NCBI GenBank assembly: GCA_001972305.1
Contig: BDDD01002050.1
Coordinates: 129,325-193,324, forward strand
Direction of reading: 5' to 3'
DNA length: 64,000 nucleotides
Source of the DNA: Cephalotus follicularis
Taxonomy: Eukaryota; Streptophyta; Magnoliopsida; Oxalidales; Cephalotaceae
Part shown: positions 1 to 64,000 of the stretch, piece after piece
Position numbering within the stretch: the stretch's first letter is position 1
How the letters are laid out: each line of letters begins with the position of its first letter
Notes under the pieces: model-generated
What the model was told of the DNA's origin: nothing
The model's input: the letters and a program-made list of their open reading frames with translations, nothing else
Databases searched by the model: none
Program-made: the position numbers and the translations under genes

Positions 1-2461
1 TTTAATTTTTCAAAAACACCAAGACTCGCAAGTCTAGGTTCAACATTACATCTTACTACCAAAATCTATTAGCCTAGGATCTCCGTTTAATATTCAATCG
101 AACAAATATCACAGTCAAGCATACATCCACTATAACCGAAATCAATTCGGTAAACAATAATATAATTGTTTAGCAGTCATACCAACGTTGGTGGCTCCAT
201 CACTTTGCCGCTACGCGCTTGTAGAAGCAACTTCCGGTCACCGGCTCCACTGCCGGTTTCCGGCCAGTCCATGAAAAAAATCATTCAAGACACCAACAGA
301 CTCCTGGAGCTCCGATCTATCCACGGGTGGCGGAGAAATGGCGGGAAGCCCCCCGGAAAGGCGGCGGTGGAGAAAAGGCGGGTCAACCCGACCCGGAGAA
401 AACCGGCTCGCCGTGACTTCGGACCGCCATCACCAGCTGCCAAAACATGCGATCTACACAAACATGGCCAAGAATCGCCATGGAAAAGGGCAATCACAGC
501 GAACAGCCACAGCGGGTCGACCCGACCCGGCGAAAACGGGGTCGCCGGGACTTCGGACCGCCAATTACAGCCTCCAAATCTTACGATCTACACAACCAAA
601 ACGAAGACCCACCGTGAATCGGCGTGGAACACCGACCCACGGAGAACATCGCTCTAAGTCGACAGGGTCGACCCGAAGTGCAAAGACCGGCCAAACAACG
701 GCCGGTCACACCTAGGCTACAGCCGAAATAGGTAGAGCCGAGGCGGCTCCACCTACGGAGACCACCGGCAGCGGAAGAGAAGGCCGGAAGGGGGAGACGC
801 ACAAAGCGTCGGGTCCAAACCAGAGAGAGAGAAGGAGAAAACGGGGAGAGAAGGAGAAGAGGCATACCGTGGATGAGAGGCCGCCTCATTCCCCGGCCAC
901 CGACGCCATCGCCGGTCTTCTCCGGCCGAGAACGCGCTGTCCAGGCATTGCGCACGAGACCCGTGCGTTTCTCTCCCATGTATCGCGTGTCTGGTACACC
1001 CAAAATGAAGAAAGGAAGACTTAAAAAAATTGCTCTCATTTTCTTTTTGTCTCTTTTCCTTTTAATTTTATTTTAAACAAAACAAAATTTCTCTCTCGGT
1101 TTAAATTATGTGCACCTCGCACAATATATGTAACAACATACTCCCATGGTGGTTTCTCTTGATATATCAATTTCACAATACGGTGGTAAATAAATAAATA
1201 AAAACCACCAATATCAAATTAAATATATACTAGTTTAAAAACTAGATTTTCCGCCAAGCTAGCATGTTTGCAGCACGCATCGCTTTTCCAAAAATCAGGT
1301 GGGACCCGAAAGCCCGATTTGAATCCGGTTGACTATAAATTTCTCAGAACATCCCATGAGTTCTGGTACGACTATCCCAATAGTCCCCAACTATTAAAAC
1401 AGCCCCGGTGTGAATCCCATCACTGCCCGGATCCGTAGAATAAACTACTTCCATAAGTCGACATCCACTAAACCAGTACTTTATCCAGTCATCGGCATAT
1501 GTGTCATGTATCCTACGTCATACTTGGCTCTGACCGCGACCTAGGGTTCGGAATAATGTCACCCCTAGGTAAAGTCGCGATAACTATAAATTTACGTATG
1601 CATTAAGACTTTCTGCAAACATCCCCGGAAACCCCGTTTCCAGTCTGCCTATACCTGATCAGGGTTTTATGAGTCTCAACGAACATATATAATATAGAGC
1701 CGATCACCCTTCATACGGGTGTGACGATCCCTTATTGCGAACTCGCCCATACATCTCAATGAAGCTCCCACAAGGCCCAAAGACAACCCTTTTGCCAGCA
1801 CGTGGCTAGTGCTGGGGAAGGCGGAAATCAAAGCCAAGCAGTTACAACACAATGCATGCCAGCCGCTCAGGTCTAACGATACAACGTAGTCCACGAATGG
1901 TCTACAAGTCACCATAGACTATACACTACTGAGACTATAGGAATACTATTGACATAGGTATGACTTTCCAAATAGGTTTCCTATGGTGGGTCTGTTCAGT
2001 CTCATGCTCCTTAGCACGAACCCCATATTATGCTTTAGGATAAATCCAAATGGTAACGAGATAATCCATACTTCACTAAACCCTGGAGCAAGCATAATAC
2101 AGTAAGTCTTTGCGGTTCAACAATTGCCCAAAGAAAGTGAACCTATGACTTGGGACGTTCTGTCAGAAGGGAGTAAGGATCTCATTCTCATAACCTCTCA
2201 GGCATGAGATCCAACCCCTCAAACGACAGGGCACTATATGTGTACTCGGATGATATGGTGATTACCCGATCCATTTAAGATGGTTTGGGACTATAAAATA
2301 CGAAAAGGAATTCAGATTGTATAAATAGATAGTGTAATATACACACATGCAACCGCCCCGCAGCTTAAAGAGATATCTCCAGTTAAGGAGTGCATCTCAT
2401 ACATACATATATATTCATGCAGAGCCACCTCGTGGCATGCAGGGACACCCCAACTCTAACA
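1..2461 (-). repeat. E1 3' LTR (partial at window edge)
   Basis: Aligns with 7040-9562. In element orientation it starts TGTTAGAGTTGGGG and would end TTCCAACA. Compared with the right copy it lacks about 51 bp near 2290, where the right copy and the related E6 LTR both keep sequence, so this copy has the deletion. Small reading frames here (for example 166-657) are not conserved as proteins and I do not call them genes. Confidence 0.9.
378..645. repeat. GC-rich 134-bp direct repeat inside the E1 LTR
   Basis: Two imperfect units start at about 378 and 512, each beginning GCGGGTC(A/G)ACCCGACCCGG and ending near GATCTACACAA. They are far more GC- and CpG-rich than the AT-rich surroundings. The perfect palindrome GGGTCGACCC occurs at 514-523 and again at 665-674. 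The right LTR carries the counterpart from about 7432 with a period near 144 bp. Confidence 0.7.
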
Positions 2462-2472
2462 ATCTCCCACTT
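2462..2472 (-). other. E1 polypurine tract
   Basis: On the minus strand AAGTGGGAGAT directly precedes the LTR start TGTTAGAG. This is the usual plus-strand primer arrangement of plant copia elements and fixes E1 orientation. Confidence 0.85.
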
Positions 2473-2799
2473 GGCACTCAAGCAACGAAGACCTTTAGCC
2501 AAAGCCCATCGCACTTTCGCTTTCGCTCAAGTACTACTAATGCTCATGGCATTGGTCAGTGGGTCTGCCAAAATTTGCTCACGTCGCAAATCTCTCTAGG
2601 ATAATGTTTTCCTATATATGATCTCATGAATCATATAATATAATGATACCATTGCTTTAGTTTAGAGCGGTAATGAGACTGGATTCCATGGCCTGTGCAA
2701 AGGCCCCCATCGTCGTCACTCTACACAACTGGACGAACGATAGATGGAACTACATAAAGTTCCACAACGAACTTCCGCTACCAAACATCAAATTTTCGG

Positions 2800-3340
2800 T
2801 ATCATAGGTTATAACATACTCTTATTCATGGTTGAGTCAACAGTATCCCACTATTGTAGACTCCTCCAACTCACACAGCATCTTTGTTCAGGATAATCAC
2901 ATATCCTGATAGGATGTCGTGATCATCTATATCACAGATGAAATCAGAGTCAACATAACTCTTATTCAATTCACTATCTTCTCTAGATGTCAATAAGAAA
3001 TCCTGAGTCACTCTCAGATCTCTTTGACAATTCCCAGTGCCTCTCACAGGGATTGGACTGATAATCGACTAGCCAGACCCTTAGGCTTGTACGATGTCAG
3101 GCCTAGTACAAAGTATGATATTGCATGATGTAGCCTTTAGTCGAAGCTTAAGGTAACTGGCTCATACAATACTTTCCTCTGATGTCTCTTTCAACATCCT
3201 CTTGGAAAGATGAATTCGTTGGCTAATTGGCAGTAAGCCAAACACGGAATTCGGTAATCCATACTATATCAGCACCCTGCTGATGTACTGGCTTTGGGAA
3301 AGTCCGAACAACCTACTCGATCTACTCTTAAGATCTTCAT
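2800..3340 (-). pseudogene. E1 RNase H remnant
   Basis: Minus-strand conceptual translation gives pieces such as LFGLSQSQYISRVL (near 3290) and LSGYVIILNKDAV (near 2900). These match the post-RT and RNase H region of the copia E8 (RLLGLSQS-YISKVL and [14 protein letters not shown]). Stops and frameshifts break it throughout. It lies between the RT remnant and the 3' LTR, as expected for copia. Confidence 0.7.
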
Positions 3341-3549
3341 TCTCAAAACGTAGGAAGTCTCTCCCAAATCCTTTTGGAGAAGTTCTTGGTTAATTGTACT
3401 ATAACATACCTACAACATTACCAATGTGTAGAATGTTATTCATGTACAGAACTAATAAAGTGATATCTGAGATATCCTATTTCTGGTAGACATAAGGCAT
3501 AGTATCGTTTTCATAAAAATCAAAAACAGATGTTTCAGCTACAAGATGC

Positions 3550-3760
3550 TTGTATAAGGTCTTATACAAACCTTAGGAGCTTGCACACACTCTGTGCTAA
3601 TGTTCCTTGGATGTAAACCCCTCGGGTTTGGGACATTAAGATGTCCACTTCAAGATAGTCCTTTTTCAAGGTTTTCTTGACATCCATATGCCATTTGTTA
3701 TATCCATAATGAGAGGCAATTACAAGCATTATCCGAATGGACTTAATCATTACGATTTAA
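3550..3760 (-). pseudogene. E1 reverse transcriptase remnant (copia)
   Basis: A 62-codon open stretch (3562-3750) reads KSIRIMLVIASHYGY, then WHMDVKKTLKKDYLE. This aligns with the RT core of E8 (KSIRILLAIVAHYDYEIWQMDVKTTFLNGRLE). The DVK motif with the first catalytic Asp is kept, while TFLNG has become TLKKD. The YVDD box was not found. It is one island in a region that has otherwise lost its frame. Confidence 0.85.
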
Positions 3761-4179
3761 AGGTTTGAACATTTTCCATTAACGCCTATCTTCCTCTTGA
3801 AGATATATATGCAACCATTGGGCAACCGACCTATGGGAGCATTAACCAAGTTCCACACTCGATTGACATATATGGCGTCTATTTCGGATTTCATGACTCC
3901 CAGCCATATCTACAAAATAGTGCTCTTCACTGTTTCCTTTGTAGCTGACAGGCTCGTCATCATCGATGACTTTAGATTTATCAGTGCGTTTTGCGAGAAA
4001 ACCATATTTCTCAAACGTTAAAATCTTGCCTGATCTCCTCTTGCGAGGAGTGCCTTACTGAGATCATTTCTCAGGTTGGGATCCTTTAACAAATCTTGTC
4101 TTTAGAGGGTTCCACCTCTAATTCCTCATCGTCCTGGGGGCTTTCACCAGATAATAACTCACTTAGTTATACCTTACTC

Positions 4180-4660
4180 CCACTGCTTCCTCTAAACAGG
4201 TATTCCCCTTTTGAAGAATTTTGCAGTACGTGAAACAAATACCATTTGTTCGCTAGGATGGTTGAAATGAAATCCTAAGCACTTCTTAGGATATCCCACA
4301 AAACCGGCAACTATCCGCTCACGCCTCCAGCTTAGAAGGTTTTCGCCTTCTTACAAAAGTTGGACAACCATTAACCCTCTTGGTTTAGGCTGGGTTTTCT
4401 CCTATTTAAAATCTTGAAAGATATGGAGGGGACGGATTTCATAGGAATCCGGATTAGGATATACGATGCCGCTACAACTCATAATCCCAGAAGGAGATAA
4501 GAAGATGAATAAAAGACAAAATGGATTTGACATATTCACGAATTTCAATTTCCTCCGTTTGGAAACATCATCACAGCATGGTGTTCCAGAAAGGATCCAT
4601 TGAGAGAGAATTCCGTTATCTCTCAGATAACCCAAGAATTCTGCAGACAACTATTCACTT
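4180..4660 (-). pseudogene. E1 integrase remnant (copia)
   Basis: Minus-strand translation of 4402-4650 starts MSAEFLGYLRDNGILSQW and runs on to a GTP..DDVSKRR segment, matching E8 LSAELLGYLRDNKILSQW and GTPQHNGVSERRN. The catalytic Glu region is altered (SER to SKR). Further downstream, 4180-4370 gives PSKLEARAD and CRFCG, matching the C-terminal part of E8 (DKLEARSDRCRFVGY). The GAG-pre-integrase zinc motif is not legible. Confidence 0.85.
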
Positions 4661-5379
4661 CCCCATCAGAGCGTAATGCTCTAATGGGTTTACCCGTTTG
4701 CATTTGTACTTCATATCTAAATCTCTTAACACTTTCAAAAGATTCAGATTTGTGTTTCACCCGAAACTCTTACCGAAACCATGATGAATCACAGTATGAA
4801 GGTGATGAAGTAGTGAAAACCTTCACGTGCATTGTCTGACATTATGCCACAAATGTCAGTGCGGATATATTACAATATGTCCACTTTCTTATCTCCATCC
4901 TTGGAGAAAAGAGATTTGGTCATTACACCAATCAAACATGATGTACACATTGGAAGGGACTCCCTGTCCTGGATGTCCAAAAGTCCATCCTTAACCAAGC
5001 ATGTTTATCTAGCCTCGCTAGAATGACCTAATCAATAATGCAAAAAGATGTGAAGGGTTTATATCAAATTTCTCTCATAGTCTTTTATTATTAATTCCTT
5101 GCTCAATAGTTGGTGCTATTGTTTGATTAGTATTTAAGACTTAAAACCCATTATCTAGTTAATCAGTGCCGACTGATACACAACCAGAAAATAATAGCCA
5201 CTATCCATTTGTAATAAACAAAACACTCTCAGCTTTACAAAATATACATTGGATATGCTAATCAAAGTTTAGAACAAAAGTTCTTTACAATGTTTACAAA
5301 GGTTAAGTCTATATACAAAAACCACATTGCTTTATATATATATATATACAAATCAAAATATCCTACAACATAAAAGTAG

Positions 5380-6090
5380 ATCCTCGATCTTCATGTCATA
5401 GGTCCATTGCATCCTCAGCTCCCAGCTGCCTAGCTCCTCTAAGCATCCTGCAAAGAGTTACAAATGTTAGTCTCACAACTTGAGTACACAACCCAAATTG
5501 AACTCACATTGTAAGCTAAGCGGAATATAAAAATATGACGGTACCTAACCCCGAGGCACCATCTGCAATGGAAGCAAGAAATTGATCGCAACTTCTCTTC
5601 CAGTATCCTAACTTCCTATACAGAAGCATAATATCTCCTTAATAAGCTATTTAATCCTCTAATGAATGGTATCCCCAAACCATGAGTAGTGGTTCTTTTC
5701 TTTCTTCCTTATGGGCTCCTTGCCATGTGGAGCTGGATCCTCTCGATCCACCTCTCCCTGAGGTTGTTCCAGAAGAAGGAATAGGTATCACAGATTGTTT
5801 TGATCCAAACTGGTTCAAAACTACCTTATCAGTCCACGACTAATTGCCAAAAAACTCCTCAAGTTGTATCAACACGGCACATAAGGTCTGTGAAGAAATA
5901 CATAGCGTTTGCCAGTTTTGCATCAAGGCAACACTCGTCATGTATTGAGGTCTATGATCGTCGTCCCACCACCTAGCCACCCTGGCCTTGTGATGGTCAG
6001 ATGCATTGATCTCTAATGTGGGAGTTATCTCAGTCATAACATGAACAACTCTCATGCTCGTGAGTACTGTGCACAACTATTCAAAGAACG
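5380..6090 (-). pseudogene. E1 gag and protease remnant (copia)
   Basis: The minus strand over 5840-6076 encodes ARWWDDDHRPQYMTSVAL followed by a segment ending LIQLEEFFGN. This resembles copia gag (E8 CLEDDEQARCLALLGM and LLHLQEMYG). Near 5380-5470 a segment matches the E8 protease neighbourhood (LRGARQLGAED versus LRKVRKLGAGD). The DTG motif and zinc knuckle could not be identified. Between here and the integrase remnant (4660-5380) I see only decayed, AT-rich sequence with a short TA repeat at about 5333-5350. Confidence 0.65.
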
Positions 6091-6350
6091 TAGATTATGT
6101 CGCTTATGAAAATATAAAACATGCCAAATAACGGTGCTGTCTACCATTTGAGTATATTGAATATGTTATCTAACAACCTATTAGAAGAAACAAGAGAGTA
6201 ATTTAGCAGATTATTCAATTTCATGTTATTACCATAACTCTCGGTCTTTAGTAATTATGGCTCCTCCCATTATTCTAATTGTATCCCACACCTCTAGATG
6301 TGGAATTCGGGAAGCACCCGCTTCCTAGTGGGGATCGGAATCTATCTCGC

Positions 6351-6595
6351 AATATCATGGTCTCCGCTGTGGCGAACAAACCATAATACCAAATAGGTAG
6401 GCATTTAGCATAAATTTACATTAGGGCCTCACCCTTGATATGCAAGATCCGATACATCATTCGGCCTCCCGACCCATACAATCCACCGCAGAGCGGCGCT
6501 AATAGTATGAACTCAGTATAAGTCCGTACCCACAATCCTCAAAGAAATGAACCAGTTTTGATATCCACTAGGAGGCTAGTCAGAACACCAAAACT
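6351..6595 (-). promoter_or_regulatory. E1 leader: three stem-loops with related loops
   Basis: Read as minus-strand RNA, 6595-6554, 6509-6475 and 6390-6351 each fold into a hairpin. The first has 10 pairs around a loop starting TTCTGACTAGCC. The second has 5 pairs plus 2 around TAGCGCCGCTCTGCGGTGG. The third has 10 pairs around TTTGTTCGCCACAGCGGAGA. Several pairs are G-U only on the minus strand (A-C on the plus strand), which fits selection on the element RNA. E8 has three matching hairpins in the same place (45121-45444). Function unknown; packaging, dimerisation or translation control are possibilities. Confidence 0.6.
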
Positions 6596-6965
6596 TAGTT
6601 ATTTCCTTCCAGTGCTACCCCAGTACTGAAGACAAAAAAAAAAAAAAAATTGGTGCACGCAGGCAACCATATTACAGATCAAATAAAGTACATGATAATA
6701 AAGCAATTTAAACCATCCACAATAGAATTTAAATAAACACAAGCAATTTCAATTTCCGATGACCAATCGAAATAATCCCAAGATTGCCGATATTCCAATA
6801 AAACTCCCACTAAATTATTTAAAATGTAGTTTCCCTCGGTTTAAGAAAAACTTAATTTTATAAAACAACAATGGGAAGGGAATTAAATTAGAATCTCAGC
6901 TACTTTAATCATTCCAAAATAGTCACATAAATCAAAATCGTAGTCCAATTGATATTAAAACGGAT

Positions 6966-6978
6966 CACTCTGATACCA
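6966..6978 (-). other. E1 primer-binding site (initiator Met tRNA)
   Basis: The minus strand reads TGGTATCAGAGTG two bases from the 5' LTR end. This is the common plant initiator-Met primer site with one or two changes. Confidence 0.9.
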
Positions 6979-6980
6979 TT

Positions 6981-9562
6981 TGTTGGAACCCGAGAGGGGT
7001 CCCGGTCGATTTTGGGTCTAGGATGCAAGTGTGTATAATTTTAATTTTTCAAAAACACCAAGACTCGCAAGTCTAGGTTCACAATTACATCTTACTACCA
7101 AAATCTATTAGCCTAGGATCTCCGTTTAATATTAAATCGAACAAATATCACAGTCAAGCATACATCCACTATAATCGAAATCAATTCGGTAAACAATAAT
7201 ATAATTGTTTAGCAATCATACCAACGTTGGCGGCTCCATCACTTTGCCACTACGCACTTGCAGAAGCAACTGCCGGTCACCGGCTCCACTGCCGGTTTCC
7301 GGCCAGTCCATGAAAAAATCATCCAAGACACCAACGGACTCCTGGAGCTCCGATCTATCCACTGGTGGCGGAGAAATGGCGGGAAGCGCCTCCAAAAAGG
7401 CGGCGGTGGCACAGGCAGTGGCGGAGAAAAGGCGGGTCAACCTGACCCGGAGAAAACTGGGTCGCCGTGACTCCGGACCGCCATCACCAGCTGCCAAAAC
7501 ATGCGATCTACACAACCATGGCCAAGAATCGCCGTGAATCGCCATGGAAAAGGGCGATCACGGCGAACAGCAGCGGCGGGTCGACCTGACCCGGCGAAAA
7601 CGGGGTCACTGGGACTTCGGACCGCCAATTACATTTTCCAAATCTTACGATCTACACAACCAAAACGAAGACCCACCGTGAATCGGCGTGGAACACCGAC
7701 CCACGGCGAACAGCGCTCCAAGTCGATAGGGTCCACCCGAAGCGTAAAGACCGGCCAAACAACGGCCGGTCACACCTAGTCTAGGGTCGAAATAGGTAGA
7801 GATGATGCGGTCCACCTACCGAGACCACCGGCGGCGGAAGAGAAGGCCAGCAGCGGGAGAAGCACAAAGCGTCGGGTCCAAACCAGAGAGAGAAGGAGAA
7901 AACGGGGAGAGAAGGAGAAGAGGCATACCGTGGATGAGAAGCCGCCTGATTTCCCGGCCACCGACGCCATCGTCGGTCTTCTCCGGCCGAGAACGCGCCG
8001 TCCAGGCATTGCGCACGAGACCCGTGCATTTCTCTCCCATGTATGGTGTGTCTGGTACACCCAAAATGAAGAAAGGAAGACTTAAAAAAATTGCTCTCAT
8101 TTTCTTTTTGTCTCTTTTCCTTTTAATTTTATTTTCAACAAAACAAAATTTCTCTCTCGATTTAAATTATGTGTACCCCGCACCATGTATGTAACAACAT
8201 ACTCCCATGGTGGTTTCTCTTGATATATCAATGTGGCAATACGGTGGTAAATAAATAAATAAAAATCACCAATATCAAATTAAATATATACTAGTTTCAA
8301 AACTAGATTTTCCACCAAGCTAGCATGTGTGCAGCACGCATCGCTTTTCCAATAATCAGGTGGGACCCGAAAACCCGGTTTGAATCTGGTACCACTATAA
8401 ATTTCTCAAAACATCCCATGAGTTCTGGTACGACTATCCCAATAGTCCTCGACTATTAAAATAGCCCCGGTGTGAATCCCATCACCGCCCAGATCCGTAG
8501 AATAAACTACGTCTATAAGTCGATATCCAGTAAACCAGTACTTTATCCAGTCATCGGCATATATGTCATGTATCCTACGTCATACTTGGCTCCGACCGCG
8601 ACCTAGGGTTCGGAATAATGTCACCCCTAGGTAAAGTCGCGATAACTATAAATTTACGTACGCATTAAGACTTTCGGCAAACATCCCCAGAAACCCCGTT
8701 TCCAGTCTGCCTATACCTGATCAGGGTTTTATGAGTCTCAACGAACATAAATAATATAGAGCCGATCACCCTTCATACGGGTATGACGATCCGTTATTGT
8801 GAACTCGCCCATACATCTCAATGAAGCTCCCACAAGGCCCAAAGACAACCCTTTTGCCAGCACGTGGCTAGTGCTGGGGAAGGCGAAAATCAAAGCCAAG
8901 CAGTTACAACACAATGCATGCCAGCCGCTCAGGTCTAACGATACAACGTAGTCCACAAATGGTCTACTAGTCACCATAGACTATACACTACCGAGACTAT
9001 AGGAATCCTATTGACATAGGTATGACTTTCCAAATAGGTTTCCTATGGTGGGTCTGTTCAGTCTCATGCTCCTTAGCACAAACCCCACATTATGCTTTAG
9101 GATAAATCCAAATAGTAATGAGATAATCCATCCTTCACTAAACCCGGGAGCAAACATAATACAGCAAGTCTTTGCGGTTCAACAATTGCCCAAAGAAAGT
9201 GAACCTATGACTTGGAACTTTCTGTCAAAAGGGATTAAGGATCTCATTCTCATAACCTCTTAGGCATGAGATCCAACCCCTCGAACGACAGGGCACTATA
9301 TGTGTACTCGGATGATTTTGTGATCACCCGATCCATTTAAGATGGTTTGGGATATACATATAGCTGGTTGCCATTGTTGATTGAATATGCACTATAAAAT
9401 ACGAAAAGGAATTCAGATTGTATAAATAGAGAGTGTAATATACACACATGCAGCCACCCCGTGGCTTAAAGAGATATCTCCAGTTAAGGAGTGCATCTCA
9501 TACATACATATATATTCATGCAGATCCACCTCGTGGCATGCAGGGACACCCCAACTCTAACA
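6981..9562 (-). repeat. E1 5' LTR
   Basis: A 2582-bp LTR, TGTTGG...CTAACA on the plus strand, flanked by the primer site on the left and E2 sequence on the right. It matches 1-2461 along its length. It holds the GC-rich direct repeats (from about 7432) and no conserved protein. Its length is unusual for copia LTRs, and E6 (2602 bp) belongs to the same family. Confidence 0.92.
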
Positions 9563-9789
9563 GAGAGGAGCTCGAAGCGCTCGGAAACTAGGGTGTTAGC
9601 TTGAACACCCCAGGGGCGTCAGTTGAGCTCGGCAGGTTGTGCCTCCTTCCTGCCGAGGTGGATGCGAGAAAGGGTTGGTCTGTCAACCAACTTTGGACCC
9701 ACTGCTTCAGAGCAATATAAGGATACATAACTTCCTCCTATTTTTCTTCTTTCTTTTTTTTCTTTTTTGGCTAACTCTCTACTATTCCT

Positions 9790-9813
9790 TTAACTTTTGT
9801 ATTTCTTTTCCAG
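9790..9813 (+). other. Predicted 3' splice site of the E2 antisense gene
   Basis: A pyrimidine-rich stretch (about 9735-9810) ends TTTCTTTTCCAG, followed at 9814 by an open frame beginning ALNDACILLGSAKE. The frame extends without a stop for 230 codons, and the polypyrimidine tract plus CAG is a good plant acceptor. The donor and the preceding exon are not clear; 9563-9735 is short and cut by the E1 insertion. Confidence 0.6.
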
Positions 9814-10503
9814 GCTCTGAATGATGCCTGCATACTATTGGGAAGTGCTAAGGAAGTCTGTCAGCTCATCGACCAACTTCGTATTGAGATTGCAGAGCTC
9901 AAGCAGTCGGCTAATGCAGCTCGCACTCAGTTGGAGGACATGCTCGGAGCTCGGGAGTCAGTCCTAGAGGAAAAAAGGCAGGCTCTAGAAGCTCTTGACA
10001 AGGCGAAGGAGGATGGAGAGAAACTTGTGCGGACTAATAAGCTTTTTGGGGATGCGTTGATAGCCGTGGAGGAAAAGCTCTCACAAATCCAGGAGACGGA
10101 AGCTGCTCGGACTCAAGCGGCGGTTGACAAAGCCCTTGTAGAGTTTAAGGCTGCAGCGGAGTTCCAGGGTGCTTTGGCTAAGGCCGTGGATGACTTTAGG
10201 GCTTCTAAATATTTTGAAGAGGAAGTCCTTAAGGAGTCTACGATACTCTATCGCAGGGGCTTTTATAATTGCCGAAACTGGGTCGCTCGCCATCCTGAGA
10301 CTCCTCTAGAGTCTATCGTTTGTTGTTCGTCTATGGATCAATATGATTTTTTCCCCGAGGAGATTGACGCAAAGGAAGCGGAAGCTCTCCTCGCCTTTCA
10401 AAAAAATGAAGATGTGCAAAGGGAAGATCAATCACACACACTTGTTCCTTACTTTGGTCCTGGTGTGGAGGATATCTTGTCTCCTGAGCCAGTGAACTTC
10501 TGA
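9814..10503 (+). CDS. Antisense coiled-coil gene carried by E2 (3' exon only)
   Basis: A 230-codon exon, open from a splice acceptor to TGA at 10501-10503, opposite in strand to E2 pol and lying 3' of it. Residues about 15-120 are a heptad-rich coiled coil (LIDQLRIEIAELKQSANAA, then ALDKAKEDGEKL). A globular tail contains DDFRASKYFEEEVLKES and RRGFYNCRNWVA, a pattern I know from C-terminal regions of plant retroelement or plant-mobile-domain-type proteins. Extra ORFs, including antisense ones, are known in Tat-lineage elements, so I infer an accessory gene. The N-terminal part was cut off by E1. No intact start is present. A host gene fragment cannot be excluded. Confidence 0.6.
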   Translation, partial: ALNDACILLGSAKEVCQLIDQLRIEIAELKQSANAARTQLEDMLGARESVLEEKRQALEALDKAKEDGEKLVRTNKLFGDALIAVEEKLSQIQETEAARTQAAVDKALVEFKAAAEFQGALAKAVDDFRASKYFEEEVLKESTILYRRGFYNCRNWVARHPETPLESIVCCSSMDQYDFFPEEIDAKEAEALLAFQKNEDVQREDQSHTLVPYFGPGVEDILSPEPVNF

Positions 10504-10660
10504 GAGCCTGCTTCTCCTTCTACACATAGCATCCCTTCAGGGGATGAAGCTTAGGCTAGGACTTTTTTTCCTTTTTTGCCTAATATTTTTTGTAGCAACT
10601 TGCTCTCTCTCAATGTACTTTTTTTTCCGAGCAATAAAATATAACTTCATCAACTTCGTT
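10504..10660 (+). terminator. 3' end of the antisense gene
   Basis: After the stop, a T-rich stretch is followed by AATAAAAT at about 10633 and then TTCATCAACTTCG. This fits a plant poly(A) signal region for the exon above. Inferred from composition and position only. Confidence 0.4.
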
Positions 10661-11130
10661 TCAGCATTTATGTTTCCCTTAGGAAAATTTAACATAAGTA
10701 ATAGAACTTGACTTCTGCTTCATTCGAGCTTTTGTAATTCCCTTAGGAATTTTTACTTGGTCTATCTTATTTGTAGACTTCTTTTATGATGGTCTGATAT
10801 TTTTCAAACTATGTTACCTAAGCTTTCTAGCCCCCATAGGACACTTTGTATCAAAGCGCTTAGGCAAAGAGACTTGGCTTTGCGAGTTCTTAAGTGTTCG
10901 CAGACCAAGTTTTAGGTCTGGTTTGACAAGTTCTTATGGATTTGCAGACCAGGATCTCGTTTGGTTTGATATTTTTCAGACCAGGTCGTCTGAACTTGTA
11001 GCCCTCGTGGGGATACTTGTATTAAAGCGCTCAGTCCAACAACCTTGATCGTTGTGAGTTCTTATGTGTTCGCCTCTCAAGATACGATTTAGTCTTGTCG
11101 AACAAGTTCTTATGGGTTTGTTGACCAGCA

Positions 11131-11280
11131 TTTGCTCCCTTAGGAGTCTTTTGTTTGGTGCTTCCTTAGAAGTCTTTTAGTATTGCTCCCTGGGGAGTCT
11201 TTTAATATTGCCCCCTTAGGAGTCTTTTAATATTGTTCCCTTAGGAGTCTTTTAATATTGTTCCCTTAGGAGTCTTTTAC
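11131..11280. repeat. 25-bp tandem repeats in the E2 3' region
   Basis: Five to six imperfect copies of a unit close to TTCCCTTAGGAGTCTTTTA plus ATATTG. The last three copies are nearly identical and the first ones more diverged. The whole stretch 10660-11649 is non-coding and holds looser repeats of phrases such as GTATTAAAGC and GAGTTCTTA(A/T)GTGTTCGC. Such simple arrays are common downstream of pol in large gypsy elements. Confidence 0.75.
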
Positions 11281-11649
11281 GATGAGCTTGTATTAAAGCT
11301 TTAGGTGCTCCTCGGACTTCTCAGATTGGGGACTTTCGTCTGCTTGAGACTTTAGTCTACTTTGGTGCTTAGTTTGTTCGAGACTTGGTGAGCTCCGATC
11401 CTATATTAAGGCATGCTCTGATCACTCCCTTGGGAGTCTTCTTTGTCATCCCTGTTGGGGGTGTGATCTGACAAGCTTGTATAAAATCTTTTGTTTAGGG
11501 AACTTGTTGGAAGCTGTTCAGAGGTTTAAGGACGTGAACATTGGACCTCCTGTCCCTTGCAAAATTGGAACTACTATATTGGAACTGATCTTTTTTTAGA
11601 AAACTTCTCTTTATTGACGTTCTTGAACATTTGTACATTTTTACAATCT

Positions 11650-12431
11650 TCATTGGTAATACTTCCTTAGATGCTCGGCATTCCAAGACCTAGGAATCTT
11701 CCTGTACCCTAGAGTTTTAAGTTTGAATGTTCCTGGTAGGAGCACTTTCTTCACCTTATAGGGTCCCTCCCAATTAGGAGCTAATTTTCCTCTTGTGCCA
11801 GTAGGATCAGGGATTGCCGCATTACGGAGGACTAAGTCTCCTTCCCTTAGTGGTCTGGGGTGGTTTACCCTTTTATTGTAATAGTAGCTCACCCTCTGTT
11901 GATAGGCTGCTACTCTGATTGTACCTTTATCTCTACGCTCTTCCACTAAGTCGAGGAGGTTCCTCAACCCTTCTTCGTTATTGGTTTCATTGAAATGCAC
12001 AACTCTAGGAGAGAGCACCCCAATCTCCACCAGTATCATAGCTTTTGATCCAAAACAAAGGCTAAATGGGGACTCACCAGTTGTTGTCCAAGGAGTGGTT
12101 CTATAAGCCCACAACACACTTTGTAGTTCCTCTGTCCATCGTCCTTTGCTATCTTCGAGGTGTTTTGTCAACCCTAAGATGATCTCTCTGTTAATGACCT
12201 CTTCTTGGCCAATGCTCTAGGGGTAGGCTACCGATGCAAGCCTATGCTCAATCCTCTATTCTTTGCAAAATTCTCGGAAAGCTTGGCAATCAAACAGCTT
12301 TCCATTATCAAAGATAATTACTCTTGGGACTCCAAATCTGCAAATGATTGACTTCCAGACAAATCTCTCCATCTTTCTCTCTGTTATTGTAGCCATGGGC
12401 TCCGCTTCTACCCATTTGGTGAAGTAGTCCA
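11650..12431 (-). pseudogene. E2 integrase core and C-terminus (Tat gypsy)
   Basis: The minus strand reads YFTKWVEAEPMATITERKM, then CRFGVPRVIIFDNGKLF (second catalytic Asp), IGQEEVINREI (catalytic Glu) and, over 12171-11650, an uninterrupted 173-residue C-terminal part with SVLWAYRTT, SPFSLCFGSKA, GKLAPNWEGPYKV and ends NAEHLRKYYQ. Two in-frame stops occur near 12240 and 12210 (E-stop-RIEH and YP-stop-SIGQ). The N-terminal zinc domain and first catalytic Asp are at 29897-30160, across the E3 insertion. The triad D, D, E is preserved. Confidence 0.88.
12427..12431. repeat. Target-site duplication of E3, left copy
   Basis: GTCCA just before the E3 LTR start TGACACTCCC. The same GTCCA follows its end at 29897-29901. 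The sequence lies in the VVDYF codons of the E2 integrase. Confidence 0.95.
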
Positions 12432-13544
12432 TGACACTCCCTGTTCTCGACCACCCCCGCCGGAAGATAGCTGTGCCAGGAGGAAGGATCCTCCACCTGG
12501 ATCCCTAACCTCATCCACCAAAACATCAACACTCAAAAGCTCAATGCTCAAGCTGAGGAAGCAGGCATGAAAACGCACAGCAGAGCAGAACGCTACTCTC
12601 CAAACGAACACGTACTCTAAGGTATTAAACAAACAATGCTCGAGCACAAAAACGATAGCGTATTACTAACCTTAAGCCTGGGATTAACTCAAAATCCCAG
12701 GGACAAACGCCTTGCAGAGGACAACCAAGGAAGATCTCATAACCTAAAAGCATATAAAACATCCAAGTAAAAAAAAATTTACACGATCCTCTGAAAAAAT
12801 GCCGTGGACCCCCATCTTGCAGGAAACCTATACAAGAAATAACAAAAGAGATTACAGATCTTATCATCAAAAGAATCTATACAAAAACCACCAAGAATGC
12901 CCCAAAATGCATGAAGGTTGCGCTTGGCCGAGGAGCCATCCTAGGGTGCTTGGGTCAGACATCTACCTCAGTTCACAGGCTTTCTCTTAGTGGATCTCTA
13001 GAACTCCGTAACCTTGCTTCCTAGGCACAAAAAACTGAGAGGGATTAGTCCAACTGACTAGTGAGTAAGATCAAGGAAATTCCTGAGCAACCCACCACCA
13101 CTGGGTGCTAAGAACAAGGTAACGTGCCATGCCCCAACTGGGTCGAGGACGCTACATAACCACTATTTGACAAAAGAAACGCAGAGGTGAACATGTACAA
13201 GAATATCAACAACGGGATAAAGTCCGAGGAGACGTCAGAAGTACCAAACTCAATGACTAACCTCGAGGAAAGATATTATCAAGAAGTTATAAAGTATCCA
13301 AGGATCAACAAACGATCAAACCTTAAGGATCAACAATTATCAAGAGAACTCCTGGTACTGTATCAATCACAAGCACAATTACACACACACACATGCACAC
13401 ATCATACTCACACATTTCCATAGCCGGAACCACCTCGGCAAGCACAAGTAACAGCTCCACTAAAATCCATCAACGTGGTCATGGGCTACAGGACTGTACA
13501 CTTCCCTCATATACGCATATAGATACCCACTTTTAGAGCACCGT

Positions 13545-13740
13545 ATGAACATCGATGGAAGGGCTCCCGAGCACACCTTCCTCGGCAATCACACTTTGAC
13601 ACACCTCTCTACATGAACATCGATCGAAGGGCTATACAAGCACTCCCTCGTCGGCAATCATGAGTTTAGTACTACACCATTTGAACATCAATCGAGAAGC
13701 TACCTCGTCGGAAATCATATAGCGCTAATATCGTCCAAGG
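13545..13740. repeat. Three 69-bp repeats in the E3 LTR
   Basis: Units start at about 13545, 13613 and 13682. Each begins TGAACATC(G/A)AT and ends CTCG(T/G)CGG(C/A)AATCA. The right LTR keeps the same array at about 28540-28735. Confidence 0.7.
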
Positions 13741-14523
13741 GACAATCACCACTCAACTCTACCTTTGACGAGATGACAGAGGAGAACTTCAGCTTAGAGG
13801 AAAGTGTATCACCACTTAGACCATCTCGGCCGGCAATCTCATGTCAGAGGACTCCATCATGGCTTGATTAAGAAGGTAGCGGATCCTCAGCTACCCTCAT
13901 GCATCATTCCGTCATAGACCAACGAAATTAGCATTTCCGGGCATGGACCCAGGCACTGTCACACCCAACAGTTCATCATAGACAATGGCACTGCTGAATT
14001 GAATTGGGATCGAACGCCCACTCTTCTGCCTGCCAGAACAAGCCTCACACATATCCATGTACCAGTAACCAGTATCCAGGGAAAACAACACATGATATCA
14101 AGAAAGTATGAAATACATAATCAAGAAAACGAAAACAACAAGTTCAACCCAACATCGAGTCCTTTGCTCAAAACACAGTATTTCACATGCAACAACAATA
14201 AGACAATAGGAGAACAAATCCCTGTCAGATGATATCAATTTAATAGGCATATTAAGCAATAACTCTTAGTATCAATTGATAGAATGGGAACATGCCACTC
14301 GCCAGTATCGGCAGTTTCCTCAGGCTAGCTTCCTTTTTGTGCGGACTCGGCGCTTGGATCCTCCTCTTCAAGATCAACACACAACAACTCTTAGCTACCA
14401 TCATCAAACGTTCTCAGGTCATGCATGATCCACACACATGCATAAGAACCATGACGAAGCACTTCCTCAGCCTCACAGGCCATTAGTGCACCATCAATCG
14501 GAACGCATCACAACGTACTGAGG

Positions 14524-14528
14524 AGAAC
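14524..14528. repeat. Target-site duplication of E4, left copy
   Basis: AGAAC immediately before TGTAACGCCCC. It is repeated at 22118-22122 directly after the E4 end GGTGTGACA. Without E4 and one copy the E3 LTR reads through as in its right LTR. Confidence 0.95.
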
Positions 14529-15844
14529 TGTAACGCCCCAGATTTTCATGTATTATAATTTCACAATGTATTTGTACTTTTGAATTGTGGAATTAATAAA
14601 GGATGGATTTTCAGAATTTGGTGATGTTTTCCCATCTCTATAATGTTGAATTTTAAAGTAATTATGCTAAAAGAATGTTAAAAGGCTAAAACGACGTTGT
14701 TCTGGGGGAAACACATCGACGTCTTTAGAATGACGTCGACGCCTTTGAGGCAAAAGGGTGCACGTAGTTGCATGCACATACACATCGATCCGGAGGAGGA
14801 CATCGACGTCCTCGTGTAAACTGATGAATGACATCGACGTCTTTGGAAAGACGTCGACGCCTTAACTTCGAATGTCATGCATGTTACTCTGCTGACAAAT
14901 AACGTGCAAGGGGATTGGGGTAAGAGCCTTTTGCAGGTGCCTTGAGGCATGCATGGGGACGTGTTGGTCATGCACATGCCTCCCTAACCTGCATGACTAA
15001 GGTTGTGAGGACAAGTGTGGCATGAGCGGGTGCATGTAACAAGGGCAAGAAGAAAAGGGACATGTGTGCTGGGGATGGAGGGTTAGAATGAAGGTGGTAC
15101 TGTTTGGCATGAAGGATTAGACAAGGACTGCGAAACGAACCCAGCTACTGCATGCAGAGGTAGGGGTGTATCCTAGACACATGTGACCTGCAAACAAACA
15201 CAGAGGAAGAAGAAAGGAGAGTGTGTTGCATAAAAGACAGCCTCCACCTCCTACGTTTGGCTGTTATTGTTTAAGAAGAACCAGACACTTGAGAGAGACA
15301 CTGTGAGTGTGAGAAAACAGAAAGTAAAGGAGAGAAAACATTTCCACCATTGTTGTGCTTGGAGCGTGGAGCTACTAGTGCAGCTACGGGACGGACCTAG
15401 AGGGGCTGCTGTGACCAGTTGGAACACAAAGAGGTGGACTTTCCAGTTCCTAACGTGGAACAAAAGGTAGGGGAAAGCCATAACTGTAATCTTGAGTTTG
15501 ATATTCATGCATGGTCTATGATTTTGAGTGTATGAAATGCATGATTCTTGAACTGATTTTGTTACTGGATTGATGCCATGATATGCTAGATATGTTATGA
15601 GTATCTGCATGTTGATTTCCTACCTCGATTACCTGTTATTATGCATGATTATGGGTTGTTAAGGCTGCTGTGTGTTAAGTCATGAGGAAGAAGACGACTG
15701 CTACTAGATAGACATCGACGCCTTTTAATGAACATCGACGTCTTTTTAGTTTTGCCTCGTTACTGATTGAAAGGGATCGACCTCTATGGAAAGACATCGA
15801 CGCCTTAGACTACCTGCCTGGGTTTTGACGTGTTACACGTCGAC
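14529..15844 (+). repeat. E4 5' LTR, truncated
   Basis: Matches 19267-20604 of the 3' LTR and then stops at ACACGTCGAC, after which protease codons (TSVVGG) follow. About 1.5 kb of LTR, including the conserved hairpin near its 3' end, is gone. A TATA-like GCATAAAAGA is at 15228-15237. Palindromic motif clusters lie at 14712-14863 and 15710-15806. Confidence 0.92.
14712..14863. repeat. Palindromic GACGTC/GTCGAC motif cluster (E4 5' LTR, U3)
   Basis: Five copies of a motif related to ACATCGACGTCTTT or GACGTCGACGCCTT. Two of them form the pair ACATCGACGTCTTT-GGA-AAGACGTCGACGCC (14831-14861), an imperfect inverted repeat. It lies upstream of the TATA-like sequence. The 3' LTR counterpart is 19449-19600. 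Confidence 0.8.
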
Positions 15845-16325
15845 TTCTGTTGTTGGAGGTACTCTGTATATATATGGTTATTCTGCTAGAGTACTGATGG
15901 ATTCTGGAGCATTACATTCATTTATATCTGCACGTTTTGCATCTTGGTTAGATGTCACCCCTGACTGTATGTCTTATATACTTGATGTGAGCACACCGAC
16001 TGGGACTTCTATGTATACTGACTCGGTATATAGAGGTTGTGAGATGTCTATGGCAGGCATTCCTTTGTATGCAGATTTGATAGTGCTGCCTATCCATGAA
16101 TTCGATGTGATATTGGGGATGGATTGCCTATCGGCACACCGTGCTCTTATGGATTGCTACCATGAGACTGTGGATTTTTGTCTGCCCGACTGAACGACTT
16201 TCCGGTTCAAGGGAGACAAAGGGTTCTCGACACTGATCATATCGTTTATTCGTGCTTCGAGATACCTAGAGAAGGGATGCGAGAGATATCTAGCCTATGT
16301 TATTGATCGAAGGAAGGAGAAAGGC
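15845..16325 (+). pseudogene. E4 protease
   Basis: TSVVGGTLYIYGYSARVLMD begins an aspartic protease domain with the active-site triad DSG in LMDSGALHSFIS, then DFD-like EFDVILGMDCLSAHRALMD. The frame ends at TGA (16191-16193) in place of the Gly in CLPDGTTF of E7. It is fused upstream to LTR sequence, so an open frame from 15786 is a chimera rather than a real start. The region up to 16325 leads into RT with [11 protein letters not shown]. Confidence 0.85.
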
Positions 16326-17240
16326 TTGAGCTTGGAGGAAATTCCAGTTGTGTGCGAATTTTCGGATGTGTTTCCTGATGACTTGGGGTCCTTACCACCC
16401 AAGAGGAGTATGGAGTTCGTTATTGATCTTGTTCCTGGAACGGCTCCTATCTCTAAATCACCCTATCAGATGGCTCCGGCTGAGTTGCGAGAGCTGAAGC
16501 TACAGTTACAAGACCTGATTAACAAGGGTTTTGTTAGACCCAGTGTTTCTCCGTGGGGAGCACCGGTACTGTTTGTCAAGAAGAAGGATGGGTCGATGAG
16601 GCTCTGTATCGATTACCAAATGTTGAACAAAGCAACCATCAAGAATACATATCGTTTACCCCACATTGAGGATTTGTTTGATCAGTTGCAAGGATCGAGG
16701 GTGTTTTCCAAGCTCGATTTGAGATCGGGTTACCACCAGTTGAGAGTAAGGGAAGGAGACATAGAGAAGACTGCCTTCCGGACACGGTATGGTCACTACG
16801 AGTTCTTGGTGATGCCTTTCAGTGTTACCAATGCACTGGCAGCTTTCATGTCATTGGTGAATGACGTATTTTGACCGTACTTGGACCAGTTTGTCGTGGT
16901 ATTCATTGATGATATACTGGTATACTCGAGGAGTGAGGAGGAGCACACTCGGCATCTGAGGATGGTATTGCAGGTTCTCAGAGAACACTGATTGTATGCC
17001 AAGTTCGGCAAGTGCGAGTTCTGGCTTGACCATGTGATCTTTCTCGGTCACATAGTATCTGGAGAAGGCTTGACGGTGGATCCGTCAAAGACCGAAGTGG
17101 TGAGAGACTGGCCACAACCAAAGAATGTGACGGAGGTGCGTAGTTTCCTTGGTTTGGCGGGATATTACCGGAGGTCTATCCAGAATTTTTCTAGGATAGC
17201 TGAACCCTTGACCAGACTGACCCAGAAGAAGACTCTTTTC
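16326..17240 (+). pseudogene. E4 reverse transcriptase
   Basis: Gypsy RT starting near [19 protein letters not shown], with [34 protein letters not shown] (first catalytic Asp), [13 protein letters not shown] and the FIDD box in [12 protein letters not shown] at about 16902. Stops at 16874 (F-stop-PYLDQF) and near 16990 (H-stop-LYAKFG) break it, but the catalytic residues remain. The C-terminal part reaches the RT connection domain ([18 protein letters not shown]). Confidence 0.9.
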
Positions 17241-17700
17241 GTCTGGGACGAAGACTGTGAGACTAGTTTTTTTGAGCTGAAGGACCGGTTAGTTTCCGCT
17301 ATTGTCTTGGCATTACCTGATGGTAATGAAGGCTTTGCAGTCTACAGCGATGCATTGGGTAAGGGCTTGGGCTGTGTGTTGATGCAGCGAGGCAGAGTGA
17401 TTGTATATGCCTCGAGGAAGCTTAAGCCGTATGAAGAAAACTACCCGACTCATGACCCTGAGCTTGCAGCTATTATCTTCGCCCTTCAGAATTGGACGCA
17501 CTACCTTTATGGGGCGCAGTTTGAGATCTTTACCGATCATAAAAGCTTGAGGTATCTGTTTTGTCAAGATACACTGAACATGAGACAGCGCAGGTGGGTA
17601 GAGTTCTTCAATGACTATGATTGCAGTGTCCAGTATCACCCGGGGAAGGCAAATATGGTCGCTGATGCCTTGAGCCATAAGGCTATGCTTGCTAGTGCAA
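17241..17700 (+). pseudogene. E4 RNase H
   Basis: Open frame with [19 protein letters not shown] (first Asp), [15 protein letters not shown] (Glu), [11 protein letters not shown] (Asp) and [10 protein letters not shown] (final Asp), so the gypsy RNase H active site looks intact. It is continuous with the RT end and integrase start in one frame (16992-18119). Confidence 0.88.
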
Positions 17701-19221
17701 TGGTGTCACAATGGAAGATGCTGGAAGACTTCCAAGAATGGTCTCCATTCAATCAGTCACCGGGGATCTTTCTAGACGACATGCGGGTAGAACCAGTGTT
17801 ACTGCATCACATCAAAGATACACAACCACATGATCCTGAATTGCAACGAATTCAAGAGAATCTGGATTCGGATTCTGACTTTAGAGTACATGATGATGGT
17901 ATTATGAGATATCGGGGGCGTGTATGTCTTCCGAATGAGCCTAGACTGAAGGATGAGCTACTCCATGAGGCTCATAAATCTCTGTACAGTATTCATCCTG
18001 GTAGCACAAAAATGTATCAAGACATGAAGAAGTGTTACTGGTGGCCTGGCAAGAAGCGGGAGATCGCTGAGTTTGTGGCGAGGTGTTTGACTTGCCAGAC
18101 AGTTAAGGCCGAGCACTAGAGACCGGCAGGTTTGCTGCAACCCTTGCCAATTCCAGAGTGGAAGTGGGAACATGTTACGATGGATTTCGTTTCGGGTTTT
18201 CCTCTGACTCGGAACCTTCATAATGCCGTGTGGGTCATCGTGGATAGACTCACCAAATCAGCACACTTTCTGCCTACACACGTTACTGATCCTGCGAGCA
18301 AGCTAGCTCGATTGTATGTGAAGGAGATAGTGAGATTACACGGTGTTCCAGTCAGTATCGTATGTGACAGAGATGCCATCTTCACTTCCAACTACTGGAA
18401 GATGTTTCAGACAGCTTTCGGGATGAATGTTGAACCTGAGTACTGCATTCCACCCTCAGACCGATGGGCAGTCTGAGCATACCATCCAGACCCTGGAGGA
18501 TATGCTACGGGCCTGTGTTATTGATTTTGCTGGTACTTGGGAGGATCACATTCCTCTGATAGAGTTCTCTTACAGCAACAGCTATCACTCCAGTATCGGC
18601 ATGGCACCGTTTGAGGCACTGTATGGGAGGAAGTGCATATCTCATGTGTGTTTGGATGAGGTCGGGGAGCGACCTTTACTCGGGACTGAGTTAGTGGAGG
18701 AAACTTCAGAGAAGATTAGGTCGATCAAGGAGAAGCTGCTTGCTGCTCAGAGCCGACAGAAGAGCTATGCGGACAGTGTCAAGAGGAGGCCTTTAACCTT
18801 CAGCGTGGGTGATCATGTGTTCTTGAAGGTTTCACCATGGAAGGGCGTGCAAAGGTTTGGGAGAAAGGGCAAATTAGCTCCTCACTACATTGGTCCTTTC
18901 CAGATTCTGGAAAGAGTTGGGGAGGTATCCTACCAGCTTGCCTTACCTCCTGCACTGTCAAACGTGCATGACGTCTTCCATGTATCGATGCTGAGGAGAT
19001 ATGTCCCAGACCCGTCACATGTCCTGGATCATGATACTGTTCCGATGCGAGATGATCTATCTTGTGAGGAGTTGCCTGTGCGGATTCTTGATCGGAAGAC
19101 GCAGACTTTGAGGAAGAGAACCATTTCCATGGTCAAGGTTCAATGGCAGTTTCACAAACCTGATGAGGCAACTTGGGAGTGTGAGGAGGACATCCGAGAA
19201 CGCTACCCGCACTTGTTCTAG
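17701..19221 (+). pseudogene. E4 integrase with chromodomain-like tail
   Basis: The zinc domain is visible as [14 protein letters not shown] and [11 protein letters not shown] stop at 18117-18119 follows KAEH. The core has VTMDFVSGFP (Asp), SIVCDRDAIFTSNYW (Asp) and, after a one-base insertion near 18430 that shifts the frame, HPQTDGQSEHTIQT (Glu). The C-terminal part (18427-19221) is open: KLAPHYIGPFQILERVG, VHDVFHVSMLRRYVPDPSH, then MVKVQWQFHKPDEATWE, the chromodomain-like end typical of this chromovirus group. Confidence 0.9.
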
Positions 19222-19252
19222 ATTTGTTTTAATTTCGAGGACGATATTCCTT

Positions 19253-19266
19253 GAAGGAGGGGTGGA
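19253..19266 (+). other. E4 polypurine tract
   Basis: GAAGGAGGGGTGGA directly before the 3' LTR start TGTAACGCCC. Confidence 0.85.
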
Positions 19267-19448
19267 TGTAACGCCCGAGATTTTCATGTATTATAATTTC
19301 ATAATGTATTTATACTTTTGAATTGTGGAATTAATAAATGATGGATTTTCCGAATTTGGTGATGTTTTCCCATCTCTATAATGTTGAATTTTAAAGTAAT
19401 TATGCTAAAAGAATGTTAAAAGGCTAAAACGACGCTGTTCTGGGGGAA

Positions 19449-19600
19449 ACACGTCGATGTCTTTAGAATGACGTCGACGCCTTTGAGGCAAAAGGGCGCA
19501 CGTAGCTGCATGCACATGCACATCGATCCGGAGGAGGACATCAATGTCCTCGTGTAAACTGATGAATGACATCGACGTCTTTGGAAAGATGTCGATGCCT
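19449..19600. repeat. Palindromic motif cluster (E4 3' LTR, U3)
   Basis: Same positions as the 5' LTR cluster. Several copies differ from it by C/T or G/A changes within CpG (CGACGTC versus CGATGTC), the pattern expected from methylation and deamination. Confidence 0.75.
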
Positions 19601-19965
19601 TAACTTCGAATGTCATGCATATTACTCTGCTGACAAATAACGTGGAAGGGGATTGGGGTAAGAGCCTTTTGCAGGCACCTTGAGGCATGCATGGGAACGT
19701 GTTGGTCATGCACATGCCTCCCTAACCTGCATGACTGAGGTTGTGAGGACAAGTGTGGCATGAGTGGGTGCATGCAACAAGGGCAAGAAGAAAAGGGACA
19801 TGTGTGTTGGGAATGGAGGATTAGAATGAAGGTGGTACTGTCTGGCATGAAGGCTTAGACAAGGACTGAGAAACGAACCCAGCTACTGCATGCAGAGGTG
19901 GGGGTGTATCCTAGACACATGTGACCTGCAAACAAACACAGAGGAAGAAGAAAGGAGAGTGTGTT

Positions 19966-19975
19966 GCATAAAAGA
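19966..19975 (+). promoter_or_regulatory. TATA-like sequence in the E4 3' LTR
   Basis: GCATAAAAGA follows a purine-rich stretch and precedes a pyrimidine-rich CAGCCTCCACCTCCTACC. The same arrangement is at 15228 in the 5' LTR, and the E7 LTR has a similar GCATAAAACTCCC near 38906. Likely core promoter; the transcription start is not determined. Confidence 0.5.
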
Positions 19976-20097
19976 CAGCCTCCACCTCCTACCTTCGGCT
20001 GTTATTTTTTGAGAAGAACCAGACACTTGAGAGAGACACTGTGAATGTGAGAAAACAGAAAGTAAAGGAGAGAAAACATTTCCACCATTGTTGTGCT

Positions 20098-20132
20098 TGG
20101 AGCTTGGAGCTTGGAGCTTGGAGCTTGGAGCT
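20098..20132. repeat. 7-bp microsatellite (GCTTGGA) in the E4 3' LTR
   Basis: Four to five copies of GCTTGGA, where the 5' LTR has GCTTGGAGCGTGGAGC (about two). The repeat changed in length after insertion. Confidence 0.8.
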
Positions 20133-20469
20133 ACTAGTGCAGCTACGGGACGGACCTAGAGGGGCTGCTGTGACCGGTTGGAACGCAAAAAGGTGGACTT
20201 TCCAGTTCCTAACGTGGAACAAAAGGTAGGGGAAAGCCATAACTGTAATCTCGAGTTTGATATTCATGCATGGTCTATGATTTTGGGTGTATGAAATGCA
20301 TGATTCTTGAACTGATTTTTTTACTGGATTGATGCCATGATATGCTAGATATGTTATGAGTATCTGCATGTTGGTTTCCTACCTTGATTACCTGTTATTA
20401 TGCATGATTATGGGTTGTTAAGGCTGCTGTGTGTTAAGTCGTGAGGAAGAAGACGACTGCTGCTAGATA

Positions 20470-20797
20470 GACATCGATGCCTTTTAATGAACATCGACGT
20501 CTTTTTAGTTTTGCCTTGTTACTGATTGAAAGGGATCGACGTCTATGGAAAGACATCGACGCCTTAGACTACCTGCCTGGGTTTTGACGTGTTACACGTC
20601 GACGCCTAAGGTTCCTACCTTAACGCGTTGACGCCGTCAACAACACGCTGTTGTTTTAAGGTTCCAGACCTTGAGCGTCGACGCGTATGGATTGGACATC
20701 GACGCCTTCTCTGCAGAACGCGCTGACCTTAAAGACTTGGACATCGACACCTGTTGGAAAAGACATCGACGCCTTTTGGATAGACATCGACCTCTTT
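20470..20797. repeat. Second palindromic motif cluster (E4 3' LTR, downstream of TATA)
   Basis: About ten copies related to ACATCGACGCCTT or CACGTCGACGCC, including ACACGTCGACGCCTAAGG, GAGCGTCGACGCG and GGACATCGACGCCTTC. It lies roughly 500-830 bp after the TATA-like box, so probably in the transcribed leader. The 5' LTR keeps only its first third (15710-15844). Confidence 0.8.
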
Positions 20798-21944
20798 GCC
20801 ACTGTTTGGGGTTTTCTTCATTTAACGATACGAAACGATCCCGATTCCTGTTAGAATGCATTTGAGCATATGTATGCATTGCATATGCACTGTTTACTGC
20901 CTGATTGTATACTGTTTGTGAATTGTTTATGATTTCTAAAGTATTGGTATTTAGAAATGCATATATGAACTCGGAATAGGATATTTTGAGTATGAAAATA
21001 TGTATTGGTTAAATAACGTATTTTCGACCGAACTGATAAACAATTTACACTACTGAAACTGTTTATGGGTATTTTCTACTGAAAATGTCTATTTTCAAAT
21101 GCTGTCACTTTTGGAAACATTTTGGAAAACAACTGCCTATTGTCGATCTAAACGATCATTACTGTTTACTGTACTGTTACTTTTTGAATTCATTGTTTGC
21201 TCTGTGAATTGCTATGTGTTTGTGTTTGCGCTACTAGTTGCATGGCGGAGGCTGCCAGCGCCGACTAGTGGTAGGGTTGTACCTAGGGGCCAGGAGCATG
21301 GCTAGGTGACTCACTGTACTGTTGCCTCGCTCGGTCGCCTGATGTAGGGGCTGGAGTGGGAGTGTAGCGTGGGGCCAGGAATTGGCGGCGCTATATACTG
21401 CCTGTTGTGGTCCTATGTGGACATACTGACTGTTGTTGTGGTCCTATGCGGACATACTGTACTGCCTGTTGGTCCTTCTCGGACATTACTGTGTTTGTTG
21501 ATGTAGCCCTGGTCGGGTTACTACTGTACTGTTACTGCATAAGTACATTTCTTATATATGTAACACTGAAATTTATCGTACTGTTAAATATATATATTTT
21601 CATATATATATAAACTGGGGTCTCCACTGCACTGCATCAATTATGTATTCATTACATGACATGCATTTAATGTTAATCCCGAACTGCTTTTATGACTTAG
21701 CCGAGTGAGGACAAAGGCTAACCCCCTACTTTACAGTTTGATGCAGCGGACCTGTTGGGCTGACATGGGCGAAGATCAAGTTGTTGTGTTCTTAATTTTG
21801 CTTCTCCTACTTTGTATTAAACCTGTGTTGGTTATGGTTTTCAGATGTACCATTGTTATGGTTTTGTTACTGATGGAGTTTAAACTTGTACTGTAATTCA
21901 CGCTCCGTTTTATGGGCGATTAACTATGATGACTTGTTTTTTGG

Positions 21945-21972
21945 GTAGCGTGCGGTATGGGACGCACGTTAC
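21945..21972 (+). promoter_or_regulatory. Conserved hairpin near the E4 LTR 3' end
   Basis: GTAGCGTGCG-GTATGGGA-CGCACGTTAC: ten pairs (one G-U) closing an 8-nt loop. The E7 (40879-40906) and E10 (62103-62126) LTRs keep the loop GTATGGGA while the stem sequence changes with pairing preserved. Located about 145 bp before the LTR end, so it would lie in the RNA leader just ahead of the primer site. Confidence 0.65.
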
Positions 21973-22117
21973 GAGTTACAGCTTATGAACTTGTTATGCT
22001 TCCGCAACTGACAGTTTGTTTAAAAAGTTTTAAGTTTTATGTTTTTACATGAGCTGTATTTTATGTTAATTGCCTTTACTGCTTTAATGTTACATTTCTA
22101 TTGAACGGGGTGTGACA

Positions 22118-22482
22118 AGAACACTCACCTACTGGACGCGTAGACAGGTAAGGAAGTTCCAACCTTAGGTGATGAACAAAGCTTCAAGGAGAACGAAGAA
22201 GAAGAAAATGAAGAAAAGAAGATAAAACTCTCTCTCAAAGCTCCTTCCAACGTGAGATGATAGAAGTGACTAACTGCCCATTCTGCCAACTGCCAAAGCT
22301 TCTTTAGCAAGCCTCACACACTTCCCTGGAAACCGTCAAAAATATATCCTTCTCTCATAACACATATCATACACATTGGGCCTTTCCCAAGTAAAGCCCA
22401 ACCAACATCCAGGAGAAAAAAAAGAACAATTTCCCAAGGGCCCAAAAATCAATTTATCCAAAAATTAATGCGGGTAGTTACA
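22118..22482 (-). repeat. E3 3' LTR, inner part (starts with E4 target duplication AGAAC)
   Basis: 22118-22122 is the right AGAAC copy. The rest matches 29526-29896 of the right LTR and ends GGGTAGTTACA. In E3 orientation the LTR starts TGTAACTACCC. Confidence 0.93.
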
Positions 22483-22497
22483 TCCTCTCCCCATTTT
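22483..22497 (-). other. E3 polypurine tract
   Basis: The minus strand reads AAAATGGGGAGAGGA directly before the LTR start TGTAACTACCC, confirming minus orientation. Confidence 0.85.
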
Positions 22498-22529
22498 AGG
22501 AATTTTGTCCTCAGAATTCCAACTCTGAT

Positions 22530-23890
22530 CCGAGGAACAAGTCAGGGTAGCGTTCCCTCATCCGGTCCTCGCTCTCTTATGTAGCTTCCCCTGCTACATG
22601 GTTCCTCCACAAGACCTTCACCAACGGGATGGTCTTGTTCCTCAGCACTTGTTCTCGGCGATCCAAAATCTACTCTGGGGCCTCCTCGTAAGCCAGGACT
22701 GGTAAATCCTCCTCGGACAATCCAATTGGCTCAACCAACACATGGGAAGGATCAACAATGTACTTCCTCAGCACGGATACATGGAATACATCATGCACTC
22801 TGGCTAACTCTGAAGGCAACGTCAGACGATAAGCCAAGGGTCCGATCCTCTGCACGATCTAAAAGGGACCTATGTACCTCGGGCGAAGTTTCCCACACTT
22901 GCCAAAACGAACAATCCCCATGTATGGTGATACTCTAAGGAAAAACTTATCACCTACCGAGAACTCCAAGTCCTTATGTTGTTTGTCTATGTAGCTCTTC
23001 TTCCTACTCTGAGCTGCGCGCAGACGATCTCGGATCGCATTCACTTTCTCTGCCGTATCTCGAACCAACTCTGGTCGCAACAACTGGTGTTCTCCCACCT
23101 CATTCCAACATAAATGGGTTCTACAATGTCTACCATACAAAGCCTCATAAGCAGCCATAACAATGCTCGCTTGATAGCTGTTGTTGTAGGCGAACTCGAT
23201 GAAAGTCAAATGGTCATCCCAACTTCCTCGAAAATCCATAACACAGGGTCTCAACATGTCCTCAAGAATCTGGATAGCACGCTCAGACTGACCATCGGTC
23301 TGAGGATGGTACGCTGTATTGAGTCACCACTCCGTACCCAACGTCCTCTGCAAGCTCCGCCAGAACCTTGATGTGAACCTCGGATCTCTATCCGAAACTA
23401 TGCTGTCGGGAATCCCATGTAACCTAATCGCACCGTCCACATACAACCGAGATAACTTGTCTAAACTGAAGTCCTTCCTTATTTGTAAGAAGTGAGCAGA
23501 CTTGGCCAGACGATCAACGATCACCCAGATAGAATCGTGCTTACTTCTCGTCCGAGGAAAACCCGTGACAAAGTCCATTGATATGTTATCCCATTTCCAC
23601 ACTGGAATAGGAAGCGGTTGGAGAAGACCTGAGGGCTTCTGTCGCTCAGCCTTCACCTGCTGCCACATCAGGCATCTTGCCACAAACCTGGCAATCTCGC
23701 GATTCATGCCCCGCCACCAAAAATATTGCCTTAGGTCACAGTACATCTTGGCAGTTCCAGGATGCATCGACCAAGGAGAACGATGAGCTTCTTCCAAAAT
23801 CTCTTGCTTGATCGTCTCAACATGTGGCACACATATCCACAGTCCAAACATTAGAGCACCATCACCTCTGATGTGGGTCAGTCTGAGAAC
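22530..23890 (-). pseudogene. E3 integrase with chromodomain-like tail
   Basis: The minus strand gives EILEEAHRSPWSMHPGTAKM and ARCLMWQQVKAE, where the second zinc Cys is Trp (normally CLTCQQVK). Core: ISMDFVTGFPRTRSKHDS (Asp), SIVSDRDPRFTSRFW (Asp), DGQSERAIQILEDML (Glu). An in-frame TGA follows GTEW near 23322. Then SYIDKQHKDLEFSVGDKFF, RPRYIGPF-stop, VHDVFHVSVLRKYI, and a tail NKTIPLVKVLWRNHVAGEAT with stops. All catalytic acids are present, but zinc binding is damaged. Confidence 0.88.
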
Positions 23891-23939
23891 CCTCTCTGAC
23901 TTGTTTCATTATCTTATCCAACCTCCAGTCCTTCTCTTG

Positions 23940-24521
23940 CGCTTGTTGGATCTATTCTTCCTGAACAGACCTTACTCGAAGAGAAGCCAATATTGCTCCA
24001 CTGTCCTCGGTAGACAGCTCTGCCATCAAAGATCTCAACTGTTCCAACATCGGTAAGTAAACCATCTGTACGTGAGCCAAGGAAACAGAAGACTTCCTGC
24101 TCAACTCATCAGCAACCACGTTGACCTTACCCGAATGATACTCAATGGTACAATCATAATCCTTGATGAGTTCGATCCATCTCCTCTGCCTCATGTTCAA
24201 ATGTGGTTGAGAAGACAAATACTTCAAACTCTGGTGGCCGGTAAAGATCTGGCAGACTTCGCCATACATATAGTGATGCCATATCTTCAAAGCAAACACC
24301 ACCGCAACTAACTCCAAGTCATGGGTAGGGTAGTTGAGCTCATGAACCTTCAACTGTCGAGAAGCATAGGCAATAACTTTCCCTTCTTACATCAGAACGC
24401 AACCAAGGCCATGCAGTGAAGCATCATTGTAGACCACGAAACCAGCCCCTGGAGAAGGAAAGGTCAACACTGGAGCTGTCGTTAACCTGTCCTTCAACGT
24501 CTGGAAGCTCTTCTCATAGTC
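23940..24521 (-). pseudogene. E3 RNase H
   Basis: The minus strand over 24353-23952 contains [32 protein letters not shown] and [12 protein letters not shown]. The catalytic Asp of FTDHKSLKY is Gly here, so activity is probably lost. Upstream, the first part (SDA-like region, 24360-24520) is broken by stops. Confidence 0.85.
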
Positions 24522-25440
24522 CTATGACAAGACGAACTTCACGTCCTTCCTTGTCAATCTTGACAGAGGAGTCGCTATTGCCGAGAATCCCTCAACAAAC
24601 CTTCGGTAATAGCCAGCAAGTCCAACGAAACTGCGCACCTCAGGCACGCTCTTAGGTCTTTCCCAGGCTAACACAACTTCAACCTTCCTCGGGTCTACTT
24701 CAAAACCTTGGCCCGAGATCACATGGCCCAAAAACACAACCTTGTCCAACCAAAACTCACACTTATTGAGCTTAGCATACAACTCACGGTTTCTCAAGGT
24801 CTGCAAAACGATCCTCAGATGTTCCTCGTGCTCGGCCATACTCGGGGAGTATACCATCGCGTCGTCTATGAACACTACCACAAAAGTGTCCAAGAAAGGT
24901 TGGAACACCCGATTCATCGAATCCATGAAAGTGGCTGGTGCATTAGTTAACCCAAATGGCATAACTGAGAACTCATAGAGACCATAACGATATCTAAAAG
25001 CTGTCTTCGGGATATCATCTTCCCTCACCTTCAACTGGTGATATCCAAACCGAAGATCTATCTTAGAGAACACACAGGCGTCTCGCAACTGGTCAAACAA
25101 GTCATCTATCCTTGGCAATGGATACTTGTTATGCACCGTGACTTTGTTAAACTGCCTATAGTCGATACACAACCTCATAGCTCCATCCTTCTTCTTCATG
25201 AACAGGACCGGAGCACCCCATGGAGAATTACTAGGCCGTATAAATCCTTTATCCAACAAGTCTTCTAACTGTACCTTTAACTCCTTCAACTCTACCTGTG
25301 CCATACGGTAAGGATCAAGGGATATAGGAGTTGCACCAGGGATCAACTCAATCTCAAAGTCTATTTCCCTGTCCGGTGAAGGACCTGGTAACTAATCGGG
25401 AAAAACATCGGGGAACTCACAAACCATGGGTATGTCCCTT
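24522..25440 (-). pseudogene. E3 reverse transcriptase
   Basis: An open 274-codon stretch (25346-24522): [65 protein letters not shown] and the FIDD box in [14 protein letters not shown]. The RT connection domain ends [16 protein letters not shown]. Catalytic Asp residues are intact. The N-terminal leader (25347-25440) is preceded by stops, and a frameshift separates RNase H from integrase. Confidence 0.9.
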
Positions 25441-25448
25441 AACTCTGG

Positions 25449-25890
25449 CTAAGAAATCCGAATGTCTACCACATGAGCTAAGAATCCATGCGCACCCTTC
25501 CCCAAGGTCTTACGCGCAACCATAGCCGAGATCATCTTCAAAGGTGTCGAGCACTGTTCGCAGACTAACTCCATGCCTGACTCGTCGGGCAAACAAACGG
25601 AAACAACCTTCCGCGAACAATCCACCACTGCTCGATGCCTTACTAGCCAATGCATACCCAGGATGGCATCAAAGTCCTCGATCTTGAAGGGGATAAGGTC
25701 AGCTACAAAACTTTGCCCTTCGATCGTAACATCGCAACCTCTATAGACTCGTTCCATATGGTAACTTTGGCCCATAGGAACAGACACAGCGATCTCTTCG
25801 TCCAGAGAACTCAACTCACCACATGCATGTATGCAAAATGCACGGGCAACAAAAGATAAAGAGGCTTCTGTGTCAAACAAAACGGTGGCA
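25449..25890 (-). pseudogene. E3 protease
   Basis: The minus strand reads FDTEASLSFVARAF where active proteases have DTG(A/T). The Gly is Glu, which should abolish activity. It continues with VPMGQSYHMERVYRGCDVTI and FKIEDFDAILGMHWLVRH, the conserved second half. A frameshift joins it to the gag frame near 25811-25880. Confidence 0.85.
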
Positions 25891-27300
25891 TCCCTGCCAA
25901 AGATAAGAGCTTACCTATAGCCACGTCTGCCGATCCAAGAGCATCCTCTCTATTCAGAGCATAGACTCTGGGTGTCACTGCAGGTCTACCTTGCTGACGG
26001 CTACCACTGGCCTTAGACGAACCCACTATTGAAGCCATTGATCCTCCTCTGGCTCCCGCAGATTGTCTATTGGAAGTTGCTGGTCCAGGCATCGTTGAGG
26101 TCTGCTGAACCTGTGGACAGTTCATGTTGATGTGTCCAACCTGGCCACACTGGAAATATTCTCGGGTCTCTGCCATACAGTTTCCAAAGTGAGAACGACC
26201 ACACCTCTGGCACCTTGGAGGTTTTTGAGAAGCTGATGAACTCTGATGCGTGCTCTGTCGTGCACCACTGGCTGTAGGAGAACTCGTTTGTTGCGGAGAG
26301 AATGTCCCCTGCCCATCCAACTTGGCCGGTCCTCGGTTTCCATCATCGGCTTGTTTGTGGGAGAAACGCTTTCTCCGTTTTCCTTGTCCTCAGGAGGAGC
26401 CCTCTCCTTGAGCAGCCTACTGTCCATCTCTCTTCTGTCCTCTGTCGTGCCGGTTCCTCTGCTCTGTGATACTTTGCTCAACCCTCTTGTCAAATTCTAC
26501 CAAATCTCCAAAGATAGTCCAATTTGTTGCTGCCACAGTATGTCTCACCTCGGGCCTCAACCCATCTAAGAATTTCTCACACCTCTCCTCTTGGTCTGCA
26601 ACCAACGCCGGAGCAAAGTGAGACAACTCCATAAAATGGTACTCATACTGGGTCATAGTCATGTTCCCCTGGCGCAAGTGCAAAAACTCTCTCCTCTTCT
26701 CTTTCACAAAAGTACCTGGCAAGACGTACTAGCGGAACTCTCCTTTGAAAACGTCCCAAGTGATCGCCGCAACATCGGCATGCCTAGCCTGGAGAGCTTC
26801 CCACCACCGAAGAGCAATCTTCCTTACCAAGAAGATTGCAAGTCCAACGCATGAGTCATCAGAGACTCCCATATGCACAAAGATCATCTCAAGATGATTC
26901 AGCCAGGACTCTGCATTTGCTGGATCATCCATACCCTCAAAGGCTGTAGAACCTAAACGTTACAGACGTTCAACTGGTAGAACTTGGGGTCAAGTGCCAC
27001 TAAACGCTTGTGCTATCATCGTAGCAAACTGCATCCACTCCGGTTGATTACCTGTACAAATATGAGGAGGTACCTGCGCTGTTGGGACCTCGGCTGCCAC
27101 CGCCAGTCCAATCTCTTGTCCAACTACTCCAGGGTTTGCCTGCATACTAGGTCCAATGGGAGGCAGTTCTTGATCCACATGTGGTGGGGAGGCCTCTCTT
27201 GCTCTACCCCGACCACGTCCTCTGGCTGGGGAGACTCCTCTTCCTCTACCCCAACCACGTCCTCTGGTCTGACGCTGAGGCACCATCTACCTTCACACGC
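25891..27300 (-). pseudogene. E3 gag
   Basis: The frame starts MVPQRQTRGRGWGRGRG at 27286, an Arg/Gly-rich N-terminus. The capsid-like part has DDPANAESWLNHLEMIFVHM, RKIALRWWEALQARHADV and TQYEYHFMELSHFAPALV. Two zinc knuckles follow: CQRCGRSHFGNC (intact, short) and YFQCGQVGHINMNC (first Cys now Tyr). The pieces share one reading frame broken by a few stops (near 26989, 26970, 26726 and 26416-26350), so damage is mostly point mutation. Confidence 0.85.
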
Positions 27301-27397
27301 AAGGTTAAGGTAGTACAAATAAGTATACTACATGAAATGCAAGAAATTCATACCCTCAAAAGTCTCCAAAGAAAAACACAATGAAACTAAACCGGTC

Positions 27398-27409
27398 TCT
27401 CTTATACCA
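27398..27409 (-). other. E3 primer-binding site, degenerate
   Basis: The minus strand reads TGGTATAAGAGA six bases from the 5' LTR end. It resembles the initiator-Met site TGGTATCAGAGC with two changes. Confidence 0.7.
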
Positions 27410-27415
27410 AAAAGC

Positions 27416-29896
27416 TGACACGCCCCGTTCCCGACAACCCCAGCAGGAAGACGGTCGTGCTAGGAGGAAGGATCCTCCACCTGGATCCCTAACCTCAACC
27501 ACCAAAACATCAACACTAAAAATCTTAACGCTCAAGCTGAGGAAGCAGGCGTGAAAATGCACCGCAGAGGAGAACGCTACTCTCCAAACGATCACGTACT
27601 CTAAGGGATTAAACAAACAACGCCCGAGCACAGAAACGACAGCGTATTACTAACCTTAAGCCTGGTATTAACTCAAAAGCCTGGGGACAAACGCCTTGCA
27701 GAGGACAACCAAGGATGATCTCATAACATAAAAGCATATAAAACATCCAAGTAAAAAAAATTTACACGATCCTCTGACAAAATGCCGAGGACCCCCATCT
27801 TGAAGGAAAGATATACAAGAAATAACAAAAGAGGTTACAGATCTTATCATCAAAAGAATCTATACAAAAACCCAAAAGAATGCTCCAAAATGCATGAAGG
27901 TTGCACTTGGCTGAGGAGCCATCCTAGGGTGCTTGCGTCAGACATCTACCTCAGTTAGCACGCTTTCTCTTAGTGGATCTCTAGAACTCCGCAACCCTGC
28001 TTCCTCTGCACACAAAACTGAGAGGGGATTAGTCCAACTGACTAGTGAGTAAGATCAAGGAAATTCCCGAGCAACCCACCACCACTGGGTGCTAAGAACA
28101 AGGTAACGTGCCATGTCCCAACTGGGCCGAGGATGCTACATAACCACTATTTGACAAAGGAAAGGCAGAGGTTAACATGTACAAGAATATCAACAACATG
28201 ATAAAGTCTGAGGATACGTCGGAGCTACCAAACTCAATGACTAGCCTCAAGGAAAGATATTATCAACAAGTTATAACAAATATGCCAAGGACCCGAGGAT
28301 CAACAAACGATCAAACTTTAAGGATCAAAAATTATAAGGAAGACTACTGGTACTGTATCAATCACAAGCACAATTCCACACACACACATGCACACATCAT
28401 ACTCACACATTTCCATAGCCAGAACCACCTCGGCAAGCACAAGTAACAGATCCGTTGAAATCCATCAACGTGGTCATTGGCTATAGGACTGTACACATCC
28501 CAAATGTACGCATCTAGAAACCCACTTCCAGAGCACTGTATGAACATCGATGAAAGGGCTACGCGAGCACACCTTCCTCGACAATCACACGTTGACGCAC
28601 CTTACTACATGAACATCGTTGGAAGGGCTATACAAGAACTCCCTCGTCGGCAATCATGAGTTCATTACTACACCATATGAACATCAATCGAGAAGCTACC
28701 TTGTCGGAAATCATATAGTGCTAATATCGTCCAAGGGGCCCACGAATCACCGCTCAACTCTACCCTGGATGACATGACAGAGGAGAACTTTGGCTTAGAG
28801 GTAAGTGTATCACCACTTAGACCATCTCGATCGGCAATCTCATGTCCGAGGACTCCATCAAGGCTTGACTAAGAAGGTAGCGGATCCTCGACTGCCCTCT
28901 CACATCATTCCGTCATAGACAAACAAAATGAGCAGATCCGGGTATGGAACCCAGGCACAGTCACACCCAACAGTTCATCATAAACAATGGCACTACTTCA
29001 TGGAATTGGGTTCGAATGCCCACTCCTCTTCCCACCATAACAAGCCTCATACATATCCAAGTACCAGTATCCAGGGAAAACAACACATGATATCAAGAAA
29101 GCATGAAATACATAATCAAGAAAAGGAAAAACAACAAGTTCAACCCAACATCGAGTCCTTTGCTCAGAACACAGTATTTCACATGCAACAACAATAAGAC
29201 CATAGGAGAAGAAATCCCAGTCAGACGATATCAATTAAACAGGCATATTAAGCAATAACTCTCAGTATCAATTGATAGAAAGGGAACATCCCACTCACTA
29301 GTATCAACAGTTTCCTCAGGCTAGCTTCCTTGTTGTGCGGACTCCGCGTCTGGATCCTCCTCTGCAAGATCAACACACAACAACTCTTAGCTACCATCAT
29401 CAAACGTTCCGAGGTCATGCATGATCCACACACATGCATAAGAACCATGACGAAGCTCTTCCTCGGCCTCACAGGCCGTTACTACACCATCAATCGCGAT
29501 GCAACACAACGTACTGAGGAGAATACTCACCTGCTGGACGCGTAGACGGGTAAGGAAGTTCCAACCTCGGGTTATGAATAAAGCTTCAAGGAGAACGAAG
29601 AAGAAGAAGAAGAAAATGAAGAAAAGAATAAGAAACTGTCTCTCAAAGCTCCTTCCAATGTGAGAGGATAGAAGTGACTGACTGCCCATTCTGCCAACTG
29701 CCAAAGCTTCTTTAGCAAGCCTCACACACTTCCCAAGACACCATCAAAAATATCTCCTTCTCTCATATCACATATCATGCACATTGGGCCTTTCCCAAGT
29801 AAAGCCCAAGCCGAACCAACATCCAGGAGAAAAAAAAGAAAAATTTCCCGAAGGCCCAAACATCAATTTATCCAAAAATTAATGCGGGTCGTTACA
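27416..29896 (-). repeat. E3 5' LTR
   Basis: 2481 bp, TGACACGCCCC...GGGTCGTTACA. Intact counterpart of the split left LTR, with the 69-bp repeats at about 28540-28735 and a CA-rich stretch near 28377. No protein gene. Confidence 0.94.
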
Positions 29897-30175
29897 GTCC
29901 ACCACCACAATGAGGTACTTTCTCTGCCCTGTTGCTACTGGTAATTGTCCGAAAAAGTCCACTCCCCATTGTGCAAAGGGCCAAGGGGCAGTGATAGATG
30001 TCAAAGGCTCTGATGATCTTCTGATTTTGTTGGCATTCCTCTGACACTTATCACATTTCCTCACAAAGTCGATGGCATCTTGGTGCATGGTCGGCCAGAA
30101 ATAGCCTTGCCTCAACAATTTATTGGACAAGGTTCTGCCCCCCATGTGGTTTCCACACACTCATTCATGGACCTC
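29897..30175 (-). pseudogene. E2 integrase N-terminal part (Tat gypsy)
   Basis: Starts with the right GTCCA copy (29897-29901). The minus strand reads CGNHMGGRTLSNKLLRQGYF (zinc-domain His residues), FVRKCDKCQRNANK (Cys pair), PWPFAQWGVDFFGQLP (first catalytic Asp) and ends KYLIVVVD, continuing in YFTKWVEAEP at 12426. One stop separates it from the upstream REVHE. Confidence 0.9.
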
Positions 30176-30845
30176 CCTCAGAGCGTAGTATGCCTCTAAA
30201 GGAGTTGAACATCTCAACAAAGGGAAAGAAAATGACCTTTTGTAGAGGATCCATTCTCTGAATTGGTATCTGTTTGATCTATAGACCAACCTTCTCGCCT
30301 CCTCTGGGTCCTCTGGAAAAATTCCATCCTTTAGCCAATTAATGAATGGGGTCAGCCAGTTTGGCTTCTGTTGAATATCGATGTCCATCACATCTGCGTT
30401 CGAGATGGTGGGCCTGTCTAGATAGTCTGCAAGTACAGTTTGATTCTTTTCTAATTCCCCCATTGTATCTAGCTTCAACAACTGGTCTGCTCTTGCATTC
30501 TCTGCTCTGGGAACTTTCAAAACTCGGAACACTTTGAAAGCAGACCTCAAATTATGAACATGGGCTAAGTATTTAGCCATGGAGTCTTCTCTGTCTTCAT
30601 ACTCTCCGCTCACCAGACCAACCATCAGCTGAGAATCACTAGAGGCTTATATTTTTTGAACCTCTAAGTGCTTCAAAATTGTCAATCCGATAATTAGAGC
30701 TTCCCATTCCGCTTTGTTATTTGTTACTTTGAACCCAAATCTAAGAGCATACTCCAAGGTCCATCCATCTAGACTAATCAGTACCAATCCAGCTCTATTT
30801 CTGGATAAACAGGATGAGCCATCAACTGATAGTTTCCATAACCCT
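30176..30845 (-). pseudogene. E2 second RNase H (Tat-specific)
   Basis: Minus-strand LWKLSVDGSSCLSRNRAGLV (Asp), TNNKAEWEALIIGLTILKHL (Glu), stop, then SSDSQLMVGLVSGEYEDRED (Asp) and RVLKVPRAENARADQLLKL (Asp). This plant/archaeal-type RNase H domain following the normal one marks the Tat lineage. A long linker (30450-30176) leads to the integrase. Confidence 0.85.
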
Positions 30846-31288
30846 TTTTCATTTTCTGAGGAGTCCTCTTCCATACACTCCGTAAGTGTATAATCTCTTA
30901 CAAAATCTGCCAAGACCTGCGATTTTATTGCTGGTCTGGCTTCATACTTCGCGTTGTACTCGCCAAATTTGACAGACCACTTGATCAGCCTGCCTGACAT
31001 GCCTGGATTTGCTAGCACCTGTCTAAGTGGCTTGTCCGTTAAAACTTTGATAGTGTGGGCTTGGAAGTACGGCCTTAGCTTTCTCGCCGCTATGATCAGA
31101 GCGTAGGCATACTTTTCTACCTCTGGATACCTCCTATCAGCATCATTTAAGGCCTTGCTCACATAATACATCGCCCTTTGAACTTTGTCCTCTTCCCCGA
31201 ATAGCACTGCACTCACTACGCCTTGTGTTGCCGCAAGGTACAAATACAAGTCTTTCCCATCTCTTGGTTTTAATATCAGAGGAGGGGA
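30846..31288 (-). pseudogene. E2 RNase H (gypsy-type), 5' part cut by E5
   Basis: The minus strand reads SPPLILKPRDGKDLYLYLAA, AMYYVSKALNDADRRYPEVE, AARKLRPYFQAHTIKVLTDK and LADFVRDYTLTE. The frame is open here. E5 was inserted at 31290/31291, and RT and gag of E2 are not in the window. Confidence 0.88.
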
Positions 31289-31290
31289 AG

Positions 31291-32948
31291 TGTAACACCC
31301 CTGATGGGACCAGTATGTCACACCGAACTATCTTACAGAAAACATAACAAACTGAACTTAACCTTTATTCAAAATGACCAATTCAAAATGATAATTCTTC
31401 AAATTGAAAATAATAAAATGATAATCTCGAGTTTGAATCAAATATTGTTTCAAACAACTTATTCTCCAAGGTCCATACATGACCGTAACATAAAAGAAAT
31501 CAACTTCTAAGAGGTCCTCTAGCCAACAGGTGGTTCTCTCATCACATATGCCCCTACCCCTGATAACCTGCCGCATAGAAAGAAAAACGTGACTAAGCAA
31601 ACCTCAATGCGGATATAGAAATAAATAAGCAATAATAAAACTTAAAAACATATATCTTGCCAAAAGCTTTCAGAAGCAAACATATACATATAGATTCGCA
31701 AATCTGCATAAAGTGAAATTAAGATTCTGAGCATATACATTTCCAAACATTTTCAAACCACTGTTTCATAATGAGATTCATAAATATACATATAGCTAAT
31801 CCTGAATACGCATCAAGCCATACTGGCGACACGTACCGGTACACATACATATGCAGGGGACGTCCAGACATCCACTTGCCAAATGGAATGATGTGTATAG
31901 CACTACACAGTCAATTCCTAATCCTAACATAACATACATATATCCTAGGGCCAACCCATATGCCTCTATCATACATATATCACACGCAGGTGACAATCAT
32001 AATCGGATTCAAATCCTCCACAGGATAACATAGAGAGACGCCGTAGACTAATCACACCGCTACGGATGGTGTCATGTCTCCATGCCAGACAACATGCCTA
32101 TGGTACCCCCATAGGTGGTTATATTCTGAGTATTCAACAATAACTGAACAGGTGTGGTAGAAATCAAAAGGAAGAAAATGTAAAAGTCTAATAGCCTACA
32201 TATTCATATAATCTGATTCATAACAAGCATGGTGAATCAGCACAGAAAAACAAGAGAACCAACATGTAATGGTGATACATAAACTATGGAAGGATCATAC
32301 GAAATTCCAAAGCTTGCAGCAGCTATTTGAGAGAAAATAAGAAGGCGAGATACAAGGATTTAATAGCTTGCCTATGTTGTGCATATCAAAGCAAAACAAC
32401 CCATAAACCGAACCATGGAGAACAAACCTGATTATGACTGTACAAAGAACGCAAGGAATTCCAAAGCTTGCAAGGTCGGTTGGTTCCAGGCGAGAGAGAA
32501 GGAGATGGTGTGATAAAAGGGTGGGGCGGCATAAATAAATTGAATGGGGAGAGAGAAAAGAACAAAAAAAGAAAGTGGGAGAGAAACGGGGGAAGAGATA
32601 AGGAAAGAGGGAGAGATTTTAGGGGAGTTAGAGGGAAAGATGGAGAGAAAATGGCAGAGATAGAGGGGAAGAGAGAAAAATTAGGGAGAGGGAGACAGGA
32701 GAGAGCGAAAAAGAAAGAATTTGAATTTTAAAATAAAAAGAAATCTGGTTTTTAAATATTAAAAAAATGCTGATTTAAAAATGCATGCTTTACTCAAACA
32801 TTTAGGCACCTACAAACAAATACCCAATTGGCCAAGACTAGAATCAAACAGCCCAACCCAACACAAAACAAAATAAATAGGTAGTCCATATAACAAAACA
32901 GATTAAAAAGGTCCGAAAATTTTACACAGAGACAGATGGGATATTATA
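31291..32948 (-). repeat. E5 3' LTR
   Basis: About 1658 bp. On the plus strand it starts TGTAACACCCC. In element orientation it starts TATAATATCCC (expected TGTAATATCCC) after a polypurine tract and ends GGGGTGTTACA. The left flank GGAAG is E2 coding sequence. It contains a strongly purine-rich stretch (32490-32735 on the plus strand). No other LTR of this family is in the window. Confidence 0.75.
32490..32735. repeat. Purine-rich tract in the E5 LTR
   Basis: About 245 bases of mostly GA-rich sequence on the plus strand (GAGAGAGAAAAG, GGGAGAGATTTTAGGGG, GAGAGCGAAAAAG), therefore CT-rich in the element's own direction, starting about 210 bp into the LTR. Plant LTR promoters often have pyrimidine-rich stretches near the start site, so a promoter role is possible. 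Confidence 0.65.
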
Positions 32949-32962
32949 TCTCCACCCCCTTA
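32949..32962 (-). other. E5 polypurine tract
   Basis: Minus-strand AAGGGGGTGGAGA next to the LTR start and just downstream of the integrase end. Confidence 0.75.
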
Positions 32963-32993
32963 AAAGAAGATTTCGTCCCGAAATCGAAAACAA

Positions 32994-34060
32994 CTACATA
33001 CCTAAATCAAAATGATGAGGATACTCCTCCCGAATATGCTCCTCTTGAATCCTGTCTAAGTGGTAATGAACCACATGTAATGGATGGTACTGATAACCCC
33101 TTAGCATGGATATATGGAAAACATTATGCACATGAGCTAGCTGTGGAGGTAAGGCTAGCCGATAAGTCGCTGGACCCACCTTCTCCAAAACTTCAAAGTG
33201 CCCGATAAACCGAGGACTCAATTTTCCTTTCGACCCAAACCGACGAACTCCCTTCCAAGGTCAAACCTTCAGAAACACATGTTCACCTTGTTTAAACTCC
33301 AGATCCATCATGTGTTTATCTGCATAACTTTTCTGCCTGGATTGTGCAGCTTTCAACCTTTCCCTTGCTAGTGCCATTTTCTCAGTAGTAACCTGAACTA
33401 ACTCAGGTCCCTCGATAACTCTTTCTCTAACCTTATCCCAACAAGTCAGAGCCTGACACTTCCTCCCATGCAAGGCTTCAAAAGGATCCATCCGAATAGT
33501 AGCATGCCAACTATTATTATAGGCAAACTCTACCAAGATCAAATACTCATCCTAGTTCCCAGTCCATTCCAACGCACAAATCTCAACATGTCCTCCAAAG
33601 TCTGGATGGTCCTCTCTGACTGTCCATCCGTTTGTGGGTGGAAAGTTGTACTGTAGTTCAGTCGTGTACCCCATGCCTTCTGAAATCCCTTCCAGAATCT
33701 AGATGTGAAATGGGGATCCCGATCCGAGACAATGGATACAGGCTTCCCATGGAGTCTCACTATCTCCTGCTGAAAAACCTCTGCCAACCGATCCACAGAG
33801 AAACCCTCTCGAATAGCTAGGAAATGAGCTGATTTGGTTAACCGGTCTACCACTACCCATATAGCATCATTCCTCCTAAATTTCCTTGGCAAGCCCGTAA
33901 CAAAATCCATGGCAATACTCTCCCACTTCCATACAGGAATCTCTAATGGTTGCAACAGCCCACTAGCTCGCTGGTGTTCGATTTTGACCTGTTGACAAAT
34001 CAAACACTTCCTGACAAACTCTGCCACATCTCTCTTCATTCCATTACACCATAAATTCCT
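32994..34060 (-). pseudogene. E5 integrase (gypsy chromovirus-like)
   Basis: The minus strand gives AEFVRKCLICQQVKIEHQRA (zinc Cys pair), IAMDFVTGLPRKFRRND (Asp), SIVSDRDPHFTSRFW (Asp), TDGQSERTIQTLEDMLR (Glu), VEFAYNNSWHATIRMDPFEA, DKHMMDLEFKQGEHVFLKV, then SPRFIGHFEVLEKVG and VHNVFHISMLRGYQ. A frameshift near 33540 and a stop near 33240 break it. The C-terminus ends REEYPHHFDLGM; the chromodomain-like part is shortened. Confidence 0.88.
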
Positions 34061-34384
34061 CTTTAAATCTTTATAAATCTTAGTAGAACTAGGATGTATA
34101 GAGAATGGAGAACAACATGCCTAAGATAAAACTACCTCTCTGATCTCCGGATCTGCCGGCACACATAACCGCTTACCCAGCCATATCACCCCATGTTCAT
34201 CAACACGAAATTCTTGCTGCTTGACCTCCTCTATATCCTGAGTCAAAGCCCACAACTCACCATACTCTTTCTATGCTACCTTAACTTGATATATAATAGC
34301 AGGTTCCACCTTTATACCAGCAATAGACCCGTCTGAGCCCCGAACATATAACTCCAACTCTAAATGCTCCATATCCGATACAAG
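34061..34384 (-). pseudogene. E5 RNase H-integrase linker, decayed
   Basis: The minus strand keeps fragments such as RNLWCNGM and SPFSIHPSSTKIYKDLK-like codons before the zinc domain, with stops. Corresponds in position to the linker and zinc-domain start in E4. Confidence 0.5.
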
Positions 34385-34818
34385 CTAAGGTTGTGTAAAA
34401 AAAGTTGCCACACTCCCTAAGCTTTTCCTGCTAAGAGCCTCGACCACCACATTCAGCTTACCCAGATGGTACTGAATATTTGCATCATAATCCTTGAGAA
34501 GCTTCAACCATTGCCTCTGCCTCATATTCAGTTCCTTATGTGTGAAAATGTACTTGAGACTCTTGTGATCGGTAAAAATGTCACTAGTTTCCTCGAATAG
34601 ATAGTGCCTCCAAATCTTCAGATCAAACACCACAGCCACCAACTCGAGATCGTGTGTAGGATAGTTCATCTCATAAGGTTTAAGTTACCTCAAAGCATAA
34701 GCTATGGTATGACCATGCTGCATCAACACACAACCCAAACCTTTCTTAGATGCGTCACTATAAATCTGATATCCACCTATCCCATATGGCAAACTAAGAA
34801 TCGGTGAAGACCCAAGCC
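34385..34818 (-). pseudogene. E5 RNase H, 5' part cut by E6
   Basis: Minus-strand [20 protein letters not shown] (Asp), stop, [19 protein letters not shown] (Glu), [18 protein letters not shown] (Asp) and [13 protein letters not shown], where the last catalytic Asp of VADALSRK is Glu. E6 begins at 34819; E5 RT and gag are not in the window. Confidence 0.88.
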
Positions 34819-37420
34819 TGTTAGAATGGGGGTGTCCCTGCATGCCACGAGCTTGCTTTATGCTTGTATATACACTCTCCATTTATAATATCTAAATTCT
34901 TTTTCATGTTTATGTGCATATTTCTGTAGTAAATGGCAACCTGCTATATGTATATCCCAAACCATCTTAAATGGATTGGGTGATCACCATGTCATCCGAG
35001 TACACATATAGTGCCCTGTGGATAAAAGGGTTGGATCTCATGTCTGAGAGGTTATGAGAATGAGATCCTTACTCCCTTCTGAAAAAATGTTCCAAGTCAT
35101 ATGTTACTTTATTAGGGCTATTGATGAACCGTAAAGACTTGTCGTATTATGCTTGCTCCTGGCTCATGTGGAGGATGGATCCTCTCGTTGCCATTTGGGT
35201 TTACCCTAAAGCTAATGCAGGGTTCATGCTAGGTAGCATGAGACTGAACAGACCCACCATAGGAAACCTATTTGGGAAGTCATACCTATGTCAATAGGAT
35301 TCCTATAGTCTCGATAGTGTATAGCAGTAGACAATTCGTGAGCTATGTTGTGTCCTTAGGCCTGAGCGGCTGGCATGCATTGTGTTGTAACTGCTTGGCT
35401 TTGATTTTTACCTTCCCCAGCACTAGCCGCGTGCTGGCAAAAGGGTTATCTTTGGGCGTTGTGGGAGCTTCATTGAGATGTATGGGCGAGTGCGCAATAA
35501 GGAATCATCACACCCGTATGCAGGGTGATCGGCTCTGTATTATTTATGTCCATTAAGACTCATAAAATCCTGATCAGGTATAGGCAGAATGGAAATAGGG
35601 TTTCCAGTGAAGTCTTCCAAAAGTCTAAATGCGTACACGAATTTATAGTTATCGCGCCTTTACCTAGGGGTGACATTATTCCGAACCCTAGGTCGCGGTC
35701 GGAGCCAAGTATGACGTAGGATACATGACACATATTTTGTTGACTGGAAAAAGTACTGGTTAACCGGATGTTGACTTATAGACATGGGTAATTCCATGGA
35801 TCCGAGGGATGATAGGAACCATGCTGGGGTCATTCTGATAGTCGGGAACTATTAGAATGGTCGTACCAGAACTCTTGGGATGTTCTGGGAAACTTGTAGT
35901 CGTACCAGAGTCCAACCGGGCTTTTGGGTCCCATCATATTTTGGAATAAGTTGACGTGTATGGGACACATGTCATTTAGTGAAATGATGACACCTCGGTG
36001 GTATTACTTGGCCAAAGAATATCTATTTTGCTGGGTTTTATTTAGGAAGTGAAAGCTAGTTGCACCATAAATAGTTCATTCCGGGCCGAGGGGTATTTTG
36101 GTCATTTATGAAATATTGATATTTCATGGAGAGAGAGTACATTTGGGCCTAACCCTAGACTTTGTGAGGCTTACATAGGGCTGGCCCAAATGGTTCCATT
36201 AAGCCAATGGTAACTTAGTTACTTCATGGTTTAGACTTGTTGAATTATAAGTCCATCTAGAAGCTTTGACTTGCCAACTTTACTTAAGGGCTAAGTAAAT
36301 TCCAAGACTTGTCTCACAAGCTTGTTATGGCCGGCCATTTGATGAAAGAAAGGGAATTTTTTGCCTTCTCATTGGTTGAGAATTAATGTGAGAGTAAATA
36401 TCACATGGCAAGCACACAAAATGACTTAAGTGTTTTTCTTTAGTCATTCAACACATAACACCTTTCTCTCTTCTTCTTTCTCACTGCTGGACTCTCTCTT
36501 TTATCTCTTTTCCTCCATGGACGTGAGATTCATTTGCTCATGGTAGGAGTTCATGAATTTTCTTGATCTTCAAGAGAGAAGCCAAAGATATTCTCCTCTC
36601 AACCTCCTAAACAACTTTGATGGTGGAGATACCTCCTTATCTCTACCTTCATTGTTTAGATTTTTCTAGGATTTAAGAACCAGAAAAACTAACTTCCTAA
36701 ATGTTCTTATCCATGCATCGTGGAGCATTACTTGTGAATATGGATTGCTTGGAACTCAAAGGAAGGAATTGCCCAAAGTATGGAGGAGTAAAGACCAATG
36801 GTAAGTAACTTTCTCCTTCATCTTTTTACTTCTTGGGGAAGTGCTGTGTGTGTTGGTGCTAGGGCTTTTCCAAGCCATATACTTTGTGATTATATTCAGG
36901 TTGTTATGTTTTCGATGTGTGGCCGAAATCCTAGCTCATTCCAAGTGGGAATGATACCCTTAGGGTTAGGGTATAGGATAGGTGTTAAGGTGGGGCTTGA
37001 ATTAGGGTATATGTTGAACCCTAATTCCTTTTGGCGTTGTGGCCGAATTTTGAGATGAATTTCTCATGCTCCACTACTGTCCTAGAATGTGTTTAATGTG
37101 TTATTAAACCCTTAGGGTTAGTCCTCTAGGGTTAGAGTCATGGTGGAATTGGATAAGGGTATGTGTGCACCCTAATTCCAATTTTGGTTGCTAGCCGGTT
37201 TTAGGGTTTGTGTAACCCTACTCCATCTGCACTTTCCCTTTCTTGGAACCTGCCGTGGTGACTTTTAATTGTCCAATTAGTGATCCTTGGACTTAATTCA
37301 GACATTTTATGGCATAGGTCATGGGTGATTCCATTGCAAGAATCAAAATTTTCAAAATTAGTCACCCTAAACCCTATATGCCTGAAATGCATTTCTTCCG
37401 CTGCCTTCCCAATTCCAACA
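34819..37420 (+). repeat. E6 5' LTR (copia, same family as E1)
   Basis: 2602 bp, TGTTAGAATGGGGG...ATTCCAACA, followed by a primer site. The first kilobase is the reverse complement of E1 LTR sequence (for example the GCGGCTGGCATGCATTG and CCTAGGTCGCGGTCGG segments). From about 36000 it diverges and lacks the GC-rich repeats of E1. It is inserted in the RNase H of E5; the left target-duplication candidate is AAGCC. Confidence 0.9.
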
Positions 37421-37422
37421 AG

Positions 37423-37434
37423 TGGTACTAGAGC
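37423..37434 (+). other. E6 primer-binding site
   Basis: TGGTACTAGAGC two bases after the LTR end, close to the initiator-Met site TGGTATCAGAGC. Confidence 0.8.
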
Positions 37435-38273
37435 CTCTCATATGCATTAATTGTTCCATATTTAGATGTCTAGTGGCATGGCAAGGGGACTTTGTCCCTT
37501 GGCCAAAATTTGACCCCAGACCCTAAAGTGAACAATAGAAAATTTGGAGATTCAGGATTATGGCATTCTAAATTGAATTTTTCTGTTTATGTTGAACTTG
37601 TGTGGTAAGACTAGTTAAATGGATTGTATGATGAACCAAAGAAAACTACATTGGGTTTTTATGATGCAAGGGAGCATTCAAGCATCCTGGTGTAGTGCTC
37701 AGGATCTCAAACAGACCTAAATTAGTCATTGAACGAGAGGTTCAAAGTCCCATTAAAAATCTGTTTTTAAACAGCTGGAATGTGCTGATTTCTGCACATA
37801 TTTTTTGCACTTGTTTGAGTGTAGTCTATCTAGCGGCAATCATAATAGTTTGTTATAATGGTTACTGGCAATTTGAGTACCAGAATTCTATGATGAGTGT
37901 CCGACATTGTATGCTATGACACTTGCAGTTTCTACAACACCTTATTGACAATTTCCAAAATAATGAATCATATTATTAATATAAGTTTCTAGAAAGCTTA
38001 TGGAAAGCTTGTGATAGTTTTTTTGGTGCAATTTTCTCACTGTAAACTAATGGAACTAATATTTATGGGATAGGCACAGACCGCGGTGGTTTAGACAGAG
38101 ATTTGGACACGATACTGTGTAACGTGTCACCAAAAATATTGCATTAAAATATTGATTATTTTTCTTCAATGCATTATTTCTCATTTTAAATTCATGGTCG
38201 ATCCACGAATTTGATGTAGTTGGAAACTACATATGGGTATACTAGATTTTCATTTATCTAGTGGGAGTTGGGT
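37435..38273 (+). other. E6 untranslated leader, cut by E7
   Basis: About 840 bp between primer site and the E7 insertion with no recognisable protein. It ends TCTAGTGGGAGTTGGGT, resembling the E8 leader near 44460 (TTTAGTGGGAGTTTG), so it stops well before the gag start. The stem-loop region seen in E1 and E8 would lie further on and is absent. Confidence 0.65.
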
Positions 38274-38477
38274 TGTAATGCCCGGGATCTTTGTTGTTGT
38301 AATATTCCAATTTGAAATGTAATCTTATTATTGAATTAATGAGAATGACATAATTTCTGAGTTAGATGATGCTTTACAAAATTTAAAAGGTTAGATTTTG
38401 GAAGAGGGGTCGATTGGAATGTTAAAGAAATGTTAAATGATGCAATTAGAGGCAAAACGGTGCAGTTTTGGGAAAAA

Positions 38478-38630
38478 CGCGTCGATGTCTTTGGAAGGCA
38501 TCGACGCCTATGGGAACAAAGGGCGCACGTGAATGCATGTACATGAACGTCGATGTAGACGAAGACATCGACACCCTCGTATGAAATAGGAAAAGACATC
38601 GACGTCTAAGGAAGACGTCGACGTCTTTGA
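38478..38630. repeat. Palindromic motif cluster (E7 LTR, U3)
   Basis: CGCGTCGATGTCTTT-GGAAGG-CATCGACGCC, then AACGTCGATGTAGACG, GACATCGACACC and ACATCGACGTCTAAGGAAGA followed by CGTCGACGTCTTTG. Same motif type and same relative position as in E4. Confidence 0.78.
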
Positions 38631-39390
38631 AAAGAATATCAGTCACGTTATGAACTGACAGGATAACGTGCAAGGGAAAGGAATCCAAGACCTCTTGCAG
38701 GCGCCTTGAGGCACGAGAGGGGGACGTGTTGAGCAAGCATAATGACCTCCTGACCTGCAAGGTTAAAGAGAGCATACTTATGAGTACATGCAAAGACTTT
38801 CCAGCCAAAGGAGGACACCTGGTGCACCATGCAACCTGGTGTGAAGAAGGTGAGTAGAAAGAGAGAATCTTGCCTTAATGCAGATGGAAACAAAAACCCC
38901 ACTCTGCATAAAACTCCCTTCCCTCCCTGCAAACGAGAGAGCTGAAGAAGAGAAACGGAAATTATTCTGAAATGGGGTGAGAAAAGAGATAGATCAAAGA
39001 AAGAAAGAGAGAGGATAGAACCACCATTGTTGAGCACTTGGAGCTTGGAACTCGGAGCCCTGTGAATACTACAAGGGACGAACTTGGGAATGCTGTGATC
39101 AATTCTTGGAGAACAAAGAGGTGGACTTTCAAGGTTTCTAACTTGAAACCAGAGGTAGGGGAAAGTGGTGAACTTTATACATGCATTTTCAGTTGTAAGA
39201 TAATGAAATGCCATTGATGAATTGCATGTTAATGGACGAATTGTAATCTCTAGATTTGTTGTGATGACTGCTGTGATGTACGGAGTAACCATGCATGTGT
39301 ATTTTACATGAATATTCGGATTGACTTGTGTAAAGGATGGATTGGTAATGGCTTGGTTTGTTAAAACCTTGGAGATAAAGTTCTGGGCTG

Positions 39391-39810
39391 AACGTCAACG
39401 CCTACATAAAGACGTCGATGCCTTCATCTGTGAAAACAACAGACGTCGATGTTTTGGTAGAACATCAACGCCTTTTCTGGAAAATCACAGAACCTTAGTG
39501 TTCGTTGTGAACGGTGAAATGCCTGCTTTTGATTGCCTGACTTGTTCATGAATTGATATTTGGTTACGTATTTTGATAACCAGTAGCATACCTTACACGG
39601 CGAGAGGATGAGATTGTTTGTGTGAAGGTTTAAGGGTCGGATTCTTCCCCCTGGAATCAAGTTTTGGGAACTGATACCTCCTGGTATCATAAAGACATCG
39701 ACGTCTTTGGAAAAGCATCGATGTCTTTGGTCCAAAAACGCCTGGGAATAGCTACACGAAACGCTGGCGCCTTAGGGTAAAGACGTCGACAGCCAGGCAA
39801 TAAGCGTCGA
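39391..39810. repeat. Second palindromic motif cluster (E7 LTR)
   Basis: Copies at about 39391-39480 (AAAGACGTCGATGCC, CAGACGTCGATG, AACATCAACGCC) and 39690-39810 (ACATCGACGTCTTTGG, GCATCGATGTCTTTGG, AAAGACGTCGACAGCC, AAGCGTCGATGC). Downstream of the TATA-like box, as in E4. Confidence 0.75.
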
Positions 39811-40878
39811 TGCTTATTCCCCTGCTTGAAAAGGTTTTACTCGAATGGGACCCGTTAAACCCGAAACAACTCTAGAAACGATCCTAGATGTATTCTGAGC
39901 ATATGTTTGCATTGTTACTGAACTGTGAATTGAATTGTGATTGATTGCTAAAAAGTGTTAACCATTTTGTAAAGCTTGCATGATTATTATAATCATTAAT
40001 TGTACGAAAATGTATATTTGCTAAATATATATATTTTTTCAAATGACAGAGGAAAGTATTTGCCAAAGATGGTGAAATGTTTAAAGGATTGGTTATACAA
40101 TCGAACTATACTGTTTCAAGTTTTATACTTATCACAACATGAGAATGGAGTAATATATTTTAAACAAATATATTTGATCAAGTAATTATATTTTATTGCT
40201 TGACTTGTACTGTACGGTGTTTGTGCTTGTTGATTATTAGCCACTGTGCTAGTAACCTGTTGATTGTTTAGCCATAGTGCTAAGCAACCTGTACGGAGGA
40301 CTTGCCTCAAACCATTCGCAAACGGGGATGGGGTGAGAGTGCATGACGTTGGGGCCAGGAGCTGGCGACGGTCGTGACGTCTTGTTTGTCTGGTTCCTTT
40401 TGGGACATACTTAGTGCTTGTGTTGATGTAGCCATATGAGGTTATACCTGTACTGTGAACATGCATATATATTTTACATATGTATAAACTGCGATATATA
40501 TACTGCGATATATATATACTATACTACATCACGGTACATTCATTCGTGATACTCATTATCATATACCTCGAACTGCATTTATGAGTTTATTCACTTAGCC
40601 GAGTGAGGACAAAGGCTAATCCCCTACTGTAACAGATTGATGGAGTGGGACTTGATATGGAGCACGCAAGGAGACTTAAGGAGAAGAGTGAATTGTTTCT
40701 CTATGATTGTGTTATCTGGATTAATGAACAATGATTTATTAATTGGATTATTGTAACGTGGATTTTATATCTGTCATGTATTGATGGATACCGTTGTTTA
40801 ATTCATTTCGTACTGTATTATCACACTCCGTTTATGGGTGATCGACAATGATGTTGGGTTTTTATATAAACATTTTGG

Positions 40879-40906
40879 GTATCACGTAGTATGGGATGCG
40901 TGATAC
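40879..40906 (+). promoter_or_regulatory. Conserved hairpin near the E7 LTR 3' end
   Basis: GTATCACGTA-GTATGGGA-TGCGTGATAC: ten pairs (one G-U) and the same 8-nt loop as in E4 and E10, about 145 bp before the LTR end. Confidence 0.65.
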
Positions 40907-41053
40907 ATATTTTTAAATTCAGCTTATTTCATGTTATTGCTTCCGCTATTGAAAGTTTTTGTTTTTACGTGAAATCGCATAAGCTGAATTATGTTGGTTG
41001 ATTGCTTTACCGCTTTAATGCTGTCTCGATGAGGAAACGGGGTGTGACAACGG

Positions 41054-41065
41054 TGGTATCAGAGC
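41054..41065 (+). other. E7 primer-binding site
   Basis: TGGTATCAGAGC four bases after the LTR end: an exact initiator-Met primer site. Confidence 0.92.
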
Positions 41066-41161
41066 ATATTCCAAATATGCTTAGCTAGGAAATTTTCCTC
41101 GGCAATTAATAAATTGTTTTCCTAAAATCGTGACTAACCGTCATCCTTCTTATAGGAACAA

Positions 41162-41670
41162 ATGAACCGAAGGAGAACAAGTGCTAGGGCTAGAGCTGTT
41201 GGAGCCAATGCCCCTGAAGAAGCGAATATTCCGAAAGGAATGAATGTCCCCCAAGATGATAGAGATTCGATGGCCCGAATTACGGATTATTTTCAGCAAC
41301 ATATGGCCTTTAATATGGCTAATGCGGAGGAGATACGCCAATGCTATGCGCAAGCTCGGCCGCAACATAGAGCCCCCGACCACTGACCGGGAGGGGATAA
41401 TAACCAGTTTGGGAGGGACATTGAAAGGTTTATGACGCAGAATCCACCCAGTTTCCGGGGGGAACTTGATGCTACTATTGCTGAGAGATGGCTACAGGAC
41501 TTGGAGAAAATCTTTGAAGTAATGGACTGCACTGACACTCAAAAACTGAAGTTTGCTGTATACTGTCCATGGGGTGAGGCCACTCATTGGTGGGAGATGT
41601 TCAAGGCGATATGGGAATCTCAGAGGCTTGACAGTACTTGGGGAAGATTCCAGACAGAATTCTTTGAGAC
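41162..41670 (+). pseudogene. E7 gag, N-terminal part
   Basis: Starts MNRRRTSARARAVGANAPEE, followed by ITDYFQQHMAFNMANAEEIR, a stop at 41384, FMTQNPPSFRGELDATIAER, EKIFEVMDCTDTQKLKFAVY and HWWEMFKAIWESQRLDSTW, ending RFQTEFFETY where E8 is inserted. It is the retrotrans_gag capsid fold. It continues at 51028 as VPRIEQECRETKLLKLRQG. Confidence 0.88.
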
Positions 41671-41675
41671 ATATG
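41671..41675. repeat. Target-site duplication of E8, left copy
   Basis: ATATG before TGTTAGATATAG. The right copy is 51028-51032. Joining the flanks restores ETY-VPR in E7 gag. Confidence 0.95.
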
Positions 41676-43850
41676 TGTTAGATATAGTGACCCGACAAGC
41701 CATTAGATGGGTTGTCACATTATATCTTATCTTGTATGAAACAATCTTATTCCTTATATATATGATGTGTGCTAATTTGTTATGGCTATATCACTTGTGT
41801 TTTATCACTTAATTGAAGTAGTTTATTATTTACCTGCTTACACTTGTGATGCCCTGACATAAGCTTGGATGCCTAGCATGGAGGCTGTGAGATTGGTTAC
41901 CTTATTCCTTATGTCGAATTAGTTCCAAGTCATAGGTTCACTTTGTGGGCATTAGTGAACCGGATAGACTTACGCGTATGTTGCCTGCTCATGGAATTGG
42001 AGGATGGATTCTCTCACTACCATCTGTGTTGGACACTAGGGCAAATGCGGGGTGCGAGCTGGGAGCATGTACACTGAACAGGACCCGCGTAGGATACACT
42101 ATTTGGATAGTTGCTATTCTCGTGTTAGTAGTGACTACTATTTGTTGCGGTTGTGTATAAGTGATCATCACTTAGCGAGTTCTCTAACTCGTCTGATCCT
42201 TAGACCTGAGCGACTGCTCTATATTGTATGGAGACGGTTATGCTTTGATCTCCTCCTTACCCAGTCCTCACGCACGGCTGGCAATCGGGTGGTCTTTGGG
42301 TATGATCGAATTTATACGAATATAAGTGAGTGCGCAATATGGGATTGTCACACCTGAGCGAAGGTGATCGGCTCTATTATGATCTGATTATACTTTGGAC
42401 TTATGAAATCCTTGGCCAAGGTTGAGGTAGACTGGAAATTAGATTTCTGGAGAGTTTACCAAAGGTCCTAGTAATGATCAGATATTTTTAGTCATTAAGG
42501 TATTATCTAGGGTTGACACATAACCTTGCCCTAGACCTCAAACAGGGCCAAGCATGACAAGGGATTATAGTACACGCGAACCGATGACTTAGAAAATCTA
42601 GGGTTTATGAGGTGTGTAATAAATTATGGAAAAATTAATTAGATTAATTTTTCCATCTGGATAATATTTGGATATTGCTCCAATAGCATTTAAATTGGTC
42701 AAGGACCATTTAGAATGGCTAAACCGGACCCTAGGGGTATTTCGGTAATTTTTGAACACCTCTTGTTTTAACCAAGATTTTAAAAGGTCCTTACCTTATA
42801 ATGATTAGTTCTTTAATATGTTGGACATATTAAGTCTTGGTGTCAAATATTGGTTATGTGAATTTTGCATTTTCTCGAAACACACATGTTTCATCTTACT
42901 TAACCAATATTCGAATGGTACAGGAGATCACTAAAAGAGTTAGACTCTTATTACTTCATTGGCCAGACAAAGCATCGACGTCTTTTAGAAAGACTTCGAT
43001 GCTTAACGTTTTTTATAGGCGTCGATGTCTTTTAGAAAGAGTCGATGTTCTTAGTACCACATTGCATAAGCATCGATGTCCTTTGGAAGGCGTCGACGTC
43101 TTTGAGCAGAACGTGCAACCTGTGCACGAGCTCACTTTGTGGGCACGTTTTCTCTCTCATCTCTAGCAACCATCTCCCATTCTTGCATGTTATGGGAACG
43201 TGGGGATCATGGCCACAGACTCCCGAGGAGTAAGGACCATGATCCTAAGTGAATGGGAGAGTGGGAGAGAGAAGGAGGAGCCTAGTTATAAGCATTTTCT
43301 GCAGAAAATGTGAGGTAGAAGTTTGGTTTTTGCTGGGCAAGTGACTTCGATTTTCTCTCATCAGAGTGTGTTCCTTTCATCTGTGATACACCAAGCAAGA
43401 GCTGATCTAGGGTGGATTGATTATTGACTTCATTGGTCAATATCAATTTACCTTTTCTAAGCTTAGCGAGAGAGAGAGAGTTCATACACTTTGTTCTTGG
43501 TTATTGCTGGTTGGATTGCTTGTTGTTCCAGAGACTTGGAGAAGATTAAACATGGAATCTACTCAAGCGTGTAGTGGCAGAGAAAGAAGGAGCCTTCACC
43601 CGCTGGTATATCTCTTGGTCCTTCTCTTCTTGTCATGCTTGTGTGTCACCGTTGTATGCTATGATGACACCAATTTAATTCTGTTGATGATGTGGTGATC
43701 CATGTGGTCTGTGGACATGCCTTATGGATTGGTTTTAGTTTTTTTTATTGGGTGTTCTTCCGTTGCTATTTTATATGATTTTGTTTTGTTCTACACCCTA
43801 CACCCCATAGTCCATTTATGGCTCCAGATTCGGTTTATCCGTTTCCATCA
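41676..43850 (+). repeat. E8 5' LTR
   Basis: 2175 bp. It contains about 690 bp (roughly 42037-42706) missing from the 3' LTR. A motif cluster lies at 42971-43110, a TATA-like TTATAAG at 43286-43292, then a leader-like segment to CGTTTCCATCA. Small frames are not conserved. Confidence 0.93.
42971..43110. repeat. Palindromic motif cluster (E8 5' LTR, upstream of TATA)
   Basis: GCATCGACGTCTTTTAGAAA-GACTTCGATGC, GGCGTCGATGTCTTTTAG, GCATCGATGTCCTTTGG and GGCGTCGACGTCTTTG. The 3' LTR copy is at about 50173-50285. The same motif as in the gypsy LTRs, here in a copia LTR. Confidence 0.8.
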
Positions 43851-43851
43851 G

Positions 43852-43863
43852 TGGTATCAGAGC
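43852..43863 (+). other. E8 primer-binding site
   Basis: TGGTATCAGAGC one base after the 5' LTR end: an exact initiator-Met primer site. Confidence 0.93.
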
Positions 43864-44145
43864 GTCCCACATCATCCTTGATTGAATTTTTGCTTTAGAT
43901 GATGAACTGATTAACAGTTTAATTGCTGGAGATGTTTTATGATCAAACTAGATTTTTAAAGTGTCTTAGTGAAAATTGCATGAAATTGGATTTTATTGTG
44001 TTTTTGTCCTGTGGATATTGTTTAAATGTGTTTGGAATTATGTTTGGAACGTGCATAGTGCAATTTGGATTGCCAGATTGGAATGCCAAAGTCTAAATCA
44101 TTATTTTCTGCATTTTTTGAAATGCAGAAACTGCCCAGGGGGTTA

Positions 44146-44390
44146 TAGACGTCGACGTTCTTGATAGACGTCGATGTCTTGTTCATGTTTCCAGGAAACG
44201 CGTCGACGTTCTTGATTGATGTCGATGTCTTGTTCATCATTTCCAGGAAACGCGTCAATGTTCTTGATGAACATCGATGCCTTGTTCATCTATTCTCAGG
44301 AAACGCATCGATGTTATTGATAAACGTCGACGCCTTTTTCAACAGTTTTCGTGAAATGCGTCGACGCCTTCTGGGAAGCGTCGACGTCTT
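44146..44390. repeat. Palindromic motif cluster in the E8 leader
   Basis: About ten motif halves in a loose tandem of roughly 60-bp units: AGACGTCGACGTTCTTGAT, AGACGTCGATGTCTTGTTCA, CGCGTCGACGTTCTTGAT and so on, separated by TTTCCAGGAAACG. It lies after the primer site, so in transcribed leader. Frames across it give repetitive nonsense peptides. Confidence 0.8.
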
Positions 44391-45120
44391 CAAAAAAAAT
44401 TCCAATAAAATTGGATTTTATACATTTTGGCACTTAGAAAATAAAAAATCGTTACTTGTTTTAGTGGGAGTTTGATCAGTTAACAATCCTTAAATTAAAT
44501 TGTATGATTGGTTATTATCTATGGCATTTGTTTTATTTGTGTTTTATAATATTGGATATTATATAGGTCTTATGCACAATGGATGGCCCAAGAAGGACAT
44601 AGACCTAGTTTGTGGTTTTCTTGTGTGGATGGATTTATTTATTTATTTATTATTTTAAAGGTTTGTAATAAGGTGCCTACGTGCACCATTTATTTTTCCT
44701 TTCTTTTGTAATTTTTCCTTGTATTTTTAAATGTAATTTTTCTTTCGAAAAATGTAAAGTTCTTTAGGTAAAAGAAGACCTTGCAAGGAAAAATGGAGGA
44801 AAGGAGAAATGGATTACAAGCTTTTTGAAGGCCATGTATGCATGGTTATTGTTGTAGTGATTTTGGGCTCAAGTCACTACTACTAATGTCCTTGCCAATA
44901 CATTGACATATTTTAGAATTATGTCCAAGGTGCATAAGATACACGTCTTGCATGTTAAGCCGTAATTAATTGGAATTGGCTAATACAACCAATGAATTAA
45001 TTAATGGCTCGGTAATTAAAATTTGAGACCGCAAATTCCCTCGCTTGAATAATAAGTCTTAACGTAGGAACCCATGGAGTGGTTCCCCGTGGCCTTCCAC
45101 AATTTTCATTGAGTAGTGTT

Positions 45121-45444
45121 CCTGGGTTGTTGGTTAGTCATGCCCTAGCTGAGGCTGATGACTTGGGAATATTATGTCAACGTCGGTGTTGGGCACCGCA
45201 AAGGGTGGCTAAGTTTTAGCACTTGGACACGCTTACGTGTGGGTGTTAGAACTAGTGCATTCCAATGACAATTGTGGGTACTGGACTTATCAAGATTCTG
45301 ATGGTTTGTCATGCCCTAGCTGAGGCCATATTGAATCTAAGGCCGAATACTATGATTGGATCTTGTATTGGATACAAATTGACAAGAAAGCCTACCCATT
45401 GGATATATTATAGTTTGTCATACCCTAGCTGAGGCTATAATATG
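45121..45444 (+). promoter_or_regulatory. E8 leader: three stem-loops sharing one loop
   Basis: Hairpins at 45121-45167, 45293-45338 and 45404-45444 share the loop core GTCATGCCCTAGCTGAGG (third copy ATACC). Stems differ completely: 13 pairs with many G-U, 4+6 pairs with an internal bulge, and 10 Watson-Crick/G-U pairs (ATATTATAG with CTATAATAT). They lie 180-500 bp before the gag start. E1 has counterparts in the same location (6351-6595). Confidence 0.7.
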
Positions 45445-45626
45445 AATGCGATGGATTCCAATCCCCACTAGGAAGTTAGACTTCTCGAGTTCCATATGGG
45501 GGTATGGGATACGATTAGAATAGTGGGAGGAACCATAAGCACTAAAGACCAAGTGTTATGGTATCATATATTAAAATTCAAATAAATGCTAACTCATGCT
45601 TATATCTCCTTATCTAGGTTGCTAGA

Positions 45627-46510
45627 ATGGCTTTATCAAAAGCAATGTCCCGTATACTTGAGACAAATAAACTTGAGGGGCCCAACTTCAACGATTGGCA
45701 CCGTAACCTCAAGATTGTCCTTACGGCCAATAAAATGGCCTATGTGATGACTGGGGCGCCTCCTTCACTAGGTGAAGATCCGACGCCCGAAGAGAGTGAG
45801 CGACTAGCCAAATGTCTAGAAGATGACGAGCAGGCTAGATGTCTTGCCCTTCTTGGGATGACACCTGAGCTTCAGCGTCAGAATGAGAAGATTGAGACCT
45901 TATCTACTATACTACTCCATCTTCAGGAGATGTATGGAGCTGAGTCTAGGACTCAAAGGTTTAATCTATCTCGCAAACTCTTTAAGGCTCAGATGCAAGA
46001 GGGAGCTTCAGTCCATGAGCATGGATTAAAGATGATAGACATGATTGAGCAACTGGCTCAATTAGGGTTTTTCATGGACCATGATCTATATGTAGATCTT
46101 ATTCTGACATCCCTTCCTAAGTCGTTCTCATAGTTTTTGGTGAACTTACACGTGAACAAGATAGAGGTAACTCTATCTGGGCTGGTTGCTATGTTGAGGA
46201 TGGCTGAGGCCGATTTTGACTCTGGGAACTCAAAGACCCACTCCCTACTTCTTCCTTCTTCTAGGTCCGTCCAAGGAAAGGGCAGTGCCTCATCTTCCTG
46301 TAAAGGGAAGGGCGTGCTCATGCCTGTCAATACAAAAGGCAAGGGTAAGAAGAAGCAAAAGAAGAAGAAGGGGAAGCTTGGAGCCAGTGGGAGTGTTGCC
46401 AAAGATCGGATGAAGAAGTTAGCTGCTGAAGGTGCTTGTTTCCAGTGCGGTAAGACCGGGCACTGAAAAAGTATTGTCGTGTTGCTGTTGCTGCTGTCTC
46501 TGCTGATAAC
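45627..46510 (+). pseudogene. E8 gag (copia)
   Basis: ATG at 45627: MALSKAMSRILETNKLEGPN, FNDWHRNLKIVLTANKMAY, LLHLQEMYGAESRTQRFNLS and LIDMIEQL-type helices. A stop at 46131-46133 (FS-stop-FLVNL) is a simple nonsense change. The basic linker KGKGKKKQKKKKGKLG leads to a zinc knuckle CFQCGKTGH. The expected Trp codon lost one base (TGG to TG), which makes a TGA and shifts to the frame of KKYC, completing CX2CX4HX4C. Confidence 0.9.
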
Positions 46511-46984
46511 CCGCATGGTGCGAGAACATCAGGTATGTCCATGATTGAACTTAATCTAGCTTTGAATAGTAGTTCTTCATGGGTATTAGATACTGGATGT
46601 GGAACTAACCTTTGCAATTCATTGCAGGGACTGAGAAAAGTTAGAAAGCTTGGAGCTGGAGACCTGGACTTGAGGGTTGGTGATGGATCTAGGATCATTG
46701 CTCAAGCTGTAGGAATTTGTGATGTTAATTTATGTAATGGTTATGTATTGACTTTGGATCCATGCTACTTTGTTATGAATATTGTAAGGAATATTATAAG
46801 TGTTTCTCACTTATGTGGTTTGGCCTTGGAGCTTAAATTCCAAGACATTGGATGTTTTATATATTCGAACAATGTTTGTGTTGGTAATGGTGTTATCAAC
46901 AATGGATTATATGTCTTGAATACTTCACAATCAAATATCCTGTCCATTGAGCAAAGTAATAATAAGAAAAGACAAAGAGAAACT
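46511..46984 (+). pseudogene. E8 protease (copia)
   Basis: MSMIELNLALNSSSSWVLDT begins the domain, which continues GCGTNLCNSLQGLRKVRKL. The active-site triad reads DTG in VLDTGC. Then RVGDGSRIIAQAVG and the hydrophobic FVMNIVRNIISVSHLCGLAL segment. Open and apparently intact, in the same frame as the integrase. Confidence 0.88.
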
Positions 46985-48100
46985 GAGCTAAATAAAACCT
47001 ATACTTGGCATTGTAGACTTGGTCATCTTAGTGATGCTAGACTATCACAGTTGGTTAAGGATGATCTCCTTGATATCCAAGACTTAGAGTCCTATCCAAC
47101 TTGTGAATCCTGTTTATTGGGAAAGATGACCAAATCACCCTTCTCTGGTCAAGGAGAAAGGGCTATGGGCTTACTGGGTCTAGTCCATACTGACGTTTGT
47201 GGTCCTATGTCAGTCAGTGCGCGATGTGGTTATATCTACTTCATAACTTTTACCGATGAGTTATCTAGGTATGGTTATGTGTATCTGATGAAACACAAGT
47301 CAGAATCCTTTGAGAAATTTAAGGAGTTCAAACTTGAAGTAGAAAAACAAACAGGTAAATCCATTAAAATACTTCGGTCGGACCGAGGTGGAGAACACCT
47401 GTCAGCTGAACTCCTAGGTTATCTTAGAGATAACAAAATTCTATCTCAGTGGACTCCTCTTGGAACACCACAGCATAATGGTGTGTCCGAAAGGAGAAAT
47501 CGTACTTTGTTAGACATGGTTCGATCGATGATGTCTTTTATTGACCTTCCTACGTATCTCTGGGTTATGCCCTAGATACAGCTACTTATATCTTGAATCA
47601 GATTCCTTCAAAATCTGTGCCTTCTACTCCATACCAGGTATGGTCAGGGAGGAAACCCAGCCTGAACCATTTGAAGGTTTGGGGCTGCCCTGTTTATGTC
47701 AAGAGGCGTGACACAGATAAGCTGGAAGCACGGTCGGACCGTTGCAGGTTTGTGGGGTATCCTAAAGAAACAAAAGGATACTACCTCTATCACCCTACCG
47801 AACAAAAGATATTTGTTTCGCAAAATTCTGTGTTCCTAGAGAAGGAATATCTTCTTGAAGGAAACAGTGGGAGTAAGTTGGAACTCAAGCAGTTACCACA
47901 AGTAGAAACCACACAGGAGATGGAGGAGTTGGAGGTTAGACCTTTAACAGACACAGCTGAGATTGGATCTCAGGCTGAGAATGGTTCTCAATTAGGCAAA
48001 TCTCCTTTGAGGAGATCAGGCAGAATCCCATTAGCACCTGAGAGGTATGGTTTCCACATCGATGGTACTGATGAGATAAACGTCATTGAAAATGACGAGC
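46985..48100 (+). pseudogene. E8 integrase (copia)
   Basis: GAG-pre-integrase zinc motif in TWHCRLGHLSDARLSQL and YPTCESCLLGK. Catalytic core: VHTDVCGPMSVS (Asp), LRSDRGGEHLSAELLGYL (Asp), HNGVSERRNRTLLDMV (Glu), all intact. A one-base deletion near 47562 (LWGYAL read as LWVMP-stop) shifts the frame. From 47593 it continues NQIPSKSVPSTPYQVWSGR, HLKVWGCPVYVKRRD, CRFVGYPKETKGYYLYHP, then an acidic, poorly conserved linker. Confidence 0.92.
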
Positions 48101-48720
48101 CTGCCAGCTACTTAGAGGCAGTGCAAGGCACTGAATATGAAGCATGGCTAGGAGCCATGAAATCCGAAATGGATTCCATGTACTCCAACCAAGTATGGAA
48201 TTTGGTTGGCTGCAAATGGATCTTCAAGGAGAAGATGAATGCAGATGGAAAAATTGAGACTTATAAAGCTCGATTAGTGGCGAAAGGGTATAGGCAACTA
48301 TATGGGGTCGACTATACTAAGACTTTCTCACCTGTCGCCATGCTTAAATCCATTAGGATTTTGCTTGCTATTGTCGCTCATTATGATTATGAGATATGGC
48401 AAATGGATGTCAAGACGACATTCTTAAATGGGCGTCTTGAAAAGTATTTTTATATGTCCCAACCCGAGGGGTTTACATCTTCCGAGCACCCGCACATGGT
48501 GTGCAAGCTCGAACGGTCCATCTATGGACTAAAGCAAGCATCTCGTAGCTGGAATCTACGTTTTGATGAAGCAGTCAAAGATTTTGACTTCGTTAAAAAT
48601 GTAGATGAGCCATGTGTTTATCGAAAGCAAGAGGGACCTAGTATCACTTTCTTAGTGCTATATGTAGATGACATTCCACTCATTGGGAATGATGTGGGGA
48701 TGTTGTAGTCTACAAAAATA
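48101..48720 (+). pseudogene. E8 reverse transcriptase (copia)
   Basis: In the frame of 47593-48708: YLEAVQGTEYEAWLGAMKSE, CKWIFKEKMNADGKIETYKA, ARLVAKGYRQLYGVDYTKTF, WQMDVKTTFLNGRLEKYFYM (Asp), YGLKQASRSWNLRFDEAV and the YVDD box in FLVLYVDDIPLIGNDVGML. Ends at TAG (48706-48708) where CAG is expected. A short deletion after VWNLV removes a few residues before GCKWIF. Catalytic Asp residues are retained. Confidence 0.93.
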
Positions 48721-49530
48721 TGGCTAACTAAGAATTTTTCCATGAAAGATTTGGGAGAAGCCACCTATATACTGGGTATTAGGATCTTCAGGGATGGATC
48801 CAATAGGTTGCTTGGGCTTTCCCAAAGCTAGTACATCAGCAAGGTGCTGAAGAGGTTTAGCATGGAGAATTCCAAGAGAGGCCTATTGCCAATAGGCGAA
48901 GGAATTCATCTTTCTCGAAAGATGTCTCCTCAGACATCTGAAGAGAGAGCACGCATGAGTCAGATACCTTATGCTTTCGAAGTACCTTAGGAGGACTCAG
49001 GATATGTTTCTTGATCTATGGAAAAGAGAGTGAGCTAAAATTGGAGGGCTTCACAGACTCCAGTTTTGATAGTGATCCGGATGATAACAAATATGTCTCT
49101 GGGTACGTTTTTGTACTTAATGGTGGAGCTGTGAGCTGGCGCAGTTCAAAGCAATGGACTATTGCAGATTCTACCATAGAAGCCTAGTACATAGTAACCT
49201 CAGATGCCGCCAAAGAGGGTGTATGGATGCGCAAGTTGATTACTGAACTAGGAGTTGTTCCATGCATTATTAGTCCAATTGTAATATATTGTGATAATAA
49301 TGGGGTTGTAGCACAAGCCAAGGAACCGTGGTCTCACCAGCGATCCAAACACATCGAGCGGCGGCTATCATTTGATCCCTGAGATTATTGGTAGGGGAGA
49401 TATACGTCTTGAGAGGGTCTCCTCAGAGGAGAACATAGCAGATCCACTGACCAAGGCAATGGGCACCAAGGCTCTGGAGCATCATCGTGGGACGATGGGT
49501 TTAGGCTATAGGAGTTCATGGCTTGAGGGT
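48721..49530 (+). pseudogene. E8 RNase H (copia), internally deleted
   Basis: STKIWLTKNFSMKDLGEATY, LGIRIFRDGSNRLLGLSQS, then SQIPYA joins abruptly to [10 protein letters not shown], missing about 45 residues usually found there. Afterwards [70 protein letters not shown] and HIERR. Stops and two frameshifts break it. Asp (FTDSS) and Asp (YCDNN) sites are visible. Confidence 0.85.
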
Positions 49531-49542
49531 CAAGAGGGAGAT
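49531..49542 (+). other. E8 polypurine tract
   Basis: CAAGAGGGAGAT directly before the 3' LTR TGTTAGATATAG. Confidence 0.85.
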
Positions 49543-51027
49543 TGTTAGATATAGTGACCCGACAAGCCATTAGATGGGTTGTCACATTATATCTTATCTT
49601 GTATGAAACAATCTTATTCCTTATATATATGATGTGTGCCAATTTGTTATGGCTATATCACTTATGTTTTATCACTTAATTGAAGTAGTTTATTATTTAC
49701 CTGCTTACACTTGTGATGCCCTGACATAAGGTTGGGTGCCTAGCATGGAGGCTGTGAGATTGGTTATCTTATTCCTTATGTCGAATTAGTTCCAAGTCAT
49801 AGGTTCGCTTTGTGGGCATTAGTGAACCGGATAGACTTGTGCGTATGTTGCCTGCTCATCGAATTGGAGGATGGATTCTCTCACTACCATCTGTGTTGGA
49901 CACTAGGGATTTAGAATGGCTAAACCGGACCCTAGGGGTATTTCGATAATTTATGAACACCTCTTGTTTTAACCAAGATTTTAAAGGGTCCCTGCCCAAT
50001 AATGATTAGTTCTTTAATATGTTGGACATATTAAGTCTTTGTGTCAAATATCGGTTATGTGGATTTTGCATTTTGTCAAAACACATATGTTTCATCTTAC
50101 TTAACCAATATTTGAAGGGTACAGGGGATCACTAAAAGAGTTAGACTCTTATCACTTCACTGGCCAGACAAAGCATCAACATCTTTTATAAAGAGGCATC
50201 GATGTCTTTTAGAAAGATTCGATGTTCTTAGTAACACATTGCATAAGCGTCGATGTCCTTTGGAAGGCGTCGACGTCTTTGAGCAGAACGTGCAACCTGT
50301 GCACGAGCTCACTTCGTGGGCACGTTTTCTCTCTCATCTCTAGCAGCCATCTCCCATTCTTGCATGTTATGGGAACGTGGGGATCATGGCCACAGACTCC
50401 CGAGGAGTAAGGAGCATGATCCTAAGTAAATGGGAGAGTGGGAGAGAGAAGGAGGAGGCTAGTTATAAGCATTTTCTGCAGAAAATGTGAGGTAGAAGTT
50501 TGGTTTTTGCTGGGCAAGTGACTTCAATTTTCTCTCATCAGAGTGTGTTCCTTTCATCTATGATACGCCAAGCAAGAGCTTATCTAGGGTGGATTGATTA
50601 TTGACTTCATTGGTCAATATCAATTTACCTTTTCTAAGCTTAGTGAGAGAGAGAGAGTTCATACACTTTGTTCTTGGTTATTGCTGGTTGGATTGCTTGT
50701 TGTTCCAGAGACTTGGAGAAGATTAAAGAGGGAATCTATGCAAGCGTGTAGCGGCAGAGAAAGAAGGAGCCTTCACCCGCTGGTATATCTCTTGGTCCTT
50801 CTCTTCTTCCCATGCTTGTGTGTCACCATTGTATGCTATGGTGACACCAATTCAATTCTGTTGATGATGTGGTGATCCAGGTGGTCTGTGGACATGCCTT
50901 ATGGATTGGTTTTAGTTTTTTTTATTGGGTGTTCTTCCGCTGTTATTTTATATGATTTTGTTTTGTTCTACACCCTACACCCCATAGTCCATTTATGGCT
51001 CCGGATTCGGTTTATCCGTTTCCATCA
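49543..51027 (+). repeat. E8 3' LTR, internally deleted
   Basis: 1485 bp. It matches the 5' LTR except for one clean gap of about 690 bp after GTTGGACACTAGGG, where the 5' copy continues CAAATGCGGGG. Motif cluster at about 50173-50285; TATA-like TTATAAG at 50464-50470. Followed by ATATG (51028-51032). Confidence 0.93.
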
Positions 51028-51650
51028 ATATGTTCCACGGATTGAACAAGAGTGCCGGGAGACAAAGCTTTTGAAGTTGCGACAGGGCGAAATGACGGTG
51101 ACTGAGTATCAAGCAAGGTTCATGGAGCTAGCCAGACATTCACCTTATCTGGTAGCTGATGAAGTGTAGAAGATACGGAGATTTCTGAGAGGTCTGCGAC
51201 CGGATCTTCGGTCAAGGATTAGGGCTATGGAGCTGGGTACTTTTTCAGAGGTCGCCCAAAAAGCGAGACTACTGGAGAACATATACAGTGAGGACCGAGC
51301 AGAGAGGGCCCGAGCATAAAAAAATAAACAAAGCCCGATGAGACGAGCTTCTTCGAAATTGCAAGGCAGTGGTTCTCCGACGAAATCATCGAAGAACAGA
51401 TCTAGGCAGGCTGCCACATAGGGTACTCCTAGTCAGGGGAGTAATGCGGCAACGGGAGCTTGTTATCACTGTGGTCGTAGAGGCCACTTACAGAAAGATT
51501 GCTAGAGGATGAATGGATTGTGTTTGAGGTGTGGGGCATCTGGACATTCAGTGAGAGATTGCCCGAAGAGTCAGGCTACAGCACCGACTGGACCAGCGAG
51601 TAGCAGCGGGGTCGCAGCGGGGCCTTCGCAACGAAGGGACACTGATAAGG
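51028..51650 (+). pseudogene. E7 gag, C-terminal part
   Basis: Begins with the right ATATG copy and continues VPRIEQECRETKLLKLRQGE, TVTEYQARFMELARHSPYLV, a stop at 51167, then RRFLRGLRPDLRSRIRAMEL. Two zinc knuckles follow, CYHCGRRGHLQKDC and CLRCGASGHSVRDC, with a stop between them, in a Ser/Gly/Ala-rich tail. Several nonsense codons, but the layout is complete. Confidence 0.9.
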
Positions 51651-52130
51651 GCATTGTGAAAGGTAGAGTTTTTACCCTTTCACATACAGGGGTTCTGGAG
51701 TCTACCTCAGTTGTTGGAGGTACATTCTATGTTTATGGTTTTTCTGCCATAGTGATGATGGACCCTGGAGCATCACATTCTTTTATTTCATCACAATTTG
51801 CATCATGTTTAGATGTAACACCAGACTGTATGCCATAAACCTTGGATGTGAGCACACCAGCTGGAGTTTCCATGTATAGAGATACCGTATATAGGAGTTG
51901 CGAGATGTCTATGGCAGGCATTTCATTGTATGGGGACTTGATTGTATTGCCCATTCATGACTTCGATGTTATATTGGGGATGGATTGGCTATCAGCACAC
52001 CGTGCACGCATGGATTGTTATAATAAAACTGTGGATTTTTGTCTGCCTGACGGGACGACTTTTCAGTTCAAGGGAGACAAAGGATTCTCGACACCGATCA
52101 TATCCTTTATTTGAGCATCGAGGTATCTAG
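51651..52130 (+). pseudogene. E7 protease
   Basis: GRVFTLSHTGVLESTSVVGG and MMDPGASHSFISSQFAS: the active-site Thr/Ser is Pro (DPG). A stop at 51836-51838 splits it. Second half TLDVSTPAGVSMYRDTVYR, HDFDVILGMDWLSAHRARMD and CLPDGTTFQFKGD. Near-identical to E4 where both exist. Confidence 0.88.
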
Positions 52131-53150
52131 AGAAGGGATGTGAGGGATACCTGGCTCATGTAATTGATCGAAGGAAGGAGAACGGTTTGAGCTTGGAGGA
52201 AATTCCAGTTGTGTGTGAATTTCCGGATGTGTTTCCTGATGACTTGGGATCCTTACCACCGAAGAGGAGTATTGAGTTCGTCATTGATCTTGTTCCTGGA
52301 ACGGCTCCCGTATCTAAATCACCTTATCGGATGGCTCCTGCCGAGTTGCGAGAGCTGGAGTTACAGTTACAAGACCTGATTGATAAGGGTTTTGTATGAC
52401 CCAGTGTTTCTCCGTAGGGTGCGCCTATACTGTTTGTCAAGAACAAGGATGGGTCGATGAGGCTCTGCATCGACTACAGAATGTTGAACAAGGTAACTAT
52501 CAAGAACAAGTATCCTCTACCCCACATCGAGGATTTGTTTGACCAGTTGCAAGGATCAAGGGTGTTTTCCAAGCTCGATTTGAGGTCAGGTTATCACCAA
52601 CTGAGAGTAAGGGAAGGAGACATTGAGAAGACTGCCTTCCGAACACGGTATGGTCATTACGAGTTCTTGGTGATGCCGTTTGGTGTTACCAATGCACCGA
52701 CAGCTTTCATGTCATTGATGAATGACGTATTCCGACCATACCTGGACCAGTTTGTTGTGGTATTCATTTATGACATACTGGTATACTCAAGGAGTGAGGA
52801 GGAGCACACTCATCATCTGAGGCTAGTACTGCAAGTTCTCAGAGAAAATCGGTTGTACGCCAAGTTCGGCAAGTGTGAATTCTGGCTTGATCATGTGACC
52901 TTTCTCGATCACATCGTATCTGGGGAAGGCTTGACGGTGGATCCGTCAAAGACTGAAGTATTATGAGATTGGCCACAACCGAAGAACGTGATGGAGGTGC
53001 GCAGTTTCCTTCGGTTGGCAGGGTATTACAGAAGGTTTATCCAGAACTTTTTGAGGATATCCGAGCCCTTGACTAGACTAACCCAGAAGAAGACCTTGTT
53101 TGTCTGGGACGAAGATTGTGAAGCTAGTTTCCGTGAACTGAAGGATCGGT
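52131..53150 (+). pseudogene. E7 reverse transcriptase
   Basis: [40 protein letters not shown], stops at 52397 and 52415, [35 protein letters not shown] and [15 protein letters not shown]. The FIDD box has its first Asp changed to Tyr (about 52769), so the enzyme would be inactive even without the stops. Another stop at 52964-52966 (EVL-stop-DWPQPK). The connection domain ends [18 protein letters not shown]. Confidence 0.9.
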
Positions 53151-53801
53151 TAGTTTTCGCTCCTATCCTGCCATTACCTAAGGGTAATAAGGGCTTTGTA
53201 GTCTATAGTGATGCATTGGGTAAGGGCTTGGGCTGCGTGTTGATGCAGCGAGGAAGAGTGATCGCTTATGCTTCCAAGAAGCTGAAGCCGTATGAAGAAA
53301 ACTACCCGACACACGACCTTGAACTTGCAGCTATTATCTTCGCCCTTCAGAAGTGGAGGCACTATCTTTATGGGGCGCAGTTTGAGATCTTTATCGATCA
53401 AAAGAGTTTGAGGTACATGTTTTGTCAGGATACACTGAACATGAGGCAACGCAAGTGGGTAGAATTCTTTAATGATTATGATTGCATTGTTCAGTACCAC
53501 CCGGGGAAAGAGAACGTGGTCGTTGATGCCTTGAGCCGCAAGGCTATGGTTGCCAGTGCGATGGGGTCGCAATGGAAGATGTTAGAAGACTTCCAAGAGT
53601 GGTTTCCGTTTAATCAGTCACCTTGAGTCTTTATCGCTAGCATGAGAGTACAGCCAGTTTTGCTTGATGAAATAAAGAACGCTCAAGCACACGATACTGA
53701 TTTGCAAAAGATTCGGGAGAATCTGGACTCAGAGTCTGATTTTTGGATACATGCCGATGGTGTCTTAAGATTTCGGGGACGTGTGTGTCTCGCAAATGAA
53801 C
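53151..53801 (+). pseudogene. E7 RNase H and linker, cut by E9
   Basis: [19 protein letters not shown] (Asp), [16 protein letters not shown] (Glu), [15 protein letters not shown] (FTDHKSL changed, but the Asp is kept), [12 protein letters not shown] (Asp). A stop near 53626 precedes VFIASMRVQPVLLDE and the linker DTDLQKIRENLDSES and RFRGRVCLANE, where E9 begins. The integrase zinc domain that should follow is missing. Confidence 0.88.
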
Positions 53802-53945
53802 TGTTGAGTCTCAATCATGGGGAGATTGTTGAGTCTCAATAATATGTTTTAATGATTACAAATTTGCATTTAACAAGTTTACTTGATGTGCAAGATATTA
53901 CAAAGTTCCACAAAAGGCAAAACCCATCTGCAGGGAAAAGACATT

Positions 53946-54367
53946 GACCTTCCAGAAATGACATCGACGTCCGTACAAAAGAAGTCGATCCCTTTTAAGA
54001 AGACATCGACGTCTTTAGTGCCCAAAGTTACAGGTCAAATATTGGTGAAGACATCGATCCATACGAACAAAGACATCGACGTCCGTACAAAAGAAGTCGA
54101 TCCCTTTCCTAAGACATCGACATCTTTCAAGACCAATCTGTAAAACCCAGAAAAGACATCGACCCTAGAAGAAGAAGTCGATGTGATGTTCATATATTCA
54201 AAGCCTGGACATTTCCCAGAAATGACATCGACGCCTTTAAAAAGACATCGACGTATTTTCAAATGGATTGACCCGGGAAACATGGAACGGCTACTTGGAG
54301 CACTTCCAATGACTAGTAACAGTCAAAGACATCGACGCCTTTCCAAAGACATCGACGTCTTTCTACC
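53946..54367. repeat. Palindromic motif cluster (E9 5' LTR, upstream of TATA)
   Basis: About fifteen motif halves, e.g. ACATCGACGTCCGTACAAAA, GAAGTCGATCCCTTTTAAG, AAGACATCGACGTCTTTAG, and ACATCGACGCCTTTAAAAAG. It ends about 90 bp before the TATA box. The same cluster is at 57420-57830 in the 3' LTR. Confidence 0.8.
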
Positions 54368-54453
54368 AGCAGAGACAAAAACAAGGCTGCATCAACATAT
54401 TTTTATATCCAATATGCCCAAGACTTTTGCAACAGCTATAATCTGAAGAATGC

Positions 54454-54461
54454 TATAAATA
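54454..54461 (+). promoter_or_regulatory. E9 TATA box
   Basis: TATAAATA, repeated at 57917-57924 in the 3' LTR, followed by CAAGCCAAGAAACAAG. A canonical plant TATA box. It defines a U3 of about 650 bp. Confidence 0.75.
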
Positions 54462-54951
54462 CAAGCCAAGAAACAAGCTCAATAACACTGGAGAGAAGAA
54501 CTTTGATCATCTAAACATCCAAGCTAAACTTGCACATCTACATCAAAGCTTTTGCTTACACTTTTATATCAAACCTTTGAGAGGTTACTTGTAAACATAT
54601 ATTATCTTTACAATTCATTCATTGTAAAAGAGGGGAGTGAACCCTTGTAAGGTGTTTGATTGATTTGCACCCAGAACCCAAAATCAAGTGTAAGGTGGTT
54701 TCTTTGATTTGCACCCGTAAGCCGAAAATCAAAGGTTGCTAGTGGTACCTAGTGGAATCTCAAGGGGTTCTTGAGAAAGTGGACGTAGGCACGGATTTGC
54801 CGAACCACTATAAATTCGTTTGCACACTCTCTATCTTAACTCTTTATTTATTTGTTCTTGTGTGATTGTTTATGTTCATTGTTTAATTTGTAATTTCCGC
54901 ATACAAATTTCCTGTTTAAGGTTGCCATACATACATACATTTTATTTCAAT

Positions 54952-54963
54952 TGGTATCAGAGC
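54952..54963 (+). other. E9 primer-binding site
   Basis: TGGTATCAGAGC two bases after the 5' LTR: an exact initiator-Met site, as usual for copia elements. Confidence 0.93.
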
Positions 54964-55004
54964 GGTTATCTCATTATTCTTAATTGTTAGAGATATAAAG
55001 ATCC

Positions 55005-56669
55005 ATGGCAAACCATATGAACATAGGATTAGAAGGTTCCTCCATAACTAGACCTCCATTCTTTGACGGGGTTAACTATAGTTTTTGGAAAACTAGAATG
55101 ACCATTTTTCTACAATCCCTAGACTATCAATTATGGCATATTATTGTAAATGGTCCTAGGATGCCCACTAGAACAATAGAAGGAGTAGTCACTCCTAAAC
55201 CCGAAAATGAATATAATGACAATGATTTTAGGATGCTCCAATTAAATTCTAAAGCCAAACATGTTTTATTTTGTGCCGTTGGCCCGAATGAATTTAATCA
55301 GATATCTTCTTGTGATTCGGCAAAAGAAATGTGGGATTTGTTAGAAGTCACATATGAAGGCACGAATCAAGTTAAGGAATCTAAAATAAGCATGCTTGTA
55401 CATGAATATGAATTATTTGTGATGCATGATAATGAATGTATTAGTGATATGTTCTCTCGATTTACTACTATTATTAATTCTCTTAAGAATCTTGGCAAAT
55501 CATATTCTAACCAAGAACTGGTTAGAAAAATTTTAAGATGCTTACCGAAGAGTTGGACGCCTAAAGTAACGGCCATTGAGGAGGCTAAGGATCTCTCCAC
55601 TCTTCCACTCGAACAACTTCTAGGTTCCTTAATGACACATGAGACAACAATGAAGAATCATGAGAATGTGGAAGTCAAGAAGAAGAAGTCAATCGCTTTT
55701 AAAGCTTCAAAGGAAGATAGTGAAAATGATGAAGATGGAGATGTGGCACTTATCACTTCCCAATTCAAAAGGTTTCTCAAAAATCAAAAAGGGAAAAAGG
55801 CTTTCAAAAGGAATTTCTCTCAAGATGAAGAGTCAAGCAAAAGGGAAGAACCAACATGCTACGAATGCAATAAGCCCGGCCACTTCAAAAATGAGTGTCC
55901 AAACCTTAAAAAGAAAGAGCAATTCAAGAAAAAGAATGAATACTTCAAGAAGAAGAAAGCGATGGTAGCCACATTGTCGGATAGCGATTCTTCAAGCTCC
56001 GAAGAGGAAAGCGATGAAGAAGTTGAACACATTGCTTACATGGCAATTGAGGATGAGGAAGAAAATGAGGTAAATTTTACTTTTGATGAATTACAAAATG
56101 CCTATGAGAAATTATATGTAGAATATGAAAGTGTTTGTTTGAAAAATAATACCCTAAAGAAAAATGCTATTTCTATGACTAACGAATTAGAAATTCTAAG
56201 GAATGAAAATAGCAAATATGTGAATGAAATTGAATCTCTAAAGGATAAAAATAGTTTTTATATAAATGAGATTGATGTTTTAAATGTTTCTTCAAAATTG
56301 TCTATTGATTTTATGGAAGAAAATAAAAAACTAAAAATTGAAATTGATGCTTTGAAGAAATCATTTTCTACTTTTTCAAATAGTAGTGCAAAATTGGATA
56401 ATCTCTTAGGATTACAAAGATGTGTTTTTGACAAAGCCGGTCTTGGCTTTGAAGAAATGAAAAATGTCAAACATTTTACAAATTTCTTTGTTAAGAAAGT
56501 TGAGCCTAAAATTTGTTGCAATTATTGTGGTAGAGTAGGACATATATCTACCTCTTGCTTTTTTAGAAATAATTTTTGCTATGGTAAAACTAGAAAGATT
56601 TGGGTTCCAAAAGGAACACTTGTGACTAACTTGAAAGGACCCAAGTTCAAATGGGTACCAAAAGCTTAA
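55005..56669 (+). CDS. gag: Intact gag polyprotein of E9 (SIRE-like copia)
   Basis: 554 codons from ATG in good context (ATCCATGGC), 40 bp after the primer site. N-terminal DUF4219/UBN2-type capsid: TRPPFFDGVNYSFWKTRMT, VKESKISMLVHEYELF, LRCLPKSWTPKVTAIEEAKD and LEQLLGSLMTHE. A Lys-rich linker leads to zinc knuckle CYECNKPGHFKNEC (about residue 285). Then an acidic Ser-rich patch (DSDSSSSEEESDEE), a predicted coiled coil (about 360-470) and a second knuckle CNYCGRVGHISTSC (about 505) near the C-terminus ending KFKWVPKA. Should form RNA-binding particles. With no pol it would need enzymes from another copia element. Lineage call is from memory of the family pattern. Confidence 0.9.
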   Translation: MANHMNIGLEGSSITRPPFFDGVNYSFWKTRMTIFLQSLDYQLWHIIVNGPRMPTRTIEGVVTPKPENEYNDNDFRMLQLNSKAKHVLFCAVGPNEFNQISSCDSAKEMWDLLEVTYEGTNQVKESKISMLVHEYELFVMHDNECISDMFSRFTTIINSLKNLGKSYSNQELVRKILRCLPKSWTPKVTAIEEAKDLSTLPLEQLLGSLMTHETTMKNHENVEVKKKKSIAFKASKEDSENDEDGDVALITSQFKRFLKNQKGKKAFKRNFSQDEESSKREEPTCYECNKPGHFKNECPNLKKKEQFKKKNEYFKKKKAMVATLSDSDSSSSEEESDEEVEHIAYMAIEDEEENEVNFTFDELQNAYEKLYVEYESVCLKNNTLKKNAISMTNELEILRNENSKYVNEIESLKDKNSFYINEIDVLNVSSKLSIDFMEENKKLKIEIDALKKSFSTFSNSSAKLDNLLGLQRCVFDKAGLGFEEMKNVKHFTNFFVKKVEPKICCNYCGRVGHISTSCFFRNNFCYGKTRKIWVPKGTLVTNLKGPKFKWVPKA

Positions 56670-57264
56670 ACTTTGTTTTGTAGGTGTACTTGAAGTCAAG
56701 ATCAATTTGTTCAAGTACATAACTTGAAAAAAAAAAGCTTTAATTGAGGGGGAGGTATCATTTTAAAATAATGCTCTCTTTGTTTTGATCTTTAATTTTC
56801 AATTGGTATCTTTTAAAATCTAAAATTATTTTTGGCATTAGTATCTTTTTATCCAACAATTGGTATCTCTCAAATTTTTGCTCAATGGACTTTATTTCAA
56901 TTGGTATTCCTTTATTCTCATTTGATATCCCTTTAAAATTGTTTAATTGGTATCAAAGTTTTGACATAATCTTTTTGATGCTCACAAAAAGGGGGAGAAT
57001 GCTTAATGCAAAAGGAAAAATTGATATCCTATGCTAAGGGGGAGCTACATATGAAAATATGCTTAATGATGAATATGTTAAAGGGGAGTTTATGATAAAG
57101 CTAGATACGGTTTACTTGCATAAATCATTTTTTTAGATATCATATTAAGGGGGAGTATATCTAAAGTTTTTATGTTGTTATCTAAAAGAAAATCTTTTTG
57201 CTTTGAAATGTCATATTTTTCCATAATGAAGCAAATTTTTTGTAATCATCAAAAAGGGGAAGAT
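56670..57264 (+). other. E9 3' non-coding region with multiple polypurine-like tracts
   Basis: AT-rich, no conserved frame. G-rich purine tracts resembling copia plus-strand primers occur six times: TTGAGGGGGAGG (about 56745), AAAAAGGGGGAGAA (56986), TAAGGGGGAGC (57037), TAAAGGGGAG (57079), TAAGGGGGAG (57147) and AAAAAGGGGAAGAT (57251). The last directly precedes the 3' LTR and is the functional candidate. Confidence 0.75.
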
Positions 57265-58132
57265 TGTTGAGTCTCAATCATGGGGAGATTGTTGAGTCTC
57301 AATAATATGTTTTAATGATTACAAATTTGCATTTAACAAGTTTACTTGATGTGCAAGATATTACAAAGTTCCACAAAAGGCAAAACCCATCTGCAGGGAA
57401 AAGACATTGACCTTCCAGAAATGACATCGACGTCCGTACAAAAGAAGCCGATCCCTTTCAAGAAGACATCGATGTCTTTAGTGCCCAAAGTTACAGGTCA
57501 AATATTGGTGAAGACATCGATCCATACAAGCAAAGACATCGACGTCCGTACAAAAGAAGTCGATCCCTTTCCTAAGACATCGACGTCTTTCAAGACCAAT
57601 GTGCAAAAGCCAGAAAAGACATTGACCCTAGAAGAAGAAGTCGATGTGATGTTCATATATTCAAAGCCTGGACATTTCCCAGAAATGACATCGACACCTT
57701 TAAAAAGACATCGACGTCTTTTTAAATGGATTGACCCGGGAAACACGGAACGGCTACTTGGCGCACTTCCAACGACTAGTAACAGTCAAAGACATCGATG
57801 CCTTTCCAAAGAGATCGACGTCTTTCTACCAGCAGAGACAAAAACAAGGCTGCATCAACATATTTTTATATCGAATATGCCCAAGACTTTTGCAACGGCT
57901 ATAATCTGAAGAATGCTATAAATACAAGCCAAGAAACAAGATCAATAACACTGGAGAGAAGAACTTTGATCATCTAAACATCCAAGCTAAACTTGCACAT
58001 CTACATCAAAGCTTTTGCTTACACTTTTATATCCAACCTTTGAGAGGTTACTTGTAAACACATATTATCTTTACAATTCATTCATTGTAAAAGAGGGGAG
58101 TGAACCCTTGTAAGGTGTTTGATTGATTTGCA
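57265..58132 (+). repeat. E9 3' LTR, truncated
   Basis: Matches 53802-54677 with the same duplicated start and motif cluster, then stops at TTTGATTGATTTGCA and passes directly into integrase codons of E10. The missing 280 bp, the right target duplication and part of the gypsy linker were removed in one event. Confidence 0.93.
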
Positions 58133-58133
58133 G

Positions 58134-59345
58134 ATGTGGCACGACCTGAAGAAGAACTACTGGTGGAGCGGTATGAAGAGAGAGATTGCAGAATATGTAG
58201 CACGATGTTTGACGTGTCAGAGAGTGAAGGCCGAACATCAAAAACCTACGGGATTGCTACAGTCGCTACCGGTAGTGGAATGGAAATGGGAGCACGTGAC
58301 CATGGATTTTGTGTCGGGCTTGCCGAGGTCACGAAACCAGCATGAAGCAGTATGGGTTGTTGTGGACAGACTTACTAAGTCCGCACACTTTCTTCCGATG
58401 AACATGACATATTCTATCGAGAAGCTTGCTCGATTATATATCCGGGAGATAGTGAGATTGCATGGGGTGCCGGTCAGTATTGTCTGTGACCGTGATGCTA
58501 GATTTACTTCAAGGTTCTGGAAGAAGTTCCAAACAGCTATGGGAACAACCTTGAACTTCAGCACTGCATTTCACCCACAGACCGACGGACAGTCCGAACG
58601 TACTATCCAGACTGTGGAGGATATGCTACGGGCTTGCATGATTGACTTTGCTGGGAGTTGGGAGGATCATCTAGCATTGATTGAGTTCTCTTACAACAAC
58701 AGTTTTCACACCAGCATCGGAATGGCTCCGTATGAAGCATTATACGGGAGGAAATGTAGATCACCTATTTGCTGGGATGAGGTAGGCGAGAGACAAGTGC
58801 TGGGACCGGACTTGGTTCAAGAGACCACTGATAAGGTGGAAATGATCAAGAAGAGACTGCTAGCTGCACAGAGTCGGCAGAAGAGTTACGCCGACAGCAA
58901 GAGAAGAAAGGTGGAGTTTGAGAAGGGGGATCATGTCTTCTTGAAGATCTCGCCTTCGAAGGGGATCTACCGTTTTGACCTCAAGGGGAAGTTAGCTCCA
59001 AGGTACATTGGACCTTATGAGATACTGGATAGAGTGGGGGAGGTAGCATACCAAATTGCACTACCGCCTAGCCTGTCGGATGTGCATAACGTATTTCATG
59101 TTTCCATGTTACGGAAATACGTACCCGACCCATCTCACATCTTGAGCTACGACCCTGGATTCATTAGCCCGAGATTGACTTATGAAGAAAGGCCAACGAG
59201 GATTATGGATCGCACTGAAAAGATTCTGAGGAACAAGACCATCCCTATGGTCAAAGTGTTGTGGCGTTTTCACGGAACGGAGGAAGCTACGTGGGAACGT
59301 GAGGAAGAAATGAGGGAGACATTTCCCCACCTTTTTGAAATGTGA
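58134..59345 (+). CDS. pol: Intact integrase with chromodomain-like tail (E10 pol 3' end)
   Basis: An uninterrupted 404-codon frame. The zinc domain is partial (DLKKNYWWSGMKREIAEYVA and RCLTCQRVK; the His pair lies upstream and is missing). Core: HVTMDFVSGLPRSRNQHE (Asp), SIVCDRDARFTSRFW (Asp), TDGQSERTIQTVEDMLRA (Glu). C-terminal part: GKLAPRYIGPYEILDRVG, VHNVFHVSMLRKYVPDPSH, then NKTIPMVKVLWRFHGTEEAT and ends TFPHLFEM. The ATG at 58134 is an internal Met of the polyprotein, not a natural start. It catalyses integration in a full element but is cut from the rest of pol here. Confidence 0.92.
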   Translation: MWHDLKKNYWWSGMKREIAEYVARCLTCQRVKAEHQKPTGLLQSLPVVEWKWEHVTMDFVSGLPRSRNQHEAVWVVVDRLTKSAHFLPMNMTYSIEKLARLYIREIVRLHGVPVSIVCDRDARFTSRFWKKFQTAMGTTLNFSTAFHPQTDGQSERTIQTVEDMLRACMIDFAGSWEDHLALIEFSYNNSFHTSIGMAPYEALYGRKCRSPICWDEVGERQVLGPDLVQETTDKVEMIKKRLLAAQSRQKSYADSKRRKVEFEKGDHVFLKISPSKGIYRFDLKGKLAPRYIGPYEILDRVGEVAYQIALPPSLSDVHNVFHVSMLRKYVPDPSHILSYDPGFISPRLTYEERPTRIMDRTEKILRNKTIPMVKVLWRFHGTEEATWEREEEMRETFPHLFEM

Positions 59346-59376
59346 TGTAAGAGCTAAATTCGAGGACGAATTTTCT

Positions 59377-59391
59377 TTAAGGAGGGAGGAA
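59377..59391 (+). other. E10 polypurine tract
   Basis: TTAAGGAGGGAGGAA before the LTR start TGTAATAACC. Confidence 0.85.
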
Positions 59392-59565
59392 TGTAATAAC
59401 CGCAATTTCGATTCAATGTATATTGATCCGAATATTGAAATAAAATATACATTTTAATTGAAATATTGTCCAATTATCATATTCTCCTGTGATTAATTAT
59501 GTTTGGAATGAATGGAGGTTCGTTTGGTGAAGACCGAACTTATGAAACCCTAATTTGACCAGGAC

Positions 59566-59650
59566 AGCCGACTGACACAGGGGATCAATCGACTGCCTGC
59601 TGCGTGTTGAGGACAGTCGACTGCCCCATGAATCCAGTCGACTGGAAATT
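59566..59650. repeat. CAGTCGACTG cluster 1 (E10 LTR)
   Basis: ACAGCCGACTGAC, TCAATCGACTGCC, ACAGTCGACTGCC and CCAGTCGACTGG within 85 bp, about 180 bp into the LTR. Perfect or near-perfect 10-12 bp palindromes. Confidence 0.8.
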
Positions 59651-60689
59651 CGACAGAACATGTGTCTGTGCAGGTGTCAAACTGAACTTAGGCATGGCAA
59701 TTAATGGGATAAGTGTCCTAAGCGGCCATGACATGAAAAGTGATGCCTCGCATGTCCTCTGCACCTCTGCAAAGATTGCAGACCCTGCAATTACAAGAAT
59801 CAAGAAAGAAAAGTAAGAAAGAAGTGAGAAATGACAAAGAATGGAGAGATGCATGTGAGAGAGAGAATGGAGTAAAGGAGAGGTGATGAATCTGACGAAT
59901 TTATTCCAGATTGTTGAGCCTATATCATCTGTGCATAGACTAATTTTAAGTGTTGTTAAACACTAAAAGAAGAAGGAATTGTTGAAGGAGTATTTGGAGA
60001 ACTTTCCTTGGAAGGTTTGGAGTTGAAGCTCAAAGTAAGAAAGCTTGAACATCTCCTGGTAAGTTCAATTCGAACCCTCTGTGTTATGTGATGTTACAAT
60101 CAACAATAATGTATCTAGATGAAGGTTTAATCTCCTGTTAACATGATCGATTAAACATCTTCTAGGAATTATGGAAGTGATATACAATATGGCACATTAG
60201 TTCAAGTAATGAATATGCAATCTCTAAATTGGTTAGAAGGTTGTTGCTAATGCCATGATAAGCTACTGAATATGCATATACACCTACTGTTCACTAAGAG
60301 AATTTGAATTGGGATAGTGGATAACTGCATAAGAAGTGGTAAAAGAGAGTTAATATATGCTTAACGAACTAATGGATTTAAGCTACTGATTTGAATGGTT
60401 ATAAGTGGTTACTGAACCTACTGTTACTGATGCATGCACCTATAACATGCATAGATTGAACCTACTGAGATTAAAGGATTGATTGGTGAAAGCTTGGAAA
60501 AGTCTTGGAAGCTTTAAAGAGAAAGATCATTGCAATTGATCTTGGGATAGCGAATTGAGGTAGGGGTAGTGTTATGTTTTGGAAGATATGATCATGCATG
60601 ATATGTATGTTAATTTTCTCATTGTATTGCACTGATTTGCCATTGGAAATGCATTACACAAAACTGTTCTGCCTGCATTTCTGGGCAAA

Positions 60690-60765
60690 ACCAGTCGACT
60701 GCCACCCAAAGCAGTCGACTACTCAACCCAACAGCCGACTGGTTCTTGAGGGCAGTCGACTGTTC
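60690..60765. repeat. CAGTCGACTG cluster 2 (E10 LTR)
   Basis: CCAGTCGACTGCC, GCAGTCGACTACTC, ACAGCCGACTGG and GCAGTCGACTGTTC, about 1.3 kb into the LTR. Position matches the second motif cluster of E4 and E7. Confidence 0.8.
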
Positions 60766-62102
60766 TGGGCTGGAACTGCATAATAATCACTGAATTGCTA
60801 CTGTTGCATTGTTGATGATTTGTATATGTTACCAACATAATGCACATACTGTATGATGTTTGTTAACATCATTACCACTGATATTTCACTGATCAAATGA
60901 ATTATGTGCTATATGCACAAATTATGGCCTAAAACACCATTTCAAGTGAATGCGATGAATTATAAAAACTACTGTTTTAGTTTGATGTTACTGCATATAT
61001 TACTTATGTAGTATACACATACTGTTTGATGTTATTAACATCATTATTTACTGATATTTGAATGATTGATCAAACTAAGTACTACATGTACAAATTATGG
61101 TTTAAACATCATTCCAAATGGGACTATTGTTTACAAAACTACTGTTTTGATTAATGATACCGTATATACTATTTATATTAGTATATACATACTGTTTGGT
61201 GCTATTAACACCACTATTACTCATATTTTAAAGATTGAAACCGTTTATGGGACTTGAACCCAAAAATTATGATAATTTACTATCTTTGACAAAAGAGGTT
61301 TATTGTTAAAAATAAACTACTGTTTTCCTCCACTTGAGAGGTACCGACTGTTTTGTTTCCGAATTGGAAACCCTACTGTACTGATATCGTTTCCTCACAT
61401 GAGATGCACGATTACTGAACTGTTATATGTTTCTAAAAGAAACCATCTTGATATTGCATACTGATTATATATGTAATATTATTACTGATTGTACTGATTG
61501 AATTGATTGTCTATGTTACTGCCATAGTTAGTGATGGAGGATATCACTGATTATGGATGTGATCCTGTGTGCCAGGAGTTGGCCAGAGCATCACCCCACT
61601 GTCTGCAATTGCAGAATTACTGTTAAACTACCCGCCAACGCCGGTAGTAACTGACCTGATTTATCATCCTCGGTGCATAGGGTGATAGGTAGGTGGTGCG
61701 CAATTGGTGCTAGGAGTTAGCGATATGCGACACCCAAACCACTGAATGAATTGATTGTACCCTTGTGCGGTATCTTTGCATATGTACTGTTTATGGCCAT
61801 TTGGCATGTTTGCGTACATATTGGCTCACTGAAATGTTATTTTATATAAACTGTCATACACAATGCATTCATATATTCTTCTGCATACACTATCTTCCTG
61901 ATTAGCCAAGTGAGGACAACGGCTAACCCCTACCATTACAGATTGAGAGAGGAAGTTTGGAGCTTGCTACCGAAGCTTCTGAAAGCTTCTGTTTATTGTT
62001 TAAGGTTGTTATTTTACTGTTGTTTATGTAATGTAATGAACGAATGAATCATACTCCGTTTTATGATGTTTCCTTATGTTAAGAATAATTCTGACTTGTA
62101 AC

Positions 62103-62126
62103 CGCACGTAGTATGGGATGCGTGCG
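62103..62126 (+). promoter_or_regulatory. Conserved hairpin near the E10 LTR 3' end
   Basis: CGCACGTA-GTATGGGA-TGCGTGCG: eight pairs (one G-U) and the same loop as E4 and E7, about 150 bp before the LTR end. Stem bases differ from both relatives while pairing is kept. Confidence 0.65.
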
Positions 62127-62277
62127 AAGGCTTGTATTTTTTTTATACATTCTGGCTTATTGACTACTTCCGCATATTGTTGTATATTGTTAAATGAAAT
62201 GCTGGAATATATGTTTAATACTGATATCACCATATATGCTGGTCTAATGATGGTATTTGAAATAACGGGGTGTGACA

Positions 62278-62790
62278 AGAGGTTTCACCTCTCTCGACAT
62301 CTCTTCTGGATGAACATGGCAGAGGGTTCTTCAGTCCATGCTCATGGATTGAAGATGATAGATTCGATAGAGCAGTTGGCTCAGTTAGATCTAATCATGG
62401 ACGACTGTCTCTACACCGATCTTTTGTTGTCCTCCCTCCCATGCTTATACTCCCATTTCATCATGAATTTCAACTTCAACAAGGTGGATTGAGATCTACC
62501 CTAGTTATTGGAGATGCTTCGTATGGCTGAAGCTGACATAGACCATGGGTGGTCCAAGTCTAACGTGATGATGATGCCATCCACTTCTTCCCGGACAAAC
62601 CCTAACAGGGGTGGACCGAAAAAGTCCAAGTCCAATGGCAAGGGAAATGAGCCCATGGAGCCCATAAGGAAGAAGGGGAAGGAACCACACAAGGTGGTTG
62701 GGGATGCTATCCAGTCTAGGATTCATCAACTTCTTAATGAGAATGCCTACTTTTATTGTGAGAAGAAAAGGGCATAGGAGATCACTTTGT
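62278..62790 (+). pseudogene. Copia gag remnant (probably E6)
   Basis: Begins with AGAGG (E10 flank) and reads RFHLSRHLFWMNMAEGSSVH, AHGLKMIDSIEQLAQLDLIM and LYTDLLLSSLPCLYSHFIMN, matching the E8 gag helices, then a stop, MLRMAEADIDHGWSKSNVM and a basic linker RKKGKEPHKVVG. The zinc knuckle is reduced to NAYFYCEKKRA. Orientation and family fit the missing 3' part of E6, whose leader ends at 38273. Confidence 0.8.
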
Positions 62791-63270
62791 GATAAGTTAC
62801 TGAAGTCCACATCAGGAGATGCCTCGGTGTCAGGTACTCTCCTCATTGAGTCTTTTCTAGCTTATAATGTTAATTCAACTTGGGTTCTTGACTCAGGTTG
62901 TGAGATTAATGTTTATAACTCTTGGAAGGACCCAATATAGGCTAGACAGCTGGGAGCTGTAGATGAGTTGGACTTACGCCTTTGTGATGGATTGGTAATC
63001 CACACATTTCATATAGGTGTTTTTTTTAATTTAAATTTGTAAATGATTATATATTTGAACATGATCCAAGCTACTTTGTGGCAAACTTTATACGAAATCT
63101 TTTTTCGTTTCTTTAATGTATAAGAAGAGCTTGGAGCTCATTTCTATCTACATTCACATGTAGTCTTATACATGATAATGTTCAAATGTGCGAGGAACAC
63201 GTAGAACATGGGATCAATGTTCTAGATAATAATCAACAAATTGCTTAACATTTCAAAAGGGGAACTAATG
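62791..63270 (+). pseudogene. Copia protease remnant (probably E6)
   Basis: IESFLAYNVNSTWVLDSGCE, with DSG at the active site, then YNSWKDPI-stop. Downstream AARQLGAVDELDLRLCDGL can be read in another frame. From 63000 only short matches remain (HDPSYFVANFIRNLFSFL-like), and the GAG-pre-integrase part is deleted. Confidence 0.65.
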
Positions 63271-63740
63271 GTAAAAGACAAATGAGAGAAGTAGAAAAGC
63301 AAACAGGTAAACTCATTAAAGCATTACGCTCTGACAGAGGAAGTGAATAACTGTTTACAGAATTCCTGGGTTATCAGGATGATAACAGAATTCTCTCTCT
63401 ATGGAACCCTCCAGGAACACCACAGGAGATGGTGTGTCCGATATGGAGGAACAGGACCATGAGGTTTTTTACAGATCTTCCGAACTCATTTTGGGGTTAT
63501 GCACTGCAGTTGGCAGCGCGCATCCTAAACCGAATTCCTTTGAAATTCATCCCCTTCTTTTTCACAAGAGGTGATTTAAAAGGTGGAAACCCAGCCTAAA
63601 CCATTTCCGGGTTTAAGGACTGTCCGGCTTATGTGAGAAGGTAGGAGCCTTCTAAGCTGGAGGCGCGAGCGGATCGATGCCGGTTTTGTGGGGTATCCGT
63701 AGGAAACTAAGGAATACTACTTTTACCATCCCATCGATCA
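63271..63740 (+). pseudogene. Copia integrase remnant (probably E6)
   Basis: REVEKQTGKLIKALRSDRGS (catalytic Asp), LFTEFLGYQDDNRILSLW, then a damaged SERRN site, FTDLPNSFWGYALQLAARIL with NRIPLKF in another frame, and EPSKLEARADRCRFCG. Stops and shifts throughout. It ends where E11 begins. Confidence 0.75.
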
Positions 63741-64000
63741 TGTTAACGATTTAGTCTCAATCCTTGTTTTGATGATAACATATTTGCATTTAACAAATTT
63801 ACTTGATGTGCAGGAAATTACAAGTTCAATACAAAGGCAAAATACCATCTGCAGAAGAAGACATCGACTTTCAAGGAATGACATCGACGTCCGTACAGAA
63901 AGACATCGATCCCTATCTAAAAGACATCGACGTCTTTCATGCCAGAAGTTACAGGACAATTTGGAGTGATGACATCGATGCTTATCAGTAAAGACATCGA
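63741..64000 (+). repeat. E11: start of an E9-like LTR (runs off the window)
   Basis: TGTTAACGATTTAGTCTCAA, then GATAACATATTTGCATTTAA, closely parallel to the E9 LTR (TAGTCTCAAT, ATTTGCATTTAACAAGTTTA). It has the same motif cluster from about 63858 (ACATCGACGTCCGTACAGAAA, AAAGACATCGACGTCTTTC). The exact left boundary is inferred from TG and from the E9 alignment. Confidence 0.75.

Follow-up and report, generated by a model that had tools for sequence, protein, structure and literature searches.

Repeated hairpins in the leaders of copia-type retrotransposons, with loops that tend to agree within an element

Introduction

MLV carries two adjacent hairpins with GACG loops, the four Psi loops of HIV differ from each other, and the coat-protein operators of RNA phages of the MS2 type are short hairpins, with an ANYA loop and a bulge, that are read by the capsid protein. 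The GACG tetraloop hairpins in the leader of the gammaretroviral Psi (MLV), found also in alpharetroviruses, act in packaging and partly in dimerisation (PMC516450). The HIV-1-type Psi consists of SL1–SL4 downstream of the primer site, of which SL1 dimerises by kissing loops, and retroviral packaging signals are located between primer site and gag (PMC3902901). In Ty1, a copia-type element of yeast, the structured 5′ region of the leader (TIPIRT domain) takes part in packaging and dimerisation (PMC5454406), and the dimerisation and packaging signals of BARE2, a parasitic plant copia element of barley, are said to be conserved (PMC3735527). A paper on enod40 deals with other stems derived from transposable elements (PMC10578108). 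Transposon words were looked for in PMC12218528 and none were found. Among the matches listed from open-licence papers, none describes an array of repeated-loop hairpins in the leaders of plant copia elements.

Results

The E8 element and its leader

The hairpins described here belong to E8, an element in a 64,000-nt stretch of the Cephalotus follicularis genome (the window; Table 1). E8 has the features of Ty1/copia elements, namely a pair of LTRs, a primer site that we take to be of the initiator-Met type, gag, and integrase before reverse transcriptase. Pfam places its gag, integrase-region and reverse-transcriptase pieces in copia-type families, arranged as in copia elements (PF14223; PF13976 and PF00665 upstream of PF07727), the score of PF00665 lying just below its curated cut-off. 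The copy is defective, with a stop after 168 codons in the gag frame, and the insert in its 5′ LTR (42042-42707) is missing from the 3′ LTR. ARAGORN found no tRNA gene in the window.

Table 1. Positions of the E8 element, its leader hairpins and their counterparts in the second copia family (F2) of the window
Feature	Position	Strand	Details
Whole copia element E8	41676-51027	+	
5′ LTR of E8	41676..43850	+	with insert of ~666 bp; self-comparison
E8 leader	43851..45626	+	1776 nt
Primer binding site	43852..43863	+	TGGTATCAGAGC; sequence
H1	45121..45167	+	13-pair outer stem, bulge 45136-45137, apical helix, loop 45144-45147 CCUA
Hx	45213..45252	+	bulge 45225-45226, apical helix ACACG/CGUGU, loop 45232-45235 CUUA
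H2	45293..45338	+	6+4-pair outer stem, bulge 45307-45308, apical helix, loop 45315-45318 CCUA
H3	45404..45444	+	~10-pair outer stem, bulge 45416-45417, apical helix, loop 45424-45427 CCUA
gag, first truncated part (Retrotran_gag_2)	45627..46133	+	
3′ LTR of E8	49543..51027	+	
F2 Hx counterpart	6555..6594	-	bulge UG, ACUAG/CUAGU, loop CCUC
F2 H2 counterpart	6471..6514	-	CGCCGC/GCGGUG, loop UCU in window copy
F2 H3 counterpart	6351..6390	-	bulge UG, UUCGC/GCGGA, loop CACA

Several other features of the E8 leader were observed. Four head-to-tail units of 52 nt, rich in CGTCGACG-like palindromes, occupy 44137-44391, and related units are found elsewhere in the window, including the LTRs. Strong folding is seen on either strand of 43955-44512. 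A block with 72% identity, common to the leaders of E8 (44618-44709) and F2 (6632-6727, minus strand), lies a long way upstream of the hairpins. A further hairpin (45532-45561; CCATAA...TTATGG, with ACTAAAGACC near the tip) stands directly before gag and is alike in E8 and F2.

Abundance of the repeated 18-mer

The first-pass annotation had reported one core sequence three times ahead of gag, the third copy with one change, and this is borne out: an 18-mer occurs exactly at 45137-45154 and 45308-45325 and, with G changed to A at 45422, at 45417-45434. Dinucleotide shuffles of the window give 0.04 expected matches with up to three mismatches, and none of 100 shuffles reached three matches. The exact 18-mer is present in 4,239 copies in the 1.58-Gb host genome (reversed control, 5), and the E8 family is large, family denoting here a group of like sequences. 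At least two recognisable copies were found in 50 of 60 loci taken in listing order, and a spacing of 170–172 and/or 108–110 nt was kept in 49 of these 50, the exception being L045 with 151. Two other leader copies, L015 and L016, lie on one contig 1588 bp apart in the same orientation, each being 96% identical to that of the window. Viral contigs contained no match to the motif, and the sole prokaryote match, an exact 21-nt one on a Pseudidiomarina contig (L099, 1853-1873), is by estimate at about chance level.

Hairpin anatomy

Refolding recovered the three differing outer stems proposed before, of 13 pairs with many G-U (45121-45133 with 45155-45167 in H1), of 4 and 6 pairs parted by an internal loop in H2, and of about 10 pairs in H3. 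The sequence shared by the hairpins had been taken for a loop, which is wrong: in the folds of H1 and H2 it forms a 2-nt 5′ bulge and then a short helix, UCA(U)GC paired with GCUGA, closed by a CCUA tetraloop. In the window copy of H3, the private change at 45422 removes one apical pair and the fold opens. The three hairpins first described are real; a fourth, Hx, had been missed between H1 and H2, where it follows the same plan with an unrelated apical stem. The common plan is an outer stem, a 5′ bulge of 2–3 nt, an apical helix of 4–6 bp and a loop of 3–5 nt that usually ends in A.

Among 71 aligned E8 copies, the window included, the loop is CCUA in 70 for H1, 63 for Hx, 63 for H2 and 64 for H3, the counts for H1–H3 being biased by the picking of L039–L098 with the exact 18-mer and of L108–L127 with its double variant, in which the Hx sequence played no part. 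All four loops are alike in 49 of the 71, and the bulge is TG in most copies of H1–H3.

Rfam covariance models run against 44000-46500 (E up to 5) gave seven matches, all far under their gathering scores and none of them on 45121-45444. A hammerhead ribozyme of the retrozyme type was considered for GTC and CTGATGA in H1 and rejected, there being no Rfam match. A short upstream reading frame in the loop (ATG-CCC-TAG) was likewise rejected as a general feature, being absent from the F2 loops.

Compensatory change within the E8 family

The outer stems are largely paired among E8 copies (H1 98%, H2 95%, H3 91%), with 95 changed-but-paired against 9 broken cells in H1, 10 against 23 in H2 and 20 (12 of them both-sided) against 36 in H3; more breakage than retention in H2 and H3 is expected if most copies are decaying. 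Of 49 copies, 33 have A-U and 13 have G-C at 45412/45436 in H3. Re-dealing partners within the family did as well in 650, 42 and 2 of 1,000 trials for the outer stems of H1, H2 and H3, and in 1,000, 1 and 171 for their apical helices, a weak test that does not separate H1, since few sites vary and G-U pairing accommodates most transitions. On a tree, over all four hairpins, pairing was kept in 28 of 39 substitutions on internal branches against 91 of 195 on terminal ones (p=0.003); hairpin by hairpin, the contrast is significant only for Hx (p=0.02) and not for H1, H2 or H3.

Genome-wide, core positions 3 and 15, which form an apical pair, are C-G in 4,239 cases, U-A in 431, C-A in 229 and U-G in 50, where about three U-A would be expected under independence, with the reservation that copies share ancestry. 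A tree-based covariation scan within E8 alone found nothing significant (best E about 5), and its strongest pairs follow one deep split.

Hairpins in F2 and other copia families

F2 has counterparts of Hx, H2 and H3 with other apical sequences on the same plan. The window copy of F2 has a poly-T stretch in the place of H1 (~6630-6660, minus strand); H1 is carried by five of six other F2 copies (L162–L165, L167) and was not seen in L166. When F2 was compared with a structure made from E8 only, pairing was kept at 11 of the 13 changed pairs around Hx (p=0.001) and at all 7 of those in H3 (p=0.012). The E8-derived helices taken together gave 41 kept and 25 broken, against a null mean of 28.7 kept (p=0.0006), and for H2, by sequence alignment, 8 were kept and 8 broken, which is not significant. 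The domain-closing helices had 5 pairs the same, 2 kept, 3 broken and 8 gapped in F2, and the single large closed domain suggested by alifold was rejected, its closing helices being unsupported across families. A pair table from the joint alignment (86 same, 21 one-sided, 18 both-sided, 1 gap) was discarded as circular, since the fold had been made on that alignment.

A flank-anchored H3 pattern matched 1,978 sites genome-wide (control, 1), of which 100 were listed; 30 of those listed were by reading not of the E8 type, and 26 of these leaders were taken, the other four being F2. The one plan is kept by the hairpins of these 26 further loci, most of which belong to other copia families. The outer stem of H3 (ATTATRG/CYATAAT) is mostly constant across families and its apical helix is rebuilt, for example as UCAGC/GCUGA, UUCGC/GCGGA, UUAGC/GUUAA or ACACG/CGUGU. 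The earlier picture of a constant loop on a rebuilt stem thus holds within the E8 family and is reversed for H3 across families.

Apical arms, aligned by eye, were re-dealt between families 20,000 times. For H3, with distinct arm forms only, 66 of 75 cells are paired (re-deal mean 45.7, best 62), leaving out L142, L145 and L159 (other helix length or unclear), L147 (like L146) and L137 and L155 (arms as in E8); a second class, with four pairs, gives a weaker result (31 of 32 cells paired, 328 re-deals as good). For Hx the figures are 65 of 75 against a best of 63, without L143, L144, L149 and L154 (six-position helix with G-G) and L147, L148 and L156 (no Hx), and for H2 they are 77 of 85 against a best of 68, without L139, L150, L153 and L154 (four-pair class), L143, L149, L156, L141 and L147. 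When only the tip letters of 29 H3 hairpins were shuffled, with no alignment involved, the combined z was -6.0. Every pair of columns in 31 sequences was also scanned for covariation against a tree (L147 dropped for its foreign upstream half, L134 lacking the anchor); the highest-ranking pair was 45418/45432 (E=0.05), an apical pair of H3 with U-A in 17, C-G in 8 and A-U in 4; the runner-up, 45384/45479 (E=0.45), is no base pair, and the remainder had E above 2. The H1 pattern of other families matched 1,150 sites (control, 0); the 100 that were listed include CUG..CAG as well as CAG..CUG arms.

Between H1 and Hx, five loci (L138, L144, L153–L155) have an extra hairpin that the window copy of E8 does not show, for example CAGUACU GGGGU AGUACUG or CAGUGU GAGGU RCACUG.

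Agreement of loops within elements

Loops tend to agree within an element and to differ between families beyond chance, which is a new observation. In a loop table read by eye (without L147 and L148, F2 entered without H1), 48 of 145 loop pairs within an element are identical, against a permuted mean of 6.8 and a maximum of 19 in 20,000; when each look-alike group is represented by a single family, the count is 33 of 103 (mean 4.2, maximum 16). All four loops are alike in 4 of the 26 tabulated families: CCUA in E8, CACA in L144, UACA in L149 and GACA in L153. L154 has CAAA three times and UAAU, L143 has UACA three times and UAUA, several families have CCA in H1 and H2, and L151 and L152 read CAAA/UGCA/CAAA/UGCA in the order H1, Hx, H2, H3. 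Hx often has the deviating loop, and 83 of the 100 tabulated loops end in A.

Automatic tests gave the same direction. A first loop parser that recovered few loops found 5 of 67 pairs identical (mean 1.0; 55 of 20,000 as good). A structure-free count of shared 6-mers in central windows of 14 nt found 34 of 119 (mean 10.5, maximum 22 in 3,000); E8 is not in this count, its stand-in having no anchor, and some windows missed their hairpin. The same test on 20 new loci, chosen for varied H1 sequence and several of them without Hx, H2 or H3, found 29 of 82 (mean 11.8, maximum 25 in 5,000), and 11 of 36 when reduced to nine loci with distinct H1 centres (4 of 5,000 as good).

On a tree made without the hairpin tips, L144 is sister to L149 and L143, neighbouring families that are one loop letter apart from it in all or nearly all hairpins, and L153 is sister to L150 and L139 (AAAA/GAUA/GAAA or GGAA/AAAA). 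H1 and H3 of L149 have one stem in common.

Fold stability

The first-pass annotation had allowed that shuffled leader sequence might fold as stably, and this is partly true: H1, H2 and H3 reach z-scores of only -2.1, -1.1 and -1.8, and control stretches elsewhere in E8 are at least as stable relative to shuffles. In the window the leader domain has z = -3.2, the upstream leader -6.9 and -6.3, and gag -4.2. At the alignment level the hairpin domain scores -5.9 in sense and +0.9 in antisense, and the controls -17.2/-9.9 (43955-44512), -6.5/-4.3 (gag) and -3.5/+0.5 (gag2), the stretch 44513-45070 having too few copies; the sense-only pattern of the domain recurs, weaker, in gag2. Fold stability was rejected as a diagnostic, the controls being as stable as the domain, and alone it would not have revealed the structure.

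Discussion

The structure is real; its position, its four-hairpin plan, its compensatory changes and an agreement of loops within elements beyond chance are shown. An RNA structure in the leader had been proposed from one copy, and the alignment and covariation check upholds it to the extent that changes across copies and families tend to preserve pairing. A repeated structured element whose loop letters tend to change together points to one common reader, and Gag is the obvious candidate given the involvement of GACG tetraloops of alpha- and gammaretroviruses in packaging (PMC516450). The hairpins are thus putative repeated binding sites for the element's own Gag that would mark genomic RNA for packaging, a reading to which we give a probability of about 0.5. 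The nucleocapsid part of Gag would bind the four hairpins, and RNA so bound would be marked for packaging into the particles of the element. If one Gag reads all sites, the loops would change together whenever its preferred loop changes, and each family would come to have its own tag among the many related families in the same cells. We infer Gag as the reader, packaging as the output and the telling apart of families as the purpose; packaging, already named among the possible functions by the first-pass annotation, remains a good guess.

It is unlikely, though conceivable, that the hairpins serve translation or RNA processing, as an internal-entry, shunt or splicing-control element getting ribosomes to gag past a long leader. 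Ribosomes are unlikely to arrive at gag by plain scanning, since 52 ATGs precede it in the 1.8-kb leader; directly before gag, E8 has a sequence resembling a 3′ splice site (pyrimidines, TGCTAAC, TAG), and F2 has a similar pyrimidine tract and TAG. However, ATGs are present between the hairpins and gag, a splice donor common to E8 and F2 was looked for and not found, and such a function offers no reason for the agreement of four loops. The upstream ATGs and the splice-like site leave room for an intron-borne region, which would confine the hairpins to genomic RNA.

Agreement without a common reader would arise if template switching by reverse transcriptase copied tips between hairpins, as could be suspected from the whole tip common to H1–H3 of E8 and from the nearly identical stem and loop of Hx and H3 in L151. 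We regard this as improbable, since in L144 and L153 the loops agree although the four apical stems all differ, so that copying of whole tips is not enough, and tracts of about four letters are presumably too short for template switching.

Dimerisation, with loops kissing the same loops of a second RNA, has in its favor the self-complementary CUAG of E8 (loop plus closing G) and the UGCA loops of L151 and L152, but of the tabulated loops only UGCA and UAUA hold a self-complementary 4-mer, and CACA, UACA, GACA, CAAA and CCA do not. We consider it quite improbable for the array, and palindromic kissing was rejected as a general rule, a self-complementary loop being missing from most families.

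Very improbable is a tertiary architecture in which similar receptors within the RNA itself take up the loops, loop and receptor changing together: NNNA loops and repeated bulges of 2–3 nt would suit it, but no receptor was seen changing with the loop, and within E8, where this was assessed, the bulge stays TG in most copies of H1–H3. Priming by tRNA, another function proposed earlier, is unlikely for the hairpins because the primer site (43852-43863) lies ~1.3 kb upstream of them.

Returning to Gag-read packaging sites, we tentatively suggest that the loops may form a self-recognition code, in which a family-specific loop is read by the family's own Gag and code and reader co-evolve; this is possible rather than probable. 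To change the code would require joint change at several sites, and such a change appears to have taken place between the sister families that have CACA and UACA loops. If the suggestion is true, many related families in one genome tell their own RNA apart. To our knowledge, the choice of RNA for packaging by plant LTR retrotransposons has been little studied. One genome here provides many natural variants of one RNA region, so that specificity could be tested directly by means of short RNAs and recombinant Gag, and the hairpins would provide a structural tag by which copia families can be classed and non-autonomous elements relying on a foreign Gag recognised.

Comparison with known systems

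As in retroviral Psi, the hairpins lie between primer site and gag and have conserved structure with compensatory change, though not as one closed domain. They resemble the gammaretroviral Psi in being leader hairpins with a common tetraloop, but number four, have mostly NNNA loops (CCUA, CACA, UACA, GACA, CAAA, CCA and others, and not GACG) and follow another bulge plan; their loop letters, in contrast to the GACG of gammaretroviruses, vary between families and tend to agree within an element. With the HIV-1-type Psi they have in common four hairpins downstream of the primer site, whereas the palindromic loop of SL1 has no equivalent in most of the copia families here. The MS2-type operator is likewise a bulged tetraloop hairpin, an analogy only, the proteins being unrelated. 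For BARE, the available part of the source mentions no array of hairpins with a repeated loop (PMC3735527). Ty1 has a pseudoknot and two hairpins with complementary tips (PMC5454406), whereas the tips of the copia hairpins described here are alike and not complementary.
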